DNA of 50,820 nucleotides, from the IMG/VR virus record IMGVR_UViG_3300036818_000065, positions 1 through 50,820 of that record; one strand, 5' to 3'. This DNA is from a virus. Shown here in pieces: positions 1 to 50,820 of this stretch; positions within the stretch are counted from its first letter, which is position 1, and each line of letters begins with the position of its first letter. Both the position numbers and the translations under genes were made by a program. The notes under the pieces are model-generated. The model did not search any database. It was given only the letters and a program-made list of their open reading frames with translations, and was not told the DNA's origin.

Positions 1-127
1 CTTTACCAGTTTCACGATTGGACTAGCGGTCTTGATTGTGAGTGTGCTCAAGTGACCGGGGAGGAGCGTGCACCTAGCAAGACCAAGATGATCGTCATGG
101 CCTTGGTGGTTAGCCTGATTGCTAGTT
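1..127. repeat. Terminal duplication (5' copy) from circular assembly
   Basis: Bases 1-127 are identical to 50694-50820. The repeat cuts through two overlapping coding genes and contains nothing that looks like an end structure. An exact overlap of this size is typical of the k-mer overlap an assembler leaves on a circular contig, so it is read as an assembly joint rather than a biological terminal repeat. Bases 1-55 are the 3' end of the XhlA-like gene that starts at 50464. Confidence 0.9.
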
Positions 128-408
128 TGGTGCTGCTGGGTGGCGCCATCTACATCAAGTCACGACAGGAAAATGAACTTAAACAATCTCTTATTGAGAG
201 TTGTGAAAATAGTCCAGTACGTGGAGCCCTCACTGAAATCTTGACCGAAGAAATTGAAGAATCGCACAGCCCACTTACCGCAAAAGTGGCTGAAGCTCTT
301 CACCTCACCAAAAAAGAGTTCGAAGAAGTCATAGCTAAAACCGATGACAAAAAGCAGGACAGGATCGAACAAATCGAACCGTCCGATTGCGAAGCGCAAT
401 ACAAGTAA
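52..408 (+). CDS. Membrane-anchored small protein of the lysis cassette
   Basis: 118 aa with a GTG start whose GTGA overlaps the stop of the preceding XhlA-like gene (seen complete at 50464-50748). After about 12 polar residues there is one strong hydrophobic segment (about residues 13-35), then a charged, helical, soluble tail with two Cys (in ESCEN and SDCEA). I do not recognise a family. The position between an XhlA-like protein and the endolysin suggests a lysis accessory or holin-like role, which is inference. The 5' part of the gene is repeated at 50745-50820 because of the circular joint. Confidence 0.75.
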   Translation: MTGEERAPSKTKMIVMALVVSLIASLVLLGGAIYIKSRQENELKQSLIESCENSPVRGALTEILTEEIEESHSPLTAKVAEALHLTKKEFEEVIAKTDDKKQDRIEQIEPSDCEAQYK

Positions 409-417
409 GGGAGCGAC

Positions 418-1284
418 ATGCCTACTCACACCAAAAACAAGCCAAGGACTTCAACCAAGAATGAGGTCCATCGTACCTTGCACCTGACCACGCCTTTGCT
501 GCAGGGCAAGGACGTCGAGAATCTGCAGCATTCCATTAACGGACTTGTGAAGCACTACGAGTTCCCATGGATGGCAATCACCCCAGATGGCGAATACGGC
601 AAACGAAGTGCGCGCAAAGCCGCGTTCGTGATGGAACTCATAGGTCTGGACAGCGACCTGGTTCACAAGACGCGTCATACCGGTCATCTCAGCGAGGCCA
701 CCCAGCGTCTGATCCGCAATCCGCAAAAGCGAACCGACGCTGATCGCAAACGCGAAGACAACCGCAAGTCTCGATTCCAGAAGCTTCGCAAACAGCACAA
801 AGAAGGACTGAGTGCTGCTGTCGACGCCATGATCAAGCACGTTGGCGTCAAGGAGAACCCACCGGAATCGAACATGGGTCCGTTCCCCATCACGGCTTGC
901 CAGGCGCACTTCGGGCTGGACCATCAGCCGTGGTGCGGATGTTGCGCTGGGTTCTTCATCGAGGTCGAGTGCAACGGCGGGCAGCACACTGGCACCTGGT
1001 GGCCCTATGCGGGCAGCATTCGTACGGACGCGGAAGCTGGCAAAAACGGACTAGAAGACATTAACCCGGCGCATGCCCACAAGGGCTGCATCGCAACCTT
1101 CTTCAGCGGGGGCGATGATCACGTCGGACTGGTGCGAGCAGACAGCGAGAACGGCATCCTCTTCACCGTCGAGGGGAACACGTCGTCGGCGCGCCAGGAC
1201 AGTGACGGCGGCATCATCGAAATCAAGGAACGGTCGTTCAGCGAAGTCACTTGCGTGGCGGTGCTGAACCTCGCTCTGATCTAG
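418..1284 (+). CDS. Endolysin: peptidoglycan-binding-like N-terminus plus CHAP amidase/peptidase
   Basis: 288 aa, ATG preceded by AAGGGAGCG. Residues about 25-72 resemble a peptidoglycan-binding domain: a GKDVENLQ helix, then PDGEYGKRS, as in PG_binding_1 folds. A basic linker (about 103-130) follows. Residues about 150-285 look like a CHAP cysteine hydrolase: the PWCGCCAGF motif (171-179) would supply the nucleophile and DHVGLV (His235) the histidine. It would cut the peptide part of the host cell wall at lysis. It lies directly upstream of the holin. The domain calls rest on motif memory; which of Cys173, 175 or 176 is catalytic is not certain. Confidence 0.82.
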   Translation: MPTHTKNKPRTSTKNEVHRTLHLTTPLLQGKDVENLQHSINGLVKHYEFPWMAITPDGEYGKRSARKAAFVMELIGLDSDLVHKTRHTGHLSEATQRLIRNPQKRTDADRKREDNRKSRFQKLRKQHKEGLSAAVDAMIKHVGVKENPPESNMGPFPITACQAHFGLDHQPWCGCCAGFFIEVECNGGQHTGTWWPYAGSIRTDAEAGKNGLEDINPAHAHKGCIATFFSGGDDHVGLVRADSENGILFTVEGNTSSARQDSDGGIIEIKERSFSEVTCVAVLNLALI

Positions 1285-1297
1285 GAGAGGGAGCATC

Positions 1298-1657
1298 ATG
1301 ATATTTGGATACACTCTGGCGGAAGCAAAGAAGACGGTGATCGCGGTGATCACCTTCGGAGCAGCCGTTGCGGCGATGTTCATCGCCTATAACCCCGGCA
1401 TCAATGAAGCAGCGATCACTCTCGCAGGCGCCATCTTCGGCGTGATCGGGGTGTTCCTGTCACCGCAGTTCAGCATCGAAGACCTGTCCAAGGCGGTGGC
1501 TGCCCTCCAGGGCGCACTGATAGCCCTGGGCAACTTCTTTTTCGTTATTCATCCCTCGACCGTTGTGCAGATCACCACGGTCGTAGGTTCCGCTATCGCG
1601 TTGTACGCGCTGTACCGAGCGAACAACGAGAAGAATCACAACGCGGTAAGCGTCTAG
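1298..1657 (+). CDS. Holin
   Basis: 119 aa, ATG after GGAGAGGGAGC. Three hydrophobic stretches (about residues 13-33, 37-56 and 69-105, the last perhaps two segments) and a charged C-terminus (YRANNEKN) fit a small multi-span holin. It follows the endolysin by 13 bases, the usual lysis-cassette arrangement. It would permeabilise the inner membrane and release the endolysin. The assignment rests on topology and context, not on a recognised family signature. Confidence 0.75.
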   Translation: MIFGYTLAEAKKTVIAVITFGAAVAAMFIAYNPGINEAAITLAGAIFGVIGVFLSPQFSIEDLSKAVAALQGALIALGNFFFVIHPSTVVQITTVVGSAIALYALYRANNEKNHNAVSV

Positions 1658-1673
1658 TCGAAGGAGCAGGGCC

Positions 1674-3905
1674 GTGCCAACCGCAACCAAGCCAAATACC
1701 ACTGAACAAGGAAGTCTGGGCAATCAGACTACGGTGATCAGCGGTCTCAGGTCATGGGGCCAGATGATCAACGAAACGGAGTTCTCGCCTGAGCTTCGGT
1801 GGCCAGCTAGCGTCTGGGTCTTCAATCGGATGATCAAGAGTGACGCTCAGCTGAAGGGTTTGATGCGAGGCACGGTCCTGCCTCTCGAGAGGTTCAGGTA
1901 TTCGCTTGATCCCAACGGCGCCAACGACAAACTCGTGCAGCAGCTTAGCAAAGAGATCAAGCTTCCCATCAAGGGGCGCGAGGACGAGTTCGTTGTTGGC
2001 CGCACCCGCAATCAGTTCACCTGGAAACGCCATCTGCCCGTCGCGCTGCGTGCGCTGACCTATGGCCACTACTTCTTCGAACAGATTATGGAGATGGACG
2101 AGGAAAAGTACGGCGACGATCTATACCATATCAAGAAAATTGCGCCGCGTCCGCCGTACACCATCGCCCAAATCAACGTCGCCAAAGACGGCGAGCTTGA
2201 AGGCATCAAACAGGCAACCTCGTCTTGGGCGCTTGGGGTCAGCAATCTACTGTCACCTGGCATCCCCGTCAGCGCACTGATCGCATACGTGTGGGAAAAA
2301 GAAGGCGCCAACTGGACCGGCGAGTCACTGATGCGGTCTTGCTTCCGCAACTACGTGATCAAGGACATGCTGATTCGCATCGACGCTCAGAAGCACGAAC
2401 GGATGGGCATGGGCATCCCCTGGTTCGAGGCTCCGGAAGGCGCCAGCCAGGAGCTGATCGACGCGCTGGACGAACTGGCCGAGGAAATTCGTGGCGGTGA
2501 CGAGTCGGGCTTGGCGGTCCCCAGCGGAGCTAAGCTGAAGCTGGCTGGCGTAGAGGGCACGGTGCCCGACACGATGGGGTCGGTGGACAAACACAACGAG
2601 GAAATGGCACGTTCCTTCTTGATGATGTTCATGCAGCTGGGGCAGACCAAAACCGGCAGCCGCGCGCTGGGAGCAGAGTTCATCGAATTCTTCAACTACG
2701 CCCAAGAGGGCATTGCCGATTGGGTCACTGAGACCTTCAACGAGTACATGATCGAGGATTGGGTAGACTGGAACTACGGTGAGGACGAGGCAGCGCCGCG
2801 AATCATCTACGAGCGCAGCCCCACCGAGACGGTACAGGCAACCGAACTTGCTGAACTGGTCGCCAAGGGCGTGGTCAAAGTTGATCCCGAACTGGAAGCC
2901 TACATTCGCCAGCGCTACAAAATGCCTCTCAAGTCCGAAGACCAACGGACCAAAGAGGAAGAAGAAGCCAAAGCGCAGCAAGAGCGGGAAGACAAAAAAG
3001 CTGAACAGCCCGTTGTGGCTCCTCCGCCGACCAATGAGCCAGCCGCCCCAGAACCTGAACCAGCGAAAGCCGGTTCGGGGCGGCGCAGCAGGAAAGTTCG
3101 CGCAGAGGAAGGTGCTCCCTCGCCTCTACCGGACCGAGCGTTGCGCCGTCAGCCTTACGACCACGAGATCACTGCTGCCACTGACTTCGCCCGAATGGAT
3201 GAACAGTGGACTGCAAATCGTGACGCACTGTTCGAAGCGGTCAAAGAGCTACAGGCCGCGCAAGTTGACGAACTACACGATCTAATCGTGGCTGCCGATG
3301 GTGATCTAGTGCAGCTGAGCCAACTAGCAGTCGAAGACACCACGCATGAAGCCATCCTAGCAAGCATGCAGGAAATGGCAGATGAGGGCATCGATCAAGC
3401 CGCTACTGAGGCCGAGGACCAGGGCGTGACCAAGGCCAAGCGCCCCAAGCTGAGTGAGCTGGAGGACAGCCTTACCGCCCGCGCAAAAGGTGTAGGCGAA
3501 GTGCTGACCCGCGAGCTCAGCGCCGCCGCCGGCAAGAAAGCGATGGACCTGAGTGGGGGCAGTCTTGATGCAAAAGAAGTTGCTGCGGCAGTCAAGGAAC
3601 ACCTGAACGGTCTGACCAAAGCTCGCGTTAAGGACCAAATCAGCGGTGCGACCAGCACTGCCCAGAATGGTGGGCGGAAGTTGACCATGCGGCGCAACGA
3701 CGCGCAGCACATTTACTCAAGTGAGTTGCTGGACGAGAACACCTGTCAGAACTGCACCGCTGAGGACGGCACTGAATTCGACAGCGTTGAAGCAGCTGAG
3801 GTCGATTATCCCGGTGGTGGCTACGCTGCATGCGAAGGTGGAGAGCGCTGTCGTGGCACGTTGGTGGCGGTATACAACGAGGAGGCGAACAGTGCCGAAA
3901 GTTAG
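1674..3905 (+). CDS. Portal protein (DUF935/Mu gp29-like) fused to a MuF-type minor head domain
   Basis: 743 aa, GTG start after AAGGAGCAGGGCC. The first 450 or so residues resemble the Mu-like portal family (DUF935): ETEFSPELRWP near the N-terminus, then RALTYGHYFFEQI and MMFMQLGQTKTGSRALG. The portal forms the dodecameric ring at the packaging vertex. A Lys/Glu/Pro-rich linker (about 420-480) leads to a helical C-terminal part. This ends in a Cys-rich signature (DENTCQNC near residue 690, then CEGGERCRG) typical of MuF minor head proteins. In Mu the portal (gp29) and gp30 are separate, so this looks like a fusion; 743 aa is far longer than a lone portal. Confidence 0.82.
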   Translation: MPTATKPNTTEQGSLGNQTTVISGLRSWGQMINETEFSPELRWPASVWVFNRMIKSDAQLKGLMRGTVLPLERFRYSLDPNGANDKLVQQLSKEIKLPIKGREDEFVVGRTRNQFTWKRHLPVALRALTYGHYFFEQIMEMDEEKYGDDLYHIKKIAPRPPYTIAQINVAKDGELEGIKQATSSWALGVSNLLSPGIPVSALIAYVWEKEGANWTGESLMRSCFRNYVIKDMLIRIDAQKHERMGMGIPWFEAPEGASQELIDALDELAEEIRGGDESGLAVPSGAKLKLAGVEGTVPDTMGSVDKHNEEMARSFLMMFMQLGQTKTGSRALGAEFIEFFNYAQEGIADWVTETFNEYMIEDWVDWNYGEDEAAPRIIYERSPTETVQATELAELVAKGVVKVDPELEAYIRQRYKMPLKSEDQRTKEEEEAKAQQEREDKKAEQPVVAPPPTNEPAAPEPEPAKAGSGRRSRKVRAEEGAPSPLPDRALRRQPYDHEITAATDFARMDEQWTANRDALFEAVKELQAAQVDELHDLIVAADGDLVQLSQLAVEDTTHEAILASMQEMADEGIDQAATEAEDQGVTKAKRPKLSELEDSLTARAKGVGEVLTRELSAAAGKKAMDLSGGSLDAKEVAAAVKEHLNGLTKARVKDQISGATSTAQNGGRKLTMRRNDAQHIYSSELLDENTCQNCTAEDGTEFDSVEAAEVDYPGGGYAACEGGERCRGTLVAVYNEEANSAES

Positions 3906-5448
3906 GCAGCCAAAGATCAAAGCTGGCGCTGCATTGGTCACCATTCCAAATGTGCCTATTGTCAGCACTGGAACGTACCACCTGGCGTCGGGCATCACCA
4001 CCTTTACGGAGGAGCATCTAAGGGCGGCCATAGCTGCCCAAGACGACCCCGCTGTCACTGCTCCCAGACTCAAGATAGGGCATGAGTCTGATTTCGGTGA
4101 TGGCGAGCCTTGCTTCGGCAAAGTGCTCAACATGTACTTGGGCGACAACGACCAGACTATCTACGGTGATTACGTAGGTGTGCCAGTTTGGTTGGCTGAA
4201 CTGATGCCCACTGCTTATCCTGCTAGGTCGATTGAGGGCGCGTTCGACGCCCAGGTGGCGGAGGACAAGCCGCCTCATGCCCTCTTGATCACGGCAGTCA
4301 GTCTTCTTGGTGTTGTTGCTCCTGGCGTCAGCACCTTGGAGGATCTCCCTGACCTGTATGGCGAGCAGGCACCGGAGGGTCTCGAAATAATCGCGACGAC
4401 GAACTTGGTCGCGGGAAGCAAAATCATCGCCAAGGCAGTCGGAGGTGACATGCCGAAAGACAAGATCACTGCCGCTGTCTCCGTAGACGACGTTCGTCGC
4501 GAGTACTACGAGTCATTGGGCTCAGCTGAAGCGTGGTGGTGGATATGCCGCGTGGAAGTGGACCCGATGCAGCTGATCGTCGACGACGAAGAAGGGAGCC
4601 TGTATAGGGTGACTTACGACCCCTCTGGGAGTGAAATCACGTTCGGTGATCCCATCGAGGTCGAAATCGTCTACGTCGACGTAGGCAGCAGCGAAGCGAC
4701 GGCTGCTCGTGCGGCTGTCAAAGGCGAGGGAAAGATTCTCGCCAGTTACAACAATCGGTCGGAATCCCGGCCGGACGACAATGAGGAAGGAGGAAGCGTG
4801 CCAAAAGCGAAAGCCAAAACCAAAGCGGAGAAGGCCAAGCAACTGCGCGCAGGCCTCGGTCTGGCTGAGGACGCCACCGATAAAGAAGTTTCGGCGGCTC
4901 TCAAAGAGGCTGAGGAACTCCTCGCCTCAGACGACTCCGAAGAAGAGGAGGAGTCTGACGATGACGAGGATAATGAAGAAGAAGAGGAAACCCCTGAGCC
5001 AGAAGGCGGGGGCGAGGAAGAAGAGGAAGATGACGACGAGGAAGGCGAGACCACTGCCAAAGGTGGCAAGTTCGTCGACGAGGCAACTCTCGCCAAGCTG
5101 AAGGCCAATTCCGACATGGGCGTCAAAGCCCGTAAGGAACAGCTCAAAAAAGAGCGTGAGGATGCTCTCAGCGCTGCTGTCAAGGCAGGTAAGTTCCCTC
5201 GCGCTCGGAAGGGACACTGGAGGAAACTCTGGATCAACGATCCAGATGGTACCAAGGCGTCCATAGAAGAACTGGAGCCCAATCTGATTCCAGTTGAGGA
5301 GCGTGGCCAGACCGATGGAGACGATGTCGAGGCAGGCAACGGCTCCGACTACCCCGAGACCTGGCTCTCACCAGCTGAGCGACAGCGCATTGCTTCCGCC
5401 AAGCAGGGTGTAGGTGCTGGCTTGATTACCACGCAAGAGGTGGCGTAA
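3892..5448 (+). CDS. Prohead protease (Mu gpI-like) with C-terminal scaffold
   Basis: 518 aa. The chosen GTG at 3892 has GGAGG six bases upstream and overlaps the end of the portal gene by 14 bases. Residues about 1-180 resemble the Mu I protease: FTEEHLRAAI, LKIGHE (candidate catalytic His) and AVSLLGVVAPGV (candidate Ser). Residues about 300-518 are extremely Glu/Asp-rich and then helical, as expected of an internal scaffold that is digested during capsid maturation. A second in-frame start with a perfect ribosome site occurs at 4798 (separate entry). The exact catalytic residues are inferred. Confidence 0.8.
   Translation: MPKVRQPKIKAGAALVTIPNVPIVSTGTYHLASGITTFTEEHLRAAIAAQDDPAVTAPRLKIGHESDFGDGEPCFGKVLNMYLGDNDQTIYGDYVGVPVWLAELMPTAYPARSIEGAFDAQVAEDKPPHALLITAVSLLGVVAPGVSTLEDLPDLYGEQAPEGLEIIATTNLVAGSKIIAKAVGGDMPKDKITAAVSVDDVRREYYESLGSAEAWWWICRVEVDPMQLIVDDEEGSLYRVTYDPSGSEITFGDPIEVEIVYVDVGSSEATAARAAVKGEGKILASYNNRSESRPDDNEEGGSVPKAKAKTKAEKAKQLRAGLGLAEDATDKEVSAALKEAEELLASDDSEEEEESDDDEDNEEEEETPEPEGGGEEEEEDDDEEGETTAKGGKFVDEATLAKLKANSDMGVKARKEQLKKEREDALSAAVKAGKFPRARKGHWRKLWINDPDGTKASIEELEPNLIPVEERGQTDGDDVEAGNGSDYPETWLSPAERQRIASAKQGVGAGLITTQEVA
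4798..5448 (+). CDS. Nested scaffold protein from an internal start of the protease gene
   Basis: In frame with the protease, GTG at 4798 is preceded by AAGGAGG with a six-base gap, as good a ribosome site as any real start nearby. The product would be 216 aa: a basic N-terminus (PKAKAKTKAEKAK), an acidic run of Glu/Asp, then a Lys-rich helical tail. Phage Mu (Z inside I) and lambda (Nu3 inside C) make their scaffolds this way. The start is seen; its use is inferred from the analogy. Confidence 0.65.
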   Translation: MPKAKAKTKAEKAKQLRAGLGLAEDATDKEVSAALKEAEELLASDDSEEEEESDDDEDNEEEEETPEPEGGGEEEEEDDDEEGETTAKGGKFVDEATLAKLKANSDMGVKARKEQLKKEREDALSAAVKAGKFPRARKGHWRKLWINDPDGTKASIEELEPNLIPVEERGQTDGDDVEAGNGSDYPETWLSPAERQRIASAKQGVGAGLITTQEVA

Positions 5449-5910
5449 ATGACTGTCACCAACGAGTGCATCCCCTACCAGGAGCCAGGAGACGATCTCC
5501 CCTGCAGCGTCAAGGCCGGCAAATCGGTTGTAGGAAAGCGATTCGTGGTTATTGGCGAAGATATGCAGGGCGATCCAAATGGCCTGTCAACTGACGTAGA
5601 AGGTAACAACTACGTCATTGAACCGGCCCCTGCCAACGCCCTGGTCGTGTTGGGCGTCGCATCTCACAACGCGGCAGAAAAAAAGAAGGTCACCGTTAAG
5701 GGTGCTCCGTGCGTGCTCCCTGTGACGGCAGGAGCGGCCATCGCTGCAGGCGAACAGGTCGGAGTTGGGGCCGAAGGTAAAGCGGTCAAAGTTGTACCGC
5801 GTACCGAAGCCGAAATCAAAGAAGGCAAAAGCGACTTCAAAACTCCGCCAGTGGGTCTCGCTCTTGCCGACGCAGCCGAAGGGGTCGATTGCCCCGTGAA
5901 GCTGTACTAG
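5449..5910 (+). CDS. Capsid cement/decoration protein (DUF2190-like)
   Basis: 153 aa, ATG immediately after the protease stop. Beta-rich, with an internal pattern VTAGAAIAAGEQVGVGAEGKA that matches the look of DUF2190-type capsid cement proteins. Its place between protease/scaffold and major capsid protein is the normal site for such a gene. It would bind the outside of the expanded capsid and stabilise it. Confidence 0.68.
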   Translation: MTVTNECIPYQEPGDDLPCSVKAGKSVVGKRFVVIGEDMQGDPNGLSTDVEGNNYVIEPAPANALVVLGVASHNAAEKKKVTVKGAPCVLPVTAGAAIAAGEQVGVGAEGKAVKVVPRTEAEIKEGKSDFKTPPVGLALADAAEGVDCPVKLY

Positions 5911-5928
5911 AAGGGAAGGAGGAAGAGC

Positions 5929-6831
5929 ATGCCAAAAGAAAACAGCCCTGTTCATCCGCTGGGTCCTCCGACCCTGTCGGGCAACGAGCTCACGGTTGAC
6001 ACGATGCTGGAACAGCCAACCCGCATCACCAACATGATCATGGACCTGTCTCTGCAGAAATTCATCATCGACAGGATCTTTGCATCGGCTGGTGGTGTAA
6101 CCGGCGGCGCCATCGTGTACGACGTTACGAGCGCGAACGAAATTTACGCGTCGCGTGACATCGGGCGCGTGTCGCCTGGCGGCGAGTTCCCGCTCATCAC
6201 CAGCGAGCGTCCCGTACCCTCGATTGCAGAAGTCGAGAAGTGGGGCGCCAAAGTGTTCATCACTGAGGAGGCGAAAGAACGCAACAACAGCGCTCTCTTC
6301 ACCAACAAGGTTCGCCAGATGACGAACACCATCATCCGCAAGCTCAACCAGAGGGCTATTGCGGAGCTGGAGAAGTCGATTGAAGCATCTGAACAGAAAA
6401 CGAACGGAAACAATTGGGCGGCTGTCAAAACTGCCGGGGTCGAAGCCTCGCAGGCTGACAAATTCCCGGCGTTCGATTTCGCCCACGTTCAGCAGCTGGC
6501 AGACGAAGATGAGCTCGGCATCGTCTACAACCTGTGGCTCCTTAACCCGCAGGAGTTCACGCGGCTTGTCACGATCTACGGGTCGGCAAACCTGCGGCCT
6601 CTGCTGCAGGAGCTCGGCATCGACATCTACGTGTCGAACCGGGTTACCGCTGGAACGGCGTACGTCGTCGCCCAGCAGCAAGTCGGTGAGATGCGTGTCG
6701 AGAAACCGCTGACCACTCGTACGTGGTACGAGGAGGAAACCGAGCGCACCTGGGTTCAGTCCAGCGTCCGCCCGGTGATGTTCGTGAACAACCCGTTCGC
6801 GGTGGTCAAAGTAGAAAAACTCGCGGGGTGA
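5929..6831 (+). CDS. Major capsid protein (HK97 fold expected)
   Basis: 300 aa, ATG after a strong AAGGGAAGGAGGAAGAGC leader, consistent with high expression. The position after protease/scaffold and cement protein, and the sequence pattern, identify it as the capsid subunit. The N-terminal part has EQPTRITNMIMDL, then YASRDIGRVSPGGEFPLI; the middle has KVRQMTNTIIRKLNQRAIAE (spine helix-like); the C-terminus has RPVMFVNNPFAVVKVEKL. No obvious delta domain is visible, so scaffolding probably comes from the separate product at 4798. Confidence 0.85.
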   Translation: MPKENSPVHPLGPPTLSGNELTVDTMLEQPTRITNMIMDLSLQKFIIDRIFASAGGVTGGAIVYDVTSANEIYASRDIGRVSPGGEFPLITSERPVPSIAEVEKWGAKVFITEEAKERNNSALFTNKVRQMTNTIIRKLNQRAIAELEKSIEASEQKTNGNNWAAVKTAGVEASQADKFPAFDFAHVQQLADEDELGIVYNLWLLNPQEFTRLVTIYGSANLRPLLQELGIDIYVSNRVTAGTAYVVAQQQVGEMRVEKPLTTRTWYEEETERTWVQSSVRPVMFVNNPFAVVKVEKLAG

Positions 6832-6835
6832 TCGA

Positions 6836-7534
6836 ATGGAAACTCGCGAGATAAAAATCCGTTCATTCGTTTACACGTCGACGTTCAAGGACTTCGACGG
6901 AGTTGAGCGATCGCAGCAACAGATCGCTTCTAAAGGAGACACCGTCGAAATCAGCGACTACTGGATTCGCTACGGTGAAGACATGGGTGCGTTCGTTACT
7001 GACGCTGATCGCGAAGCAGAAGAGACGGACGAAGATGTGCTTGACACGGCTGAGACGGTCGAGGAAATGGGCGACGACGAACTCATGAATTGGGTTTCGG
7101 ACAAGACCATTCCCGAGATTCTTTCCGTGGCCAACGCAGATCCAACCCTGTGCGCGAGACTGCTGGATGCCGAGAACAAGGCGACTGGCAACGACCCGCG
7201 TACCGGATTGCTGGAGGCCCTGACCCATATCATGGCTGCTAGTGAGGGCAGTGGTGCTCTTGCCGAGACTGAAGAAAGTGTCGAGGACCTGGCCAAGCGG
7301 CTGGGCGTCGACCTGGAACAGGTTGAGGGTACTGGCGAAGACGACGAGATCACCGTCGATGACGTCAAGGAGTACTACGACGAAGAGATCGCAGACGCCA
7401 CCGACGGCGCTGTTGAGCTCGCTGAGGAGAAGCAGTTGTTCCTGGCGGACATCACCGGCACCGGCGCGGACGGACGCATCACCAAAGACGACGTCCAGAA
7501 GTTCCTGGACAAGCGCGAGGCCGCATCCGAGTGA
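6836..7534 (+). CDS. Head/neck protein with two E2-type peripheral-subunit-binding-like motifs
   Basis: 232 aa, directly after the capsid gene. The N-terminal 55 residues are beta-rich (KIRSFVYTSTF, DTVEISDYW); residues about 60-145 are acidic and helical. The C-terminus holds two copies of a short motif: about 149-181 (DLAKRLGVDLEQVEGTG, then DVKEY) and 192-224 (ADITGTGADGRITKDDV). This is the hallmark pattern of the peripheral subunit-binding domain of 2-oxo-acid dehydrogenase E2 proteins (helix, GTG, G-R-I, DV). A third copy is in the gene at 9174. A connector or head-completion role is inferred from position only. Confidence 0.6.
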   Translation: METREIKIRSFVYTSTFKDFDGVERSQQQIASKGDTVEISDYWIRYGEDMGAFVTDADREAEETDEDVLDTAETVEEMGDDELMNWVSDKTIPEILSVANADPTLCARLLDAENKATGNDPRTGLLEALTHIMAASEGSGALAETEESVEDLAKRLGVDLEQVEGTGEDDEITVDDVKEYYDEEIADATDGAVELAEEKQLFLADITGTGADGRITKDDVQKFLDKREAASE

Positions 7535-7608
7535 AGTTGGCCGCAGACAGCAAGCAGGGCTGGCAGGCAACTGTCGGCCCTGCGCTGCCCGCGCTGGGGC
7601 AGCTCTGA
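7531..7608 (+). CDS. Possible 25-residue coupling ORF
   Basis: A GTG start overlaps the previous stop (GTGA) and the TGA overlaps the next ATG by one base (TGATG), so this small frame exactly fills the gap between two neck genes. The peptide begins VKLAADSKQGW and ends PALPALGQL. It may be a translated relay that couples the neighbours, or chance. There is no homology I recognise and no independent ribosome site. Confidence 0.3.
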   Translation: MKLAADSKQGWQATVGPALPALGQL

Positions 7609-8060
7609 TGAACTACGCCTGGGAAGCCAGTGTCGAAGATGTTGCGGCGTTGTTGCCGCAGCGCACCAAGGGTGAGTACGGTAAAGATGGGGAATTCACT
7701 GAAGGCACCACCCCGACCAAAAAACAAGTCGAAGACATCCTTGTAAAATCTGCCGGGCGCATAGCAAGCAAGCTGCGTCTTAAGGGCGAAAAAGACATCT
7801 GCTCCGACGGACCGATTGGCATGGCGGAAGAAGTGCATGCCTTGCGCGCCGCGATGATGGTGGAGCTCACCTACTTCGCGAATCAGCTGCGCACCGATCA
7901 GTCTCCATATAAAAACTTGAAAGAGCAATACGACGAAGGAATCAAGGATCTGCTTGCAGCCTATGAGGACGAGTGCGGTGGTGGCACCGGGCTTGGTGGC
8001 GAGGAGAGACCTAAAGGTTCATTCCCACGACCGCGTCGTTGGAATCGGAGGAGATTCTGA
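7608..8060 (+). CDS. Head-tail connector protein (gp6-like adaptor)
   Basis: 150 aa. ATG at 7608 was chosen because it follows the upstream frame as TGATG and gives the usual adaptor N-terminus (NYAWEASVEDVAALLPQRTK). The pattern, an N-terminal segment listing tag positions, 'EDILVKSAGRIASKL', then a long helix with repeated acidic residues, is typical of small head-tail connector proteins. It would bind under the portal ring. The C-terminus is basic (PRPRRWNRRRF). Confidence 0.62.
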   Translation: MNYAWEASVEDVAALLPQRTKGEYGKDGEFTEGTTPTKKQVEDILVKSAGRIASKLRLKGEKDICSDGPIGMAEEVHALRAAMMVELTYFANQLRTDQSPYKNLKEQYDEGIKDLLAAYEDECGGGTGLGGEERPKGSFPRPRRWNRRRF

Positions 8061-8536
8061 TGCCAGGCGTGGTGATTGAGTTTGAGGCATTTGGCCACAA
8101 ACAGATCGTTCGTGAACTTGAGCGTTTTGCAGACTTTGCCGGTGACGCTGCGCCTGCTTGGGAGAAGATCATCGACCTGATGCGCGAGGATATCCAGGAG
8201 CAATTCGACTCCGAGGGGCAGAGCATGTCAGGTGGTTGGGCTCCTCTCAAGCCGGTCACCATCGAACGCAAGGCTGCACTTGGCCTGAGCCCAGAGATCA
8301 TGCGAGCTACTGATAGGCTGATGCAGTCGCTGACCGATGAGCGTGGCGGCGACCAGGTTCACGAGGTGACGCCACATGGCTTTGACTTTGGTTCCAAGGT
8401 GGACTACGGCAAATACCACATGGGTCCAGCCAAGGACGGAAGCCGTCCGGCTCGACCTCCGATCGACTTCACTGAGGCTCAACGTCGAAAGTACGTCAAG
8501 GTGCTGCAGACGTATCTGATGGGCGGAGAGATATGA
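8060..8536 (+). CDS. Virion morphogenesis protein (Mu gpG-like, tail completion)
   Basis: 158 aa. The ATG at 8060 overlaps the previous stop by one base and has GGAGGAG six bases upstream, so it is preferred to the TTG at 8039. The pattern ELERFADFAGDAAPAWEKI, DIQEQFDSEG, GGWAPLKPVTIERKA and IMRATDRLMQSLT is that of the phage virion morphogenesis family (Mu gpG). In that family the protein acts in head completion or tail joining. It lies between the connector and the probable tail terminator. Confidence 0.75.
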   Translation: MPGVVIEFEAFGHKQIVRELERFADFAGDAAPAWEKIIDLMREDIQEQFDSEGQSMSGGWAPLKPVTIERKAALGLSPEIMRATDRLMQSLTDERGGDQVHEVTPHGFDFGSKVDYGKYHMGPAKDGSRPARPPIDFTEAQRRKYVKVLQTYLMGGEI

Positions 8537-9177
8537 CCGACTTCTCCAAATTTGGACTCAGCGTCAGCCGCAAGCACGTGATGGATTCGGTTGAAGCAAC
8601 CATCAAAGCTTTCGAAGAAGACTACCTGTCAGAGGCCGAGCGCCAATGGGGATTGAACCCCCATGACTTGCCCACGTTCAAAACCCATTCGCAGGTCAAC
8701 GAATTCCGCAATTGGGCTGATGACGAAACGCCAGTGTGCGTGATTGTGTCGCCTGGACTGGCAGGACGCCCAGAAAAGAAGGGCAGCGGATTGTACATGG
8801 GCAAATTTGACCTTGGGGTGGCTTGCATTGTGCAGGCCAACAACCGTGAGAACACCAACCGGCTGGCTGATATCTACGGGCCGGCCATTCGCCAGCTGTT
8901 GCTGCAGCAGATTGGATTCGGTGGCCTCATATCCGGCATAGATTTCGTGGACGAAAAAGCAAACGACGTCCCGGAAAGTGAAGACCGTGCGCAAACTGCT
9001 GTGCAGGTGATCTTCACTGTAGATGTGCCTGGGATCGTCAACGGCAGGCTTGGCATAGCCGCTCCTTCCGAAGACCCCTACGGCGAAGATCTGGAAAAAC
9101 CAGATGAACAGTCGGAAGCGGCCGTGGCAGAGAAAGCTACGGCAACTGTTGAAAAGAAAGATGAGGTGGAGCCATGA
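8533..9177 (+). CDS. Probable tail terminator / neck protein
   Basis: 214 aa; ATG overlaps the previous stop (ATGA). The body (residues about 10-175) has an alpha/beta pattern, with TPVCVIVSPGL, MGKFDLGVACIVQAN and AQTAVQVIFTVDVPGIV, like tail terminator proteins that cap the tail tube. An acidic, Ala/Lys/Glu-rich tail follows (EAAVAEKATATVEKKDE). No strict family signature is recognised; the position just before the sheath supports the call. Confidence 0.5.
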   Translation: MTDFSKFGLSVSRKHVMDSVEATIKAFEEDYLSEAERQWGLNPHDLPTFKTHSQVNEFRNWADDETPVCVIVSPGLAGRPEKKGSGLYMGKFDLGVACIVQANNRENTNRLADIYGPAIRQLLLQQIGFGGLISGIDFVDEKANDVPESEDRAQTAVQVIFTVDVPGIVNGRLGIAAPSEDPYGEDLEKPDEQSEAAVAEKATATVEKKDEVEP

Positions 9178-9539
9178 CGGCCACTACGTTCCACAAGGTG
9201 CGGAGCAGCCACCCCGAGGACGACGCCGAAGGTAGGGTGTTCGCCCCTGGGGAGTTGGTCCCAAATCTTGATGTGGGCGATCCGTACAATCAGGAGAAGA
9301 TAGATTCTGGCGTCTTCTTCGAGATCGACGGAGAACCCATCCAAGAAGATCCAGCGCCCGGCGAGGGCAGTGCTGGTGATGAGGTCAATGCCAGCGATGC
9401 TGCTAAACGTCTGGCTGAGGAACATGAAATCGACCTGTCAACCATAGAAGGCACTGGCAAAGACGGCCGCATCATCGACACCGACGTAGAAAGTGTTGTT
9501 GAGGAACAGGACGATTCTAATCAGGAAGGAGACGACTAG
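9174..9539 (+). CDS. Neck protein with one peripheral-subunit-binding-like motif
   Basis: 121 aa; ATG overlaps the previous stop (ATGA). The N-terminal half is beta-like (EGRVFAPGELVPNLDVGD). Residues about 74-108 carry AKRLAEEHEIDL, then IEGTGKDGRI and DV, a third copy of the E2-type binding motif also found twice at 6836-7534. The tail is acidic (EEQDDSNQEGDD). It may be the partner or paralogue of the 6836 protein at the head-tail joint. The function is unknown. Confidence 0.6.
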   Translation: MTATTFHKVRSSHPEDDAEGRVFAPGELVPNLDVGDPYNQEKIDSGVFFEIDGEPIQEDPAPGEGSAGDEVNASDAAKRLAEEHEIDLSTIEGTGKDGRIIDTDVESVVEEQDDSNQEGDD

Positions 9540-10987
9540 TGCCTGCACCAGGTAGCGAAGTCATTGAACGTCAGTCTCCTCCCTCTCGGTCTACGCCGAT
9601 TCAGAGCGGGTCGTGGTTCATTGCCGGAATGGCAGACCGTGGCTCGGTCAAAGAAGCGGTGACCGTCCGCAATCTACAACAGTTCGAAGACGCATTCGGA
9701 GAATTCGTCAGTTACGGAACGTTGTACAGCGCTGCGGACGTGTTCTTCCGCGAGGGAGGTTCGGTCCTTAATGCGACGAGGGTGGTAGGACCGGCTGCCA
9801 AATCAGCAACCATCACGATCAAAAACGCTAGCGCAGAAAACACTCTCGTCGTAACGGCTATCAGCCCCGGTGAATGGGGCAATGACGTCGACGTAGAAAT
9901 CACTGCTGGCCTGGTTGAAGGCAACTTCACCATCACTGTCCTGGAGGACGGCAAAGAGGTGGAGGGGTCACTCGAACTCGCCGACAATGAAGCAGCTGTG
10001 GCTTGGGCTGCAGAACAGTCCAAATACATCAGGTTGGAAGATCTGGGTAAAGGCGATCCCAAAGCCGGGAAAGCTGAATTGAAAGAAGGAGCTGACGACA
10101 GGAACAACGCTCTCGATTCGCATTGGGAAGAAGCAATTAACAACAACTTCCCAAAGTCGATGGGTCCTGGGCAGGTCAGCATGCCAGGTCGCACCACCGA
10201 CGCTAGCTATAAAGCGCAGCTGGAACATTCCTTTGAAAGGAATCGGATCGCTCTGCTGGACGGAACCGACACCTCCAGCAAAGCTACGTTGATCGGCGAC
10301 GCTGCAGTTGGCCGGGCAATGGGAGTTGTCGGGGGCAAAGGTGGGCTGTTTGGCAGCTGGTACATAGTGCCCGGCCTCGCACTCGGAACGACCAGGACGG
10401 TCCCGCCCAGCTGCGTGGAGGCAGGCATCCTTGCCCGCCTGGCATCAGAAGGGTACAGCCCCAACAAACCGGGCGCAGGCGAACGCTACGGCCGTTCACG
10501 CTACGCCATCGACCTCGCTCAGCCGGAATGGTCAGAAGATGACCGCTCCGACCTGAATGAAGCCGGGGTCAATGTTGCGGTCATGAAGGACAGTGTTGCC
10601 GTCAACATGGGGTTCAGGACCATGGTCAACCCTGTCTCTAACGACACCTGGTTGCTGCTAAGCAACTCTAGGCTGTATATGGAGATTGCTGCAAAAGCAA
10701 ATCAGATCGCGGACAGCTACGTGTTCGAGGAGATCGACGGCAAGGGATTGGTGTTTGCCAAACTCAACGGTGAGCTCACTGGCATGTTGCTTCCCTACTT
10801 CCCAGGTTCGCTCTACGGCGAAACCTTCGAAGAAGCAGTGTTCGTCAACACCGGCTCTCAGGTCAACACGGAACAGACCATTGCCGCCCGCGAAATCAAT
10901 GCTGTGATCGAGCTTCGCATGGCTCCTTATGGAGAGCGTGTGAAAATTGAAATCAGCAAGATCGCGACCACGGAGGCGATCGTCTGA
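9539..10987 (+). CDS. Contractile tail sheath protein
   Basis: 482 aa, GTG start overlapping the previous stop by one base. The N-terminus (PAPGSEVIERQSPPSRS...QSGSWFIAGMADRGS) is typical of myovirus sheath proteins. So is the following segment, with a target-region phrase (VTVRNLQQFEDAFG), and the conserved C-terminal core with ANQIADSYVFEEIDGKG and AAREINAVIELRMAP. It polymerises around the tube and contracts to drive injection. It is immediately followed by the tube gene, as in other myoviruses. Confidence 0.9.
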   Translation: MPAPGSEVIERQSPPSRSTPIQSGSWFIAGMADRGSVKEAVTVRNLQQFEDAFGEFVSYGTLYSAADVFFREGGSVLNATRVVGPAAKSATITIKNASAENTLVVTAISPGEWGNDVDVEITAGLVEGNFTITVLEDGKEVEGSLELADNEAAVAWAAEQSKYIRLEDLGKGDPKAGKAELKEGADDRNNALDSHWEEAINNNFPKSMGPGQVSMPGRTTDASYKAQLEHSFERNRIALLDGTDTSSKATLIGDAAVGRAMGVVGGKGGLFGSWYIVPGLALGTTRTVPPSCVEAGILARLASEGYSPNKPGAGERYGRSRYAIDLAQPEWSEDDRSDLNEAGVNVAVMKDSVAVNMGFRTMVNPVSNDTWLLLSNSRLYMEIAAKANQIADSYVFEEIDGKGLVFAKLNGELTGMLLPYFPGSLYGETFEEAVFVNTGSQVNTEQTIAAREINAVIELRMAPYGERVKIEISKIATTEAIV

Positions 10988-11409
10988 TGCCCAAGCCAAG
11001 CCGACAGGACATGTACAGCGTCACGGTCGTGGTGCAAGACATCGGGAATACCGACGTCTGGGACAAATGCGATGGTGGCGAGGTTGACTCAAGCGAGAAG
11101 AAGTACAAGCCCGGAGCGATGGCGAAAGAGCTGTCGCTTGGCGGATTGCAGTCGGTAGGGAATCTGACGATCTCCAGGTACTACGACCTGGATCGTGACG
11201 GCGCTATCAAAAAGAAACTGATGTCTGGCGCCGGCAACAAAGAATGCGTCGTGACCAAGCAGCCGCTTGACGTCAATGGCATTCCGTACGGAGCTCCGGA
11301 CGTATACGCCGGAACTCTCAAAATGTGCAAACCGCCGGAGCCGGACAGCGAAGGATCTGACGAGGCGCGCATCGAAATCGAGGTCAGCAGCGCAGGCATC
11401 GTCGCCTAG
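10987..11409 (+). CDS. Tail tube protein
   Basis: 140 aa; ATG overlaps the sheath stop. A small beta-rich protein (MYSVTVVVQDIGN, LQSVGNLTISRYYDLDRDG, ARIEIEVSSAG) in the invariable tube position after the sheath. It would form the inner hollow tube through which DNA passes. The sequence and size (about 140 aa) fit the gpM/gp19-type fold. Confidence 0.85.
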   Translation: MPKPSRQDMYSVTVVVQDIGNTDVWDKCDGGEVDSSEKKYKPGAMAKELSLGGLQSVGNLTISRYYDLDRDGAIKKKLMSGAGNKECVVTKQPLDVNGIPYGAPDVYAGTLKMCKPPEPDSEGSDEARIEIEVSSAGIVA

Positions 11410-11435
11410 CATGCTGGTTAAAGGAGGGAGCAAAT

Positions 11436-12008
11436 ATGAGTCAGGTAATAGACGAGCAAGAGCCGGGTAGCGGAGTTGAGCCCGAGGAAGAGGGCGCGGC
11501 TGTAAGTGAGGGCCGCGCCCAATCGGTGATGGAGCGACTCAAAGCCAAGCGCAATGCGATTGGTTCGGACACCACCGTCAAGCTACCCATTCCCGGATAC
11601 GATGGAGAGCTCGTTGGTGAATTCAAGCGCATGCGTTGGGAGGCTCTCTCGGACATCGCAGAAGCAGCCGAAAAGGGTCGCTCAAAACGCAGGCAGCTGA
11701 ATGGCCACGCAGACGTCATCGCCACTGCCCTGCAGCAGCTGCTGATCCGGAAACTGCTGCCGGGCGGCGACACCGAAGACATCCCGATGCATGAGATGTT
11801 CCCGGATGAATTTGGTGAGACCCCGGTTCGGTTCGATCCACGCCTGAGCAGCTGGATGGAACTTGAGATCGACGGCACCCCCACTGCCCGCAAGGTGGTG
11901 TTCGGGGTGTTCAGCAATGATCTGGCAGTCACCGCCATGCACAACGAACTTGGCGAATGGATGCAGTCCAGCAAGTCTGAGGAGGACGAGGATTTCTCGA
12001 AGAGCTGA
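11436..12008 (+). CDS. Tail assembly chaperone, short form
   Basis: 190 aa, ATG after AAAGGAGGGAGC. Acidic N-terminus, then a compact helical domain with a conserved-looking core (VKLPIPGYDGELVGEFKRM). It lies between tube and tape measure, the classic site of the chaperone pair. The ORF ends in a short acidic run (SEEDEDFSKS) inside which the downstream reading frame can be entered by a -1 shift (see 11981-12217). Confidence 0.8.
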   Translation: MSQVIDEQEPGSGVEPEEEGAAVSEGRAQSVMERLKAKRNAIGSDTTVKLPIPGYDGELVGEFKRMRWEALSDIAEAAEKGRSKRRQLNGHADVIATALQQLLIRKLLPGGDTEDIPMHEMFPDEFGETPVRFDPRLSSWMELEIDGTPTARKVVFGVFSNDLAVTAMHNELGEWMQSSKSEEDEDFSKS

Positions 12009-12217
12009 CGTATGGTGAGAACTCGATCGACATGGCGGCGAGGGTGCTCCTGGTTGGGGGAACTTTGAACGTGGTTGATGTCTTGAATGTCAAAGACCAA
12101 ACCGAGTTCACTATCCTTGACGTCATCGTCGATCGGGCTGCAGAATTTCAGGAAGTTCGAGACAAGAACCTAGCAACTGACATCGCCAACAAGATTGCAA
12201 AGAGCCAGAGGAAATAA
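11981..12217 (+). CDS. Tail assembly chaperone, -1 frameshift extension
   Basis: In the -1 frame relative to the short form, a frame opens after TGA (11978-11980) and runs to TAA (12215-12217). The ribosome must slip between 11981 and 12005; G GAT TTC at 11990-11996 is the best candidate site. The fused product would read DEDFLEELTYGENSIDMAA and continue for about 60 residues. An ATG at 12032 exists but has no good ribosome site. Long/short chaperone pairs made by -1 slippage just upstream of the tape measure are well established in lambda-like and many other tailed phages. Confidence 0.7.
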   Translation, partial: GGRGFLEELTYGENSIDMAARVLLVGGTLNVVDVLNVKDQTEFTILDVIVDRAAEFQEVRDKNLATDIANKIAKSQRK

Positions 12218-14622
12218 TGGGCCTGACTGAGGAGCAGATTGGTGTGAAGATGCGCCTACAGGGCACGTCTGAATATCAGGCCCAGATGAAGAAAAGTACG
12301 GACGTCACTCTGGCATACGGTGACGCCGCTGAGCGTGCTGGGGCTCAGGCCAAATCTGGCGCGGTTGGCATTGACGCTATGGCAGCGTCATCCAAAAAAG
12401 GCGTTGGTTCTCTAGAACGAATGAAGAAGGCCGGTGAGGGACTCAAGTCCACCGGCAGCAAGTTGACGGGAGCGTTCACCGTGCCCATCGCCCTCATCGG
12501 CGGCGTGGGCGTGAAGATGGCGCTTGACTTTAGCGATGCGATGGAGCAAATCTCCACGCAGGCAGGTGCATCGCAGCGAGAAGTTGGAATCATGACTAAA
12601 AAAGTCATGGAATTTGCTGCGTCTGGAAAATCATCTGAGGGACCCAATCAACTAGCAGAAGGCTTGTATAGCATCGAGTCGGCTGGCTTCCGAGGGAAAC
12701 GTGCATTTGAAGCGCTGGTCAGGTCGGAGCAGCTGGCGACCGTAGGACACGCAGACTTCGGCAAAACTTCCAAAGCCGTAGCAGCCGCCATGGCCACCCA
12801 GATCAAGGGTACCCAGAACTTGGGTGAAACCGTCGGACTGATGAACAGCATCGTCGGAATTGGGTCCATGCGGATGGAAGACCTGCTGTCAGCGATGGGC
12901 ACCGGCCTTCTGGACAAATCGGCTGGCCTCGGGCTTTCCTTGCAGGAAGTCGGGGCAGCGTTGGGAGTGCTCACTACGACGGGCACCCCGGCTGCAGCAT
13001 CCAGCACCCGCATGGCAATGGCCTTTAACATGATGGCTGCCCCGACGGAAAAAGCGGCCAAGGCTATGGAATCGATTGGCCTTAGCGAATCGCAGCTTGC
13101 AATGAGCATGCGCCAGCGAGGCCTGGTGCCAACCATCGAACTTTTGAAAAGCAAACTGGACGAAACTTTCGGAACCAACAAGCAGGGGTTGGTTGAACAG
13201 TCTAAGGCCATCAGTGAAATGTTCGGTGGCGGTCGTACCAGTGGCGGCATCATCAGCCTTATGCGCCACATCGACATGCTCAAATCAAAGACCGGAGAAC
13301 TCACCGGTTCTCAGGAGAAATTCAAACACGCCTTGGAGCACACTGAGGAGCAGCCCATCACGAAACTGCATCAAGCTTGGGCGCAGGCCCAGACGGTGTT
13401 GATCGAACTAGGGAACATCTTGATTCCCGTCCTGACTAAGGTAGTCAAATTCTTCACCGGACTGTTTCAAGCATTCTCTCATCTTCCTCCTAGCGTCAAG
13501 CAGGTGATTGTGTTCGCGATGCTGGCGATAGGTGTTCTCGGCCCGTTGCTGTCACTGATTGGAACTATGACTATTGGGATAGTTGCTCTTGGTGATGCAC
13601 TGATGTTCTTGGCCACCAACCCGGTCGGCGCGGTCATCACTGCAGTGGCGCTGGCAGCGATTGGATTCTACACTTTGTACACTCAAGTCGAATGGTTTCA
13701 CAAGGCTGTAGACGATGTTGTTAGCTTCTTGAAGGCGCACCCGCTACTGCTGTTTGGCATCAGCCCGTTCTTGGCCGAGGTGGTACTCATAATTCAGCAC
13801 TTTGACTGGATCAAGAACGCTGTACACAACGTCATTCACTTCTTCGAACTTCTACCCCAGCGGGCTTTGGCAGGAGTTCAAGCGCTCCCGGGTTTGATCA
13901 AAACTCTGGTGATTAAGTCCATTGTGTTCATGGCACTACTACCGATCAAGGTTCCGATCTTTTTTGTTCAGATGGGGATAAAGATCGTGGGCATCCTGAT
14001 AGGTTTGCTTCCCAAGCTGCTCAGCATCGGCGGGAAGATGGCGGTATTTATCGGCCACGGTGTTGCTCAAGGTGCATCTGCCATCTGGGGCTGGGTCAAG
14101 ACGCTGCCAGGCAAGTTCATGTCCGCCGTGGCTTCGATCGCTTCGCAGCTGGCAAGTGTCGGCGCTAACATCGCCAAGGAAATTGCCAACGGTCTGAAGA
14201 ACGAATTGTTGTCAATACTGCCCGGCCCTGTCAAGGATGCGCTCGAAGGAGCGACTGGGGTGGCAGGTGAAGTTGGCGGCTTCCTTGGTGGCGTGTTTGC
14301 GAGCGGCACCACCTTTGCGCCGGGCGGCATTTCACTGGTGGGCGAGCAAGGTCCGGAGCTGGTTAACCTGCCACGTGGCTCAGAAGTCATCAATGCCTCC
14401 CGCACCCGGCGCGTCATGGACAGCCCTGAAGCCACCGTACGGCCGCTGCGCTACCGGGGTGGGCCTACCCCCACGCGGCTTGAAAATGGGCGCGTACGTG
14501 GTGCAGGCGTGGCCAAGCGGCCTCCTATACGCCAGCCTATCAAGGTTGAGATGAAGGTTAGCAGGCGTACCTTCGGCGAGGCCATGGTGATGGCCCTGAT
14601 TGACGACGAGGAGAACGAATGA
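12217..14622 (+). CDS. Tape measure protein
   Basis: 801 aa, the longest tail gene, with ATG overlapping the TAA of the chaperone extension. Residues about 90-330 match the phage tail tape measure (TP901/PhageMin) core: DAMEQISTQAG, EVGIMTKKVMEFA, GLMNSIVGIG, LTTTGTPAAASSTRMA. Several hydrophobic segments follow (about 425-480, 500-520 and 555-605), then a C-terminal Gly-rich region with VGEQGPELVNLPRGSEVI, a motif common at tape-measure ends. It sets tail length and probably reaches the host membrane. Confidence 0.92.
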   Translation: MGLTEEQIGVKMRLQGTSEYQAQMKKSTDVTLAYGDAAERAGAQAKSGAVGIDAMAASSKKGVGSLERMKKAGEGLKSTGSKLTGAFTVPIALIGGVGVKMALDFSDAMEQISTQAGASQREVGIMTKKVMEFAASGKSSEGPNQLAEGLYSIESAGFRGKRAFEALVRSEQLATVGHADFGKTSKAVAAAMATQIKGTQNLGETVGLMNSIVGIGSMRMEDLLSAMGTGLLDKSAGLGLSLQEVGAALGVLTTTGTPAAASSTRMAMAFNMMAAPTEKAAKAMESIGLSESQLAMSMRQRGLVPTIELLKSKLDETFGTNKQGLVEQSKAISEMFGGGRTSGGIISLMRHIDMLKSKTGELTGSQEKFKHALEHTEEQPITKLHQAWAQAQTVLIELGNILIPVLTKVVKFFTGLFQAFSHLPPSVKQVIVFAMLAIGVLGPLLSLIGTMTIGIVALGDALMFLATNPVGAVITAVALAAIGFYTLYTQVEWFHKAVDDVVSFLKAHPLLLFGISPFLAEVVLIIQHFDWIKNAVHNVIHFFELLPQRALAGVQALPGLIKTLVIKSIVFMALLPIKVPIFFVQMGIKIVGILIGLLPKLLSIGGKMAVFIGHGVAQGASAIWGWVKTLPGKFMSAVASIASQLASVGANIAKEIANGLKNELLSILPGPVKDALEGATGVAGEVGGFLGGVFASGTTFAPGGISLVGEQGPELVNLPRGSEVINASRTRRVMDSPEATVRPLRYRGGPTPTRLENGRVRGAGVAKRPPIRQPIKVEMKVSRRTFGEAMVMALIDDEENE

Positions 14623-15302
14623 GTGAATTCCTCAGGATCTTGGCTCCTTCCGTCAACGTCGACCTAAAAGTCTTGATGGGCGCGGGAGCTGCAACTCCGA
14701 CCGGAGGCATTGGCGGTTGGACTCAAGAGGAACGCCCTGATGCCAAAAACCTGACGGAGTGGAAAGGCAACTCCACTGTCACCCAGGACATACCGATTTT
14801 GATTAATGGATTCATGGACGGCAACAATGTACAAGGGCAAGCCAACGACATCATTGCTTTGGGACGCAATCCCGAAGACGATGAAGTGCCGCCTGTGTTC
14901 CGGATGTTTGGGGCCATCTGGTTCCCTTGGTTCGCATGGGTGCTTGAAGGAATCAGTTGGGGTGAAGAACCTGGCGACGAGGTGATTCGTGACACCGACA
15001 CCACTTTGCTCCGACAGGAACTTACCTTGCACGTGGCTGAGTTCGAAGACCCTGATCAGATCAGGATCAAACGCATCAGGCACGCTTTCGGGGTTGGCAA
15101 GGGTGGTGGTGTCAACGCTCCTGGCAACATCTACATAGTACACAAAGGCGACACTATCGCTAGCATTGCGGCAAAAGTGTACGGTGATAGATCAGTTTGG
15201 AAAGTGCTAGCGAAGAAGAACGGAATTCGCGACCCCAATGCGGAATTGAAACCGGGCCGGGAGATCAAACTGCCTGCCAATCCTTGGGCCAACAATGGCT
15301 AA
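14619..15302 (+). CDS. Tail/baseplate protein with C-terminal LysM domain
   Basis: 227 aa; ATG overlaps the tape measure stop. The N-terminal two thirds are a beta-rich baseplate-type domain (TEWKGNSTVTQDIPILINGF, TLHVAEFEDP). Residues about 174-222 are a LysM module (YIVHKGDTIASIAAKVYGD, LKPGREIKLP). It resembles the gpX/gp53-like LysM proteins between tape measure and hub in contractile tails. LysM binds peptidoglycan or links baseplate parts. Confidence 0.8.
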   Translation: MSEFLRILAPSVNVDLKVLMGAGAATPTGGIGGWTQEERPDAKNLTEWKGNSTVTQDIPILINGFMDGNNVQGQANDIIALGRNPEDDEVPPVFRMFGAIWFPWFAWVLEGISWGEEPGDEVIRDTDTTLLRQELTLHVAEFEDPDQIRIKRIRHAFGVGKGGGVNAPGNIYIVHKGDTIASIAAKVYGDRSVWKVLAKKNGIRDPNAELKPGREIKLPANPWANNG

Positions 15303-17184
15303 GACCAAGCATCATTCCAAGCGTCGCGAGAACAACCGTGTTCTTGGAATAGGACAGGACATTCGTGACATCAAACTGGTTGCCGATAACAGGCCGCTTC
15401 TGGTCGTCATTGGCGGCACTGTCTTAGACGCCCGCATCACCAGGACCATTGCTGGCGCCAGCAACATACAGATCACCGTTCATGACCCGGAACGAAAGCT
15501 GCTTCGGAATAAGATTTTAGAAGAAAAATGGTCGGTAGACATCGATGGCCTGAAGTTCCGGTATAAAGGAAAATCTAAGGCTGGTCCAGACATCACTTTG
15601 AAATTCATCGAAGAGAACGCTGCCCGGCTGCAGGAAGTGATGGGGACTCGCAAAGCCTACCGAGACCAGGTAACCAGGGCCGAGTTCATCTTGAGCGAGG
15701 TGCGCGAAGCCAAGGGACCAGAGATACCGGTTCGTATCTTCGAGCTTCACAAAGACCAGCCCATCAAACACGAAAAGGAACGACAGACCAAAAAGGAAGA
15801 ACGCAACGAATCTGGGGAGGAACACACCCAAGGCGAACCGGGTTTGGGGCAAGCCGACGTCGGCAACATCACCCTCAAGCACGTCAAGGCCACCGCACCG
15901 CAGGTTCACATCCTGGACACCGTGCTGGAAACTGGAATGAGCATGGGCGTGTCATTCAAGTTGCTGGTCTGCTCTGTCATGACCGTGACGCAGGAGAGCG
16001 ACGCAGAGGACCTGAACATCAAATCTGGACCCAATGGAGAAGGATATGGACCGTTCAGCCAAACTGCCGAATGGCGCAACGCTGGCTACCCAGGTGGAGT
16101 GCATGGCGACGTCGTGCAGTGCGCTCGGGGGTTCTTCCAAGTTGCGAGCCGGGTAGACAAAGCGCATCCGGACATGGCAAAGGGGCCGCTGTGCCAGGAA
16201 GTGCAACACGCCGGAGCGGGGCAGCTATACAGCCAGTGGGAAGATGAGTCAACCAAGACGGTCGAAACCTACTTGGGCGGCGCAGATGTGGGCAGTGTTG
16301 AGCAGACTGTCAAGGAGCGCTATGCCTTTGAGCGTGAAAAAAAGGAAAGCGCCTGGACCAACGCCAAAGAATTGGCCAAGGAGGTGCAGTGGCGTCGGTT
16401 TATGGTTGCTGGCAATTTCTTCTACGTCCCCGACACCTTCCTCATGCGTGGGAAAAAGCGCGCAAATATAGATGAGGACGACAGTGGTATTGACACCATA
16501 GACTTTGAAGACCATGAGAACCTCGAAGTCATGGAGGCCACTGTATCTTGCAGGGCTCCATACTGGAAGGTTCCGCCCGGATGCATAGTACAGCTGAACA
16601 AGAAAATGGGTTCGGCTCAGGGCTTGTATCTGGTCACCACCATCGAAGCAAGCCTGTTCGACAGCGACCCCAACATCACTGTCAAAATCCACAAACCGGT
16701 ACAGCCTCTCAAGGAGCCAGCTCCTTCCACTCACACCAATTCCATCAGTGTTCCTGGTAGTGGTAACGCTGAATTGGCAGGAGCACCTCAGAAGGTTGTC
16801 GAGATCATTGAATGGATTGATGAAGCAACTGACAAGGGAACCAACTACCTGGGGGGTGGTGGACATGGTTCCTTTGGAACTCCTGAGAGTGAAAAGGACT
16901 GCTCGGGCTTTGTGTCGGCTGCGGTTCACGCGGCTGGTTACCTTTCGCATCCGATCTCATCTGCCGAATTTGCCAGCGTGTTCGATAGTGGTCCTGGTGA
17001 TTGGGTAACGATCTATGGGGACTCTAAGCACGTCTTCCTAAAAGTGAAATATCCAGATGGACACTGGCGCTTTGCTGGCACCGGAGGTCCTACTGGATCG
17101 GGTGGATGGGTGCCAGAAAGTAATGCAACCTCGGGTGCTGCTGGTATTGGATCGAAAGTAGCTTCTCACCCGCCGGGATTGTAA
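15295..17184 (+). CDS. Baseplate hub with lytic-transglycosylase-like and NlpC/P60 domains
   Basis: 629 aa; ATG eight bases inside the previous gene. The N-terminal about 190 residues look like a hub (gpD/gp27-like: ARITRTIAGASNIQITVHD). Residues about 215-320 carry a goose-type/SLT-like pattern: VTQESD with Glu234, then NGEGYGPFSQT. Hub-like sequence resumes to about 490. The last about 120 residues are an NlpC/P60 peptidase: DCSGFVSAAVH with Cys536, and KHVFLKV with His579. The tail tip would thus carry two wall-cutting domains for entry. The transglycosylase call is less certain than NlpC/P60. Confidence 0.78.
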   Translation: MAKTKHHSKRRENNRVLGIGQDIRDIKLVADNRPLLVVIGGTVLDARITRTIAGASNIQITVHDPERKLLRNKILEEKWSVDIDGLKFRYKGKSKAGPDITLKFIEENAARLQEVMGTRKAYRDQVTRAEFILSEVREAKGPEIPVRIFELHKDQPIKHEKERQTKKEERNESGEEHTQGEPGLGQADVGNITLKHVKATAPQVHILDTVLETGMSMGVSFKLLVCSVMTVTQESDAEDLNIKSGPNGEGYGPFSQTAEWRNAGYPGGVHGDVVQCARGFFQVASRVDKAHPDMAKGPLCQEVQHAGAGQLYSQWEDESTKTVETYLGGADVGSVEQTVKERYAFEREKKESAWTNAKELAKEVQWRRFMVAGNFFYVPDTFLMRGKKRANIDEDDSGIDTIDFEDHENLEVMEATVSCRAPYWKVPPGCIVQLNKKMGSAQGLYLVTTIEASLFDSDPNITVKIHKPVQPLKEPAPSTHTNSISVPGSGNAELAGAPQKVVEIIEWIDEATDKGTNYLGGGGHGSFGTPESEKDCSGFVSAAVHAAGYLSHPISSAEFASVFDSGPGDWVTIYGDSKHVFLKVKYPDGHWRFAGTGGPTGSGGWVPESNATSGAAGIGSKVASHPPGL

Positions 17185-17642
17185 TGCCCAAACCTTCTGA
17201 ACAGATCAGCAACACTGTAGGTTCGTCGTCAGGCGAACAGCAGATGTATTCTGCTGTTGTTAGCAACGACGCATTGTCGCCCAGCGACGAGGTGTGGGTG
17301 ACTGTTCCTGACTTCGATGAAGGCGTCCATAAATTTGGACCGGTAGTTTGGAAGCCAGTTGTGAACGACAAAGGCATCTTCTATCCAAAGAAAGATGCTG
17401 CTTGCTTAATCTCCAAACCTGATCCGACTTTGAAGATTTGGATGCCTGAGTTTGAAGAGGCAGAGGAACCTGATGTTGTGCAGGCATCTGGCTTGCTGGA
17501 CACTGAAGGTTTGGGAGTGATCATCGTCGAAGACAATGAAGAGGACGAAACGCCTCGACCCAAAGGCTTTGCTCACCGCTGGTGGTTTGCTCACAAAGCC
17601 CCCAAAGAGGCAGTCCTCAACGACATTTGGACTAGGAGATAG
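17184..17642 (+). CDS. Probable baseplate spike/OB-fold protein
   Basis: 152 aa; ATG overlaps the hub stop by one base. A beta-rich core (DEVWVTVPDFDEGVHKFGPV, KDAACLISKP) fits the OB-fold domain of gpV/gp5-type central spike proteins, and it sits immediately after the hub. The C-terminus is acidic and then aromatic (HRWWFAHKAP). No His-x-His apex motif is visible. The call is from position and general pattern. Confidence 0.5.
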   Translation: MPKPSEQISNTVGSSSGEQQMYSAVVSNDALSPSDEVWVTVPDFDEGVHKFGPVVWKPVVNDKGIFYPKKDAACLISKPDPTLKIWMPEFEEAEEPDVVQASGLLDTEGLGVIIVEDNEEDETPRPKGFAHRWWFAHKAPKEAVLNDIWTRR

Positions 17643-17643
17643 C

Positions 17644-18045
17644 ATGCTGCTCTTTTACTTGTTGCTGGCGCTGTCGTTCATCACGAACAGCGTCAAAGAA
17701 GGAATTCTCAAAGCCTTCAAAAATGAAGCTGCGACCAAATACGAAGAAGTATGGGTCAAGCTGTACAAAGGTAATCCAGGAGAAGCTGGTACGGCGGAAG
17801 CAGCCGGTGAAACGAAACGTCTAAAAGTAACGCTCACCGGCACTACGGTTCTCAAGAACAACGCTGCCCTCCTCTGGTCCGGGGTGTCTACGGCAGAGAC
17901 TCCAAAATTCCTTGGCTTCTGGACCACGGAAGGCGGAGGTACGTTCTTGGGCTACACCGAACTTGCAGCTGAATACCAGAAAGCCGTCAGCATCGGGGAC
18001 AACATCGAAATCCCCAAAGAAGGCTTTGAATGGAAAGTCGCATAG
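17644..18045 (+). CDS. Phage tail fibre-family protein
   Basis: 133 aa. The ATG at 17644 is used because it follows AGGAGAT and the previous stop. After a hydrophobic start (MLLFYLLLALSFITNSVKEG) the sequence has ILKAFKNEAATKYEEVWVKLYKGNPGEAG, a stretch characteristic of small phage tail fibre proteins, and ends in beta strands (LGYTELAAEYQKAVSIGDNI). The hydrophobic leader is part of the family's N-terminal helix rather than a clear signal peptide. It probably lies at the baseplate or fibre base. Confidence 0.6.
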   Translation: MLLFYLLLALSFITNSVKEGILKAFKNEAATKYEEVWVKLYKGNPGEAGTAEAAGETKRLKVTLTGTTVLKNNAALLWSGVSTAETPKFLGFWTTEGGGTFLGYTELAAEYQKAVSIGDNIEIPKEGFEWKVA

Positions 18046-18060
18046 CAAGGTAGTCTGCTC

Positions 18061-19116
18061 GTGGCCATTGCTTACAAAGGCAACAAAGAACTCGGGTACG
18101 TTGAACGTACCTCGATGGAACTTGAAAAGCCTGGGGAATCTGGCCAAATAGTTCTGATATGGATCTATGTCGAGAACCCAACGTTGAAAAAATTCACGGT
18201 CGAACAAGGGTCTAATGCCTGCACCCAGATTACTCCAGATGTCCTTGCAGGTGCTGCATTCTGCACCGGTGCATACTGGTGCGTTCACGATGGCACCAGC
18301 AGCAAAATCAAAGTGGAATGGGAAGGCGCTGCTAAACATGGATCGGTTCTGGTTCTTGACGCCTTCAGCGGAGTAGACACCACCACTCCGGTTGATGTCA
18401 CTGGCGTCATTCAGACTGGCGAAGCCACGGCTCTGAAATGGGCTGCACTAGAAATTGTCACTAAAGGGGCCTGGCAGATTGGGATGCAGTCTAATACTAG
18501 TGGCGAAGGGTTGTCCTCAACTCCAGCGGGATGGACGTTGCGTACCAATAGCTCGCCTCAGACGTTTTCCATAGAACGCGCAGCAACCGGAGCTACCGGT
18601 GAAACGGAAATCAAATGGACTGTCAAACATCTGTCAGCCCGATGCACCATGGCGCTGCGACCATCTGGCGGCGCCAAAACGGTAGAAATTAAAGCGGCTA
18701 TGTCGATGACTGTTACGCAGGCATCTAAACTTCTCCGAACCAGAGTGTTGAAAGCCGCACAAGAAATGACCTCTTCTTGGGCGGTCACTGTCTTGCGTAC
18801 CAGGGTGCTGAAAGCTGCTCAACAGATGACGGTATCAGTGACGTCTAGCTTGCTACGGACCAGGGTGCTCAAAGCAGTGCAATCTATGACTGTTTCGTTC
18901 AGCGCCAAAACTGCCTTGACGAAAGTGCTCATTGCTACCTTGAGCATGAACAACATGATAACCGCCAAAGTGGTCAGGACCAGAGTGCTCAAATCGGTCT
19001 TGGAAATGACCAACGTGATTTCGGTCAAACTGATCAGCGAAAAAGGATACGAACCAGGGACTTACCTCAAGACCGGACCTGGCGACGACGACTGGACTTT
19101 GATCATCAAAGGATAG
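18061..19116 (+). CDS. Tail appendage protein with six 20-residue repeats
   Basis: 351 aa, GTG start. Residues 1-205 are beta-rich (IVLIWIYVENPTLKKF, GSVLVLDAFSGVDT, RCTMALRPSG), a jelly-roll-like pattern seen in surface-binding domains. From residue 216 there are five full and one partial 20-residue units, each starting MT and carrying LLRTRVLKAAQ or a variant. A short C-terminal tail (GDDDWTLIIKG) follows. It is likely a virion surface or host-range protein; the repeats suggest a fibrous shaft or sugar-binding surface. No family is named with confidence. Confidence 0.6.
   Translation: MAIAYKGNKELGYVERTSMELEKPGESGQIVLIWIYVENPTLKKFTVEQGSNACTQITPDVLAGAAFCTGAYWCVHDGTSSKIKVEWEGAAKHGSVLVLDAFSGVDTTTPVDVTGVIQTGEATALKWAALEIVTKGAWQIGMQSNTSGEGLSSTPAGWTLRTNSSPQTFSIERAATGATGETEIKWTVKHLSARCTMALRPSGGAKTVEIKAAMSMTVTQASKLLRTRVLKAAQEMTSSWAVTVLRTRVLKAAQQMTVSVTSSLLRTRVLKAVQSMTVSFSAKTALTKVLIATLSMNNMITAKVVRTRVLKSVLEMTNVISVKLISEKGYEPGTYLKTGPGDDDWTLIIKG
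18706..19059 (+). repeat. 60-bp coding tandem repeats, about 5.9 units
   Basis: Units start at 18706, 18766, 18826, 18886, 18946 and (degenerate, about 54 bases) 19006. Each encodes 20 residues. The conserved core is (L/V)(L/V)RTRVLKAA or close; the fourth unit has diverged most (TALTKVLIATLS). The period is exact, with no indel in the first five units. Repeats like these expand and contract easily. Confidence 0.88.
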
Positions 19117-19118
19117 AC

Positions 19119-19442
19119 ATGGAAGAGTTTGACACTCCTCACTTCAAATCACCGTTCAGAATAGATGGGGCCACGGCTGCCTACGTAGAGCAGGACTCTA
19201 TTGAGGAGGTCATGCAAAATTGCGTGGCGATACTACGCACTCCATATGGCAGCCGCGAAGACATGAAGGACTTCGGTTTGATTCCTCAGGAATTTGAGGA
19301 CCTGGCTGCCATTACGGAGCATGACATAGAAGCGGCCCTGCTGCGAGACGAGCCGCGTGCTAGAGCACTGACTAGCTCGCAGCTGAAAACGCTGGTCCGT
19401 GAAGTTCAAGTTCAATTGCAAACGACCGCACAGGGGAGCTAA
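19119..19442 (+). CDS. Baseplate wedge protein (gp25/gpW-like)
   Basis: 107 aa, ATG two bases after the previous stop. The pattern IEEVMQNCVAILRTPYGSREDMKDFGLIPQEF, then HDIEAALLRDEPRA, is that of the GPW/gp25 baseplate family, where a conserved Pro-x-Gly-x-R segment is followed by a cross-strand helix. It joins the baseplate wedge to the sheath in contractile tails. The baseplate J gene follows directly. Confidence 0.85.
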   Translation: MEEFDTPHFKSPFRIDGATAAYVEQDSIEEVMQNCVAILRTPYGSREDMKDFGLIPQEFEDLAAITEHDIEAALLRDEPRARALTSSQLKTLVREVQVQLQTTAQGS

Positions 19443-19443
19443 G

Positions 19444-20613
19444 ATGGCTGAAGGATTTATCAACATTGCGATAGAGAGCGACCCTGATGTTTTGCGCCAG
19501 AGCGTGTACGAAAGGATCCAGGAACAGTTTCCAGAATGGAATCCTGCCAAGGCCGTGCTGGACAAATGGATCATCGATGGGTGTGCCCTCATTGGGGCAG
19601 ACCTTGGTGACGTGGCGGGCGTGGTGCCGGAAGAGATACTGCGACAGTTCGGCGAGACTATCTACAAAATTCCAGCACTGCTAGCCGAACCGGCAGTGGG
19701 TGTCATAACGATCAAAATACAGGACGGCAAAGGCTACCCAACCATCAAAGCCGGGACGCAGATGATGTTCGTCAAACCGGATGGGAACAAGGTTGCATTC
19801 CGTACCCAGGTCGACGTGGAAGTTCCAGTTGGCATGTCCGAAGTTAAAGAAGTTCCTATCGAATCTATCGAACCCGGAACTGAACAGAATCAGTTGTCCG
19901 ACGACCCACATCTTCTCGACAGCGTGTCCTACGTTACCGAACTTATCCAAACCAGCGCCAACACCAGCGGTGGCAAAGACGCTGAGACGCCAGAAGAATA
20001 TCTGGATCGCTTGACCGTCGAACTTGAACTGCTCAGCACTGCCCCCATCGTGCCCAAAGACTACGAGAAGCTGGCGCGGCGGGTTGGAATGTACAGGGCA
20101 GTGGCGATAGACGGCTGGGACCCGGTGGCTGAAACTGAAGGAAACGAACGCATGATCTCGGTAGCCATGGTCGATGAAGAAGGCGAAGGTGCCACGGCCA
20201 AAAAGAAAGAAGAATATGAAGCGGAAGTAGAGTCCAAACGTGAGGTCAATTTCGTCATACACGTCATCGACCCCACCTACAATGAAATCAACGTGCAGGT
20301 GGAAGCAGTAGCGCTGCCGGGGTTCGACAAAGACATTGTCAAAGAACAGATTGAATCAGCATTGGACAACTACCTTGCAGCTAGGAACTCTGGCAACAGC
20401 CCTGGTGAACCGCGCTCGTGGAGGCAGAACACTGTTGTTCGCAAAAATGAGTTGATCTGGCTGATCAACACGGTACAAGGCGTGGACTACATAGTGGGGG
20501 ATGTAAAACTGTCCAAGGGCGTTGGTGCGTTGAAAGCAGAAGATGTTCCGCTAACTGGCAAAGCTGCCCTCACCAAACCTAAGACCTTGACCGTCACGGT
20601 GGTGGAAGCCTGA
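19444..20613 (+). CDS. Baseplate J-like protein
   Basis: 389 aa. ATG at 19444 (GGGGAGCTAAG upstream) is chosen over earlier in-frame codons because it starts where the W-like gene ends. The gpJ/gp6 family pattern is visible: N-terminal helix (DPDVLRQSVYERIQEQFPEW), a central beta region (KAGTQMMFV), ETPEEYLDRL near the middle, and a C-terminal repeat of alpha/beta units (EQIESALDNYL, RKNELIWLINTVQGVDYI). It forms the wedge ring that triggers sheath contraction. Confidence 0.87.
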   Translation: MAEGFINIAIESDPDVLRQSVYERIQEQFPEWNPAKAVLDKWIIDGCALIGADLGDVAGVVPEEILRQFGETIYKIPALLAEPAVGVITIKIQDGKGYPTIKAGTQMMFVKPDGNKVAFRTQVDVEVPVGMSEVKEVPIESIEPGTEQNQLSDDPHLLDSVSYVTELIQTSANTSGGKDAETPEEYLDRLTVELELLSTAPIVPKDYEKLARRVGMYRAVAIDGWDPVAETEGNERMISVAMVDEEGEGATAKKKEEYEAEVESKREVNFVIHVIDPTYNEINVQVEAVALPGFDKDIVKEQIESALDNYLAARNSGNSPGEPRSWRQNTVVRKNELIWLINTVQGVDYIVGDVKLSKGVGALKAEDVPLTGKAALTKPKTLTVTVVEA

Positions 20614-21221
20614 TGCCTCGACCCGAAGTTACCCAAGCTGCGGAGCTCCTATATGGACGCCTGTGGCCGTACACGTTGGAAGATGAAGCCAATGAATGGC
20701 AGCTGTTGTTGTTCTGCGAGTTCTTGGCTGGGACGTTGTTCGAGCAGGTGCGATCTTATGTCGCTGACCGACCTGAAATGCTTGGCTGGGAGATCGTCTT
20801 TAACGTGGACGCTTGCCCTCCAGAGGCACTGCCCTACCTGGCGCAATTCGTCGGCGTTCACTTCGACCCCAGCGAAACGGTTGAACAGCAACGGCAAAAG
20901 ATCAAGGATCGCCCGGCGTTCAGCCGAGGCACTCCGGCTGCGATACTGGCGGCTGCCAAGCAACGCTTGACTGGTGATAAGAACGTATATATGGAGGAGC
21001 GATTTGAAGGGCATGCATATCGCTTGCTGATCCGTGTATTCGGTAGCCAAACTCCGGACCCGGAAGGGACCGAGTCCGATATCCTCAAACAGAAGCCAGC
21101 TGGGATCAAACTAGTGTTTGAGGTGACCGGACTGAAAGTCTATTCAGAGATCAAAGCTGAATATGCCACCTATGCCAAACTCAAAGAAGCCGGAACCTAC
21201 CAAGAAGCGGCTGCGGAATAG
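20613..21221 (+). CDS. Baseplate/tail protein I-like
   Basis: 202 aa; ATG overlaps the J-like stop by one base. The order W-J-I and the pattern PPEALPYLAQFVGVHFD, then RQKIKDRPAFSRGTPAAILAAAKQRLTG, fit the P2 gpI / tail-protein family found at baseplate edges. The C-terminus is Ala/Lys/Glu-rich. It is the last gene of the structural block; a promoter-like region follows. Confidence 0.72.
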   Translation: MPRPEVTQAAELLYGRLWPYTLEDEANEWQLLLFCEFLAGTLFEQVRSYVADRPEMLGWEIVFNVDACPPEALPYLAQFVGVHFDPSETVEQQRQKIKDRPAFSRGTPAAILAAAKQRLTGDKNVYMEERFEGHAYRLLIRVFGSQTPDPEGTESDILKQKPAGIKLVFEVTGLKVYSEIKAEYATYAKLKEAGTYQEAAAE

Positions 21222-21231
21222 CCATTCGCGC

Positions 21232-21300
21232 TAAGATGTAGTACAGTTCGATAGGTAGCAGTAACAGGCAACGCACACAACAAAAGAGGGAGCACCTAGA
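21232..21300 (+). promoter_or_regulatory. Promoter-like -10 and long leader before the basic HTH gene
   Basis: TAAGAT at 21232-21237 sits in CGCTAAGAT, the same nine bases seen at 22932-22940. The leader to the ATG at 21301 is about 55 bases and ends GAGGGAGCACCTAGA. The -35 of the other phage promoters is not at the usual 17 bases here; AAGCGG lies at 21205-21210, 21 bases away. It marks the border between structural and early/middle genes. Confidence 0.5.
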
Positions 21301-21801
21301 ATGCCGAAAGGTAAAGCGAAAAGCAAAGGTCGGGCCAAGAACAACGACGAGGCTCTGATCAAGAAAGTTCTCGCCCTTCGCGGACGAGACAAGAAGTGGA
21401 GCGAGATCGGGGAAGAGCTCGGGATCACGCCGGGTAAGGCTCAGTTCCTCGTGATGCGTTCCGAGGTGAAGCCGAAAGACCGGATCAAATTCACCAACGA
21501 CGAAGATCTGGCCGCCAAGGTGGTTGCGGCTCGCGACAAGGACCTGCTCTCCTGGGGTCTGATCGCCGCGCGCTCGGGCGTGTCCGAGGGCAAGATCAAG
21601 CGCCTGTACGAGGAGGCCGGGGGCAAGGGGCCGCAGAACGTCGCCTCCGCTCGTGCCGGCGATGGAGAAAGCGCCCCGCGCAAAGCATCCAAAAAAGGCG
21701 CCAAAGCCAAAGGCAAAAAAGGCGCTCGCGAGAAAGTCGCTCGCAAAGGCAAAGGTCGGCGTAAAGGCAAAGGGCGCAAAAACCCTTCGACCAACAGCTG
21801 A
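21301..21801 (+). CDS. Tandem helix-turn-helix protein with histone H1-like basic tail
   Basis: 166 aa. Residues about 16-52 (LIKKVLALRG, KKWSEIGEELGITPGKAQFLV) and 64-100 (LAAKVVAARD, SWGLIAARSGVSEGKIKRLYEEAG) each look like a helix-turn-helix. From about 118 the chain is almost only Lys, Arg, Gly and Ala (KKGAKAKGKKGAREKVARKGKG), like a histone H1 tail. It should bind DNA, as a nucleoid-type or transcription protein. The 0 frame ends shortly after A-rich codons, and a long open -1 frame follows (21777-22016), which may be its true C-terminus. Confidence 0.75.
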   Translation: MPKGKAKSKGRAKNNDEALIKKVLALRGRDKKWSEIGEELGITPGKAQFLVMRSEVKPKDRIKFTNDEDLAAKVVAARDKDLLSWGLIAARSGVSEGKIKRLYEEAGGKGPQNVASARAGDGESAPRKASKKGAKAKGKKGAREKVARKGKGRRKGKGRKNPSTNS

Positions 21802-22016
21802 CCGATGAGGAGCTAGAGACCCTGCTGCCGGAAGGCCGCAGGGTCACTATCCTCTCGTCCTACGAAGGTCATTCTTTGGAGAATGAGTTCGTGGTCAAAT
21901 CGGTCAGGAGTTTCACCCCCGATACCGGAATCCTTCAATTCTGGGATCAGCACACCATGGGGCTACGGACCTATAAGGTCGCCGGCGAAGGGGCTTCGAA
22001 GATCATCCTCCACTAG
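21777..22016 (+). CDS. -1 frame extension of the basic HTH protein, or start-less ORF
   Basis: In the -1 frame the chain reads FDQQLTDEELETLLPEG, RRVTILSSYEG, LENEFVVKSVRSFTPD, LRTYKVAGEGASKIILH to TAG at 22014-22016. It is well-formed beta-rich protein sequence but has no ATG, GTG or TTG near its beginning. The -1 frame is closed by TAA at 21762-21764, and the 0 frame ends at 21799-21801. A slip must therefore occur between them, where C AAA AAC (21777-21783) is the only slippery-looking heptamer. The alternatives are a CTG start or a real or sequencing frameshift. Confidence 0.55.
   Translation, partial: QKPFDQQLTDEELETLLPEGRRVTILSSYEGHSLENEFVVKSVRSFTPDTGILQFWDQHTMGLRTYKVAGEGASKIILH
21818..21845 (+). 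other. Strong hairpin with GGAA loop inside the -1 frame
   Basis: GACCCTGC (21818-21825) pairs perfectly with GCAGGGTC (21838-21845). Inside, GCC pairs with GGC around a GGAA loop, with one mismatch between the two stems. There is no T run after it, so it is not a standard terminator. It lies about 35 bases after the candidate slip site and could slow ribosomes or be structural RNA. Confidence 0.6.
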
Positions 22017-22055
22017 GGCAGGTCACCCGTACGGAAATCGAAGGGTGGCCTGCCC
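22016..22055 (+). terminator. 13-bp hairpin after the basic HTH locus (possible terminator or RNA end)
   Basis: GGGCAGGTCACCC (22016-22028) pairs with GGGTGGCCTGCCC (22043-22055), with one G-T pair and a 14-base loop. It begins at the last base of the TAG of the -1 frame. No U tract follows, so factor-independent termination is uncertain; it may protect the 3' end of an mRNA. Confidence 0.5.
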
Positions 22056-22074
22056 ATCCACATAAGGAGCGACT

Positions 22075-22305
22075 ATGAAGTTTGAGTTCAAGAAAGTTCC
22101 AGTGCCGTCCCGCGCCAAGAAGAGCCTCGACAAGAGCGTTACCAACGTACGTGCGTTCAAGGTCAAATGTGACGGCAACGTCATTGGCACGGTGGTGGGC
22201 TCGGACATGGCAGGCAAGCCGGGTTGGGGATACATGCGAGAGGACAAGCTGTATGGCGGCTTCGGTACGCGACAGCTAGCAGCGGAACGGCTGGCGGCAT
22301 CATGA
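22075..22305 (+). CDS. Hypothetical basic small protein
   Basis: 76 aa, ATG after ATAAGGAGCGACT, a good ribosome site. Basic N-terminus (KFEFKKVPVPSRAKKSLDK), then a beta-like core (AFKVKCDGNVIGTVVGS) and an Arg/Ala-rich helix at the end (FGTRQLAAERLAAS). No family is recognised. It heads a run of three tightly overlapping small genes before the SNF2-type helicase. Confidence 0.7.
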   Translation: MKFEFKKVPVPSRAKKSLDKSVTNVRAFKVKCDGNVIGTVVGSDMAGKPGWGYMREDKLYGGFGTRQLAAERLAAS

Positions 22306-22502
22306 TCAAATTCAGGAAGAACAGGTCAAAACAGATCTTGGTTCTATCAGAGGTGTTGCGCATCAAATGTGACGCTCCTCGACTGGAGGTGTCGCAGTAC
22401 TCCGATGGCGGTTTGGGAGTGTCCAGGCTCAACGAGTCTGGCAAGGTCGAGGCTTACACCGCCATTGCTGTCGATGGCGAGACCAGGACGGAGGTTGCTT
22501 GA
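22302..22502 (+). CDS. Hypothetical small protein
   Basis: 66 aa. ATG at 22302 overlaps the previous stop (ATGA), so this start is preferred to the longer frame. The short beta-rich sequence (RKNRSKQILVLSEVLRIKCD, VEAYTAIAVDGETRTEV) shares the phrase R-x-K-C-D with the preceding gene product (FKVKCDG), which hints at distant duplication. Function unknown. Confidence 0.65.
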   Translation: MIKFRKNRSKQILVLSEVLRIKCDAPRLEVSQYSDGGLGVSRLNESGKVEAYTAIAVDGETRTEVA

Positions 22503-22723
22503 TGCCAAAGAAGACGCCAAGCCGAGACAAACGGCTTAAGATTGATCTCTGGGTGACGGATGGCCTGCGAGCTGCTGTGGGAGCCACCGTGCGTGACGAC
22601 GGTAAGCCCGCCAACGACACTCAGCTTCGCTACTGGGCGCAGCAGCAGGTAGACGAGGCCAGCACCCAGGAGGTTGAGAGGTTCGAGTCGCACCGCCGAC
22701 GCCCGCGCCGACGGGGGCAGTGA
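22502..22723 (+). CDS. Hypothetical basic small protein
   Basis: 73 aa. The ATG at 22502 overlaps the preceding TGA by one base. Basic N-terminus (PKKTPSRDKRLKIDLWVTDG), a middle part DDGKPANDTQLRYWAQQQVDEA, and an Arg-rich end (SHRRRPRRRGQ). The arrangement resembles a small nucleic-acid-binding protein, but no family is recognised. Confidence 0.65.
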   Translation: MPKKTPSRDKRLKIDLWVTDGLRAAVGATVRDDGKPANDTQLRYWAQQQVDEASTQEVERFESHRRRPRRRGQ

Positions 22724-22974
22724 TGGCTGGGCTGCCAGTCTACACCATCGAGAAGCGAGAACGCGGGTGGCTGTTTGTCAGCTGCCCGCGTAAAGACTGC
22801 GGCGAACAGTTTGCTGTGGTCCCTAGTCGCTGGGCCGAGTCCTGGAAGGGACATGGGCGTGCATGCCCATATTGCTTCCGCCCCTCAAAAATGCCTGCAA
22901 AACGTGGGGAAAAGCGGAAAGGATCGAAATCCGCTAAGATTTCTTCTACCAGCCAACGTAGAAGGAGCGTCTAG
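22723..22974 (+). CDS. Zinc-ribbon small protein
   Basis: 83 aa; ATG overlaps the previous TGA. Two cysteine knuckles, CPRKDCG (about residues 19-25) and CPYC (about 48-51), form a four-Cys zinc ribbon. A Lys/Arg/Ser-rich tail (KRGEKRKGSKSAK) follows. The 3' end of the gene carries the promoter of the next gene. Zinc ribbons of this size usually bind nucleic acid or a polymerase; the target is unknown. Confidence 0.7.
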   Translation: MAGLPVYTIEKRERGWLFVSCPRKDCGEQFAVVPSRWAESWKGHGRACPYCFRPSKMPAKRGEKRKGSKSAKISSTSQRRRSV

Positions 22975-22975
22975 T
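22912..22975 (+). promoter_or_regulatory. Phage promoter P1 and leader of the SNF2-type gene
   Basis: -35 AAGCGG (22912-22917), 17-base spacer, -10 TAAGAT (22935-22940), then seven bases to ACCAGCCAA (22948-22956), the likely first transcribed bases. GAAGGAG (22961-22967) is the ribosome site for ATG 22976. The spacing and boxes match P2-P4. Confidence 0.65.
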
Positions 22976-24940
22976 ATGGAAGCCAAAGCCAGCCTACACG
23001 AAGACTCGAAGATCAAGGTCGAGTTTCCATGGCATCCCAAAGCCGTTCAAGTCATCAGGGGAATCCCTGGAGCTCGTTTCACGCCGCGTGAGAAGGGTGG
23101 TCCGTTCTGGCTGCTGCCGCTCAGTATGGAGAGCGGACGCGCGCTGCGCGAAGCTTTCAGTTCTGATGGTGATTCGATCGCTTATAGCAAACAGTTGCTA
23201 GTCTGGGGCCGGGAGCAACGCGACCGCGAGCGTAATCTGGCCAATGTAACGCTTGCCGATGACGCAAAGCTACCACGTCTGGAAAGCCTTGACGTTCATA
23301 TGCCCAAGGAGTTCCGGAGGTCTAACAAACGTCTCAAAAAAGAAGGGCGCAAAGCCAACTACGACAGCCAGCCGCTACATAAGTGGATGCGATCTGATCA
23401 GCGCGTCAACGCTGCATTCATGGCCAAGACCAGCTGCATCAACGGCGACCAGCAGGGGCTGGGCAAGACGGTTGAGTGGATCGCTGCAATTTACGAGGCT
23501 GAAATGGAAAACGGTTACCACCTAGTGTCAGCTCCCGTCACCTCGTTAGAGAACACTTGGGTGACTGAGATTGAGAAGTGGATGGACATCACTATCCTGA
23601 CCGGCGACAACCCCGCTAAGCGCAAACTGGCGCTGGAGGTTGCGGTGGAAATGTACGAAGCGGAGGAACCGTTCGTACTACTGATCAACCCGGCCATGAT
23701 CATCATGCACACGGAGAAGAAGGACGGCATACCGGTGCACGTTGATTCCAAAGGTCGTGCTGTCCGCACGCCTAAGAATCCAGGGTTTGAGCAGATTGAT
23801 TGGACTACGGTAACCGTGGACGAGTTCCACAAGATGGGGCTGGGCAACCCCAACACTGCCCAGCGTGAGGCGCACATCCGCGTCGGCCGTAAAGCGGAGC
23901 GGTTATGGCCGATGTCTGGCACTCCAATGGGCGGCAAGCCGATCAAGTTGTGGGGTGCGCTGAATGCCATATTTCCAAAACAGTTCAGCAGCAAATGGGC
24001 GTTCGTCGGGCACTATCTGGAGACGGAAGAGCGCGAGTACGAAAAAGAAGGCGAGCAACGAACTGGCCAGGTCATCGGTGGTATCCGTCCCGAGAAAGAA
24101 GAGGCGCTGACCCGCATGCTGGCCAGCTACATGGTTAGGCACCTCAAGAGTGAAGTGCTCAAAGACCTGCCTCCTAAGCAGTATGAGGACGTGTGGTGCG
24201 CCATGCATCCTAAACAGCGCAAACAGTACGAGGCATTTGCCAAGGAAGCCGAGATCAAACTCGAAACTGAGCGCATGTCCGTGCAGAACGTGCTGGATGA
24301 GTACACGCGGCTCAAACAGTTTGCCAGCGCTTGGCAAAAGGTTGTCAAGGCCGGCATGCGAGAAACCCAAGATGGTGACACGTTGCCGGTATGGCAGCTT
24401 ACGCCTCACGCAGACGCTTGTGGCAAGCTGCCCTACCTGCTAGACAAACTAGCTGAGCAGGGCATCACGCCGGACGATCCGGATGGCGATAGCGTAGCTG
24501 TTGTCGGTAGCCAGTTCAAGACGGTAGTCAAGATGCTGCATGGTCACTTGAACAAGATCGGCATCAAGGCTGAGATGATCACTGGAGATACCAAGGAGAA
24601 GGATCGCAATGCCATAGTGCAGCGCTTCCAGAACGGCTCCGAGGACAGCCCGCGAGTGCTGCTGTTGGTCACGACGGCAGCGGTGTCTCTCACGCTCGAC
24701 CGGGCTGACACCGTCCACATCATGGACGAGACTTGGAACCCAGACGATCAGGAACAGTTGGAGGACCGCATCCACCGAAGCAGCCGCATTCACCAAGTTA
24801 TTTGCTTCTACTACCGCAGCAAAGACACTCTGGAGGAATACATTCAAGAGATCACTGGCGGCAAGATAGTTGTCAACAAAAAGGTGCTTGACGAGCTCCG
24901 CAAGAAATTGAAAGACAGTCTTGTTGCCGAAGCCGCATAA
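22976..24940 (+). CDS. SNF2-family DNA helicase/translocase
   Basis: 654 aa. ATG at 22976 is chosen because GAAGGAG precedes it and the promoter lies just upstream; the longer in-frame start at 22775 would run through the zinc-ribbon gene. Residues about 10-60 resemble the HARP-like N-terminus of SMARCAL1-type proteins (FPWHPKAVQVIRGIPGARF). Walker A is GDQQGLGKT (157-165), the DEAH-like box is VDEFH (about 281-285), and the C-terminal motif QLEDRIHRSSRIHQV lies near 595. It is an ATP-driven double-strand translocase, likely acting in replication, recombination or fork remodelling. Confidence 0.88.
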   Translation: MEAKASLHEDSKIKVEFPWHPKAVQVIRGIPGARFTPREKGGPFWLLPLSMESGRALREAFSSDGDSIAYSKQLLVWGREQRDRERNLANVTLADDAKLPRLESLDVHMPKEFRRSNKRLKKEGRKANYDSQPLHKWMRSDQRVNAAFMAKTSCINGDQQGLGKTVEWIAAIYEAEMENGYHLVSAPVTSLENTWVTEIEKWMDITILTGDNPAKRKLALEVAVEMYEAEEPFVLLINPAMIIMHTEKKDGIPVHVDSKGRAVRTPKNPGFEQIDWTTVTVDEFHKMGLGNPNTAQREAHIRVGRKAERLWPMSGTPMGGKPIKLWGALNAIFPKQFSSKWAFVGHYLETEEREYEKEGEQRTGQVIGGIRPEKEEALTRMLASYMVRHLKSEVLKDLPPKQYEDVWCAMHPKQRKQYEAFAKEAEIKLETERMSVQNVLDEYTRLKQFASAWQKVVKAGMRETQDGDTLPVWQLTPHADACGKLPYLLDKLAEQGITPDDPDGDSVAVVGSQFKTVVKMLHGHLNKIGIKAEMITGDTKEKDRNAIVQRFQNGSEDSPRVLLLVTTAAVSLTLDRADTVHIMDETWNPDDQEQLEDRIHRSSRIHQVICFYYRSKDTLEEYIQEITGGKIVVNKKVLDELRKKLKDSLVAEAA

Positions 24941-24962
24941 AACCACTGCACCCCTACGGGCG

Positions 24963-25049
24963 CGTACGTACGCGGACGCTCGGGCGTATCCCGCGAGGAG
25001 GCTGCTAGTTTGGCCTGAGTCCTCGTTCGAGCGTCCGCCCGTACGTACG
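24963..25049. repeat. Palindromic locus A (conserved 11-bp arms, CGTACGTAC flanks)
   Basis: Left arm GCGGACGCTCG (24972-24982) and right arm CGAGCGTCCGC (25028-25038) are exact reverse complements around a 45-base loop. Outside them lie CGTACGTAC (24963-24971) and GTACGTACG (25041-25049). The same 11-bp arms in the same order occur at 42377-42444 with a different loop. It lies in the gap between the SNF2-type helicase and promoter P2. It could be a protein-binding site, a replication origin element or a structured RNA. Confidence 0.75.
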
Positions 25050-25118
25050 AGAGCGCGGACCCGATCGCGAGAGATTGGCTGGGTAGCGCCTCTCGCGCGG
25101 GGGCGCGCGTAGCGGGTG

Positions 25119-25183
25119 TAGCGGGGAATCGTGGATTAGGTTATACTTGCTGTACCAGCCAAGCAGACAAAGGAGTATCTACA
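25119..25183 (+). promoter_or_regulatory. Phage promoter P2 and leader
   Basis: -35 TAGCGG (25119-25124), 17-base spacer, -10 TATACT (25142-25147), six bases, then ACCAGCCAA (25154-25162). The ribosome site AAAGGAG (25169-25175) serves the ATG at 25184. It is the same arrangement as P1 and P3. Confidence 0.7.
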
Positions 25184-25858
25184 ATGGAGTTCCCCAAACA
25201 TCTCAACCTTGACCTCACCAAGCGAGCCAGCCGCATGCTCAGCGCAGGCAACGTGGTAGTGACTGTCAAGAGCAAGTCGACGGGCGAGCACATCACCGTC
25301 AAGCTTGCAAGCCGCCTCAAAAACGATTCAGGGCGCGGCAAGAAATGGCAGCCCGTTGGCCCCGACCAAGCCAGCCACATCTTTGCTAGCGTTCGCAGCG
25401 CTGACGCCGCCGGGTGGGATGACAAGATTGGCACCTACTATCCCCGCAACGGTCGCTTCTACGAGGACGACAAAGCCGACCCGGCCCGGGTGTGGGCAGC
25501 GTCGGCGGTTATGCAGTGGCTCTGCGGCAATGCTGACGAAACTCGTGCCATCTACCAGGAGAGCAGCGAGTGTGGTCGTTGTGGCAAGAAGCTGACCGAC
25601 CCGGTAAGCATCGAACGCGGCATCGGTCCTGAATGCTGGGGCAAAGTGACCGGCAGCCAGCATCAGGTCAAGGACAAGACTGCGAGTAGCCGTCCAACGG
25701 AAGACGAGGTGATTGCCCGCGACGCGCGCAACGCAGAAGAAGAACACGCTGAGGCACACATGTTCGATCGGCAGACCAGAGGCGACGAGGCTGCTAAACG
25801 AGAGGCGCTCGCAGAATCCAGTGTCTTCACGGACGACAACGACGGAATCTTCAGTTGA
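25184..25858 (+). CDS. DUF6011-like zinc-binding protein
   Basis: 224 aa, ATG with AAAGGAG. The centre (about residues 130-155) has CGRCGKKLTDPVSIERGIGPECWGK spread over one short segment: Cys-x2-Cys, the phrase GIGPECW, and a third Cys. This is the DUF6011 signature common in actinobacterial and phage proteins. The N-terminal about 100 residues are a separate alpha/beta domain (NVVVTVKSKSTGEHITVK); the C-terminus is acidic. In this family the zinc motif often sits beside nucleic-acid enzymes; the role here is unknown. Confidence 0.75.
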   Translation: MEFPKHLNLDLTKRASRMLSAGNVVVTVKSKSTGEHITVKLASRLKNDSGRGKKWQPVGPDQASHIFASVRSADAAGWDDKIGTYYPRNGRFYEDDKADPARVWAASAVMQWLCGNADETRAIYQESSECGRCGKKLTDPVSIERGIGPECWGKVTGSQHQVKDKTASSRPTEDEVIARDARNAEEEHAEAHMFDRQTRGDEAAKREALAESSVFTDDNDGIFS

Positions 25859-25873
25859 CGAAAGGAGGGAATT

Positions 25874-25993
25874 ATGAGCCGTCCAGCCGGTAATTCGGTT
25901 GGGGCCACCTACCGGGGGGAGACGTGGGCGGCTAGGCAAATACCCGCAAATTACGGACAAATTGTGTTAGCGGGGCGGCGCCATACACGGTAA
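25874..25993 (+). CDS. Small 39-residue protein with ideal ribosome site
   Basis: ATG at 25874 follows AAAGGAGGGAATT, one of the best ribosome sites in the window, 15 bases after the DUF6011-like gene. The product starts MSRPAGNSVGATYRGETWAA and ends LAGRRHTR: small and basic, with no cysteines. The 3' end overlaps promoter P4. It is too short for family assignment; the strong site argues that it is translated. Confidence 0.55.
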   Translation: MSRPAGNSVGATYRGETWAARQIPANYGQIVLAGRRHTR

Positions 25994-26065
25994 GGTTGCC
26001 GCCTCGTAGCACCAACCAGCCGTCTCAGCTAAGCAGCAACTACCAGTGAGGAGAGCCGTTCTAGC
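25968..26065 (+). promoter_or_regulatory. Phage promoter P4 (weaker) and leader of the nuclease gene
   Basis: -35 TAGCGG (25968-25973), 17-base spacer, -10 TAAGGT (25991-25996). ACCAACCAGCC (26011-26021) resembles the ACCAGCCAA start of P1-P3 but lies 14 bases from the -10. The leader contains GAGGAGAGCCGTTCTAGC before ATG 26066. Confidence 0.5.
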
Positions 26066-27184
26066 ATGCCACCCCTGTCCGTCCGCACGTCTGAGCGCAC
26101 CACGTGGAAGCGCTGCCGCCAGCAATGGGCGTACGCCTACATGGCGATGCTCAAGCCGAAAACTGAGGCTCCTGCCCTGCGGTTTGGCGGACTAGTTCAC
26201 AAGGCGCTGGAGCTACGGTATCCACCTGGCATCAAACGTGGGCCACATCCGGCCAAGACGTTTGAGAAAGTCTTTAAGGCTGAGTTAATCGACGCCGAAG
26301 AGAAGTGGGGCTTCCGTGACGCCGATGGTGATTGGGCCAATGCCCTAGAGCTAGGCATCGCCATGATGAACGCTTACGTCGACGAGTTTGGTAAAGACGA
26401 GCGCTACAAAGTGATATCCTCTGAGCGTACGTTCAAAGTGCCTGTGCTCAATCCGCGTACGGGCAAGGTGGCGTTTTACTACGTGGGCACCATTGATGGG
26501 GTTTGGGAAGACAGGCAGGACAAAGCCAAGCTGCTCAACGATTACAAGACCACCAAGAACAACCCCGAGGACCTTGATTACCTAGCGCTGGACGACCAAG
26601 CCGACGCCTATTGGACGTGGGGTGTCGACGCGCTGTACGCCGAGGGCGTCCTCAAACCCAAGGACAAACTCAAGGGGATGATCTATACCTACCTGCGTAA
26701 GGCCATGCCAGACACCCGTCCCGTCAATGCGCAAGGACAGCGGCTTAACAAACCCAAGAAGGATGCGCTGATCACCGCAGCTACCAACCTCGGTATTGAG
26801 GTCAGGGGTCTCAAAGTCGATGAGCTGATTGAAGTGTGCCAGGCAGGTGGGGTGGACACGGACCAGCTAGGCGAGGTCAGCGAGAGGCAGCCGCCGCCGC
26901 TGTTCCATCGGGAGAAGGTTTTCCGGTCGGATGTAGAAAGAGAGTTTGCCCGGCCCATGGCCTACGCAGAGGCGCGTGAGATGTTCGCTGCCCGCGCCGG
27001 CAAGATGGCGGTTTACATGAATCCTGGCGGAGCGCCTCCCATGAACAACTGCGGCTTCTGCGGCTACAAGGAACTTTGCGAGATTGACAAGATAGGCGGT
27101 GACGTCGACGCCATGATCAAGGCGACGATGAAACCGTGGGATCCATACGAGCAACACGAGATTGAAGAAGAGGGAAAAGGATGA
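26066..27184 (+). CDS. PD-(D/E)XK nuclease with four-Cys cluster (Cas4/AddB/RecB-like)
   Basis: 372 aa, ATG. The N-terminus has SERTTWKRCRQQWAYAYM, with Cys17; GGLVHKALELR (about 50-60) supplies the family's conserved His. LLNDYKTTK (about 155-163) is motif D-Y-K of the PD-(D/E)XK core. Near the C-terminus CGFCGYKELC gives Cys329, Cys332 and Cys338. The spacing of one N-terminal and three C-terminal Cys is that of the iron-sulfur nucleases AddB and Cas4. It is probably a DNA-end processing exonuclease for recombination, working with the Sak4-like ATPase and SSB downstream. Confidence 0.82.
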   Translation: MPPLSVRTSERTTWKRCRQQWAYAYMAMLKPKTEAPALRFGGLVHKALELRYPPGIKRGPHPAKTFEKVFKAELIDAEEKWGFRDADGDWANALELGIAMMNAYVDEFGKDERYKVISSERTFKVPVLNPRTGKVAFYYVGTIDGVWEDRQDKAKLLNDYKTTKNNPEDLDYLALDDQADAYWTWGVDALYAEGVLKPKDKLKGMIYTYLRKAMPDTRPVNAQGQRLNKPKKDALITAATNLGIEVRGLKVDELIEVCQAGGVDTDQLGEVSERQPPPLFHREKVFRSDVEREFARPMAYAEAREMFAARAGKMAVYMNPGGAPPMNNCGFCGYKELCEIDKIGGDVDAMIKATMKPWDPYEQHEIEEEGKG

Positions 27185-27187
27185 CCA

Positions 27188-27260
27188 GCCGGGTTAGACT
27201 AATTGGAAAAGTCGCAGGCTTTGTAAGCCTGAGTTGCGAGTTCGAATCTCGTACCCGGTA
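27188..27260 (+). tRNA. tRNA-Thr (anticodon UGU)
   Basis: A full cloverleaf can be drawn by eye. Acceptor stem GCCGGGT/ACCCGGT (first pair G-U), D stem GAC/GTC with loop TAATTGGAAAA, anticodon stem CAGGC/GCCTG around the loop TTTGTAA (anticodon TGT), T stem GCGAG/CTCGT with loop TTCGAAT, discriminator A. CCA is not encoded. It starts four bases after the nuclease stop, so it is co-transcribed and must be cut out. It reads ACA threonine codons. Confidence 0.9.
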
Positions 27261-27261
27261 C

Positions 27262-27316
27262 TCCCCGCAAGGGGATGGAGCCCCCTGGGGCGGTGGCCAA
27301 CTAGGGCTGCCGCCCC
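27262..27316 (+). terminator. Two hairpins after the tRNA
   Basis: TCCCC-GCAA-GGGGA (27262-27275) is a five-pair stem with a GCAA tetraloop, and GGGGCGG (27287-27293) pairs with CCGCCCC (27310-27316). No U run follows. They probably mark tRNA 3' processing or partial attenuation between the nuclease/tRNA and the next genes. Confidence 0.5.
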
Positions 27317-27340
27317 AACCAACTAAAAGGAGCAACTAGA

Positions 27341-27586
27341 ATGCCAATCAAACATGGATCGGGTGAGCATGCAGAGTTGTGCGCTGCCCGCATGGCGGAA
27401 CGAGAGCACGAACGCAAGGAGCGCGCCCGCTTGGTTCGAGTCAAGCGCCGCCGCTGGCTACTCTGGACCCCGCTAGCCCTCGTTGGGGCAGTGTTGCTTG
27501 TGTGGCAGCTGACCAGCGACATGCCCATCCCGCTGCTGGTGTACGTAGGCATCGTGATGCTGCTGCCGACGGTGGTGGACGTCTGA
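27341..27586 (+). CDS. Small two-span membrane protein
   Basis: 81 aa, ATG after CCAACTAAAAGGAGCAACTAGA, a leader that resembles the start of the P3 transcript. The first 38 residues are hydrophilic and strongly basic (REHERKERARLVRVKRRRW), then two hydrophobic segments (about 40-56 and 62-80). The topology would place the basic part in the cytoplasm. No family is recognised; a role at the membrane in early infection is possible. Confidence 0.65.
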   Translation: MPIKHGSGEHAELCAARMAEREHERKERARLVRVKRRRWLLWTPLALVGAVLLVWQLTSDMPIPLLVYVGIVMLLPTVVDV

Positions 27587-27948
27587 TGGCTCTCACGCCT
27601 GCTCCAGACGGCTACCCCATCAAGCTGGTTCGCGACAACACGCCTGATCTGATCAACCAATCAGGCGAGCCAGGAGAATTGTGGTACGAGATCTCCACCA
27701 ATGTGGGAGAAGAGGAGCTTATGCGGCTTCTCAAACTCAAGCTCGCAGAGGAGGTGGGCGAGTATCTAGTTGACGGAGGGCGGAATGAGTTGGCTGATGT
27801 GCTGGCTGTGGTTGATGGGCTGTCTCGCCTACATGGGACTGGCTTGAGTGACATACTAGAGATCGTGCATAGTGACCCGCGCGGCATGTTTCCTGACGGG
27901 GTGGTCATGTTCGGTCGACATCCCGAGTTCGATGGAGGCGATGGATGA
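27586..27948 (+). CDS. MazG-like / phosphoribosyl-ATP pyrophosphohydrolase-like protein
   Basis: 120 aa. ATG at 27586 overlaps the preceding TGA by one base and fits the family start. The sequence KLVRDNTPDLI near the N-terminus, then LKLKLAEEVGEYLVDGG and NELADVLAVVDGL, is the E-E-x-x-E ... E-x-x-D metal-binding helix pair of the MazG-like fold. Such enzymes cleave (d)NTPs to monophosphates and diphosphate. It fits the phage's other nucleotide enzymes; the substrate is not deducible. Confidence 0.78.
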   Translation: MALTPAPDGYPIKLVRDNTPDLINQSGEPGELWYEISTNVGEEELMRLLKLKLAEEVGEYLVDGGRNELADVLAVVDGLSRLHGTGLSDILEIVHSDPRGMFPDGVVMFGRHPEFDGGDG

Positions 27949-28724
27949 GACCGCAGAAGCCAAAGTTGGGAGCGTCGGCTCAGATGCTCATTCATGGACC
28001 GCCGGGCATAGGCAAGACGCTTCTCATAGCGCAGCAGCCGCGCACCCTGATCATGCACCCGCCTACGGACCATCTGGATTCCATTCATAAACCCAGCAAC
28101 GTCGAAGAGATCATTCTGGGTGATCACGACGACTTCGATCAGGCATTTGAGTATCTGCAACAAGGCGGTGGTGAAGAGTTTGATTGGGTGTGGTTAGACA
28201 GCCTGTCTCTTTTCCAAGACCATGGGCTAGATGAAATTTGGAAGAATCTCATCGCGGCCAAACCCAACCGCAAAGAGTGGGGGCTGGACAAAGGCGAGTA
28301 CGGCCGCAACATGGAGCGCATTGCGCGTCGCACCCGCGAGCTGGTAGGACTGAGCATGACGGGGATGTTCCACCTGGGAATCACCTGCCACACTGAGATG
28401 CTGTACGATCCCGAGACTGAGAAAGACATGCTGATGCCTTGGGTGCAAGGTAAGGGCATGAGCACCCGCACGATGGCGGCGATGAACCTTGTCGGGTACT
28501 ACCGATGGGTCGCCGTTAAAAAAGGAAACAAAAAGCGACGTGCGCGCGTTCTGGACTTCCATGAAACGGAGGCGTTCAAAGCCAAGGACCAGCTTAACGT
28601 CTTTGGTGAGAGCGGGCGGTTGATCTCGCCGACCATGCCCGACATTCATCGGGCCATTGCAACCAAGAAGAAAGGTGGCAGCACTGCCGCCCCAAAACGG
28701 CGTAAACGCGCCAGGAGGAAATGA
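27945..28724 (+). CDS. RecA-fold ATPase, Sak4-like recombinase
   Basis: 259 aa; ATG overlaps the MazG-like stop (ATGA). Walker A GPPGIGKT at residues 18-25 and a Walker B-like FDWVWLDS at about 80-87. The early HPPTDHLDS segment and the lack of other domains fit the phage AAA_24/Sak4 family of single-strand annealing or strand-exchange ATPases. The C-terminus is basic (KRRKRARRK). It lies immediately upstream of a probable SSB, the usual Sak4 partner. Confidence 0.78.
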   Translation: MRPQKPKLGASAQMLIHGPPGIGKTLLIAQQPRTLIMHPPTDHLDSIHKPSNVEEIILGDHDDFDQAFEYLQQGGGEEFDWVWLDSLSLFQDHGLDEIWKNLIAAKPNRKEWGLDKGEYGRNMERIARRTRELVGLSMTGMFHLGITCHTEMLYDPETEKDMLMPWVQGKGMSTRTMAAMNLVGYYRWVAVKKGNKKRRARVLDFHETEAFKAKDQLNVFGESGRLISPTMPDIHRAIATKKKGGSTAAPKRRKRARRK

Positions 28725-29506
28725 TGCCCAAAGTCAAATACGACCTGCGGGATGTAGAGGCTGCAGGTGAAGGTTTCGAGACGCCGCCGCCCGGCTTGTA
28801 TCGCGCCAAACTAGCTGAGTGTAACATGACTCAGTCAAAGGCTGGCAACGACATGCTCGAATGCGTGTACGAGCTAACCAGGGGCGACTACAAAGGCAGC
28901 AAAGTCTGGGACTATATCGTCATTGGCGTAGAGGGATTCCCGGAACGAAAGCTGCGGCAGTTCCTGGAGGCTGTCGAACACATTACCGGCAAAAAGAATG
29001 CCAAGGGGTCGTTTGACCCCGACGAGTTCGAGGACAGCGAGGTTCAGCTGCGACTCAAGAACGAAACTTACGAAGACGAGCCACGCGCCAGGGTGGCTGC
29101 CGTGCTGCCTCTGCCTGAGGATGACGAGGACGAAGAAGAGATCGACGCCGAAGGCGAAGAGGATGACGACGACGAAGAAGGCGCAGGCGAGGAGTACACC
29201 TATGAGGAACTCGAAGGCATGGACCTCAAAGAGCTCAAAGAAGTCGTCGATGAGGAAGAGCTTGAGGGCATCCGCGTAACCAAAAAATCCAAGCAAGAGA
29301 CCGTCTTGGCTAAGGTGGCTGAGGCGCTTGAGCTAGAGCCTGCAGAGGAAGACGAGGACGGAGACGAGGTTGAGTACGAGGACATGACCCCCGAAGAACT
29401 CAAAGCAGAGCTCAATGACCGTGGCCTGAAAACGGCGGGCAAAAAAGCAGTACTGATCGCCCGCCTGGAGAAGGATGACGAGGAGGCTGAGAATCCCTTC
29501 GAGTAG
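28721..29506 (+). CDS. Single-strand DNA-binding protein (DUF669-like) with SAP-like modules
   Basis: 261 aa, ATG with AGGAGGAA. The first about 120 residues match the DUF669 phage SSB pattern (PPPGLYRAKLAECNMTQSKAGNDML, then VWDYIVIG). An acidic linker leads to two HeH/SAP-like helical modules: about 160-205 (MDLKELKEVVDEEELEGIRV) and about 222-252 (MTPEELKAELNDRGLKTAGKK), the second a good SAP motif. It ends in an acidic tip (DDEEAENPFE), as SSBs usually do to recruit partners. SAP modules add DNA or protein contacts; two in one SSB is unusual. Confidence 0.78.
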   Translation: MMPKVKYDLRDVEAAGEGFETPPPGLYRAKLAECNMTQSKAGNDMLECVYELTRGDYKGSKVWDYIVIGVEGFPERKLRQFLEAVEHITGKKNAKGSFDPDEFEDSEVQLRLKNETYEDEPRARVAAVLPLPEDDEDEEEIDAEGEEDDDDEEGAGEEYTYEELEGMDLKELKEVVDEEELEGIRVTKKSKQETVLAKVAEALELEPAEEDEDGDEVEYEDMTPEELKAELNDRGLKTAGKKAVLIARLEKDDEEAENPFE

Positions 29507-29777
29507 TAGACAGCCGGTTGCTGCCGATCCGTTCAGCACTGACGATCTGGCGCTAGCAACGGTGCTCTGCATGCAGGGTTTCGGTGCTAGCCGCCTGGTT
29601 CGAAAGCGGCAGGACAGTCGGCAGGCCGAGTGGCAGTTCGATCGTGATGACAGGCTGGACAAGATCGTGAGCGAATATAATTCAGGCACGCACCAGGTTG
29701 AGCCTCGTCAGTTCATGTCAACCCTGAAGAAAGTCCGCAGGCAACTGTATGGCTTCTTGGATCACAGGGCGCTGTGA
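29475..29777 (+). CDS. DUF5659-like small protein
   Basis: 100 aa. The ATG at 29475 overlaps the SSB gene by 32 bases; no better start is visible. The central sequence DDLALATVLCMQGFGASRLV, then a basic Arg/Lys-rich middle, and FMSTLKKVRRQLYGFL match my memory of the DUF5659 family, which occurs beside phage replication genes. The function is unknown. Confidence 0.6.
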   Translation: MTRRLRIPSSSRQPVAADPFSTDDLALATVLCMQGFGASRLVRKRQDSRQAEWQFDRDDRLDKIVSEYNSGTHQVEPRQFMSTLKKVRRQLYGFLDHRAL

Positions 29778-32575
29778 AAGTCACGGACGAGCAAATTGCC
29801 AAGCTCAAACCGTTCCTGGTTGGGGAGCGGCCCGGTGGTGACGGGGAGTGGGGGATGTTTTGTCCCCTGCACCCCGACACCACCCGCTCGGCAAGCCTCA
29901 ACGTCAACAAGGGTGTCTTCCACTGCCAGGCTTGTAGCGAAGGTGGCTCCGTCGACATGCTGATCGATTTAGAGGATACTTGGGTCAAACCCGAGGGACG
30001 TGTAAACAGCCGCGCCCGGCCTGCCCGCGCCAGCGTAGCACCCAGCGACGAGGTGTCGAAGGGAAAGGTGCGCGGATGGCATGCCGCCCTTCTGCAAGAT
30101 CATCCAGCGAGGCTAGACAACTTAATGTCTGCGCGTGGTGTCAACGAAGAGTTGATTCGTGACTTTGAGATTGGATGGGATGCCAACAGGCGGGTATACA
30201 CGATCCCCATCTACAGCAACAAGGGTGACATCTGGAACGTACGGCGTTACGACCTCAAGCCTCACGGCGACCGCCGCAAGATGTGGAGCGTCAAAGGCAT
30301 GGGAGCGCCGCGCTTGTATCCCGTCAAGCAGCTGCTAGACAAGCCCGACTACATCATCATCTGCGAGGGCGAGTGGGACTGTCTTCTCACTATTCAACAC
30401 GACTTTCACGCCATCACCCGAACGGGGGCAGCGGACGTATGGGAAGACCGATGGAATCAGCTGTTCAAAGGCATGACTATTTACCTAGCGCACGACAGCG
30501 ACTACAAGGGACAGCTGGCTAATCGCAAGATCGGAGAACAACTGCTGGGCATTGCAGATGAGGTGCGAGTGCTACGACTGCCCTACCCGGTGATCAAAAA
30601 AGACGGCAAAGACTTGACTGACTTCTGGCTCGACTACAGTGATCATCCAGAGGCTGAGATGCGCTCCTTGATGGAAGACGCTCAGCTGTTCAATCCTCGC
30701 ATGTTTGAAGTTGAAGACACCGATGCCTCTGATGCCAGCGTGCTAGACAGCTTCGACTCGAGGCGCGTGGCGCAGCCTATGCGGTTGACTGTCACCATCA
30801 AGGGCAAGCGGGACCCAGGATTCTCCATTCCACGCAAGGTGAAATACCAGTGTACGATGGACGCTGGGACCAAGTGTCAAACTTGTCCGTTGTTGCAAGC
30901 ACAAGGCCAAGCAAATGTGGAGATCCCAGCCGCTGATCCTGTGGTGCTTGAGATGATGGAGAGCACCAAAGGACAGTTGCGTGACATTCTTCGTATGCAC
31001 TACGGCATCCCCAAATGTCAAAGACTTGAGATTACTGTCGACCAGCATCAGGCAGTGGAGATCCTCTACGCCCGCCCCAGCATTGACCACGTCAAGAGCG
31101 AGGAGGCTGCAGACTTCAAGAATGTCAAGATTACTAGCGTGGGCAAACACGACACGCTGCCCAACAACACGGTACAGGCGGTGGGCGCGTTGCATCCTGA
31201 CCCTCGTCGGCAGACCAATGAGTTTCAAGCTTGGGACGTGAGCGTGATGGAAACCAGCTTGGACAAATACGAGTTGGACGAGGACGACGTTGAAATGCTT
31301 AAGCGGTTTCGACCCCGAACCGGACAGCGGCCACTCAGCAAGCTGGCAGAGATAGCACGAGACATGAGCGCTCATGTGACCAAGATATATGGTAGGCCGG
31401 AGCTGCATGCCGCTATCGATCTGACGTTCCATAGCGCTCTCAGCTTCAACTTTGGTGGGCAGCATGTTGATCGAGGTTGGCTTGAGTTGCTGGTGGTGGG
31501 TGACACTCGTACGGGCAAGAGCGAGACTGCCCTCAAGCTGAGCAGGCACTACGGCGCAGGCGAGCTCGTGTCCTGTGAGGCAGCTAGCTATGCAGGCATA
31601 GTAGGTGGCCTGCAACAATATGGTTCAAAAGAGTGGAGCGTCACCTGGGGTGCTATCCCTATCAACGACAGGCGGCTAGTCATCCTGGATGAGATTGGAG
31701 GCATGCATCCGGAGGAGATTGCGGCCATGAGCTCCGTCCGGTCTAGCGGTACTGCCGAGCTGACCAAAATTCAGAGCGAGCGTACGTACGCCAGGACGAG
31801 GCTGATCTGGCTTGGCAACCCGCGTAATGGTCGCATGAGCGACTATACGTACGGAGTTCAAGCCATCAGACCGCTCATCGGCAACGATGAGGACATTGCC
31901 CGCTTCGACCTGGCCATGAGTGTGGTGGCTGATGAGGTTCCAGCTCAGGCCATCAACACGGTGCGAGTGGTGGGCTCTAACCCTTACTCAGACGAGGCCT
32001 GCAACAAGCTGCTACGATGGGCCTGGTCACGCAAGGCCGGTGATGTCGTGTGGGTGGAGGGCGCGCAGGAGGAAGTATTGGAGGCAGCCAACCAGTTGGG
32101 TCGCAAGTTCATTGAGGACCCGCCGTTGGTACAGGCCGCCAACATACGCATCAAGGTAGCACGGCTGGCAGTGGCCATGGCCATTCGGTTGTTCAGCAGC
32201 GACGAGGATTTCGAGCGGGTGCTGGTTCGTAGAGAACACGTACAAGACGCGGTGCGTTTCCTCGAACGTATATACAGCATGAAGAACTTTGGATATGCCG
32301 AGCGCAGCCAGGAACTGATACACGACCGTCGTGAGGCTGAGGACCATCGTGCTTACATAGAACGATATCTTGAGGCCAACCCCAACCTTGCCAAGTTCTT
32401 GCGCGGTACCGGGTCATTCCGCCGACCTGACATTGAGGAGATCATGCACATTGGTCGTGAAGAAGCTAACGCCATCATCGCCACCCTCTGGGACCGCCGC
32501 ATGATCCGCAAAGAGAAAGGCGACAGCAAAGTGGAGCCAACGCTGCACCGAATTTTGAGGGAGATCAAGGCATGA
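29774..32575 (+). CDS. Primase-helicase: CHC2 zinc finger, Toprim, MCM-type AAA+ helicase
   Basis: 933 aa, GTG overlapping the previous stop (GTGA). A CHC2-type finger uses Cys30, His33, Cys51 and Cys54. The Toprim core has ICEGEWD (Glu198-Asp202) and HDSDYKG (Asp241, Asp243). A second Cys cluster (CTMDAGTKCQTC, 360-371) follows. Residues about 560-720 are an MCM-like AAA+ module: Walker A GDTRTGKS (576-583), Walker B LVILDE (635-640), sensor-1 Asn682 in LGNPRNG, arginine finger in ARFDLAMS (Arg710). The C-terminus looks winged-helix-like. One polypeptide would thus prime and unwind. MCM helicases are archaeal and eukaryotic but known from some mobile elements. Confidence 0.85.
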   Translation: MKVTDEQIAKLKPFLVGERPGGDGEWGMFCPLHPDTTRSASLNVNKGVFHCQACSEGGSVDMLIDLEDTWVKPEGRVNSRARPARASVAPSDEVSKGKVRGWHAALLQDHPARLDNLMSARGVNEELIRDFEIGWDANRRVYTIPIYSNKGDIWNVRRYDLKPHGDRRKMWSVKGMGAPRLYPVKQLLDKPDYIIICEGEWDCLLTIQHDFHAITRTGAADVWEDRWNQLFKGMTIYLAHDSDYKGQLANRKIGEQLLGIADEVRVLRLPYPVIKKDGKDLTDFWLDYSDHPEAEMRSLMEDAQLFNPRMFEVEDTDASDASVLDSFDSRRVAQPMRLTVTIKGKRDPGFSIPRKVKYQCTMDAGTKCQTCPLLQAQGQANVEIPAADPVVLEMMESTKGQLRDILRMHYGIPKCQRLEITVDQHQAVEILYARPSIDHVKSEEAADFKNVKITSVGKHDTLPNNTVQAVGALHPDPRRQTNEFQAWDVSVMETSLDKYELDEDDVEMLKRFRPRTGQRPLSKLAEIARDMSAHVTKIYGRPELHAAIDLTFHSALSFNFGGQHVDRGWLELLVVGDTRTGKSETALKLSRHYGAGELVSCEAASYAGIVGGLQQYGSKEWSVTWGAIPINDRRLVILDEIGGMHPEEIAAMSSVRSSGTAELTKIQSERTYARTRLIWLGNPRNGRMSDYTYGVQAIRPLIGNDEDIARFDLAMSVVADEVPAQAINTVRVVGSNPYSDEACNKLLRWAWSRKAGDVVWVEGAQEEVLEAANQLGRKFIEDPPLVQAANIRIKVARLAVAMAIRLFSSDEDFERVLVRREHVQDAVRFLERIYSMKNFGYAERSQELIHDRREAEDHRAYIERYLEANPNLAKFLRGTGSFRRPDIEEIMHIGREEANAIIATLWDRRMIRKEKGDSKVEPTLHRILREIKA

Positions 32576-32775
32576 AAGTTCACCTCACTACGATGCCCGC
32601 CCCTTACGTTCTACCGGCCGACCCAAAGCAAGGCAGGCCCAAGGATGTAAAGGTTGACCGCGTTTCGATATTCAAGGTGGTCAAAATAGATGAACTAATT
32701 AAGTGGTGCAAAGACAACCCCGACGTTCCGGCCGACTCACTGGCCCTGTCGTTGGAGTCAGGAGCGTTCAAATGA
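32572..32775 (+). CDS. Hypothetical small protein
   Basis: 67 aa; ATG overlaps the primase-helicase stop (ATGA). Basic and Pro-rich N-terminus (MPAPYVLPADPKQGRPKDV), then an amphipathic helix IDELIKWCKDNPDVPADSLALSLE. No family is recognised. Translational coupling to the helicase suggests a partner role. Confidence 0.6.
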   Translation: MKVHLTTMPAPYVLPADPKQGRPKDVKVDRVSIFKVVKIDELIKWCKDNPDVPADSLALSLESGAFK

Positions 32776-33581
32776 GGGCAGCAGTTCTAGGATATGGACC
32801 AGCAGGACTCATTGCCGCCAAGACGCTGGTTGATCAAGGCATTGACGTCGACGTCATAGGGGCTGGCGGCAAGAGCGTTATCGGCGGGGCGCAGTACCTG
32901 CACGAGCCCATCCTGAACGCCGAGCATGTCACCGACCCAGAGGGTTACATTGAGTTCCTCAAGGTTGGCGAGCGCGACGGCTACGCAAAAAAGATCTATC
33001 CGCAAGCTGAGTTCACTGTTAGCTGGGACAACTACGAGGGACGGCAACCAGCATGGGCATTGGGGCCTGTATATGACATCTTGTGGAAACACTTCGAGGA
33101 CAAACTGCTACACGACACGTTCAACGGCATGAGCCTCACCATGCTACTAGAGACCGACAAGTACGACGTCGTGTTCAGCAGCATCCCGGCACACGCACTT
33201 TGTATGCACAGCCATGACTTCCCCCGAGTGAATATCGCCCTGGTTCCATTCAGCCCCATCAACGGCATCAACAACGTGGTGCTATACAGTGGACGGCCGC
33301 AGGACGTTTGGTATCGAACCAGTGTCATATTCGGGGAGGCGTGGAGCGAGTTTGGGCAGAGCGAGATTGAGACGGTGCATTACACCTCCATGGCGGCCGA
33401 CGCCATCGGGGCAGAGGAGCTGCCAGTTCATCACGGCTTCAAGCCGCTCGGCACCAATTGCAACTGCCATCCAGAGGTCGTGCGGATAGGCCGGTTTGGA
33501 AGGTGGGACCGTAAAATTCTCCTGCACCACGTACCGCATCAGGTGCTGGGAGCTCTAGAAGACAAGGGGTTCACCCCATGA
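32772..33581 (+). CDS. FAD/NAD-binding flavoprotein
   Basis: 269 aa. ATG at 32772 overlaps the preceding stop (ATGA). The first 30 residues are a classic dinucleotide-binding fold (AAVLGYGPAGLIAAKTL: GxGxxG then Val at strand 2). The middle holds aromatic-rich segments and VVFSSIPAHALC, typical of FAD monooxygenase/amine-oxidase-like folds. The C-terminal region has Cys in NCNCHPEV. It may be an oxidoreductase acting on a nucleotide or protein; the substrate is unknown. It is placed among dNTP-pool enzymes. A thymidine-modification role is possible but unsupported. Confidence 0.65.
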   Translation: MRAAVLGYGPAGLIAAKTLVDQGIDVDVIGAGGKSVIGGAQYLHEPILNAEHVTDPEGYIEFLKVGERDGYAKKIYPQAEFTVSWDNYEGRQPAWALGPVYDILWKHFEDKLLHDTFNGMSLTMLLETDKYDVVFSSIPAHALCMHSHDFPRVNIALVPFSPINGINNVVLYSGRPQDVWYRTSVIFGEAWSEFGQSEIETVHYTSMAADAIGAEELPVHHGFKPLGTNCNCHPEVVRIGRFGRWDRKILLHHVPHQVLGALEDKGFTP

Positions 33582-34237
33582 GATGCAGCGAGTGCAGCAA
33601 TACCATCAAGCCTTTGGTGGCCATCGACATCGACGGTACGCTGGGCGATTATCACACCCACTTCCTCCGGTTTGCCGACGCTTATTTGGGAGACACTATT
33701 CCTTTTGTATCGCCAAGCTACGCAGGGCAATGCTCATTCAAAGAATGGTTCATGACCGGGTACGGCTGCGATGAGTCGACCTGGCAGACCATCAAGCTAG
33801 CGTACCGACAGGGCGCTCAGAAGCGCAGCATGCCGTCGTACCCTGACGCACAGTGGCTTGTCAACAACCTGCGCTGGGACAACGTGGAGGTTTGGCTCAC
33901 TACGACGCGGCCGTACCTCCGGCTGGACGGCGTCGACCCGGACACTCGCGCGTGGCTTGATCGCATAGGCATCGAGTACGACGGGCTGCTGTATGACGAG
34001 GACAAGTACCACGTGCTGGGAGAGCGCATCGACCCGGACAGGGTAGTGGCGGTCTTGGACGACCTGCCCGAGATGTACGACGCGGCGGCACAGGTGTTTG
34101 GCAAAGACATCCCCATCCTTGCCAAGCAGGATTACAATGCCGACACCACCCGGCCAAACGAGGCGGAATCATTGGGGGCAGCGTTGGGTATGATTCAGGA
34201 TAGATTGGAGAGCTGGTATGGCAAATTCAGCAATTAA
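33578..34237 (+). CDS. HAD-family 5'-nucleotidase-like phosphatase
   Basis: 219 aa; ATG overlaps the flavoprotein stop (ATGA). Motif I is AIDIDGTLGD with Asp17 and Asp19; a Thr-rich motif II WLTTTRP follows, and motif IV is VVAVLDDLPEM. This is the deoxy-5'-nucleotidase branch of HAD enzymes. An N-terminal CSEC looks like a small zinc knuckle. It would dephosphorylate (d)NMPs, feeding the phage's nucleotide pool control. Confidence 0.78.
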   Translation: MRCSECSNTIKPLVAIDIDGTLGDYHTHFLRFADAYLGDTIPFVSPSYAGQCSFKEWFMTGYGCDESTWQTIKLAYRQGAQKRSMPSYPDAQWLVNNLRWDNVEVWLTTTRPYLRLDGVDPDTRAWLDRIGIEYDGLLYDEDKYHVLGERIDPDRVVAVLDDLPEMYDAAAQVFGKDIPILAKQDYNADTTRPNEAESLGAALGMIQDRLESWYGKFSN

Positions 34238-34541
34238 CGAGTCAGTGCTATCGCAGACTCTGGCTGATGCCGGGCTGGAAGACACTGACGACAATCGAAA
34301 TCAGTTGCGAGTGATGCTGGAAGCAATGTGCATCTACGAAGAGCGTGAGGCCGCGCGCGGGGGCTTGTGGAAGGCGGCTGGCGCTATCGACAGCGCACAC
34401 CACCTCAGGAGCAAGGCACGGCGCATCGTGTTTGCTGTCGACGCGCAGCCGGAGGCTGTCATTGATGATGGGCTGGACGCAGTAAACTACGCCGTGTTCG
34501 CTGTGCGCAATGTCAGGGCAGGAAGACTTGTAGAGAGCTAG
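34218..34541 (+). CDS. Hypothetical protein, possibly DUF1599-like (Nmad1)
   Basis: 107 aa; overlaps the HAD gene by 20 bases. The pattern EEREAARGGLWKAAGAIDS, then HHLRSKARRIVFAV, and IDDGLDAVNYAVFAVRNVR resembles the all-helical DUF1599 / nucleotide-modification-associated family often linked to phage thymidylate metabolism. The match is from memory and is moderate. ATG at 34218 (GAGAGCTGGT upstream) is used. Confidence 0.5.
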   Translation: MANSAINESVLSQTLADAGLEDTDDNRNQLRVMLEAMCIYEEREAARGGLWKAAGAIDSAHHLRSKARRIVFAVDAQPEAVIDDGLDAVNYAVFAVRNVRAGRLVES

Positions 34542-34555
34542 CAGGAGGATCTAGA

Positions 34556-34936
34556 ATGGGCAGGTTATATAACAGCAAGCAGCAAATCCGGAAGGAACTG
34601 GAACGGCGTACTGATCCGGATAGCCCCCAAATGGAACAAATCATACTCGCGATGGCTTCTGAGCTCATAGCGGGGCATATCAGCATTCGCAATGGCATCC
34701 GAGGAATTCTCAGTATGACTGCAGACAACGAAGATTTCCCGAGCCAACTGCACAAGGACATCGTCGATCGCATAACTAGCGGCATGAAAGAACGTATGGT
34801 CGCGTTCGAACTAGAGTTGCTTGGAGTCATCGTCGATATCATATGGGAGATCGACAATTGCCAGTGCGATTGGTGCGCTGCGCGAGAAGCAGAAATCAAG
34901 GCGGCTGACAGGGCTTCGAAAGCGAAATACAATTGA
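34556..34936 (+). CDS. Hypothetical helical protein with Cys motif
   Basis: 126 aa, ATG after AGGAGGATCTAGA. Largely helical (ILAMASELIAGHISIRNGIRG, KDIVDRITSGMKERM). A Cys-x-Cys-x2-Cys (CQCDWC, about residues 103-108) near the C-terminus suggests a metal site. No family is recognised. It directly precedes DNA polymerase and is coupled to it (TTGA). Confidence 0.6.
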   Translation: MGRLYNSKQQIRKELERRTDPDSPQMEQIILAMASELIAGHISIRNGIRGILSMTADNEDFPSQLHKDIVDRITSGMKERMVAFELELLGVIVDIIWEIDNCQCDWCAAREAEIKAADRASKAKYN

Positions 34937-37900
34937 GCGAGAACACCGGACAAGGTAGCAGTGGTTCTTGGCGGGACGACGAGGTAGACAGCACCAAGAA
35001 TGCCACGCGCCGGGGCGCTGAAGAATCAGGACTTGACGCACAGGTCAGCACGTTCAAGCGTGACTGTGACCACGGCTACCAGCCTATAGGCATACGTGCC
35101 CGTAGGCGCCAGCGCGCGGCTGCCAGGCGCCATGCAAACCTCAAGCCCATGCGGTTTGTTAGCCTGCACCACCACAGCACTTATAGCTACCTGGACGGCT
35201 TTCAGCTTCCTGAGGCCCACGTCCGCCGCGCCACCGAGATCAACATGGGCGCCATCGCCATGACCGAGCATGGTAACATCTTCAGCCACGTCAAGTTGGA
35301 GAAAGCAGCAGAAGAGCAAGGAGTCAAACCGATCTTTGGTTGCGAGGTCTATTGCTCTCACGAACAATCCCAGAAAAAGAACCATCTCACCCTGCTGGCA
35401 ATGAACTCCGAAGGGTACAAGAACTTGCTGATGTTGGCAAGCAAATCTTGGGCAGATGGCTTCTACTACGAGCCCACCGTCAACTACAAATGGCTCAAAG
35501 AATACAGCAAGGGAATCGTCTGCCTAAGTGGCTGCCAAGGATCAGCGCTGTTTACTGCCCTCGTCGGAGGCAAGTTCGTTGACCCGGCTGATGCCAGCTA
35601 TGTTCGCGGCGAGAAGGTTGCCAAATTCTTCAAGCGCATCTTTGGTGACAGGTTCTTCTTGGAGGTTCAGGCGTTTCCGGAGCTGGAAAAAAGCTGTCAG
35701 GCCAACCCCATGATCGAAAGGCTAGGACGTGAGCTCGGGATCAGACTCGTTGCAACCATGGACTGCCACTACACTGCACCAGAGGAGCAAGAGATTCAGA
35801 AGTTGCTCCATAATGTGCGGCCGGGCGAGAAGAGGACCCTGGAGGATATGGTGCGTGATTGGGGGTATGAAGTTCCACTATGTCCTCCTCCGACTGACAT
35901 GGCAATCTACCGGCGTCTGCGGGGTACGGGTCTCAGCAAGCGTGGAGCGCTTGAGGCCATAATCAGCACTGAGGAGATAGCGCAGCAGTGCGAGGTTGAG
36001 CTACCCAAATTGCCGCCTGTCGAATATCCCCTTCCGAAAGGCTACGACACGCCCAAAGACCTTTGGCGGGCCTGGTTGAAGGAGGGATGGCTGTACCGCA
36101 AGTGCGACAAACTGCCGCCGAGAGAGAGAGCACGGTACAAAAAGCAGCTGGCCAAGGAGTGCGAGGTCATCGAGGCCAAGGGATATGAGAGTTACTTCCT
36201 CGTGGTAGCCGACACGGTCAAGTGGACCAAGAACGAACAGATACCAGTTGGCCCGGCTCGGGGCAGTGCTGCTGCGTCGCTCGCTTGTTGGCTACTACGC
36301 ATCACTGAGGTCAACCCAATGCTGTTTGACAACCTGGTGTTCGAGCGCTTCATTGATTGGTCACGCGAAGATATGCCAGACATCGACCTTGACTTTGCCA
36401 CCTATGGTCGTCCACAGATCAGGGACTACCTGGTCGGCAAATATGGCGAGGGGTGCGTCAACAATATCGGCACGTTCACGGTGTACAAATCTAAGTTGGC
36501 GCTTGACGATGTGGCGCGGGTGCACCGCATTCCCAAATTCAAAACTGAGACTGTCAAAGGCTTGTTGATCGAACGTAGCTCAGGGGACCTGCGCGCCAGC
36601 GCCACCATTGAGGATACGGCTGGCCAGTTCCCTGACGCAGCCAAAGTGTTTGAGGAACATCCCGAGCTTCAGATGGCTATGGACCTGGAGGGCAACGTCA
36701 AGGGGTTTGGGGTGCATGCTGCCGGTCTGGTGGTTAGCAACGGTCCCATCACTGACGTGACGGCGGTGCTGGAGAAGAACATCAAGGGAAATCTGGTGCA
36801 GGTGGTAAGCATGGACAAGAAGGACGCTGAGCGCCAGGGTCTTGAGAAGCTTGATTTTCTCGCGTTGGGTACGATGGACATGATCGCCGACGCACTACAC
36901 CGGTTGGACATGACGGTTGAGGAACTGTATGAACTGCCGCTTGATGATCCCAAAACGATCGAAGGCTTCCGGCAGAACGACGTGCTTGGCATCTTCCAGT
37001 TCGAGGGGCGTGCCATGCGCAGCATCAACGGTGCTCTCAAGCCCGACAATTTCGATGAAATCTGCGACGTCACCGCGTTGGCCCGGCCGGGTCCGCTGCA
37101 CAACGGCGCGGCTAACGCTTACATCGACATCAAGCGCGGTGCTGCCCAGCCTGAAATCATTCACCCGGCGTTGAGCGCTATCACTGAGCGCACCAACTAT
37201 CAGATTGTGTACCAGGAGCAAATCTTGAAAGCTGTAGTTGAGATCGGTCAGTTTGACTGGACCCACGCCAGCTACATTCGAAAGATCATTAGCAAGAAGT
37301 TGGGCGAGCAGGAGTTCAATCGACAGTGGTCGCGCTTCTGGGATGGAGCGCGTACGATTGATCAGCGTTCTGATTACGAACCCATGACTGAAGCTACGGC
37401 CAAACGAATATGGGGCAACTTGATCACGTCTGGTTCCTACGCCTTCAATGCTGCCCACTCACGCAGCTACGGCATGATTGGGTACTGGTGCCAATGGCTC
37501 AAGCAGCATCACCCAGAGGTTTTCTTTGCAAGCAGCTTGACCAAAACTCGCCGTGGCTCTGGCGGTGGTAACGTTAAGGCGCAGTTTAAAGGTGGACAGA
37601 TTGACCGTCACGTGGTGCTAATGCGTGACGCGAAGAAAGGCAAACCGGAGTGCGGTCGTAAGCCTATCAGGGTGATGCCTCCTTCCTACGACAGTGGGAT
37701 GCATTGGGAGTATGAGGATGGTGTGCTGTGGGCGGGATTGGTGCAGATACCTGGCGTAGGGGACAAAACGGCAGAAGCCATGGCGGCGTATGCCAAAGAG
37801 AATGAGATCGAAGCATGGGAAAACTATGTGGATGTCAAAGGCATTGGGCCAAAGACCATAGACAAAATTGAAGAGTTTTGTGAACGACCTGACCCATTCA

Positions 37901-38349
37901 ACATAGAAGGCATTGATCGAACTCTTGACACTGTGCGGGACATGCTTAGTGAGGGTTGGGCTGACATGCCGGTTCCCACGCACACGTCAGTTGACGTACC
38001 CTACGAGCGTGGTAGGGACGAGAAGATTGTGTTCCTGGGTATGCCAATGGATATCAATCTGCGCGACATCTTCGAGAGCAACAGGGCACGAACCGGCGAA
38101 GAGCTCAGTCGTAATTCAGTTCGTGATCCGGACAAGAACGAGTGGGTCATGATCCTATGTACCGATGGTGACGAGCAAGTAACTATCCGTGTTGATCGCT
38201 GGCGCTATCCAAGGTTCCGGAAGATGGTTTGGGGTGCGCAGATGGGTCACGACTTGTTGCTGGTGGAGGGAGTTAAGCCTGGGTTCCGCACGGCCCGGGA
38301 GATTTATGTAAGGAAAATGTGGGTCATTGACCCCGACGAGGAGGATTGA
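34933..38349 (+). CDS. dnaE: DNA polymerase III alpha subunit
   Basis: 1138 aa from TTG at 34933, overlapping the previous stop as TTGA. The canonical PHP domain only begins at residue 74 (RFVSLHHHST near 74-83; MTEHGN near 113), so the first 72 residues form a basic, Arg-rich extension with CDHGYQPIGIRARRR; ATG 35149 is a poorer alternative start without a ribosome site. Polymerase motifs: GPARGSAAASLACW (about 438-451), PDIDLDF (about 482-488, two catalytic Asp), and a helix-hairpin-helix GIGPKTIDKIEEF (about 975). It is a replicative polymerase that would use the host beta clamp. Length is close to bacterial DnaE. Confidence 0.92.
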   Translation: MSENTGQGSSGSWRDDEVDSTKNATRRGAEESGLDAQVSTFKRDCDHGYQPIGIRARRRQRAAARRHANLKPMRFVSLHHHSTYSYLDGFQLPEAHVRRATEINMGAIAMTEHGNIFSHVKLEKAAEEQGVKPIFGCEVYCSHEQSQKKNHLTLLAMNSEGYKNLLMLASKSWADGFYYEPTVNYKWLKEYSKGIVCLSGCQGSALFTALVGGKFVDPADASYVRGEKVAKFFKRIFGDRFFLEVQAFPELEKSCQANPMIERLGRELGIRLVATMDCHYTAPEEQEIQKLLHNVRPGEKRTLEDMVRDWGYEVPLCPPPTDMAIYRRLRGTGLSKRGALEAIISTEEIAQQCEVELPKLPPVEYPLPKGYDTPKDLWRAWLKEGWLYRKCDKLPPRERARYKKQLAKECEVIEAKGYESYFLVVADTVKWTKNEQIPVGPARGSAAASLACWLLRITEVNPMLFDNLVFERFIDWSREDMPDIDLDFATYGRPQIRDYLVGKYGEGCVNNIGTFTVYKSKLALDDVARVHRIPKFKTETVKGLLIERSSGDLRASATIEDTAGQFPDAAKVFEEHPELQMAMDLEGNVKGFGVHAAGLVVSNGPITDVTAVLEKNIKGNLVQVVSMDKKDAERQGLEKLDFLALGTMDMIADALHRLDMTVEELYELPLDDPKTIEGFRQNDVLGIFQFEGRAMRSINGALKPDNFDEICDVTALARPGPLHNGAANAYIDIKRGAAQPEIIHPALSAITERTNYQIVYQEQILKAVVEIGQFDWTHASYIRKIISKKLGEQEFNRQWSRFWDGARTIDQRSDYEPMTEATAKRIWGNLITSGSYAFNAAHSRSYGMIGYWCQWLKQHHPEVFFASSLTKTRRGSGGGNVKAQFKGGQIDRHVVLMRDAKKGKPECGRKPIRVMPPSYDSGMHWEYEDGVLWAGLVQIPGVGDKTAEAMAAYAKENEIEAWENYVDVKGIGPKTIDKIEEFCERPDPFNIEGIDRTLDTVRDMLSEGWADMPVPTHTSVDVPYERGRDEKIVFLGMPMDINLRDIFESNRARTGEELSRNSVRDPDKNEWVMILCTDGDEQVTIRVDRWRYPRFRKMVWGAQMGHDLLLVEGVKPGFRTAREIYVRKMWVIDPDEED

Positions 38350-38351
38350 GT

Positions 38352-38543
38352 ATGCTCAAAGGAAAACAGCTGTATGAAGTCGCCCGCAAATTTGCAGAGG
38401 AGGATTTGGTACCGGCCCTCAATGGCAATGAAGTCGACGAGGAGGCTACGGACGCCATTCTCGAGAAAGCGGCAGAGCTCGGCATCGCCCTCTTGATTGA
38501 CATCGCTGAGAGCTTGCACGGTATCAAGGCGAAGGTTGGGTAA
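38352..38543 (+). CDS. Hypothetical small helical protein
   Basis: 63 aa. ATG at 38352 has GAGGAGG eight bases upstream and is preferred to TTG 38346. An acidic helical sequence (EVARKFAEEDLVPALNG, EEATDAILEKAAELG). No family is recognised. It follows the polymerase by two bases and may be an accessory protein. Confidence 0.6.
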   Translation: MLKGKQLYEVARKFAEEDLVPALNGNEVDEEATDAILEKAAELGIALLIDIAESLHGIKAKVG

Positions 38544-38548
38544 TTCAG

Positions 38549-38791
38549 ATGCCAAAACAGCCAACTGATACCCAAAGGTTCTTGTTGAAGCGCGTTGTCA
38601 GCCGAGCTTATCGTGCAGGATGGAGCGGGAAGCTTGGCAATGACATGGCCCCTTCTCTGAGTGTCGGTAGACGTTATGGCGGTGCTGACTGTTCAATGCC
38701 TACGGCTATGTCGCTAGCCAGGCAAGGGCTGGTGCAAGAGGGGCATCATGACTTTGGTTTTGCCTTCAACGTGATCAGTGTCGGTTGGTAA
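38549..38791 (+). CDS. Hypothetical small protein
   Basis: 80 aa, ATG shortly after the previous stop; the ribosome site is weak. Basic, with helices (TDTQRFLLKRVVSRAYRAGW), then a Gly/Ser/Arg-rich middle (SLSVGRRYGGADCSMPT) and an aromatic end (HDFGFAFNVISVGW). No family is recognised. Confidence 0.55.
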   Translation: MPKQPTDTQRFLLKRVVSRAYRAGWSGKLGNDMAPSLSVGRRYGGADCSMPTAMSLARQGLVQEGHHDFGFAFNVISVGW

Positions 38792-38888
38792 GCTGATCGA
38801 AGAACGGGCTGGCGGTGAGGGAGGGAGTGGCGAGTGCTGCTTCGACCTGAATGAATTGGAACAGCTGGGCCTGTTCTTGCCGAAGTAA
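38778..38888 (+). CDS. Possible 36-residue small protein
   Basis: A GTG at 38778, just after an in-frame TGA, opens a frame ending TAA at 38886-38888 and overlapping the previous gene by 14 bases. The product begins VSVGKLIEERAGG and ends in a leucine-rich helix (LNELEQLGLFLPK) with two adjacent Cys. Composition is protein-like, but a strong ribosome site is lacking. Confidence 0.35.
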   Translation: MSVGKLIEERAGGEGGSGECCFDLNELEQLGLFLPK

Positions 38889-38913
38889 ACCCACAATTAC
38901 CAGGAGAAATAGC

Positions 38914-39831
38914 ATGGGTGAAGAGATTCAGAAGTGGGCTGACGATGCGATGTTTGCCGCCGAGCCGATGGACGTAGGTGAGGGAGAGCAGATTATGCCA
39001 AGGGTGTACCTGCTACAGGCCACGCCTGATCCGCTGGGTGGCATTGCTGCTATGGCGATGATGTATGAGGGCAAGGTTGTCCGAAACCTCCACGACATAA
39101 CCGACGAGCAGCGACGGCACTACTGGGAGGAGTCGCAGAAGACGCATCTGCGTGCACCGCACGAGGCCGTCGACCTGCACTTCATGGTTGAGGGGGTGAC
39201 GCGCGCCTTCACCCATCAGATGGTGCGCCAGCGTACGGCCGTCTACGCGCAAGAGTCTCTGCGCTTTGCGGTAAAGGAGGGGTTCGCTGACGAGGTGCCG
39301 CTGCCACCCAGCCTTATGGGGCTCAAGCCTGATGACGCTAGCGTGCGGGCATGGCAGGACTGCATTAAAGAGGTTGAGGAAATGTACGAATTCCTTATCA
39401 ACCGAGGTGTGCCAGCAGAGGACGCGCGTGGTCTACTGCCTCACAGCATTACTACGCGACTCAACTACAAGACCAACTTGCGCAACCTGGTCGAGCACAT
39501 TGGAAATCGGCTGTGTACGCAAGCGCAGTTCGAATGGCGGCTTGAGGTCACCGAGCTCATGCGTGCCATCCGCATGTATAAAGGTCCTATCACGGCCTAC
39601 GGATTTGACTCTAATCTTGGGCCAGATCACGAACGTGGAAATGCCTGGCAGTTCAAGACCATCGCCAAGTCGGAGTTGTTTAGGCCGGTGTGCTACTCAC
39701 TCGGATACTGCCCCTTCACGGCTGACTTCGACCGGGGGTGCACGATCAGGGGCAGGGTTGAAGAAGGCAAGTTCAATGAGATCGACATTCGTGAGTGGCT
39801 GATGGACCCAGCTGCAGCTAGGAGGGGATGA
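38914..39831 (+). CDS. thyX: Flavin-dependent thymidylate synthase ThyX
   Basis: 305 aa. ATG at 38914 follows AGGAGAAATAGC and is preferred to the earlier in-frame 38851. The ThyX motif is present as RQR (residues 105-107), seven residues, then Ser115 (RQRTAVYAQES), with Gln in place of the central His of the usual RHRX7S. Conserved His residues in AFTHQM and HSITTRLNYKTNLRNL are also seen. It methylates dUMP to dTMP with FADH2 and methylene-tetrahydrofolate. It is long for a ThyX because of an about 25-residue N-terminus and a C-terminal extension. Confidence 0.9.
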   Translation: MGEEIQKWADDAMFAAEPMDVGEGEQIMPRVYLLQATPDPLGGIAAMAMMYEGKVVRNLHDITDEQRRHYWEESQKTHLRAPHEAVDLHFMVEGVTRAFTHQMVRQRTAVYAQESLRFAVKEGFADEVPLPPSLMGLKPDDASVRAWQDCIKEVEEMYEFLINRGVPAEDARGLLPHSITTRLNYKTNLRNLVEHIGNRLCTQAQFEWRLEVTELMRAIRMYKGPITAYGFDSNLGPDHERGNAWQFKTIAKSELFRPVCYSLGYCPFTADFDRGCTIRGRVEEGKFNEIDIREWLMDPAAARRG

Positions 39832-40211
39832 TGTGGCGTAAGGTGCGGCATCCCATCCTTACCTTCAAGCGCTGGCGGCTACGCAGGCAGCACGTCGTAA
39901 ACAGCAAGGTTGACTTGCAGGCCAGCCGCAAACATCGTCTGCCGCTGGAGCAGTGCACTGTAGATCAACTGCAGTCAGCGCTGCGACACAATGAAAGGGA
40001 GGCGTTGCGATATCAGCAGATTGTAAATGGTCGTCCACACAAGGGCAACTATGATGCACTTGCCACCTGGCACCGCATGTGCCAGCGGCCCATCAAAGAA
40101 CTGATTGCTGAGTTGGGTAAGCTGGGAGACGGCAAGCGAGTTGAGGACATTAGGTGGAAGCGTCGACGTCGTCCGACGGAAGAGTTGATGCGTATTCGTA
40201 GGCTGGGGTGA
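39831..40211 (+). CDS. Hypothetical basic protein
   Basis: 126 aa. GGAGG ends five bases before ATG 39831, so it is preferred to the overlapping ATG 39828. Strongly basic (RKVRHPILTFKRWRLRRQHV; RWKRRRRPTEELMRIRRLG) with a helical centre (LQSALRHNEREALRYQQIV). A nucleic-acid-binding role is likely, but no family is recognised. Confidence 0.65.
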   Translation: MWRKVRHPILTFKRWRLRRQHVVNSKVDLQASRKHRLPLEQCTVDQLQSALRHNEREALRYQQIVNGRPHKGNYDALATWHRMCQRPIKELIAELGKLGDGKRVEDIRWKRRRRPTEELMRIRRLG

Positions 40212-40858
40212 AGGTTGTGGCTAGCAAAAAGCGCATGGAACAAGATCCTAATCTAGACCCTAAGACTGGCAAGAAGAAAGATCGCCGTAAGGATGACAAG
40301 CCCAAGCAGCCTACCTTCGATATCAAAATCGATTTTGAGAAAATCGGCTTCACCTCAGAGGGGGTGAATAGGACGGCTGAGGCCATGCGCAAAGCAATCA
40401 AGGCTGGTCGCATCCATAGCTTCGAGGAGTACCGTTACATGTTCGGAAGCGGTCCGAGAGCCAGCGGTGGCGGCAACGTGTTCATTGAGGGCGGAGACGG
40501 GATATTCCATTCATTCTACGACAGGTTGGCTGCCAATACGGTGAACATGATCGGAGAAGGCGTGGACTTCAAATCTGCAGTGAGTCGTATGCTTCACAGC
40601 AAGGCTATTGAGTGCTGGGATAATCTGCTTAACTGGCAGTTTGCTGTGACTTACCAAGATGGGCAAGATAAGTATTGGTTCACTGCTCGGTACTATGACG
40701 ACGAGGAAGCGTCGCCGGTGCCTCTGGTGTCGGAGACGTTGGAGTTCAGCGGCGAGGTTCTTATTGAACAGAACTGGGATGAGACCAACTTGGAGGTTGA
40801 GAGGCAGATGGAACAACTACACGAGAAGTGCGTGGCTGATTTGGCGGCGTTTGAATGA
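40208..40858 (+). CDS. Hypothetical protein
   Basis: 216 aa, GTG overlapping the previous stop (GTGA); GTG 40217 is an alternative. A Lys/Asp-rich N-terminus (KTGKKKDRRKDDKPK), then an alpha/beta core with SEGVNRTAEAMRKAIKAG and YQDGQDKYWFTARYYDD, and a helical acidic end. No family is recognised. It sits immediately upstream of the mIHF-like gene. Confidence 0.65.
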   Translation: MKVVASKKRMEQDPNLDPKTGKKKDRRKDDKPKQPTFDIKIDFEKIGFTSEGVNRTAEAMRKAIKAGRIHSFEEYRYMFGSGPRASGGGNVFIEGGDGIFHSFYDRLAANTVNMIGEGVDFKSAVSRMLHSKAIECWDNLLNWQFAVTYQDGQDKYWFTARYYDDEEASPVPLVSETLEFSGEVLIEQNWDETNLEVERQMEQLHEKCVADLAAFE

Positions 40859-41157
40859 GCGTCTCGCAGTATATGGTCGCGCTTGAGAAGGCTAACGCCA
40901 CGCGGCTAGCCAGGGCTGATCTCAAACGCAAGATCAAAGACAATGACCGCGAGCTGCTGCGCGCTCTAGAAGATCCTCCTTACTTCATCATGAACTGCCC
41001 TATTGGCGAGCTGCTCAGCGCTCAAAGACGCTGGGGGATGACCAAGACGAGGAAGTTCTTGACGCCATTCAATATCAAGGAGCACAGGACTGTAGAAGAT
41101 CTAACTAAAAGGCAAAGGGACCTGCTGGTCTCGGGCCTAGAAGGAGACAGAATATGA
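40855..41157 (+). CDS. mIHF-like actinobacterial integration-host-factor-type DNA-binding protein
   Basis: 100 aa; ATG overlaps the previous stop (ATGA). The sequence VALEKANATRLARADLKRKI, then PIGELLSAQRRWGMTKTRKF and TVEDLTKRQRDLLVSGLE, follows the mycobacterial/streptomycete IHF (mIHF, sIHF) pattern: an N-terminal long helix with RARAxLK, a central LL...WG...RK..L helix-two-turn-helix, and a C-terminal LTxRQRxxLL helix. mIHF is restricted to actinobacteria and bends DNA. In a phage it could serve packaging, replication origin or promoter control. Confidence 0.75.
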   Translation: MSVSQYMVALEKANATRLARADLKRKIKDNDRELLRALEDPPYFIMNCPIGELLSAQRRWGMTKTRKFLTPFNIKEHRTVEDLTKRQRDLLVSGLEGDRI

Positions 41158-41768
41158 GTGGATTTGACACTGGCAACAAGTTGCAATTTGGTCCCAATGG
41201 CGAGAAGTTGACCAGAACCAGCTTGATTACTCACAGCCTGCACACCATCGACCTAGCAGCGCCTTGTGCTGAGGACGTGTACCTGTCAGACATCGCGCAC
41301 GGCCTGAGCATGCACGTGCGCTGGGCTGGGCAGGGGTCATGGTTGAGTGTTGCGCAGCATAGCGTCATGGTCATGCGCTACATTGAGGCGGAGGGCGATC
41401 GGCTTGATTTGGGCACTGACAAAGGCTTGCTATCTGCAGCGCTGTTACACGATGCACACGAGGCTTACATTGGCGATCTAAGCGGTGGCCTTAAGTACAT
41501 GTTGCGCTATAGCGAGCTGCCTTCTTTGATTATCAGTATTGATCGCGCCATCGGAGAGAAAATGGGGGTACAAATGGCGCATGGCTTCCAAGATGTCGAA
41601 CGTGCTATTGATAGGGCTGAGCAGGATTTGATAACTGAGGAATATGGATTCTTGTTTCGCAACCTTGACAGCCCATGGATAGAAGGCGGCATGTGCAACA
41701 AAATGGCTGAGGGTCTTTTCTTGAGCGAAGCTGCCCGCTTGGGCATGGTGGACGATGTCGATCGGTAA
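41154..41768 (+). CDS. HD-domain 5'-nucleotidase (YfdR/YfbR-like)
   Basis: 204 aa; ATG overlaps the mIHF-like stop (ATGA). The HD motif is split as in YfbR-like enzymes: SVAQHSVMV (His69), then ALLHDAHEAYIGDL (His99, Asp100), with a distal Asp in the helix VERAIDRAEQDL. The N-terminal DIAHGLSMHVRWAGQGSW resembles prophage YfdR. Such enzymes dephosphorylate dNMPs. I see no purZ, so this is not evidence for a diaminopurine genome. Confidence 0.8.
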   Translation: MSGFDTGNKLQFGPNGEKLTRTSLITHSLHTIDLAAPCAEDVYLSDIAHGLSMHVRWAGQGSWLSVAQHSVMVMRYIEAEGDRLDLGTDKGLLSAALLHDAHEAYIGDLSGGLKYMLRYSELPSLIISIDRAIGEKMGVQMAHGFQDVERAIDRAEQDLITEEYGFLFRNLDSPWIEGGMCNKMAEGLFLSEAARLGMVDDVDR

Positions 41769-41976
41769 GTACAGTCGGATGTTTGGACTAAAGGGGGAAG
41801 TCACCGTTGACATCCGTGAGGCTACGCCAGCGTTCGCTGACAGGACGCATGTGGTGCGCATCACAACCGATGAATGCGAGCTGAAAGTGTCTGAATGGCT
41901 CAAGCTGGTGGAGAAGGTCAATAGTCTGCTGGTAGAGCATGGCATACCAACTGAGCGGGTGGCGGACGGATCGTGA
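41755..41976 (+). CDS. Hypothetical small protein
   Basis: 73 aa; ATG lies inside the HD gene end (14-base overlap). Basic start (GKYSRMFGLKGEVTVDIRE) and a helical end (VSEWLKLVEKVNSLLVEHG). No family is recognised. Overlap with both neighbours suggests translational coupling. Confidence 0.6.
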   Translation: MSIGKYSRMFGLKGEVTVDIREATPAFADRTHVVRITTDECELKVSEWLKLVEKVNSLLVEHGIPTERVADGS

Positions 41977-42344
41977 CCTTCCGCGAGGCAAACATCAGAC
42001 GATTGGAACGCGGCATCACGCAGTGCCTTGAAGTGTTGGATGTACCTCGACGTTTGGGCGCTGATGCTACCGACAAGGAACTGGCGGATGACAAGCGCAC
42101 CGCTCGACGCGTGAAGCATAGGCTGGTGGTGGCGCTGAGCGATTGGAATGGTACCGTCGATGGTAATAGTGAGGGTGCGCCGCCTGATGGTACTGGCGCG
42201 CGGTTGTTGTGGTCGCAATGGTGGGATGATTGGCAAGAGCAAGCTACTGAGTTGCGGCAGCAAGCCGACAACCGTGATGAACAGCATTCCATCGATCGTG
42301 AGCTTGAAGGCATATCTCACGTGATGGCGGAGTTGCGGTCGTGA
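41973..42344 (+). CDS. Hypothetical helical protein
   Basis: 123 aa, GTG overlapping the previous stop (GTGA). Charged and helical (REANIRRLERGITQCLEVL, DKRTARRVKHRLVVALSDW, QQADNRDEQHSIDRELEG). No family is recognised. It is the last gene before palindromic locus B. Confidence 0.6.
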   Translation: MTFREANIRRLERGITQCLEVLDVPRRLGADATDKELADDKRTARRVKHRLVVALSDWNGTVDGNSEGAPPDGTGARLLWSQWWDDWQEQATELRQQADNRDEQHSIDRELEGISHVMAELRS

Positions 42345-42350
42345 AAACCT

Positions 42351-42470
42351 GCAACCCCCTACGCGCGTACGTAGGCGCGGACGCTCGCTCGTTACGCCCG
42401 AGCCGCAACTGTCTTACCACTGAACTTCTCGTTCGAGCGTCCGCGAGCGGACGCGTACGCGAGGGGTTGC
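42351..42470. repeat. Palindromic locus B (same 11-bp arms as locus A)
   Basis: GCGGACGCTCG (42377-42387) and CGAGCGTCCGC (42434-42444) flank a 46-base loop; outer arms GCAACCCC (42351-42358) and GGGGTTGC (42463-42470) also pair. CGTACGTA (42366-42373) lies just left. The whole 120 bases can fold as one long interrupted hairpin. It lies between the helical protein and the RuvC-like gene. The loop sequence is unrelated to locus A, while the arms are identical. Confidence 0.75.
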
Positions 42471-42522
42471 CCAAAGAGCCACCTCGGGGGCGGGCGGGTA
42501 CGTACGCGCGAGGGAGTGGTTG

Positions 42523-43017
42523 ATGAAGACTATTCCTGATCAGTTGGCTGTGATGGCATTCGATCCAGGCGGTACTACCGGCGTGGCGTGGGGCGTGATG
42601 AAAGTGGAGCCGACGCTGAACGAAACGCTCAACGGTGCTGAATTGGGTTCCTGCGACATCACCGGAGACTACCGACAGCAGGCTGGCAAACTTGCTGACC
42701 TGTGGAGTGGCTTAGTGTACAACTGGAACATTGAGCGTCAGATCAGTCTTGAGAACATCCACTGCGTTAGCGAGGGGTTCAGCCTTCACAAAATTGGTAG
42801 CCGTGAGAAAGTGGGGCTGTATCCGGTGTGGATAGCCGCCATGTTTGAGGGGTTTGTGTGGAGGCTTGGGGTGCGTGTGATGTACCAAGAACCAAGCACC
42901 AAGTCACGTAGCACGTCGGCCCGTATGAAACGATGGGGCTGCTGGCAACGCGGTGTCAGCGAGCATCGCAAGGATGCTATGCGCCACCTTGCTTACCGTG
43001 TGAACAAATTGATCTAA
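42523..43017 (+). CDS. RuvC-like Holliday junction resolvase
   Basis: 164 aa. ATG at 42523 has GAGGGAG upstream; TTG 42520 is less likely. An RNase H-like nuclease core: FDPGGTTGVAWG (Asp14) as the first acidic motif, CVSEGFSL (Glu84) as the second, and EHRKDAMRHLAYRV (Asp151) as the third. This is the pattern of phage RuvC-like resolvases, which cut branched DNA before packaging. It is the first gene after palindromic locus B. Confidence 0.85.
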   Translation: MKTIPDQLAVMAFDPGGTTGVAWGVMKVEPTLNETLNGAELGSCDITGDYRQQAGKLADLWSGLVYNWNIERQISLENIHCVSEGFSLHKIGSREKVGLYPVWIAAMFEGFVWRLGVRVMYQEPSTKSRSTSARMKRWGCWQRGVSEHRKDAMRHLAYRVNKLI

Positions 43018-43077
43018 GCGCGAAATCGAGGAATACGCTATGCTTCTGATACCAGCCAACTACAAGGAGTTTCTACT
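43016..43077 (+). promoter_or_regulatory. Phage promoter P3 and leader
   Basis: -35 AAGCGC (43016-43021), overlapping the end of the RuvC-like gene, 17-base spacer, -10 TATGCT (43039-43044), six bases, then ACCAGCCAA (43051-43059). The ribosome site AAGGAG (43064-43069) serves ATG 43078. It matches P1 and P2. Confidence 0.68.
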
Positions 43078-43203
43078 ATGTTCGGTATAACGATTTTCAG
43101 GGAGACTGATAATGAAGGGTACGGGCCTTGGGTATGCGTCACTCCTCGTCGTCCTTGGTCTCGAGGCCGTTGCTACCGCGTCTTGAAGGTGTGGTCCGCA
43201 TGA
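43078..43203 (+). CDS. Small 41-residue protein under promoter P3
   Basis: ATG at 43078 has a strong leader (CAAGGAGTTTCTACT) and ends TGA 43201-43203, overlapping the next ATG (ATGA). The product begins MFGITIFRETDNEGYGPW and continues to a basic C-terminus (RRPWSRGRCYRVLKVWSA). Promoter, ribosome site and ATGA coupling all favour a real gene. No family is recognised. Confidence 0.6.
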   Translation: MFGITIFRETDNEGYGPWVCVTPRRPWSRGRCYRVLKVWSA

Positions 43204-44129
43204 GTGACGACAAAAAAGATCTGATTCTTCAGCGGGTCCGTGCGATGTTGGCCAAGGCTGACAGCACGGAATTTGAGGGTGAGGCTGAGGTCTTCCGCGC
43301 CAAGGCAGATGCCCTCATGACCAAGTACACCATCGAGCAGTGGCAGTTGGACGCCGCTGACGACGTCGACGCAGCTGGTCGTGAGCCGCAGCGTCGTGAT
43401 GTAAATATCAGCTGGTACTGGGACCCAGCATACGATCACCTCAAGCTCGACATGTTTACGTTGTTCAGCAACGTGGCCAAGCACTGTCGCTGCAAAGTGA
43501 TCTGGTGGAACACCATCGAGCAGCGGGACATTCCGGTGTTAGGTCTGCTGGCTGATTTGGATTACTTTGACCTGCTGTTCACCCACCTTCAGATTCAACT
43601 GAGCGCCAAGCTGACGCCGGGCGTTGAGAAAGGCGACAGCTACATCGAGGCGCTTGTCCGCATGAAGGAGGCAGGCATGCGCTGGGAAGCCATCGGTGAG
43701 CGTCTGATCAACGCAGGGCTGATGGATGGTCCTTACACGCGCAACGTTGGCGTCAGGTTCACCAAGGAGTACACCGAGTATTGCAAAGAGACCAATCGTG
43801 AGCGCAAGTACATCAATCCGAAGACCTACCAACGTTCATTCGCCGAAGGCTTTCGTGAGCAAGTAAGTGCTCGCCTGCGTGCTCAGAAGCAGGAGCAGGC
43901 TGAGGAGGGTGGCACGGGAATGGAACTGGTGCTGCGTGATATCAGCCAGTTGCTTGATGAGACCGCCACCGACATGTTCGGACGTCAGCCACGTGGCGGC
44001 ACTGTCTCGCGTGACTTGGCTCGTGACAAACAAGGCTATGGCTCCGGCTCACACGCAGGGCGTGAGGCCAACATCAGCGGCAACCCGCAGCGCAGCGTCA
44101 AGGGTACTCGAGGGGAGCTGACCTCATGA
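43200..44129 (+). CDS. DUF2786-like protein
   Basis: 309 aa; ATG at 43200 is chosen over the upstream in-frame ATG because it overlaps the small gene (ATGA). Residues about 8-45 (ILQRVRAMLAKADSTEFEGEAEVFRAKADALMTKY) are the DUF2786 pattern. The rest is helical, with a long basic C-terminal half (NRERKYINPKTYQRSFAEGF, SARLRAQKQEQAEE) and a Gly/Arg-rich end (GSGSHAGREANISGNPQRS). DUF2786 is frequent in phages; the function is unknown. Confidence 0.72.
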   Translation: MSDDKKDLILQRVRAMLAKADSTEFEGEAEVFRAKADALMTKYTIEQWQLDAADDVDAAGREPQRRDVNISWYWDPAYDHLKLDMFTLFSNVAKHCRCKVIWWNTIEQRDIPVLGLLADLDYFDLLFTHLQIQLSAKLTPGVEKGDSYIEALVRMKEAGMRWEAIGERLINAGLMDGPYTRNVGVRFTKEYTEYCKETNRERKYINPKTYQRSFAEGFREQVSARLRAQKQEQAEEGGTGMELVLRDISQLLDETATDMFGRQPRGGTVSRDLARDKQGYGSGSHAGREANISGNPQRSVKGTRGELTS

Positions 44130-44260
44130 CCCCGATGAGCGACAAGGATACCAACCGCAAGGAGCTAGAGCGGGAAATTGAGGACCTTGAACGTGAAATA
44201 GAGGATCTTCAAGGCGAGCTCAACGCCAAGCGCGAGGAGCTCGAGGATACTCCATCATGA
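44126..44260 (+). CDS. Small coiled-coil protein
   Basis: 44 aa, ATG overlapping the previous stop (ATGA) and TGA overlapping the next start (ATGA). It is almost entirely one heptad-like helix (RKELEREIEDLEREIEDLQG, ELNAKREELED). Too short for a family, but the tight coupling on both sides makes translation very likely. A small dimeric adaptor is plausible. Confidence 0.65.
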   Translation: MTPMSDKDTNRKELEREIEDLEREIEDLQGELNAKREELEDTPS

Positions 44261-44907
44261 AGCGCGTCGATTACACGCCAGGTAACGACTGGTCTGGTGC
44301 GAGGACCACGTTTGAAGATGAGTACGGCAACAGAGGCGAAGTTAGGTGGCCTCGATTGCACACTTACGGTTTGCGCAATTACTTCCGTTGGGACGATGCT
44401 GAGGTCAATGTGCAGTCAACTTCACAAGACGACGCGGACGGGATGGCTGTGTATGCTGAGTTTTGCATGCACCTGGCTCATGTTACCAAGACGCTTGACC
44501 TTGCATTCGCTCAAGAGAAGCAGCAAGCCGAAGAAGAACGAGAGCGTTCAGAGGTTGAACGCGAGAGGCGTGAAGCCGTTAGGGCCAAGGCCATGCAGTA
44601 CCGCTGCGAGTTCTTGGCGCAGTTCTACATGCAGATGGTTCGTGTACAGCGTGAGGGACACAGCTCGCATGCCAAGGGCGAGCTCAACGTGACCGTGTTG
44701 CGTGAGGGAACGGACGAGCAAAGCATCAAGCGACAGATGTTCTTGCGTGAGAGCAACGGCAATCGTTGGACGTTTGATGCCAACGCGGTAGCAAAATTTG
44801 AAGTCAAGGATGGCAACAGGTACGAGGCAATCGACCTGACGCCGATGAGCGAGCTAGAAGAGACAGCTAGGAAGGAGTTGCAAGATGAGCAAGCAAGCCA
44901 AGTGTAG
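44257..44907 (+). CDS. Hypothetical coiled-coil-containing protein
   Basis: 216 aa, ATG overlapping the preceding stop. The N-terminal about 70 residues are alpha/beta (FEDEYGNRGEVRWPRL). Residues about 85-115 are a Glu/Arg-rich coiled coil (QEKQQAEEERERSEVERERR), followed by an alpha/beta C-terminus. No family is recognised. Confidence 0.65.
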   Translation: MKRVDYTPGNDWSGARTTFEDEYGNRGEVRWPRLHTYGLRNYFRWDDAEVNVQSTSQDDADGMAVYAEFCMHLAHVTKTLDLAFAQEKQQAEEERERSEVERERREAVRAKAMQYRCEFLAQFYMQMVRVQREGHSSHAKGELNVTVLREGTDEQSIKRQMFLRESNGNRWTFDANAVAKFEVKDGNRYEAIDLTPMSELEETARKELQDEQASQV

Positions 44908-45059
44908 AGGCTGCAAGAAAGCCGTTGGTGGTGTCGTATTGCTGGCCGACGGAGAAGAAACGCGGCTGGGGCTACTACCTGTACTGCGCAAACAACAAGT
45001 GCCAGTTGCTGAGCATCAAGGTGCAGGGGGAGACGCCGGATCATGAACCAGTTTCCTGA
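44885..45059 (+). pseudogene. Zinc-ribbon gene apparently split by a +1 frameshift
   Basis: ATG at 44885 opens a frame with CRGCKK (one Cys-x2-Cys knuckle). The rest of that frame (to TGA 45044-45046) is low in order. In the +1 frame, from about 44925 to TGA 45057-45059, the sequence reads VVSYCWPTEKKRGWGYYLYCANNKC with the complementary second knuckle (Cys-x4-Cys), then QLLSIKVQGET. Read together they would make one normal 50-60 residue zinc ribbon. The options are a frameshift mutation, an assembly error, or programmed +1 slippage. The 0 frame's TGA overlapping the next ATG argues that the 0-frame end is also used. Confidence 0.45.
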
Positions 45060-45678
45060 CAACGACGATATCGAGAAAGCATTCCCTGGGATGACGCCAG
45101 AGAAGCGGGGTGAGATCCACGACCGCAGCGAAGAGGAGCTCAACGCCGAAGGCTTGGCCCGGATGCGGGCAGCGAATATACCGCCTATCAGCGGTCCGCA
45201 TGTGGACGACTACGCGCCGGATGGAACCGCATACGACCGTGCTCACGCTCCGTTGACTGAGGACGACGCCAAGCGGGTCAACGACATCGCCAACAGCTTG
45301 GAGGAGGTTTGCGAACGTCGCCGACGCGGGCTTGCTCTGAGGCAAAGCCCTCCAGACGAGCGCGACGTCGGATATCTGAAGGAGTTGGCTGCGCGGATCG
45401 GCACCGCGTTGGGGGCAGTGTTGATTGTGGTTGCCATCGGGCTGGGCGGTTCGTCGACGGCGCAGGCGGAATACAAGACGCCAGCACATCGGATTGTGGA
45501 ACGGGCTATTGCTCACAACCCTAAGATCTGCGACAAGATTGAATGGGCTGTCTACCTGCGAGGGTACCACAAGGCTGAGATGCAGTTCCTGCGGGAATGG
45601 AAGGAGCTCGGCTATCAGAAGCGTGTGGACGGGCGAGACGTGTTCGCTCAGCTTGTGGAGCAGTGCAAGGAACAGTGA
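45043..45678 (+). CDS. Hypothetical protein with one internal membrane segment
   Basis: 211 aa; ATG overlaps the stop of the previous frame (ATGA). Residues 1-115 are acidic/helical and soluble. A hydrophobic segment (about 121-139, GTALGAVLIVVAIGLGG) ends in a signal-peptidase-like AQA-E site, followed by an about 70-residue C-terminal part (TPAHRIVERAIAHNP, CDKIEWAVYL). It might be a membrane-anchored or cleaved protein with its C-terminus outside the cell. No family is recognised. Confidence 0.6.
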   Translation: MNQFPDNDDIEKAFPGMTPEKRGEIHDRSEEELNAEGLARMRAANIPPISGPHVDDYAPDGTAYDRAHAPLTEDDAKRVNDIANSLEEVCERRRRGLALRQSPPDERDVGYLKELAARIGTALGAVLIVVAIGLGGSSTAQAEYKTPAHRIVERAIAHNPKICDKIEWAVYLRGYHKAEMQFLREWKELGYQKRVDGRDVFAQLVEQCKEQ

Positions 45679-45744
45679 ATTGGAAATTACGCTAAGCTTT
45701 CATCCACATCTGGGTTTGATCGACCCTGCATAGTGGGTGGCATG

Positions 45745-45784
45745 AGCGCCCTCGTCGACCCTGGCTGGTGTTGGCGAGGGCGCT
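45745..45784 (+). terminator. 10-bp perfect hairpin
   Basis: AGCGCCCTCG (45745-45754) pairs with CGAGGGCGCT (45775-45784) around a 20-base loop. No U run follows at once (ACCCTTGAG). It is the longest perfect stem in the gap and may end transcription of the upstream genes. Confidence 0.55.
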
Positions 45785-45822
45785 ACCCTTGAGAGGCTGT
45801 TGCTTGTGCGCGTAGCCGGGTG

Positions 45823-45858
45823 AAGGGCCGTTCGATTTCTGGGCGGCCCTTTGCCTTT
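45823..45858 (+). terminator. 8-bp hairpin followed by T-rich sequence
   Basis: AAGGGCCG (45823-45830) pairs with CGGCCCTT (45844-45851), loop 13 bases, then TGCCTTTG. It is closer to a factor-independent terminator than the first hairpin, but the T run is short. Confidence 0.5.
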
Positions 45859-45938
45859 GAGGTGTGGAATTTGGCTCTACGCCTGGGTTTGCGTGGGATC
45901 GTCCATGACGGGCGTACGCGCGAGTGTGTGAGATGGGG

Positions 45939-45952
45939 TAAGCTACCCAGCC
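45939..45952 (+). promoter_or_regulatory. Leaderless-type promoter of the small terminase gene
   Basis: -10 TAAGCT (45939-45944) ends eight bases before the ATG at 45953. With the normal 6-8 base distance, transcription would start at or within a base or two of the ATG, and no ribosome site precedes it. Leaderless mRNAs are common in actinobacteria. The -35 box of P1-P4 is not clear here (ACGCGC at the 17-base position). Confidence 0.5.
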
Positions 45953-46537
45953 ATGCCGACCCGCTCAACCACCTCGAAGGCACGCCGCCGTACTGCCCGC
46001 AGGGACGGTCAGCCGTTCTGCGGAGCACCGAAGAAGAACGGCGACCTCTGCCTGTGGGAGGCTGGGCGGGGCACTGACCACCCTGGCACTGGTCGGTGCT
46101 ACAAGCACGGAGGCCTGCAGCAGACTGTTGGAGCGGCGGCTGAGCAGGCTGCTAGTATGGCCGGACCGATCTCTGTCACCCCAGGGCAGGCGATCCAGGC
46201 AGTGCTCAATACGGCAGCCGGCCAATTCGCCTATGCGACTGCGATGGTAGGTGGCCTGTCGGAGGCGCAGATGTTCGAAGAGGCCATTGGTGGCGCAGTG
46301 CCAAATCGCTGGGTGCGCCTCCAGCTTAACATCATGGATCGTCTAGCTAAGTACACTCGTGCTGCTGCGGACATGGGCATCAACGAGCGCCAAATGAAGC
46401 TGGCTGAGGTACAGACGGCGATGATGGGCAAGCTGCTAGAGGCTGTCATGGACAAGCTCGATCTGACGCCCAAACAGCGCAAGCAGGTTGGACCAGCCAT
46501 ACGAGAGGCACTGCCCATGTTGGCGGCGGGCGACTGA
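45953..46537 (+). CDS. Small terminase-like protein with Cys/His N-terminus
   Basis: 194 aa. The N-terminal 55 residues hold FCGAPKKNGDLCLWEAGRG, HPGTGRCYKHGG: three Cys and two His in the pattern of a zinc knuckle common in actinophage small terminases. Residues about 70-190 are helical (MFEEAIGGAVPNRWVRLQLNIMDRL, ERQMKLAEVQTAMMGKLLEAV). It would bind the packaging site and load the large terminase. The large terminase is about 1.4 kb downstream. Basic N-terminal tip (TRSTTSKARRRTARR). Confidence 0.7.
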   Translation: MPTRSTTSKARRRTARRDGQPFCGAPKKNGDLCLWEAGRGTDHPGTGRCYKHGGLQQTVGAAAEQAASMAGPISVTPGQAIQAVLNTAAGQFAYATAMVGGLSEAQMFEEAIGGAVPNRWVRLQLNIMDRLAKYTRAAADMGINERQMKLAEVQTAMMGKLLEAVMDKLDLTPKQRKQVGPAIREALPMLAAGD

Positions 46538-46734
46538 TGGAGAACCACAACTGCCGGTGCACCCTTCTGCCCCCAGGCACGACTCCTGAGAGCCACGCCA
46601 AGGTAGTGATCGGTAGGGTGCTAGGGTCGGCTGAGGCGAACGAGTTCTTTGCTGTTGAGCTAGGCGACCCCTTGTACCGTCATCCGGCCAGGCTAGCCCG
46701 CCTAGCCTACGAAGGGAGCAAGCATGGCCGGTGA
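46537..46734 (+). CDS. Hypothetical small protein
   Basis: 65 aa; ATG overlaps the previous TGA. It begins MENHNCRCTLLPPGTTPES (Cys-x-Cys) and has a helical basic end (PARLARLAYEGSKHGR). No family is recognised. It is the first of a row of small genes between the terminase genes. Confidence 0.6.
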   Translation: MENHNCRCTLLPPGTTPESHAKVVIGRVLGSAEANEFFAVELGDPLYRHPARLARLAYEGSKHGR

Positions 46735-46957
46735 GAACCACTTCGAGATCTACCCCGAGCGCGACGGAATGAGGAGCGGCCCTCGCGAGCCTACCGGCCA
46801 GTACATGTTCCGGTTCGTGTACGCCAACGGGGACGTGGGGCCGGTATCTATGCAGCGGTACCGCGACCGTACGGACGCGAACCGGGGCATCCACGACTTC
46901 ATGTCCGCTATCAACAGGGACCACCCGCATCCGCCTATCATCGACGTGGAGGAGTAG
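46724..46957 (+). CDS. DUF1508/YegP-like small protein
   Basis: 77 aa, ATG after GAAGGGAGC, overlapping the previous gene by 11 bases. The sequence HFEIYPERDG, QYMFRFVYANGDVG, YRDRTDANRGIHDF follows the DUF1508 (YegP) repeat pattern (FEIY...G.Y.FR...NG.....S..Y..), single copy. DUF1508 proteins are small beta-alpha proteins of unknown role. Confidence 0.6.
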   Translation: MAGENHFEIYPERDGMRSGPREPTGQYMFRFVYANGDVGPVSMQRYRDRTDANRGIHDFMSAINRDHPHPPIIDVEE

Positions 46958-46959
46958 AC

Positions 46960-47127
46960 ATGCCTGAGGTAGAGCTCGAGACCAAGCTGATTGCGGTCAA
47001 ACACGGCGTGACGGGCGTGACGCAAGAGGCGGTAGATGAAGTTCAGGCGCGAGTGGACAGCTTGAAGGAGCAGCTTGAGGCGCTCGACGCTCGCAAAGCT
47101 ATCCTGGACGGCGAGGAAGAAGACTGA
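46960..47127 (+). CDS. Small helical coiled-coil protein
   Basis: 55 aa; ATG two bases after the previous stop and TGA overlapping the next ATG (TGATG). Residues about 20-48 form a Glu/Ala/Leu-rich helix (EEVDEVQARVDSLKEQLEAL pattern) with an acidic end. A small dimerising helix is likely. No family is recognised. Confidence 0.6.
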   Translation: MPEVELETKLIAVKHGVTGVTQEAVDEVQARVDSLKEQLEALDARKAILDGEEED

Positions 47128-47282
47128 TGAAGCCGGTCAGCCCTGTAGCAGCCAAGCAGGGCGAGCTGATCAAGGTCAAGGCCAGCGCTCGGTGCTCGTG
47201 CGACAAGCAGCGCTACGGAGCGCCCAAGATCAACCCCACCTGTCCTGTACATGGGCACGGCCGTCCTGCGGGGCGGGTATGA
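47127..47282 (+). CDS. Small Cys/His protein
   Basis: 51 aa. ATG overlaps the previous TGA by one base and its TGA overlaps the next ATG (ATGA). It contains CSC (residues 23-25), then CPVHGHG (39-45), a candidate zinc site. Basic otherwise. The tight coupling on both sides supports translation; no family is recognised. Confidence 0.6.
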   Translation: MKPVSPVAAKQGELIKVKASARCSCDKQRYGAPKINPTCPVHGHGRPAGRV

Positions 47283-47569
47283 GACTGATACGACGAATGC
47301 TGCCGCCTGCTGACGTCGATGGCAACCTCATCACCGAGGCCGAGTTCGTCACTCCTGACGGTCCGTTCCTAGGATGGCCGCGCGAACTGTACCTAGGCCT
47401 GAGAGGACAGCTACGCATCTGCCTCGTTGACAGGGTGGGTAGGGTTAGCCATTATGACACGGATCTTGTGCATCCTGTTGGCGACCCCCTCATTGTAGAG
47501 GGACGATGCAGAAACCCCTTCCCAGGAGTTCATGCATTCAGCGTAAAGTTCAGGAAGGTTGCAGCGTGA
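47279..47569 (+). CDS. Hypothetical small beta-rich protein
   Basis: 96 aa. ATG at 47279 overlaps the preceding TGA. It starts RLIRRMLPPADVDGNLITEAEF and is beta-rich throughout (LYLGLRGQLRICLVDRVGRV, VHAFSVKFRKV). No family is recognised. Confidence 0.58.
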   Translation: MRLIRRMLPPADVDGNLITEAEFVTPDGPFLGWPRELYLGLRGQLRICLVDRVGRVSHYDTDLVHPVGDPLIVEGRCRNPFPGVHAFSVKFRKVAA

Positions 47570-47572
47570 CTC

Positions 47573-47800
47573 ATGGCATGGTACGAGGGCGAACTGTTTC
47601 CTGCTGGCAAGGATTGGGAATACGCGCCAGAGGACATTGCGGAATGCGTTCACGAACGTGGGGTAGTTGCTCCCAAGGACCGCGACGGGAACATCGCCAA
47701 CACGCAAGGCAGAGTGGCCTTGCACTGCATGGTTTGCGATCAGACCTGGTGGGAGCCACTTGCAAACGTGAAGGGCAGCCCTTGGGCAGGCAAAGCATGA
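47573..47800 (+). CDS. Small Cys-containing protein
   Basis: 75 aa, ATG three bases after the previous stop. It has Cys in AECVHERG and CMVCDQTWW (Cys-x2-Cys), giving a possible zinc knuckle, and is aromatic-rich. It overlaps the next gene by four bases (ATGA). No family is recognised. Confidence 0.58.
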   Translation: MAWYEGELFPAGKDWEYAPEDIAECVHERGVVAPKDRDGNIANTQGRVALHCMVCDQTWWEPLANVKGSPWAGKA

Positions 47801-47973
47801 ACTGCCCGGCCTGTGGGCATGGATGCGTGCACTCTGAGGGTGGTTGGTACTGCTTTCAGTGCGATTGGGATTTGCAGCTAGGGTCCAAGAGCACTCGTCG
47901 CCATGAGCGGCGCTACAAGAAGGTCATACGACGACTGGATAAGATAGGCGCACGACTCGCTGGTATCCGGTAG
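47797..47973 (+). CDS. Small zinc-ribbon protein
   Basis: 58 aa. ATG at 47797 overlaps the previous stop. Two knuckles, CPACGHGC (residues 3-10) and CFQC (about 19-22), form a compact zinc ribbon, followed by a basic helix (KSTRRHERRYKKVIRRLDK). A typical nucleic-acid-binding module; its TAG overlaps the large terminase GTG by one base. Confidence 0.65.
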   Translation: MNCPACGHGCVHSEGGWYCFQCDWDLQLGSKSTRRHERRYKKVIRRLDKIGARLAGIR

Positions 47974-49535
47974 TGCCCACCAAAGTCAAGCCCGGTCAGT
48001 GGGACCCCAAATCCCCTGAAGACCCGGACTCGGTCGGGGCAGTGCTGTTTGGGACCGAACAAATGCGAGTCAACGGTCTCGCGCTAGCTGAGCAGTACGA
48101 TCCCACGCCGCATCCATACTTGCACGACCCGGTGGGATGGATAGCTAGCAAGGGCGGCTTCATGTGGAGCAAGCAGCGCGAGGTGGCTGATTCGCTGGTC
48201 GCCAATCGCTATACTGCTGTACATAGCTGCCACGGTACCGGAAAGTCTTTTGATGCCTCGGCGCTGGCCTGCTGGTGGTTGGATGTCCATCCGCAAGGCG
48301 AGGCATTCGTGGTCACTACTGCCCCGACCTGGCAGCAGGTGCACGCGATCCTTTGGCGTGAGATGCGCAAACTCCACAAGCGTGCCGGTACGCCTGGGCG
48401 TCTAACGCTAGATGCTCGCTGGTACATGGGCGATCCTGGCCGCAAGGGTGGTACCAGCGATGAGGAACTTGTAGCCTATGGACGTAAGCCTTCTGACTAT
48501 GACCAGGCCGCTTTCCAAGGTATCCACGCCCGTTACGTGTTGGTGATCATCGACGAGGCCTGTGGCGTGCCCAAACTTCTGTACGACGCGGTCGACTCGC
48601 TGGTCACCAACGACAACTCACGTGTGCTGGCCATCGGCAACCCCGACGACCCCAGCAGTCAGTTCCGTGAGGTGACCAAGCCAGGCTCAGGATGGAACAC
48701 GATCCACATTGGGTACGAGGACACGCCCGCCTTTACTGGCGAGGAGGTGCCCGAGTGGCTGCTGGAGTTGCTGATCAGCGCTCAGTGGGTTGAGGAGCGC
48801 AAAGTGCGTTGGGGTGAGGATTCACCCACGTACTGCTCTAAGGTGCTTGGCCTATTCCCAGACATCAGCGACGACACGCTGCTATCGCCCGGCTTGCTGC
48901 TGCAGTGTCAGCTGAACGAGCTCAAAGGAATCGACAAGGGCCAGTTTGGCGCTGACATCGCTCGTATGGGCGCTGATGAGACTTGCGTGTACCGCAACCG
49001 TGGTGGCAAGATTCGCTTGGTATACAGCAAACACAAGCAGGACACTACCAAAACCACCAACGCCTTCACCAAGTTGCTTAAGGACACGTTCAAGGAAGTG
49101 CCCATGCAGGTGGACGCAGACGGTCTTGGCGCTGGCGTGTACGACAATCTGCGGTCAGCCAACTTGCCGGTTGTCGAATTCAGGGGCGGGCACAAACCGA
49201 TTGACAGCAAGCGCTTCCTGAACAAGCGGGCTGAGACGTACTGGAACTTCAAGGAGCTGTGTGAAGCTGGTGAGATCGACCTTCCTAGTGACGCTACTGA
49301 CAGCGACCTCATGGCTCAGCTTGGCTCCATTAAGTGGGACCTCAACAGCAAAGGTCTGATCTACATGGAGTCTAAGGAGGACATGAAAAAACGTGGGCTG
49401 CCTTCGCCTGACCGCGCCGACGCTTGCGTAATGAGCGCTGTCAACAGGCAGGGCTTGCTGCTCTCGTCCAAGCGCAGGAACAAACGCAATCGGCGCAAAA
49501 CCGTCACGAGTGGGCTGCGCAGGAGGCAGATGTAG
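47973..49535 (+). CDS. terL: Large terminase subunit
   Basis: 520 aa, GTG overlapping the preceding stop by one base. ATPase motifs: Walker A SCHGTGKS (residues 85-92), Walker B YVLVIIDEA (about 188-196), plus VVTTAPTWQQVH as a coupling-like segment. The nuclease half has an RNase H-like acidic set: FGADIARMGADET, VDADGLGAGVYDNL and DRADACVMS. It powers DNA packaging and cuts the concatemer. The C-terminus is basic (KRRNKRNRRK). Confidence 0.92.
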   Translation: MPTKVKPGQWDPKSPEDPDSVGAVLFGTEQMRVNGLALAEQYDPTPHPYLHDPVGWIASKGGFMWSKQREVADSLVANRYTAVHSCHGTGKSFDASALACWWLDVHPQGEAFVVTTAPTWQQVHAILWREMRKLHKRAGTPGRLTLDARWYMGDPGRKGGTSDEELVAYGRKPSDYDQAAFQGIHARYVLVIIDEACGVPKLLYDAVDSLVTNDNSRVLAIGNPDDPSSQFREVTKPGSGWNTIHIGYEDTPAFTGEEVPEWLLELLISAQWVEERKVRWGEDSPTYCSKVLGLFPDISDDTLLSPGLLLQCQLNELKGIDKGQFGADIARMGADETCVYRNRGGKIRLVYSKHKQDTTKTTNAFTKLLKDTFKEVPMQVDADGLGAGVYDNLRSANLPVVEFRGGHKPIDSKRFLNKRAETYWNFKELCEAGEIDLPSDATDSDLMAQLGSIKWDLNSKGLIYMESKEDMKKRGLPSPDRADACVMSAVNRQGLLLSSKRRNKRNRRKTVTSGLRRRQM

Positions 49536-50444
49536 ATGCCACTTCCCAAACATCTAGCCACCGCTCACTTCGGCTGGGAATATCCTGAACTCGGTGCGGA
49601 AGCAGACATACCAGCCGACCTCAAACGCTTGCTAGAACAGATTGAGGCTGTTGTCCACGCGCTGAACGTGGAAGAGCTGGGCAATGCAGGCGCAGGCGAC
49701 GCTGGCAAGCTACTGGTCGTTGGGCCAGGTGGCATCAACGCTTGGAAAGCGATGTCAGGCGATGCCACCTTCTCGTCAGCCGGTGCTTTGACGATAGGCA
49801 ACGAAAAAATCTCCACCGCCAAGCTCGCTGCCCTAGCCGTGACGGAAGCCATCCTGGGTGGCGAATCAGTCAGCGAAGGCAAGATCAAAGCGCTAGCAGT
49901 GACGGCAGCCAAACTAGCCGCCGCCTGCGTCGAAGAATCAAAGATCAAAAATCTAGCTGTCAGCGCTGCCAAGCTCGCAGAACTTGCAGTCACCACCGCC
50001 AAGCTGGCCGAACTGTGCGTGACCGAAGCCAAGATCGCAGACGGGGCAGTGTCGAGCCGCAAATACAAGCCGACTGTAGGACACAAACCTCAGATCGGTG
50101 GCGGCCCAATGACTCCAGAAGACAAAGAACTCTTTCAAACCAAACTGGAAATCACTCCAGCGGTCAAAAGCTGGCTGAAGGTCAACGCTGTTTGGGACTT
50201 CGAAGTCTTTGGGGCCACCATATGCGTGGGATCCATGTACCTCAATGGGGTGGTGCAAGCTGGCGTGGCGATCTTACAGAGTTCGGGAGCAGCCATGCGT
50301 GCTGCAGTAGCACAGAACTACATGTTCGAATTGCCGGCGGGCGTCAAAGCAACTTTGTTCCAGGCCCAGCGCTTTGCAGGGGGGCCAACGCCAGAAACCA
50401 AAGAAATCCATACTGGCTACTACTACGAGTTGTTTGCGGCATGA
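49536..50444 (+). CDS. Tail fibre/appendage protein with decapeptide repeats
   Basis: 302 aa, ATG directly after the terminase stop (GGAGGCAGATGTAG upstream). Residues about 1-94 form a helical/linker part (KRLLEQIEAVVHALN), then eight 10-residue units (about 95-174) of the form A-K-L/I-A-x-L-A-V-T-x, then a beta-rich C-terminal about 110-residue domain (GATICVGSMYLNGVVQ, EIHTGYYYELFAA). Such decapeptides occur in the shafts of phage fibres. It is oddly placed between packaging and lysis genes. It is probably a receptor-binding or head-decorating fibre. Confidence 0.62.
   Translation: MPLPKHLATAHFGWEYPELGAEADIPADLKRLLEQIEAVVHALNVEELGNAGAGDAGKLLVVGPGGINAWKAMSGDATFSSAGALTIGNEKISTAKLAALAVTEAILGGESVSEGKIKALAVTAAKLAAACVEESKIKNLAVSAAKLAELAVTTAKLAELCVTEAKIADGAVSSRKYKPTVGHKPQIGGGPMTPEDKELFQTKLEITPAVKSWLKVNAVWDFEVFGATICVGSMYLNGVVQAGVAILQSSGAAMRAAVAQNYMFELPAGVKATLFQAQRFAGGPTPETKEIHTGYYYELFAA
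49818..50057 (+). repeat. 30-bp coding repeats, eight units
   Basis: Eight consecutive 30-base units from 49818 encode 10-residue repeats such as AKLAALAVTE, GKIKALAVTA, AKLAELAVTT, AKLAELCVTE and AKIADGAVSS. They differ at the DNA level, so they look old rather than recently expanded. Every tenth residue pattern (Lys at 2, aliphatic at 3, Val at 8) fits a regular fibrous shaft. Confidence 0.85.
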
Positions 50445-50463
50445 TCGGTCTGGGGGAATAGCT

Positions 50464-50748
50464 GTGGAGGCAAACGTTCCAGGGTTGGAAGGGATGCGGG
50501 CAGAACTTCGTGGCCTTGAGCAGAGAGTTGATTCGATGCATACTGGACTGGGAGCGGTAAGAGGTGCAGTGGGCGGTCACGACACTCAAATCGGAATCAT
50601 GGCCAAGCAGTTCGAAAATGTCACCGAAGACATTGGCGAACTCAAAGGTCAGATGAAATGGGTGCTGCGGGGCTTGTGGCTGGCCGCAGCTACCTTTACC
50701 AGTTTCACGATTGGACTAGCGGTCTTGATTGTGAGTGTGCTCAAGTGA
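50464..50748 (+). CDS. XhlA-like membrane protein of the lysis cassette
   Basis: 94 aa, GTG 50464. A long amphipathic helix (LEGMRAELRGLEQRVDSM, KQFENVTEDIGELKGQMKWV) then one C-terminal membrane segment (about 69-91: LWLAAATFTSFTIGLAVLIV), the topology of haemolysin XhlA-type phage proteins that act with holin and endolysin. Its last 55 bases recur at window positions 1-55, and the TGA overlaps the GTG of the next gene (GTGA), which continues at 52. Confidence 0.65.
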   Translation: MEANVPGLEGMRAELRGLEQRVDSMHTGLGAVRGAVGGHDTQIGIMAKQFENVTEDIGELKGQMKWVLRGLWLAAATFTSFTIGLAVLIVSVLK

Positions 50749-50820
50749 CCGGGGAGGAGCGTGCACCTAGCAAGACCAAGATGATCGTCATGGCCTTGGT
50801 GGTTAGCCTGATTGCTAGTT
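50694..50820. repeat. Terminal duplication (3' copy)
   Basis: Identical to bases 1-127. It ends within the second gene of the lysis cassette, whose 5' end is 50745-50820 here and whose complete copy is 52-408. It shows that the contig closes into a circle of 50,693 bases. Confidence 0.9.

Follow-up and report, generated by a model that had tools for sequence, protein, structure and literature searches.

Why does a phage encode, directly beside its capsid and tail sheath genes, small proteins with a domain known from bacterial enzyme complexes? The peripheral-subunit-binding domain (PSBD) is well known from textbooks and is assigned to the 2-oxo acid dehydrogenase complexes like pyruvate dehydrogenase, where it binds E1 or E3 and holds the complex together. 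The window analysed here is the IMG/VR record IMGVR_UViG_3300036818_000065, a stretch of 50,820 nt from a contractile-tailed phage that is known from sequence alone. An earlier note on this DNA had described three PSBD motifs in two proteins, here called X1 and X2. The E1/E3-binding pair named below refers to the two basic helix-1 positions 135 and 136 (B. stearothermophilus numbering), which we take to be the residues that contact E1 and E3. The region contains the following features:

5929..6831, + strand: major capsid protein (phrog_1650; PHROG match E 1.7e-66), directly 5' of X1
6836..7534, + strand: X1, 232 aa, with N-terminal beta domain, helical middle, linker and two PSBDs
7280..7369, + strand: PSBD copy 1 of X1 (PF02817, 32-34 bits), loop degenerate (GTGEDDEI), E/D at the E1/E3-binding pair
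7418..7498, + strand: PSBD copy 2 of X1 (PF02817, 38-39 bits), intact GTGADGRI, V/E at the E1/E3-binding pair
7593..8060, + strand: gene at the head-tail adaptor position, 155 aa if the start is 7593, assigned by position only
8039..8536, + strand: tail completion / Neck1 protein (phrog_26, E 1.3e-13)
8533..9177, + strand: gene at the tail-terminator position, assigned by position only, no family match in PHROG or Pfam
9174..9539, + strand: X2, 121 aa, with small N-terminal beta domain, disordered linker and one PSBD
9393..9491, + strand: PSBD of X2 (PF02817, 48.7 bits), intact GTGKDGRI, K-R kept at the E1/E3-binding pair
9539..10987, + strand: tail sheath (phrog_23, E 3.6e-22), directly 3' of X2

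Both genes are tightly packed against their neighbours. X1 starts 5 bases after the end of the capsid gene, the start of X2 overlaps the stop of the preceding gene and its stop overlaps the start of the sheath gene. The name head/neck proteins holds for the gene position, and membership in the virion is deduced from it. The gene at the head-tail adaptor position sits inside a longer open frame (7242-8060); it gave no match in Pfam, nor did its homologue in the related contig L053 in the PHROG scan.

X1 and X2 carry a true PSBD, both as domain and as fold. The Pfam profile PF02817 (E3_binding) matched X1 in two stretches (62 bits, E 6e-17) and X2 with 46.8 bits (E 3e-12), and the three isolated segments scored 33.9, 39.0 and 48.9 bits, all above the gathering score of 23.7 bits. 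When all six frames of the record were searched with this profile, exactly three PSBDs were found (7280-7369, 7418-7498 and 9393-9491), within a few codons of the positions first proposed. Comparison with the PDB sequences by phmmer led to E2 enzymes, matched in their PSBDs, with 1w4i as the best match (E 3e-6). For X1 an AlphaFold2 model was built on five sequences, for X2 on four. Mean pLDDT was 81 for X1 and 76 for X2, and the pTM values (0.37 and 0.39) are low, as a beads-on-a-string architecture leads one to expect. At all PSBD sites of both proteins the models contain helix-loop-helix units with pLDDT of about 80-87. In Foldseek searches against the PDB, PSBDs of E2 enzymes fill nearly all top ranks for both models, with target TM mostly 0.6-0.9 (up to 0.90) and an rmsd of 0.6-1.3 A for most; the best E-values (0.004 and 0.02) are weak because the PSBD is short. 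Given these profile scores and structural matches, neither a different fold nor a likeness limited to the GTG phrase was found, and the three proposed motifs are PSBDs. The GTGxxGRI loop, assumed earlier to occur three times, is intact in X2 and in copy 2 of X1, whereas copy 1 reads GTGEDDEI and may bind nothing.

The profile, the GTGxxGRI loop, the two-helix fold and the flexible linker are shared with the E2 PSBDs (PF02817; PDB 3rnm, 1w85, 1ebd, 9h1n). In contrast to E2, however, X1 and X2 are small, acidic proteins of a head/neck module without lipoyl or acyltransferase domain. PF02817 is the sole Pfam family above cut-off in their 232 and 121 aa, and NCBIfam models of E2 match only around the PSBDs, far below their cut-offs. 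SAP, HeH and Rho-N, other small helical domains that might be considered here, gave no Pfam match in either protein up to E 10.

Outside the PSBDs the two proteins have no detectable relationship. X1 consists of a beta domain (residues ~1-55), a helical part (~56-138), a short flexible linker (~137-146) and the two PSBDs, with a net charge of -42; X2 consists of a beta domain (1-52), a disordered linker (55-70) and one PSBD, with a net charge of -26. The N-domain of X2 is modelled with pLDDT of about 90 in most residues and weakly resembles the small beta domain of archaeal GINS proteins (Foldseek probability up to 0.8, N-domain coverage being read from match lengths). For the N-domain of X1, Foldseek against the PDB gave no convincing match. 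The topologies of the two N-domains look alike in the AlphaFold2 models, viewed without superposition, but hhalign of the N-domain profiles returned a probability of only 0.4%. The idea that X1 and X2 are paralogous is therefore without support, and they are better described as two proteins which share a module. Modular growth is nevertheless seen within X1, since its PSBD number is two in the window and in the contigs L005, L055 and L063 but one in L053, so that copy number varies among close relatives.

The identity of the domain raises the possibility that it docks onto E1 or E3 of the host's 2-oxo acid dehydrogenases and so tethers metabolism, hijacks the scaffold or blocks the enzyme. The comparison covered 81 PSBDs from phages and 68 from bacterial E2 enzymes. 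The E2 domains came almost entirely from a genome scan; they were fetched with a phage-derived loop pattern and are thus not a random sample. Positions 135 and 136 are basic in 6/81 and 12/81 of the phage copies versus 56/68 and 67/68 of the bacterial E2 copies (Fisher p about 1e-22 and 1e-28, calculated on sequences that are not independent). The largest phage lineage, with 47 of the 81 sequences, dominates these counts; if it is left out, the positions are basic in 6/34 and 10/34 (p 3e-10 and 2e-14). The fold core, on the other hand, is largely common to phage and E2 domains (A138, V148, G150-T151-G152, G155, I157 and D161). The basic pair of the E2 domain is thus lost in most phage copies and also in X1, where it is replaced by E/D and V/E. 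X2 of the window is the main exception, which keeps K-R at the pair together with K153 and R156; its relatives keep the second residue only. The mean net charge of the PSBD is -3.0 in phages versus +0.25 in E2, and reaches -11 and -5 in the two copies of X1 and -6 in X2. The interaction of the PSBD with E1 or E3 was described as an electrostatic zipper formed by charged helix-1 residues (PMC9974300; PMC6270654), which does not fit well with such acidic domains; nor does a location next to the genes for capsid and sheath point to metabolism. Despite the true PSBD fold and family, docking onto the host enzymes is therefore a very unlikely explanation of these proteins. The suggestion of docking to host metabolic complexes fares differently for the two: by its residues at the pair, X1 is unlikely to bind them, whereas X2 with its K-R pair might do so.

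In addition, we analyzed where PSBD genes are located in other viral genomes. When IMG/VR was scanned with an alignment of PSBDs, 59 contigs were found; together with the window, this gives 60 viral sequences with 66 PSBD genes. Neighbours were assigned by gene-neighbour clustering and PHROG scans. A capsid, portal or sheath gene adjoins 50 of the 66 genes, window included, although many contigs come from one lineage and these are therefore not 50 independent events. Most of the genes (41/66) lie between or beside a capsid (phrog_617) and a portal gene, 4/66 directly follow a capsid of the phrog_1650 type and 3/66 directly precede a sheath gene; one each follows a phrog_3990 capsid (L036) and a phrog_283 capsid (L048). 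At least four capsid families thus have an adjoining PSBD gene. The proteins themselves show several architectures, among them the X1/X2 type (window, L005, L053, L055, L063), proteins with N-terminal PSBDs, and a type of about 98 aa ('MSKVEFIYGKGGKKV'), which is the PSBD protein in most contigs. The arrangement of capsid and X1 followed by X2 and sheath also occurs in L005 and L053, and L063 encodes both proteins. Searches of cultured phages and IMG/VR with full-length X1 and X2 gave no full-length relative. Scans with the N-domain alignments added L063 as the one new X1/X2 contig, the contig L122 and additional members of the large lineage; many locus ids that they returned belong to contigs already known.

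Some PSBD genes are placed elsewhere, near a terminase in L023 and near beta-propeller-like and beta-helix-like genes in L008 and L029. The latter two had been considered as a further capsid-neck-sheath bracket but were discarded, the flanking proteins looking by eye like beta-propeller/BNR-type and beta-helix proteins. A conserved 350-aa gene beside the PSBD gene of the large lineage was likewise rejected as a candidate partner, being a homing endonuclease. An internal PSBD-like stretch (27 bits) was also found in a 2325-aa phage protein (L062:4516-11493).

In the large lineage, the C-terminal end of one small protein varies: it is a PSBD or a different helical module, or it lacks any recognised module. 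In L122 and in the cultured Stenotrophomonas phage SOVA965, a helical module with the motif GKKxYHGW replaces the PSBD at the same locus; in SOVA965 it reads 'ELRAKYQEVVGKKAYHGWDAEELAQKI', and that of L122 gave no match in Pfam. In Pseudomonas phage PAJU2, which is also cultured, the N-domain stands without a recognised module. These three belong to one capsid-portal lineage with the PSBD-bearing phages: capsid and portal of PAJU2 are about 75% identical to theirs (portal up to 76%), and those of SOVA965 61-79% (capsid) and 55-57% (portal). The alternative module also ends a capsid-adjacent gene in Vibrio phage 230E39-1 and Klebsiella phage phi3.2 and matches phrog_590 and phrog_29995, families without assigned function. 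Like the PSBD genes, the genes of SOVA965, PAJU2, 230E39-1 and phi3.2 lie beside the major capsid gene (in phi3.2 one gene further down) and encode a small N-domain, followed by a C-terminal helical module in 3 of the 4; they differ in that this module is other than a PSBD or is not recognised. From the exchange within one lineage it follows that capsid-adjacent proteins can bear different C-terminal plugs which replace each other, the PSBD among them, and that capsid or portal as such do not require it. C-terminal helical modules of the GKKPHH or GKKAYHGW type were seen in capsid-adjacent genes of unrelated phages at L122:2001-2258, L123:4998-5249, L126:3821-4144 and L127:3797-4138.

The genome scan also brought up bacterial PSBDs outside E2. 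Ribosomal protein bL21 carries a C-terminal PSBD in Gemmatimonadota and one uncultured bacterium, as a single copy in L130, L133-L137, L142, L145 and L150 and as two copies in L212:509-1288. In L131:2-2410, the acidic N-terminal region of translation initiation factor IF-2 contains a PSBD; the same genome (G003) also encodes the bL21 with two PSBDs. As in the phages, one or two PSBDs are joined by an acidic or Ala/Pro linker to a protein which is not an E2. Unlike them, these are cellular translation proteins, and the bL21 copies mostly keep the E1/E3-binding pair: in the nine single-copy domains position 135 is basic in 9/9 and position 136 in 7/9, so that partners similar to E1 or E3 could be bound. 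The occurrence on bL21 and IF-2 supports the view of the PSBD as a mobile module.

Two further explanations have to be considered here. The PSBD could be a nucleic-acid-binding helix-loop-helix of the SAP, HeH or Rho-N kind, which touches packaged DNA or RNA. This would agree with its presence on bL21 and IF-2, with the unrelated helical module that takes its place in the same protein, and with the slightly basic character of the large-lineage protein (mean net charge +2). However, the strongly acidic character of X1 and X2 speaks against binding to DNA; their PSBDs are acidic as well, and matches to the profiles of these families were absent; we regard this explanation as quite improbable. 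Alternatively, X1 and X2 may not be virion proteins but chaperones or timing factors of morphogenesis, whose PSBD docks onto a host assembly or translation factor. The bL21 and IF-2 fusions indicate that the domain probably has partners other than dehydrogenases, and the close translational overlap between X2 and the adjoining genes would suit such a role. The consistent adjacency to capsid, portal and sheath genes favours a structural partner instead, and between these phages and the bacteria with PSBD-bL21 no link was found, which makes a non-virion role rather unlikely.

With moderate confidence, we favour the explanation that in this contractile-tailed phage the PSBD is a tethered plug which docks onto a protein for head/neck assembly and can be exchanged; its partner is probably encoded by the phage itself. 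The PSBD recurs at the capsid gene in unrelated uncultured phages, mostly without the residues that grip the enzymes, and therefore looks like a borrowed, swappable assembly plug. Within the head-neck module, X1 and X2 would be small proteins with a structural or an assembly role, present in the virion or acting during its assembly, as judged from gene position. The N-terminal beta domain would serve as anchor, from which the flexible linker presents one or two PSBDs. Such a plug would bind protein rather than DNA; the gene positions suggest capsid, neck or sheath as partners, and an assembly factor may also be considered. Linkers and copy number suit avidity, which the two PSBDs of X1 may add. 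The adaptor domains docking onto another protein that had been suggested for this locus would agree with both the domain identity and its placement at capsid and sheath. It is possible, though speculative, that tailed phages repeatedly acquired this docking domain of the dehydrogenases and turned it towards a partner in the virion, that pairs of PSBD and receptor form a general head-tail snap-fit, its avidity tuned by copy number, in uncultured phages, and that X2 with its E2-type pair might even bring E3 or E1 of the host to the particle.

The PSBD itself is known; new is its use on phage proteins of the capsid locus. In the open-access literature, to which the search was confined, no paper was found that links PSBD, E3_binding or PF02817 to phage proteins. 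That unrelated phages have the domain next to their capsid genes, and bacteria on bL21 and IF-2, suggests a mobile docking module with partners yet to be found. It also offers a testable way into the uncharacterised small proteins that phages encode next to the capsid gene. Automatic annotation could mislabel such proteins as dihydrolipoyl acyltransferases.

Among the matches opened in the cultured-phage collection, no genuine phage PSBD was demonstrated; the further matches were short unverified Listeria and Staphylococcus records and genes annotated as E2. The records of Y12 (L124, OQ572413) and Efs 1-1-1 (L128, OR846616) are labelled as phage but contain bacterial dehydrogenase operons and were excluded, as was the phage-labelled L210 (MT835915), whose E2-like frame has the look of a lipoyl-type E2. 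The match in L209 lies in an 899-aa frame of an unverified faecal record, and an Erwinia match has E 8. A 393-aa acidic protein of Clostridiales (L186:1238-2419) carries a PSBD at its start. In the window itself, one tRNA gene, tRNA-Thr (anticodon tgt), is located at 27188-27261, and an acidic protein is encoded at 28721-29506 whose C-terminal stretches (DLKELKEVVDEEELEG..., TPEELKAELNDRGLKTAGKKAVLIARL) resemble SAP/HeH motifs by eye.

Follow-up and report, generated by a model that had tools for sequence, protein, structure and literature searches.

Probable programmed -1 ribosomal frameshifting at a proline codon in a putative regulator gene of uncultivated phages

Introduction

In the virus sequence examined here, a gene for a putative DNA-binding protein ends where a second reading frame takes over, and the question is whether ribosomes pass from the one frame into the other. 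The sequence, referred to below as the window, comprises all 50,820 bases (positions 1-50,820) of IMG/VR virus record IMGVR_UViG_3300036818_000065. A preliminary description of it had proposed that a basic protein with tandem helix-turn-helix (HTH) units is extended by -1 frameshifting, which would append an ordered, beta-rich domain.

Passages of PMC5009743 describe IS3-family elements, in which a -1 shift fuses orfA to a second domain (orfAB), and Ig-like domain extensions of phage proteins, in which the same kind of C-terminal domain is encoded in-frame in some phages and by frameshifting in others. The phage frameshifts described there and in parts of PMC6316719 concern tail chaperones and capsid and tail proteins. 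Searches of open-licence papers turned up no description of a frameshift of this kind in a phage DNA-binding protein.

In the present study we compare the junction in the window with those of 33 relatives, all from uncultivated virus contigs. The comparison of these 34 distinct junctions strongly supports the proposed extension, and we put the probability of programmed -1 ribosomal frameshifting in this gene at roughly 0.9.

Results

Two overlapping reading frames in the window

The features of the locus are given in Table 1. As the preliminary description had it, the 0-frame HTH ORF is the first gene past the structural block. Its 5' neighbour is the Tail_P2_I-like gene, and it lies 3' of both that gene and a baseplate J gene. 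The baseplate J gene and the helicase of the window distantly resemble actinophage counterparts, and the DNA of positions 20600-23000 had no match in 50,697 GenBank phage records. Elsewhere in the window, an ORF at 11436-12008 overlaps a coding-like -1 frame at 11981-12217 just 5' of the tape measure gene (log-likelihood +17.6 past the stop), which is likely the usual G/GT tail chaperone arrangement. A tRNA-Thr gene (anticodon TGT) is located at 27188-27261.

Table 1. Features of the locus and its surroundings, in window coordinates
Feature	Position	Strand	Evidence or remark
Tape measure gene	12217-14622
Tail_P2_I-like gene	20613-21221		Upstream of the 0-frame HTH ORF
Shine-Dalgarno-like AGGGAG ahead of ATG	21287-21292	+	Read from sequence
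0-frame ORF, short form, 166 aa	21301-21801	+	Codon log-likelihood +47.7 in frame 0
First HTH-like unit, residues 12-55	21334-21465	+	AlphaFold2 helices H12-28, H33-40, H44-55
Second HTH-like unit, residues 67-105	21499-21615	+	AlphaFold2 helices H67-79, H85-92, H96-105
Lys/Arg-rich tail to slip codon, predicted disordered	21655-21786	+	Sequence; pLDDT about 50-57
Slip site A AAC CCT (inferred), conserved core C CCT at 21783-21786	21780-21786	+	C CCY in 34/34 junctions
-1 frame extension, 76 aa + stop	21786-22016	+	Codon use; profile; dN/dS of relatives; pLDDT 90
0-frame stop TGA	21799-21801	+	Four codons past the Pro codon
Predicted long RNA hairpin, 24 pairs, loop of 4, -34.7 kcal/mol	21800-21859	+	Starts 13 nt past the Pro codon

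Purine-rich leaders precede the ATG in several relatives as well. The tandem HTH architecture proposed earlier is supported by the AlphaFold2 model, which predicts two confident HTH-like units. The block of the first was modelled with pLDDT 81-97 and gave a Sigma70_r4_2 match under the Pfam cutoff; the second gave a Sigma70_r4 match, likewise under the cutoff (E 0.0041). Against the PDB, the fold match of the HTH-part model is weak across the whole model. The C-terminal end of the 0-frame protein, KGKGRKNPSTNS followed by the stop, is basic, in agreement with the Lys/Arg-rich tail described before. The layout of a proline codon, four further codons and TGA is common to the window and four relatives (L124, L157, L175 and L183; L-numbers denote the virus-contig loci used in the comparison).

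Starting at 21765, the -1 frame stays open up to its stop at 22014-22016, so that the two frames overlap at 21765-21798, exactly as first reported. A codon-usage score trained on the long ORFs of the window gave +12.1 for the -1 frame over 21801-22013, versus -32.6 and -26.5 for the remaining forward frames; the coding signal switches frame near 21781. A long form would comprise 162 + 76 = 238 aa.

Relatives sharing the layout

Direct searches with the two halves of the window gene retrieved no convincing relative from viral contigs, GenBank phages or plasmids, and among GenBank phage proteins the matches were weak (E of 0.6 or more). A first search by way of the helicase alone also yielded no convincing relative of the two halves, and the genome contigs scanned held no match. 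Five proteins of cultivated actinophages, encoded near the helicase or annotated as HTH, look unrelated by eye. Relatives were reached via the neighbouring helicase and then via the extension: helicase alignments gave 80 virus loci and then another 80 (66 of them new), extension scans added more, and profiles of the HTH part and the extension were iterated over translated frames. The proteins of these relatives were likewise not found in GenBank phages.

The extension was found in 75 loci, many of which are the same contig fetched repeatedly. At 71 of the 75 it comes after a profile-detected HTH ORF, representing 31 distinct junctions, and four loci were first detected by the extension only. 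At three of these (L149, L155 and L167) it follows a DNA-binding-like ORF missed by the HTH profile; the fourth, L120, repeats the L119 junction in truncated form. This gives 34 distinct junctions with the window included. In all 75 loci the extension lies in the -1 frame, never in the +1 frame and never in the same ORF. Because it is common to 34 distinct sequences, the two-frame arrangement goes beyond chance; the sequences are mutually related and do not represent independent events. L125 and L126 are located ~65 kb apart on one contig of 129,757 bases, which carries two diverged helicase/frameshift copies and perhaps consists of two related phage genomes joined together.

Constraint on the extension and its possible start codons

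Between relatives, dN/dS of the extension in the -1 frame was 0.09-0.38 in 11 of 12 pairs, the twelfth being saturated and undefined. The same DNA read in control frames gave 1.00-2.62 in six pairs, with L015/L141 ungapped and poorly aligned. By this measure the -1 frame is under purifying selection, and the comparison demonstrates constraint on both frames. The window is a single virus record, so that an extra base in the reads that would join the two frames, some other fault of sequencing or assembly, or decay of the gene had to be considered. The same arrangement at 34 distinct junctions, which come from many metagenome assemblies made separately, together with the selection on the -1 frame, already contradicts such explanations at the level of the family and leaves them a negligible probability.

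The extension was originally described as lacking a start codon, and in the window its frame indeed has no ATG, GTG or TTG ahead of TTG 21876; it does contain two CTG codons, one at 21798 that overlaps the TGA and one at 21822. Any of these three codons, the CTG at 21822 following GAGGAG, could in principle start a separate protein by termination-reinitiation. The CTG at 21798 lies over the stop in the register familiar from ATGA overlaps, and a protein begun there would start with M-TDEEL; a reinitiation product would have the N-terminal MTDEELETLLPEGR. At 6 of 31 junctions a GTG shares bases with the stop, but the other 25 have no ATG, GTG or TTG within 16 nt past the stop, and in 20 of the 31 the first such codon lies at least 44 nt past it. 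Where the stop is TAG or TAA, moreover, any codon overlapping it in this way reads NTA. Conservation of the -1 frame begins at the slip site described below, and an independent start would leave the constancy of that site unexplained. An independent second gene, which would have spoken against frameshifting, is therefore improbable.

A proline codon as the probable slip site

Each of the 34 junctions has, among the last five codons of the upstream frame, a 0-frame proline codon (CCC or CCT) that directly follows a C. The same C CCY criterion was satisfied by 82 of 2376 distinct tails of long open frames from the same loci (3.5%). Around this core the sequence varies: the codon 5' of the proline codon is AAC, AGC, GAC, ACC or CGC, and the 3' codon, the third base of the proline codon (C or T) and the stop codon vary too. 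In five relatives (L125, L126, L140, L144 and L167) the stop follows the proline codon immediately. CGC CCT stands at the site in L122, L125, L126, L140 and L144.

Several relatives narrow down where the frame could change. A -1-frame TGA lies directly 5' of AAA CCC in L016, and the -1 frame of L017, L099 and L104 does not open until 16 nt ahead of the 0-frame stop; together these loci confine the shift to a few codons. Other loci, L015, L013, L012 and L009 among them, do not localise it, because their -1 frame is open far upstream. The heptamer C AAA AAC, pointed out earlier as a candidate, is present at 21777-21783, yet it is C CCY and not this heptamer that is conserved: the codon before AAC is GCA in L124, L157, L175 and L183.

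A complete tandem heptamer X XXY YYZ exists at 13 of the 34 junctions (12 of the 31, and L167 of the other three), the window with A AAC CCT being one of them. Since full tandem re-pairing is available in these 13 only, while re-pairing of one tRNA-Pro in the -1 frame is kept in all 34, we strongly infer that the shift takes place at C CCY, probably through slippage by one tRNA-Pro. A tRNA-Pro that has slipped by -1 from CCY can pair again, now with CCC, which explains the constraint on C CCY. By itself, C CCY is no frameshift marker, as it also occurs near the end of the DNA polymerase ORF of the window (38332-38543), where the next ORF has its own ATG (38352) after GAGGAGG. An upstream Shine-Dalgarno-like stimulator could be placed in 22 of the 34 junctions, compared to 39% in shuffles, a figure confounded by the codons of the basic tail.

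Frames could also be joined by slippage of the RNA polymerase. Transcriptional slippage usually requires long homopolymers; the window offers a run of five A followed by three C, but in many relatives the runs found there are no more than short, for example GGCAACCCTTCC or CGCCCTTAG, making this route very unlikely and ribosomal slippage the preferred reading.

A stable hairpin downstream of the proline codon

Positions 21775-21875 of the window have a fold z of -4.14. Among 28 of the 34 sequences (all except L122, L124, L125, L126, L140 and L144), the 70-nt stretch +20 to +90 from the proline codon gave a mean fold z of -5.98, with 89% below -3. The six left out, taken together, show no fold signal there; five of them are the loci with CGC CCT at the slip site. 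When all 34 were scored over +6 to +86, the mean was -3.75 and 26 were below -2. In the set of 28, stretches starting upstream of the proline codon gave means between 0.02 and -1.32.

In an alignment of 19 of the 34 sequences, to which the window does not belong, 34 cells were changed on both sides of the stem and still paired, versus 11.0 +/- 2.7 in shuffled alignments (0 of 500 reached this number), and slid versions of the alignment gave at most 10 double-changed cells. A covarying structure with many G-U pairs points to RNA. Stems of at least 12 pairs occur in 31 of 34 junctions and likewise in 20 of 34 for each of two control stretches; what sets the downstream hairpin apart is its length, with a median of 24 pairs in the 31 that have a stem versus 13 in the controls, and also its stability. 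No match to a known RNA family was obtained.

Measured from the first base of the proline codon, the hairpin begins at a median distance of 27 nt (range 8-57), which is beyond classical stimulators. It is plausible that it stimulates the shift. As it is farther off in most relatives than in the window, it may not push directly against a ribosome at the slip site. Stable structures are also found in some in-frame homologues (L165, z -5.9; L154 and L026, -4.2). Directly after the extension stop, the window has an inverted repeat at 22016-22055 (arms 22016-22028 and 22043-22055) without a T run, seen as a fold z of about -4.5 to -5 in the stretch starting at +220; the relatives have a weaker dip at +300 to +390.

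Predicted fold of the extension

The extension is predicted to consist of a helix and five strands with pLDDT 90, and to form a small beta-barrel resembling Sm/WYL-type barrels. Its fold matches are weak: VIA Z is about 5 for Hfq and 4.9 for PafBC, and the best Foldseek match is GerQ (E 0.037), with PafBC at E 0.041. The extension of the window had no match in Pfam, no solved homologue was identified by sequence, and none of the 34 members matched Pfam WYL at E up to 0.1, so the domain is termed Sm/WYL-like by fold only. WYL-domain regulators, such as PafBC, BrxR and CapW, combine an HTH DNA-binding part with a small barrel. The protein described here would be similar to these in overall plan, although the fold similarity is weak, and differs in the missing Pfam match, the two HTH units, the basic linker and the probable frameshift.

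Origin of the arrangement

A helicase tree of 52 rows included 34 loci with the frameshift, 12 with an in-frame domain and six without the domain. All 34 frameshift rows and two of the domain-less rows form one clade (100/100), within which the window is a long branch; a single origin followed by two losses is consistent with this. Outside the clade, homologues carry an in-frame C-terminal domain. One of them, L164, has an extension-type domain within the same ORF, scoring 15.3 bits where 200 shuffles gave at most 5.4. The other in-frame domains score weakly against the extension, and comparing the profiles of the two groups gave a weak result overall (P 0.005, probability 2.9%). We therefore regard L164 alone as a clear homologue with both parts in one ORF. 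A close helicase relative (L010:3128-3862) lacks the extension and seems to have a SAP-like stretch instead. Separately, one of the 34 members matched Pfam SAP.

Discussion

We propose that most ribosomes would reach the TGA at 21799 and release the 166-aa protein with its two HTH units and disordered basic tail. Some ribosomes with tRNA-Pro on CCT at 21784-21786 would slip back onto CCC at 21783-21785 and continue in the -1 frame, giving a minor long form of 238 aa that ends in the 76-residue small beta-barrel. The product would contain the tryptic junction peptide NPFDQQLTDEELETLLPEGR. The two forms may correspond to a regulator that lacks and one that carries a domain for sensing or multimerisation; judging from the structure model, the barrel could sense a ligand, multimerise or bind RNA. 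The preliminary description had further suggested that the tail might be H1-like and that the two forms might alter the behaviour of the regulator in the course of infection.

The arrangement shares features with several known systems, as far as these are covered in the passages of PMC5009743 and PMC6316719 drawn on here. As in phage lambda G/GT, a -1 shift close to the 3' end of the gene would yield a minor extended form (PMC5009743); unlike that chaperone, the present gene encodes tandem HTH units and follows baseplate genes rather than lying between the major tail protein and the tape measure gene. Compared to IS3 orfAB, there is no transposase domain, the extension is a 76-aa beta-rich one, the slip element is C CCY, and the gene is in a phage, after tail genes. 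The Ig-like extensions are similar in that a C-terminal domain is either in-frame or frameshifted, but they concern coat and other structural proteins (PMC5009743), whereas here a putative DNA-binding regulator is extended and the shift has a single direction across the clade. In SPP1 gp17.1* and in Listeria phage shifts at CCC, a proline codon near the stop is also the shift site; those shifts are +1 (PMC6316719, PMC5009743), while the downstream frame here is -1 in 34 of 34.

What distinguishes the present case is that the target is a putative regulator, and that the element kept throughout is a slip core of four bases at a proline codon rather than a full heptamer, with a covarying hairpin just downstream. 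It is about an even chance that, in this clade of uncultivated phages, the ratio of a regulator without to one with a sensor-like barrel is set by -1 slippage of a single tRNA-Pro at C CCY, outside the classical heptamer, and tuned by an unusually long and distant hairpin. For research on recoding, the clade provides 34 natural sites bearing on how one tRNA can slip by -1, and gene pairs of this layout would escape ordinary gene finders.
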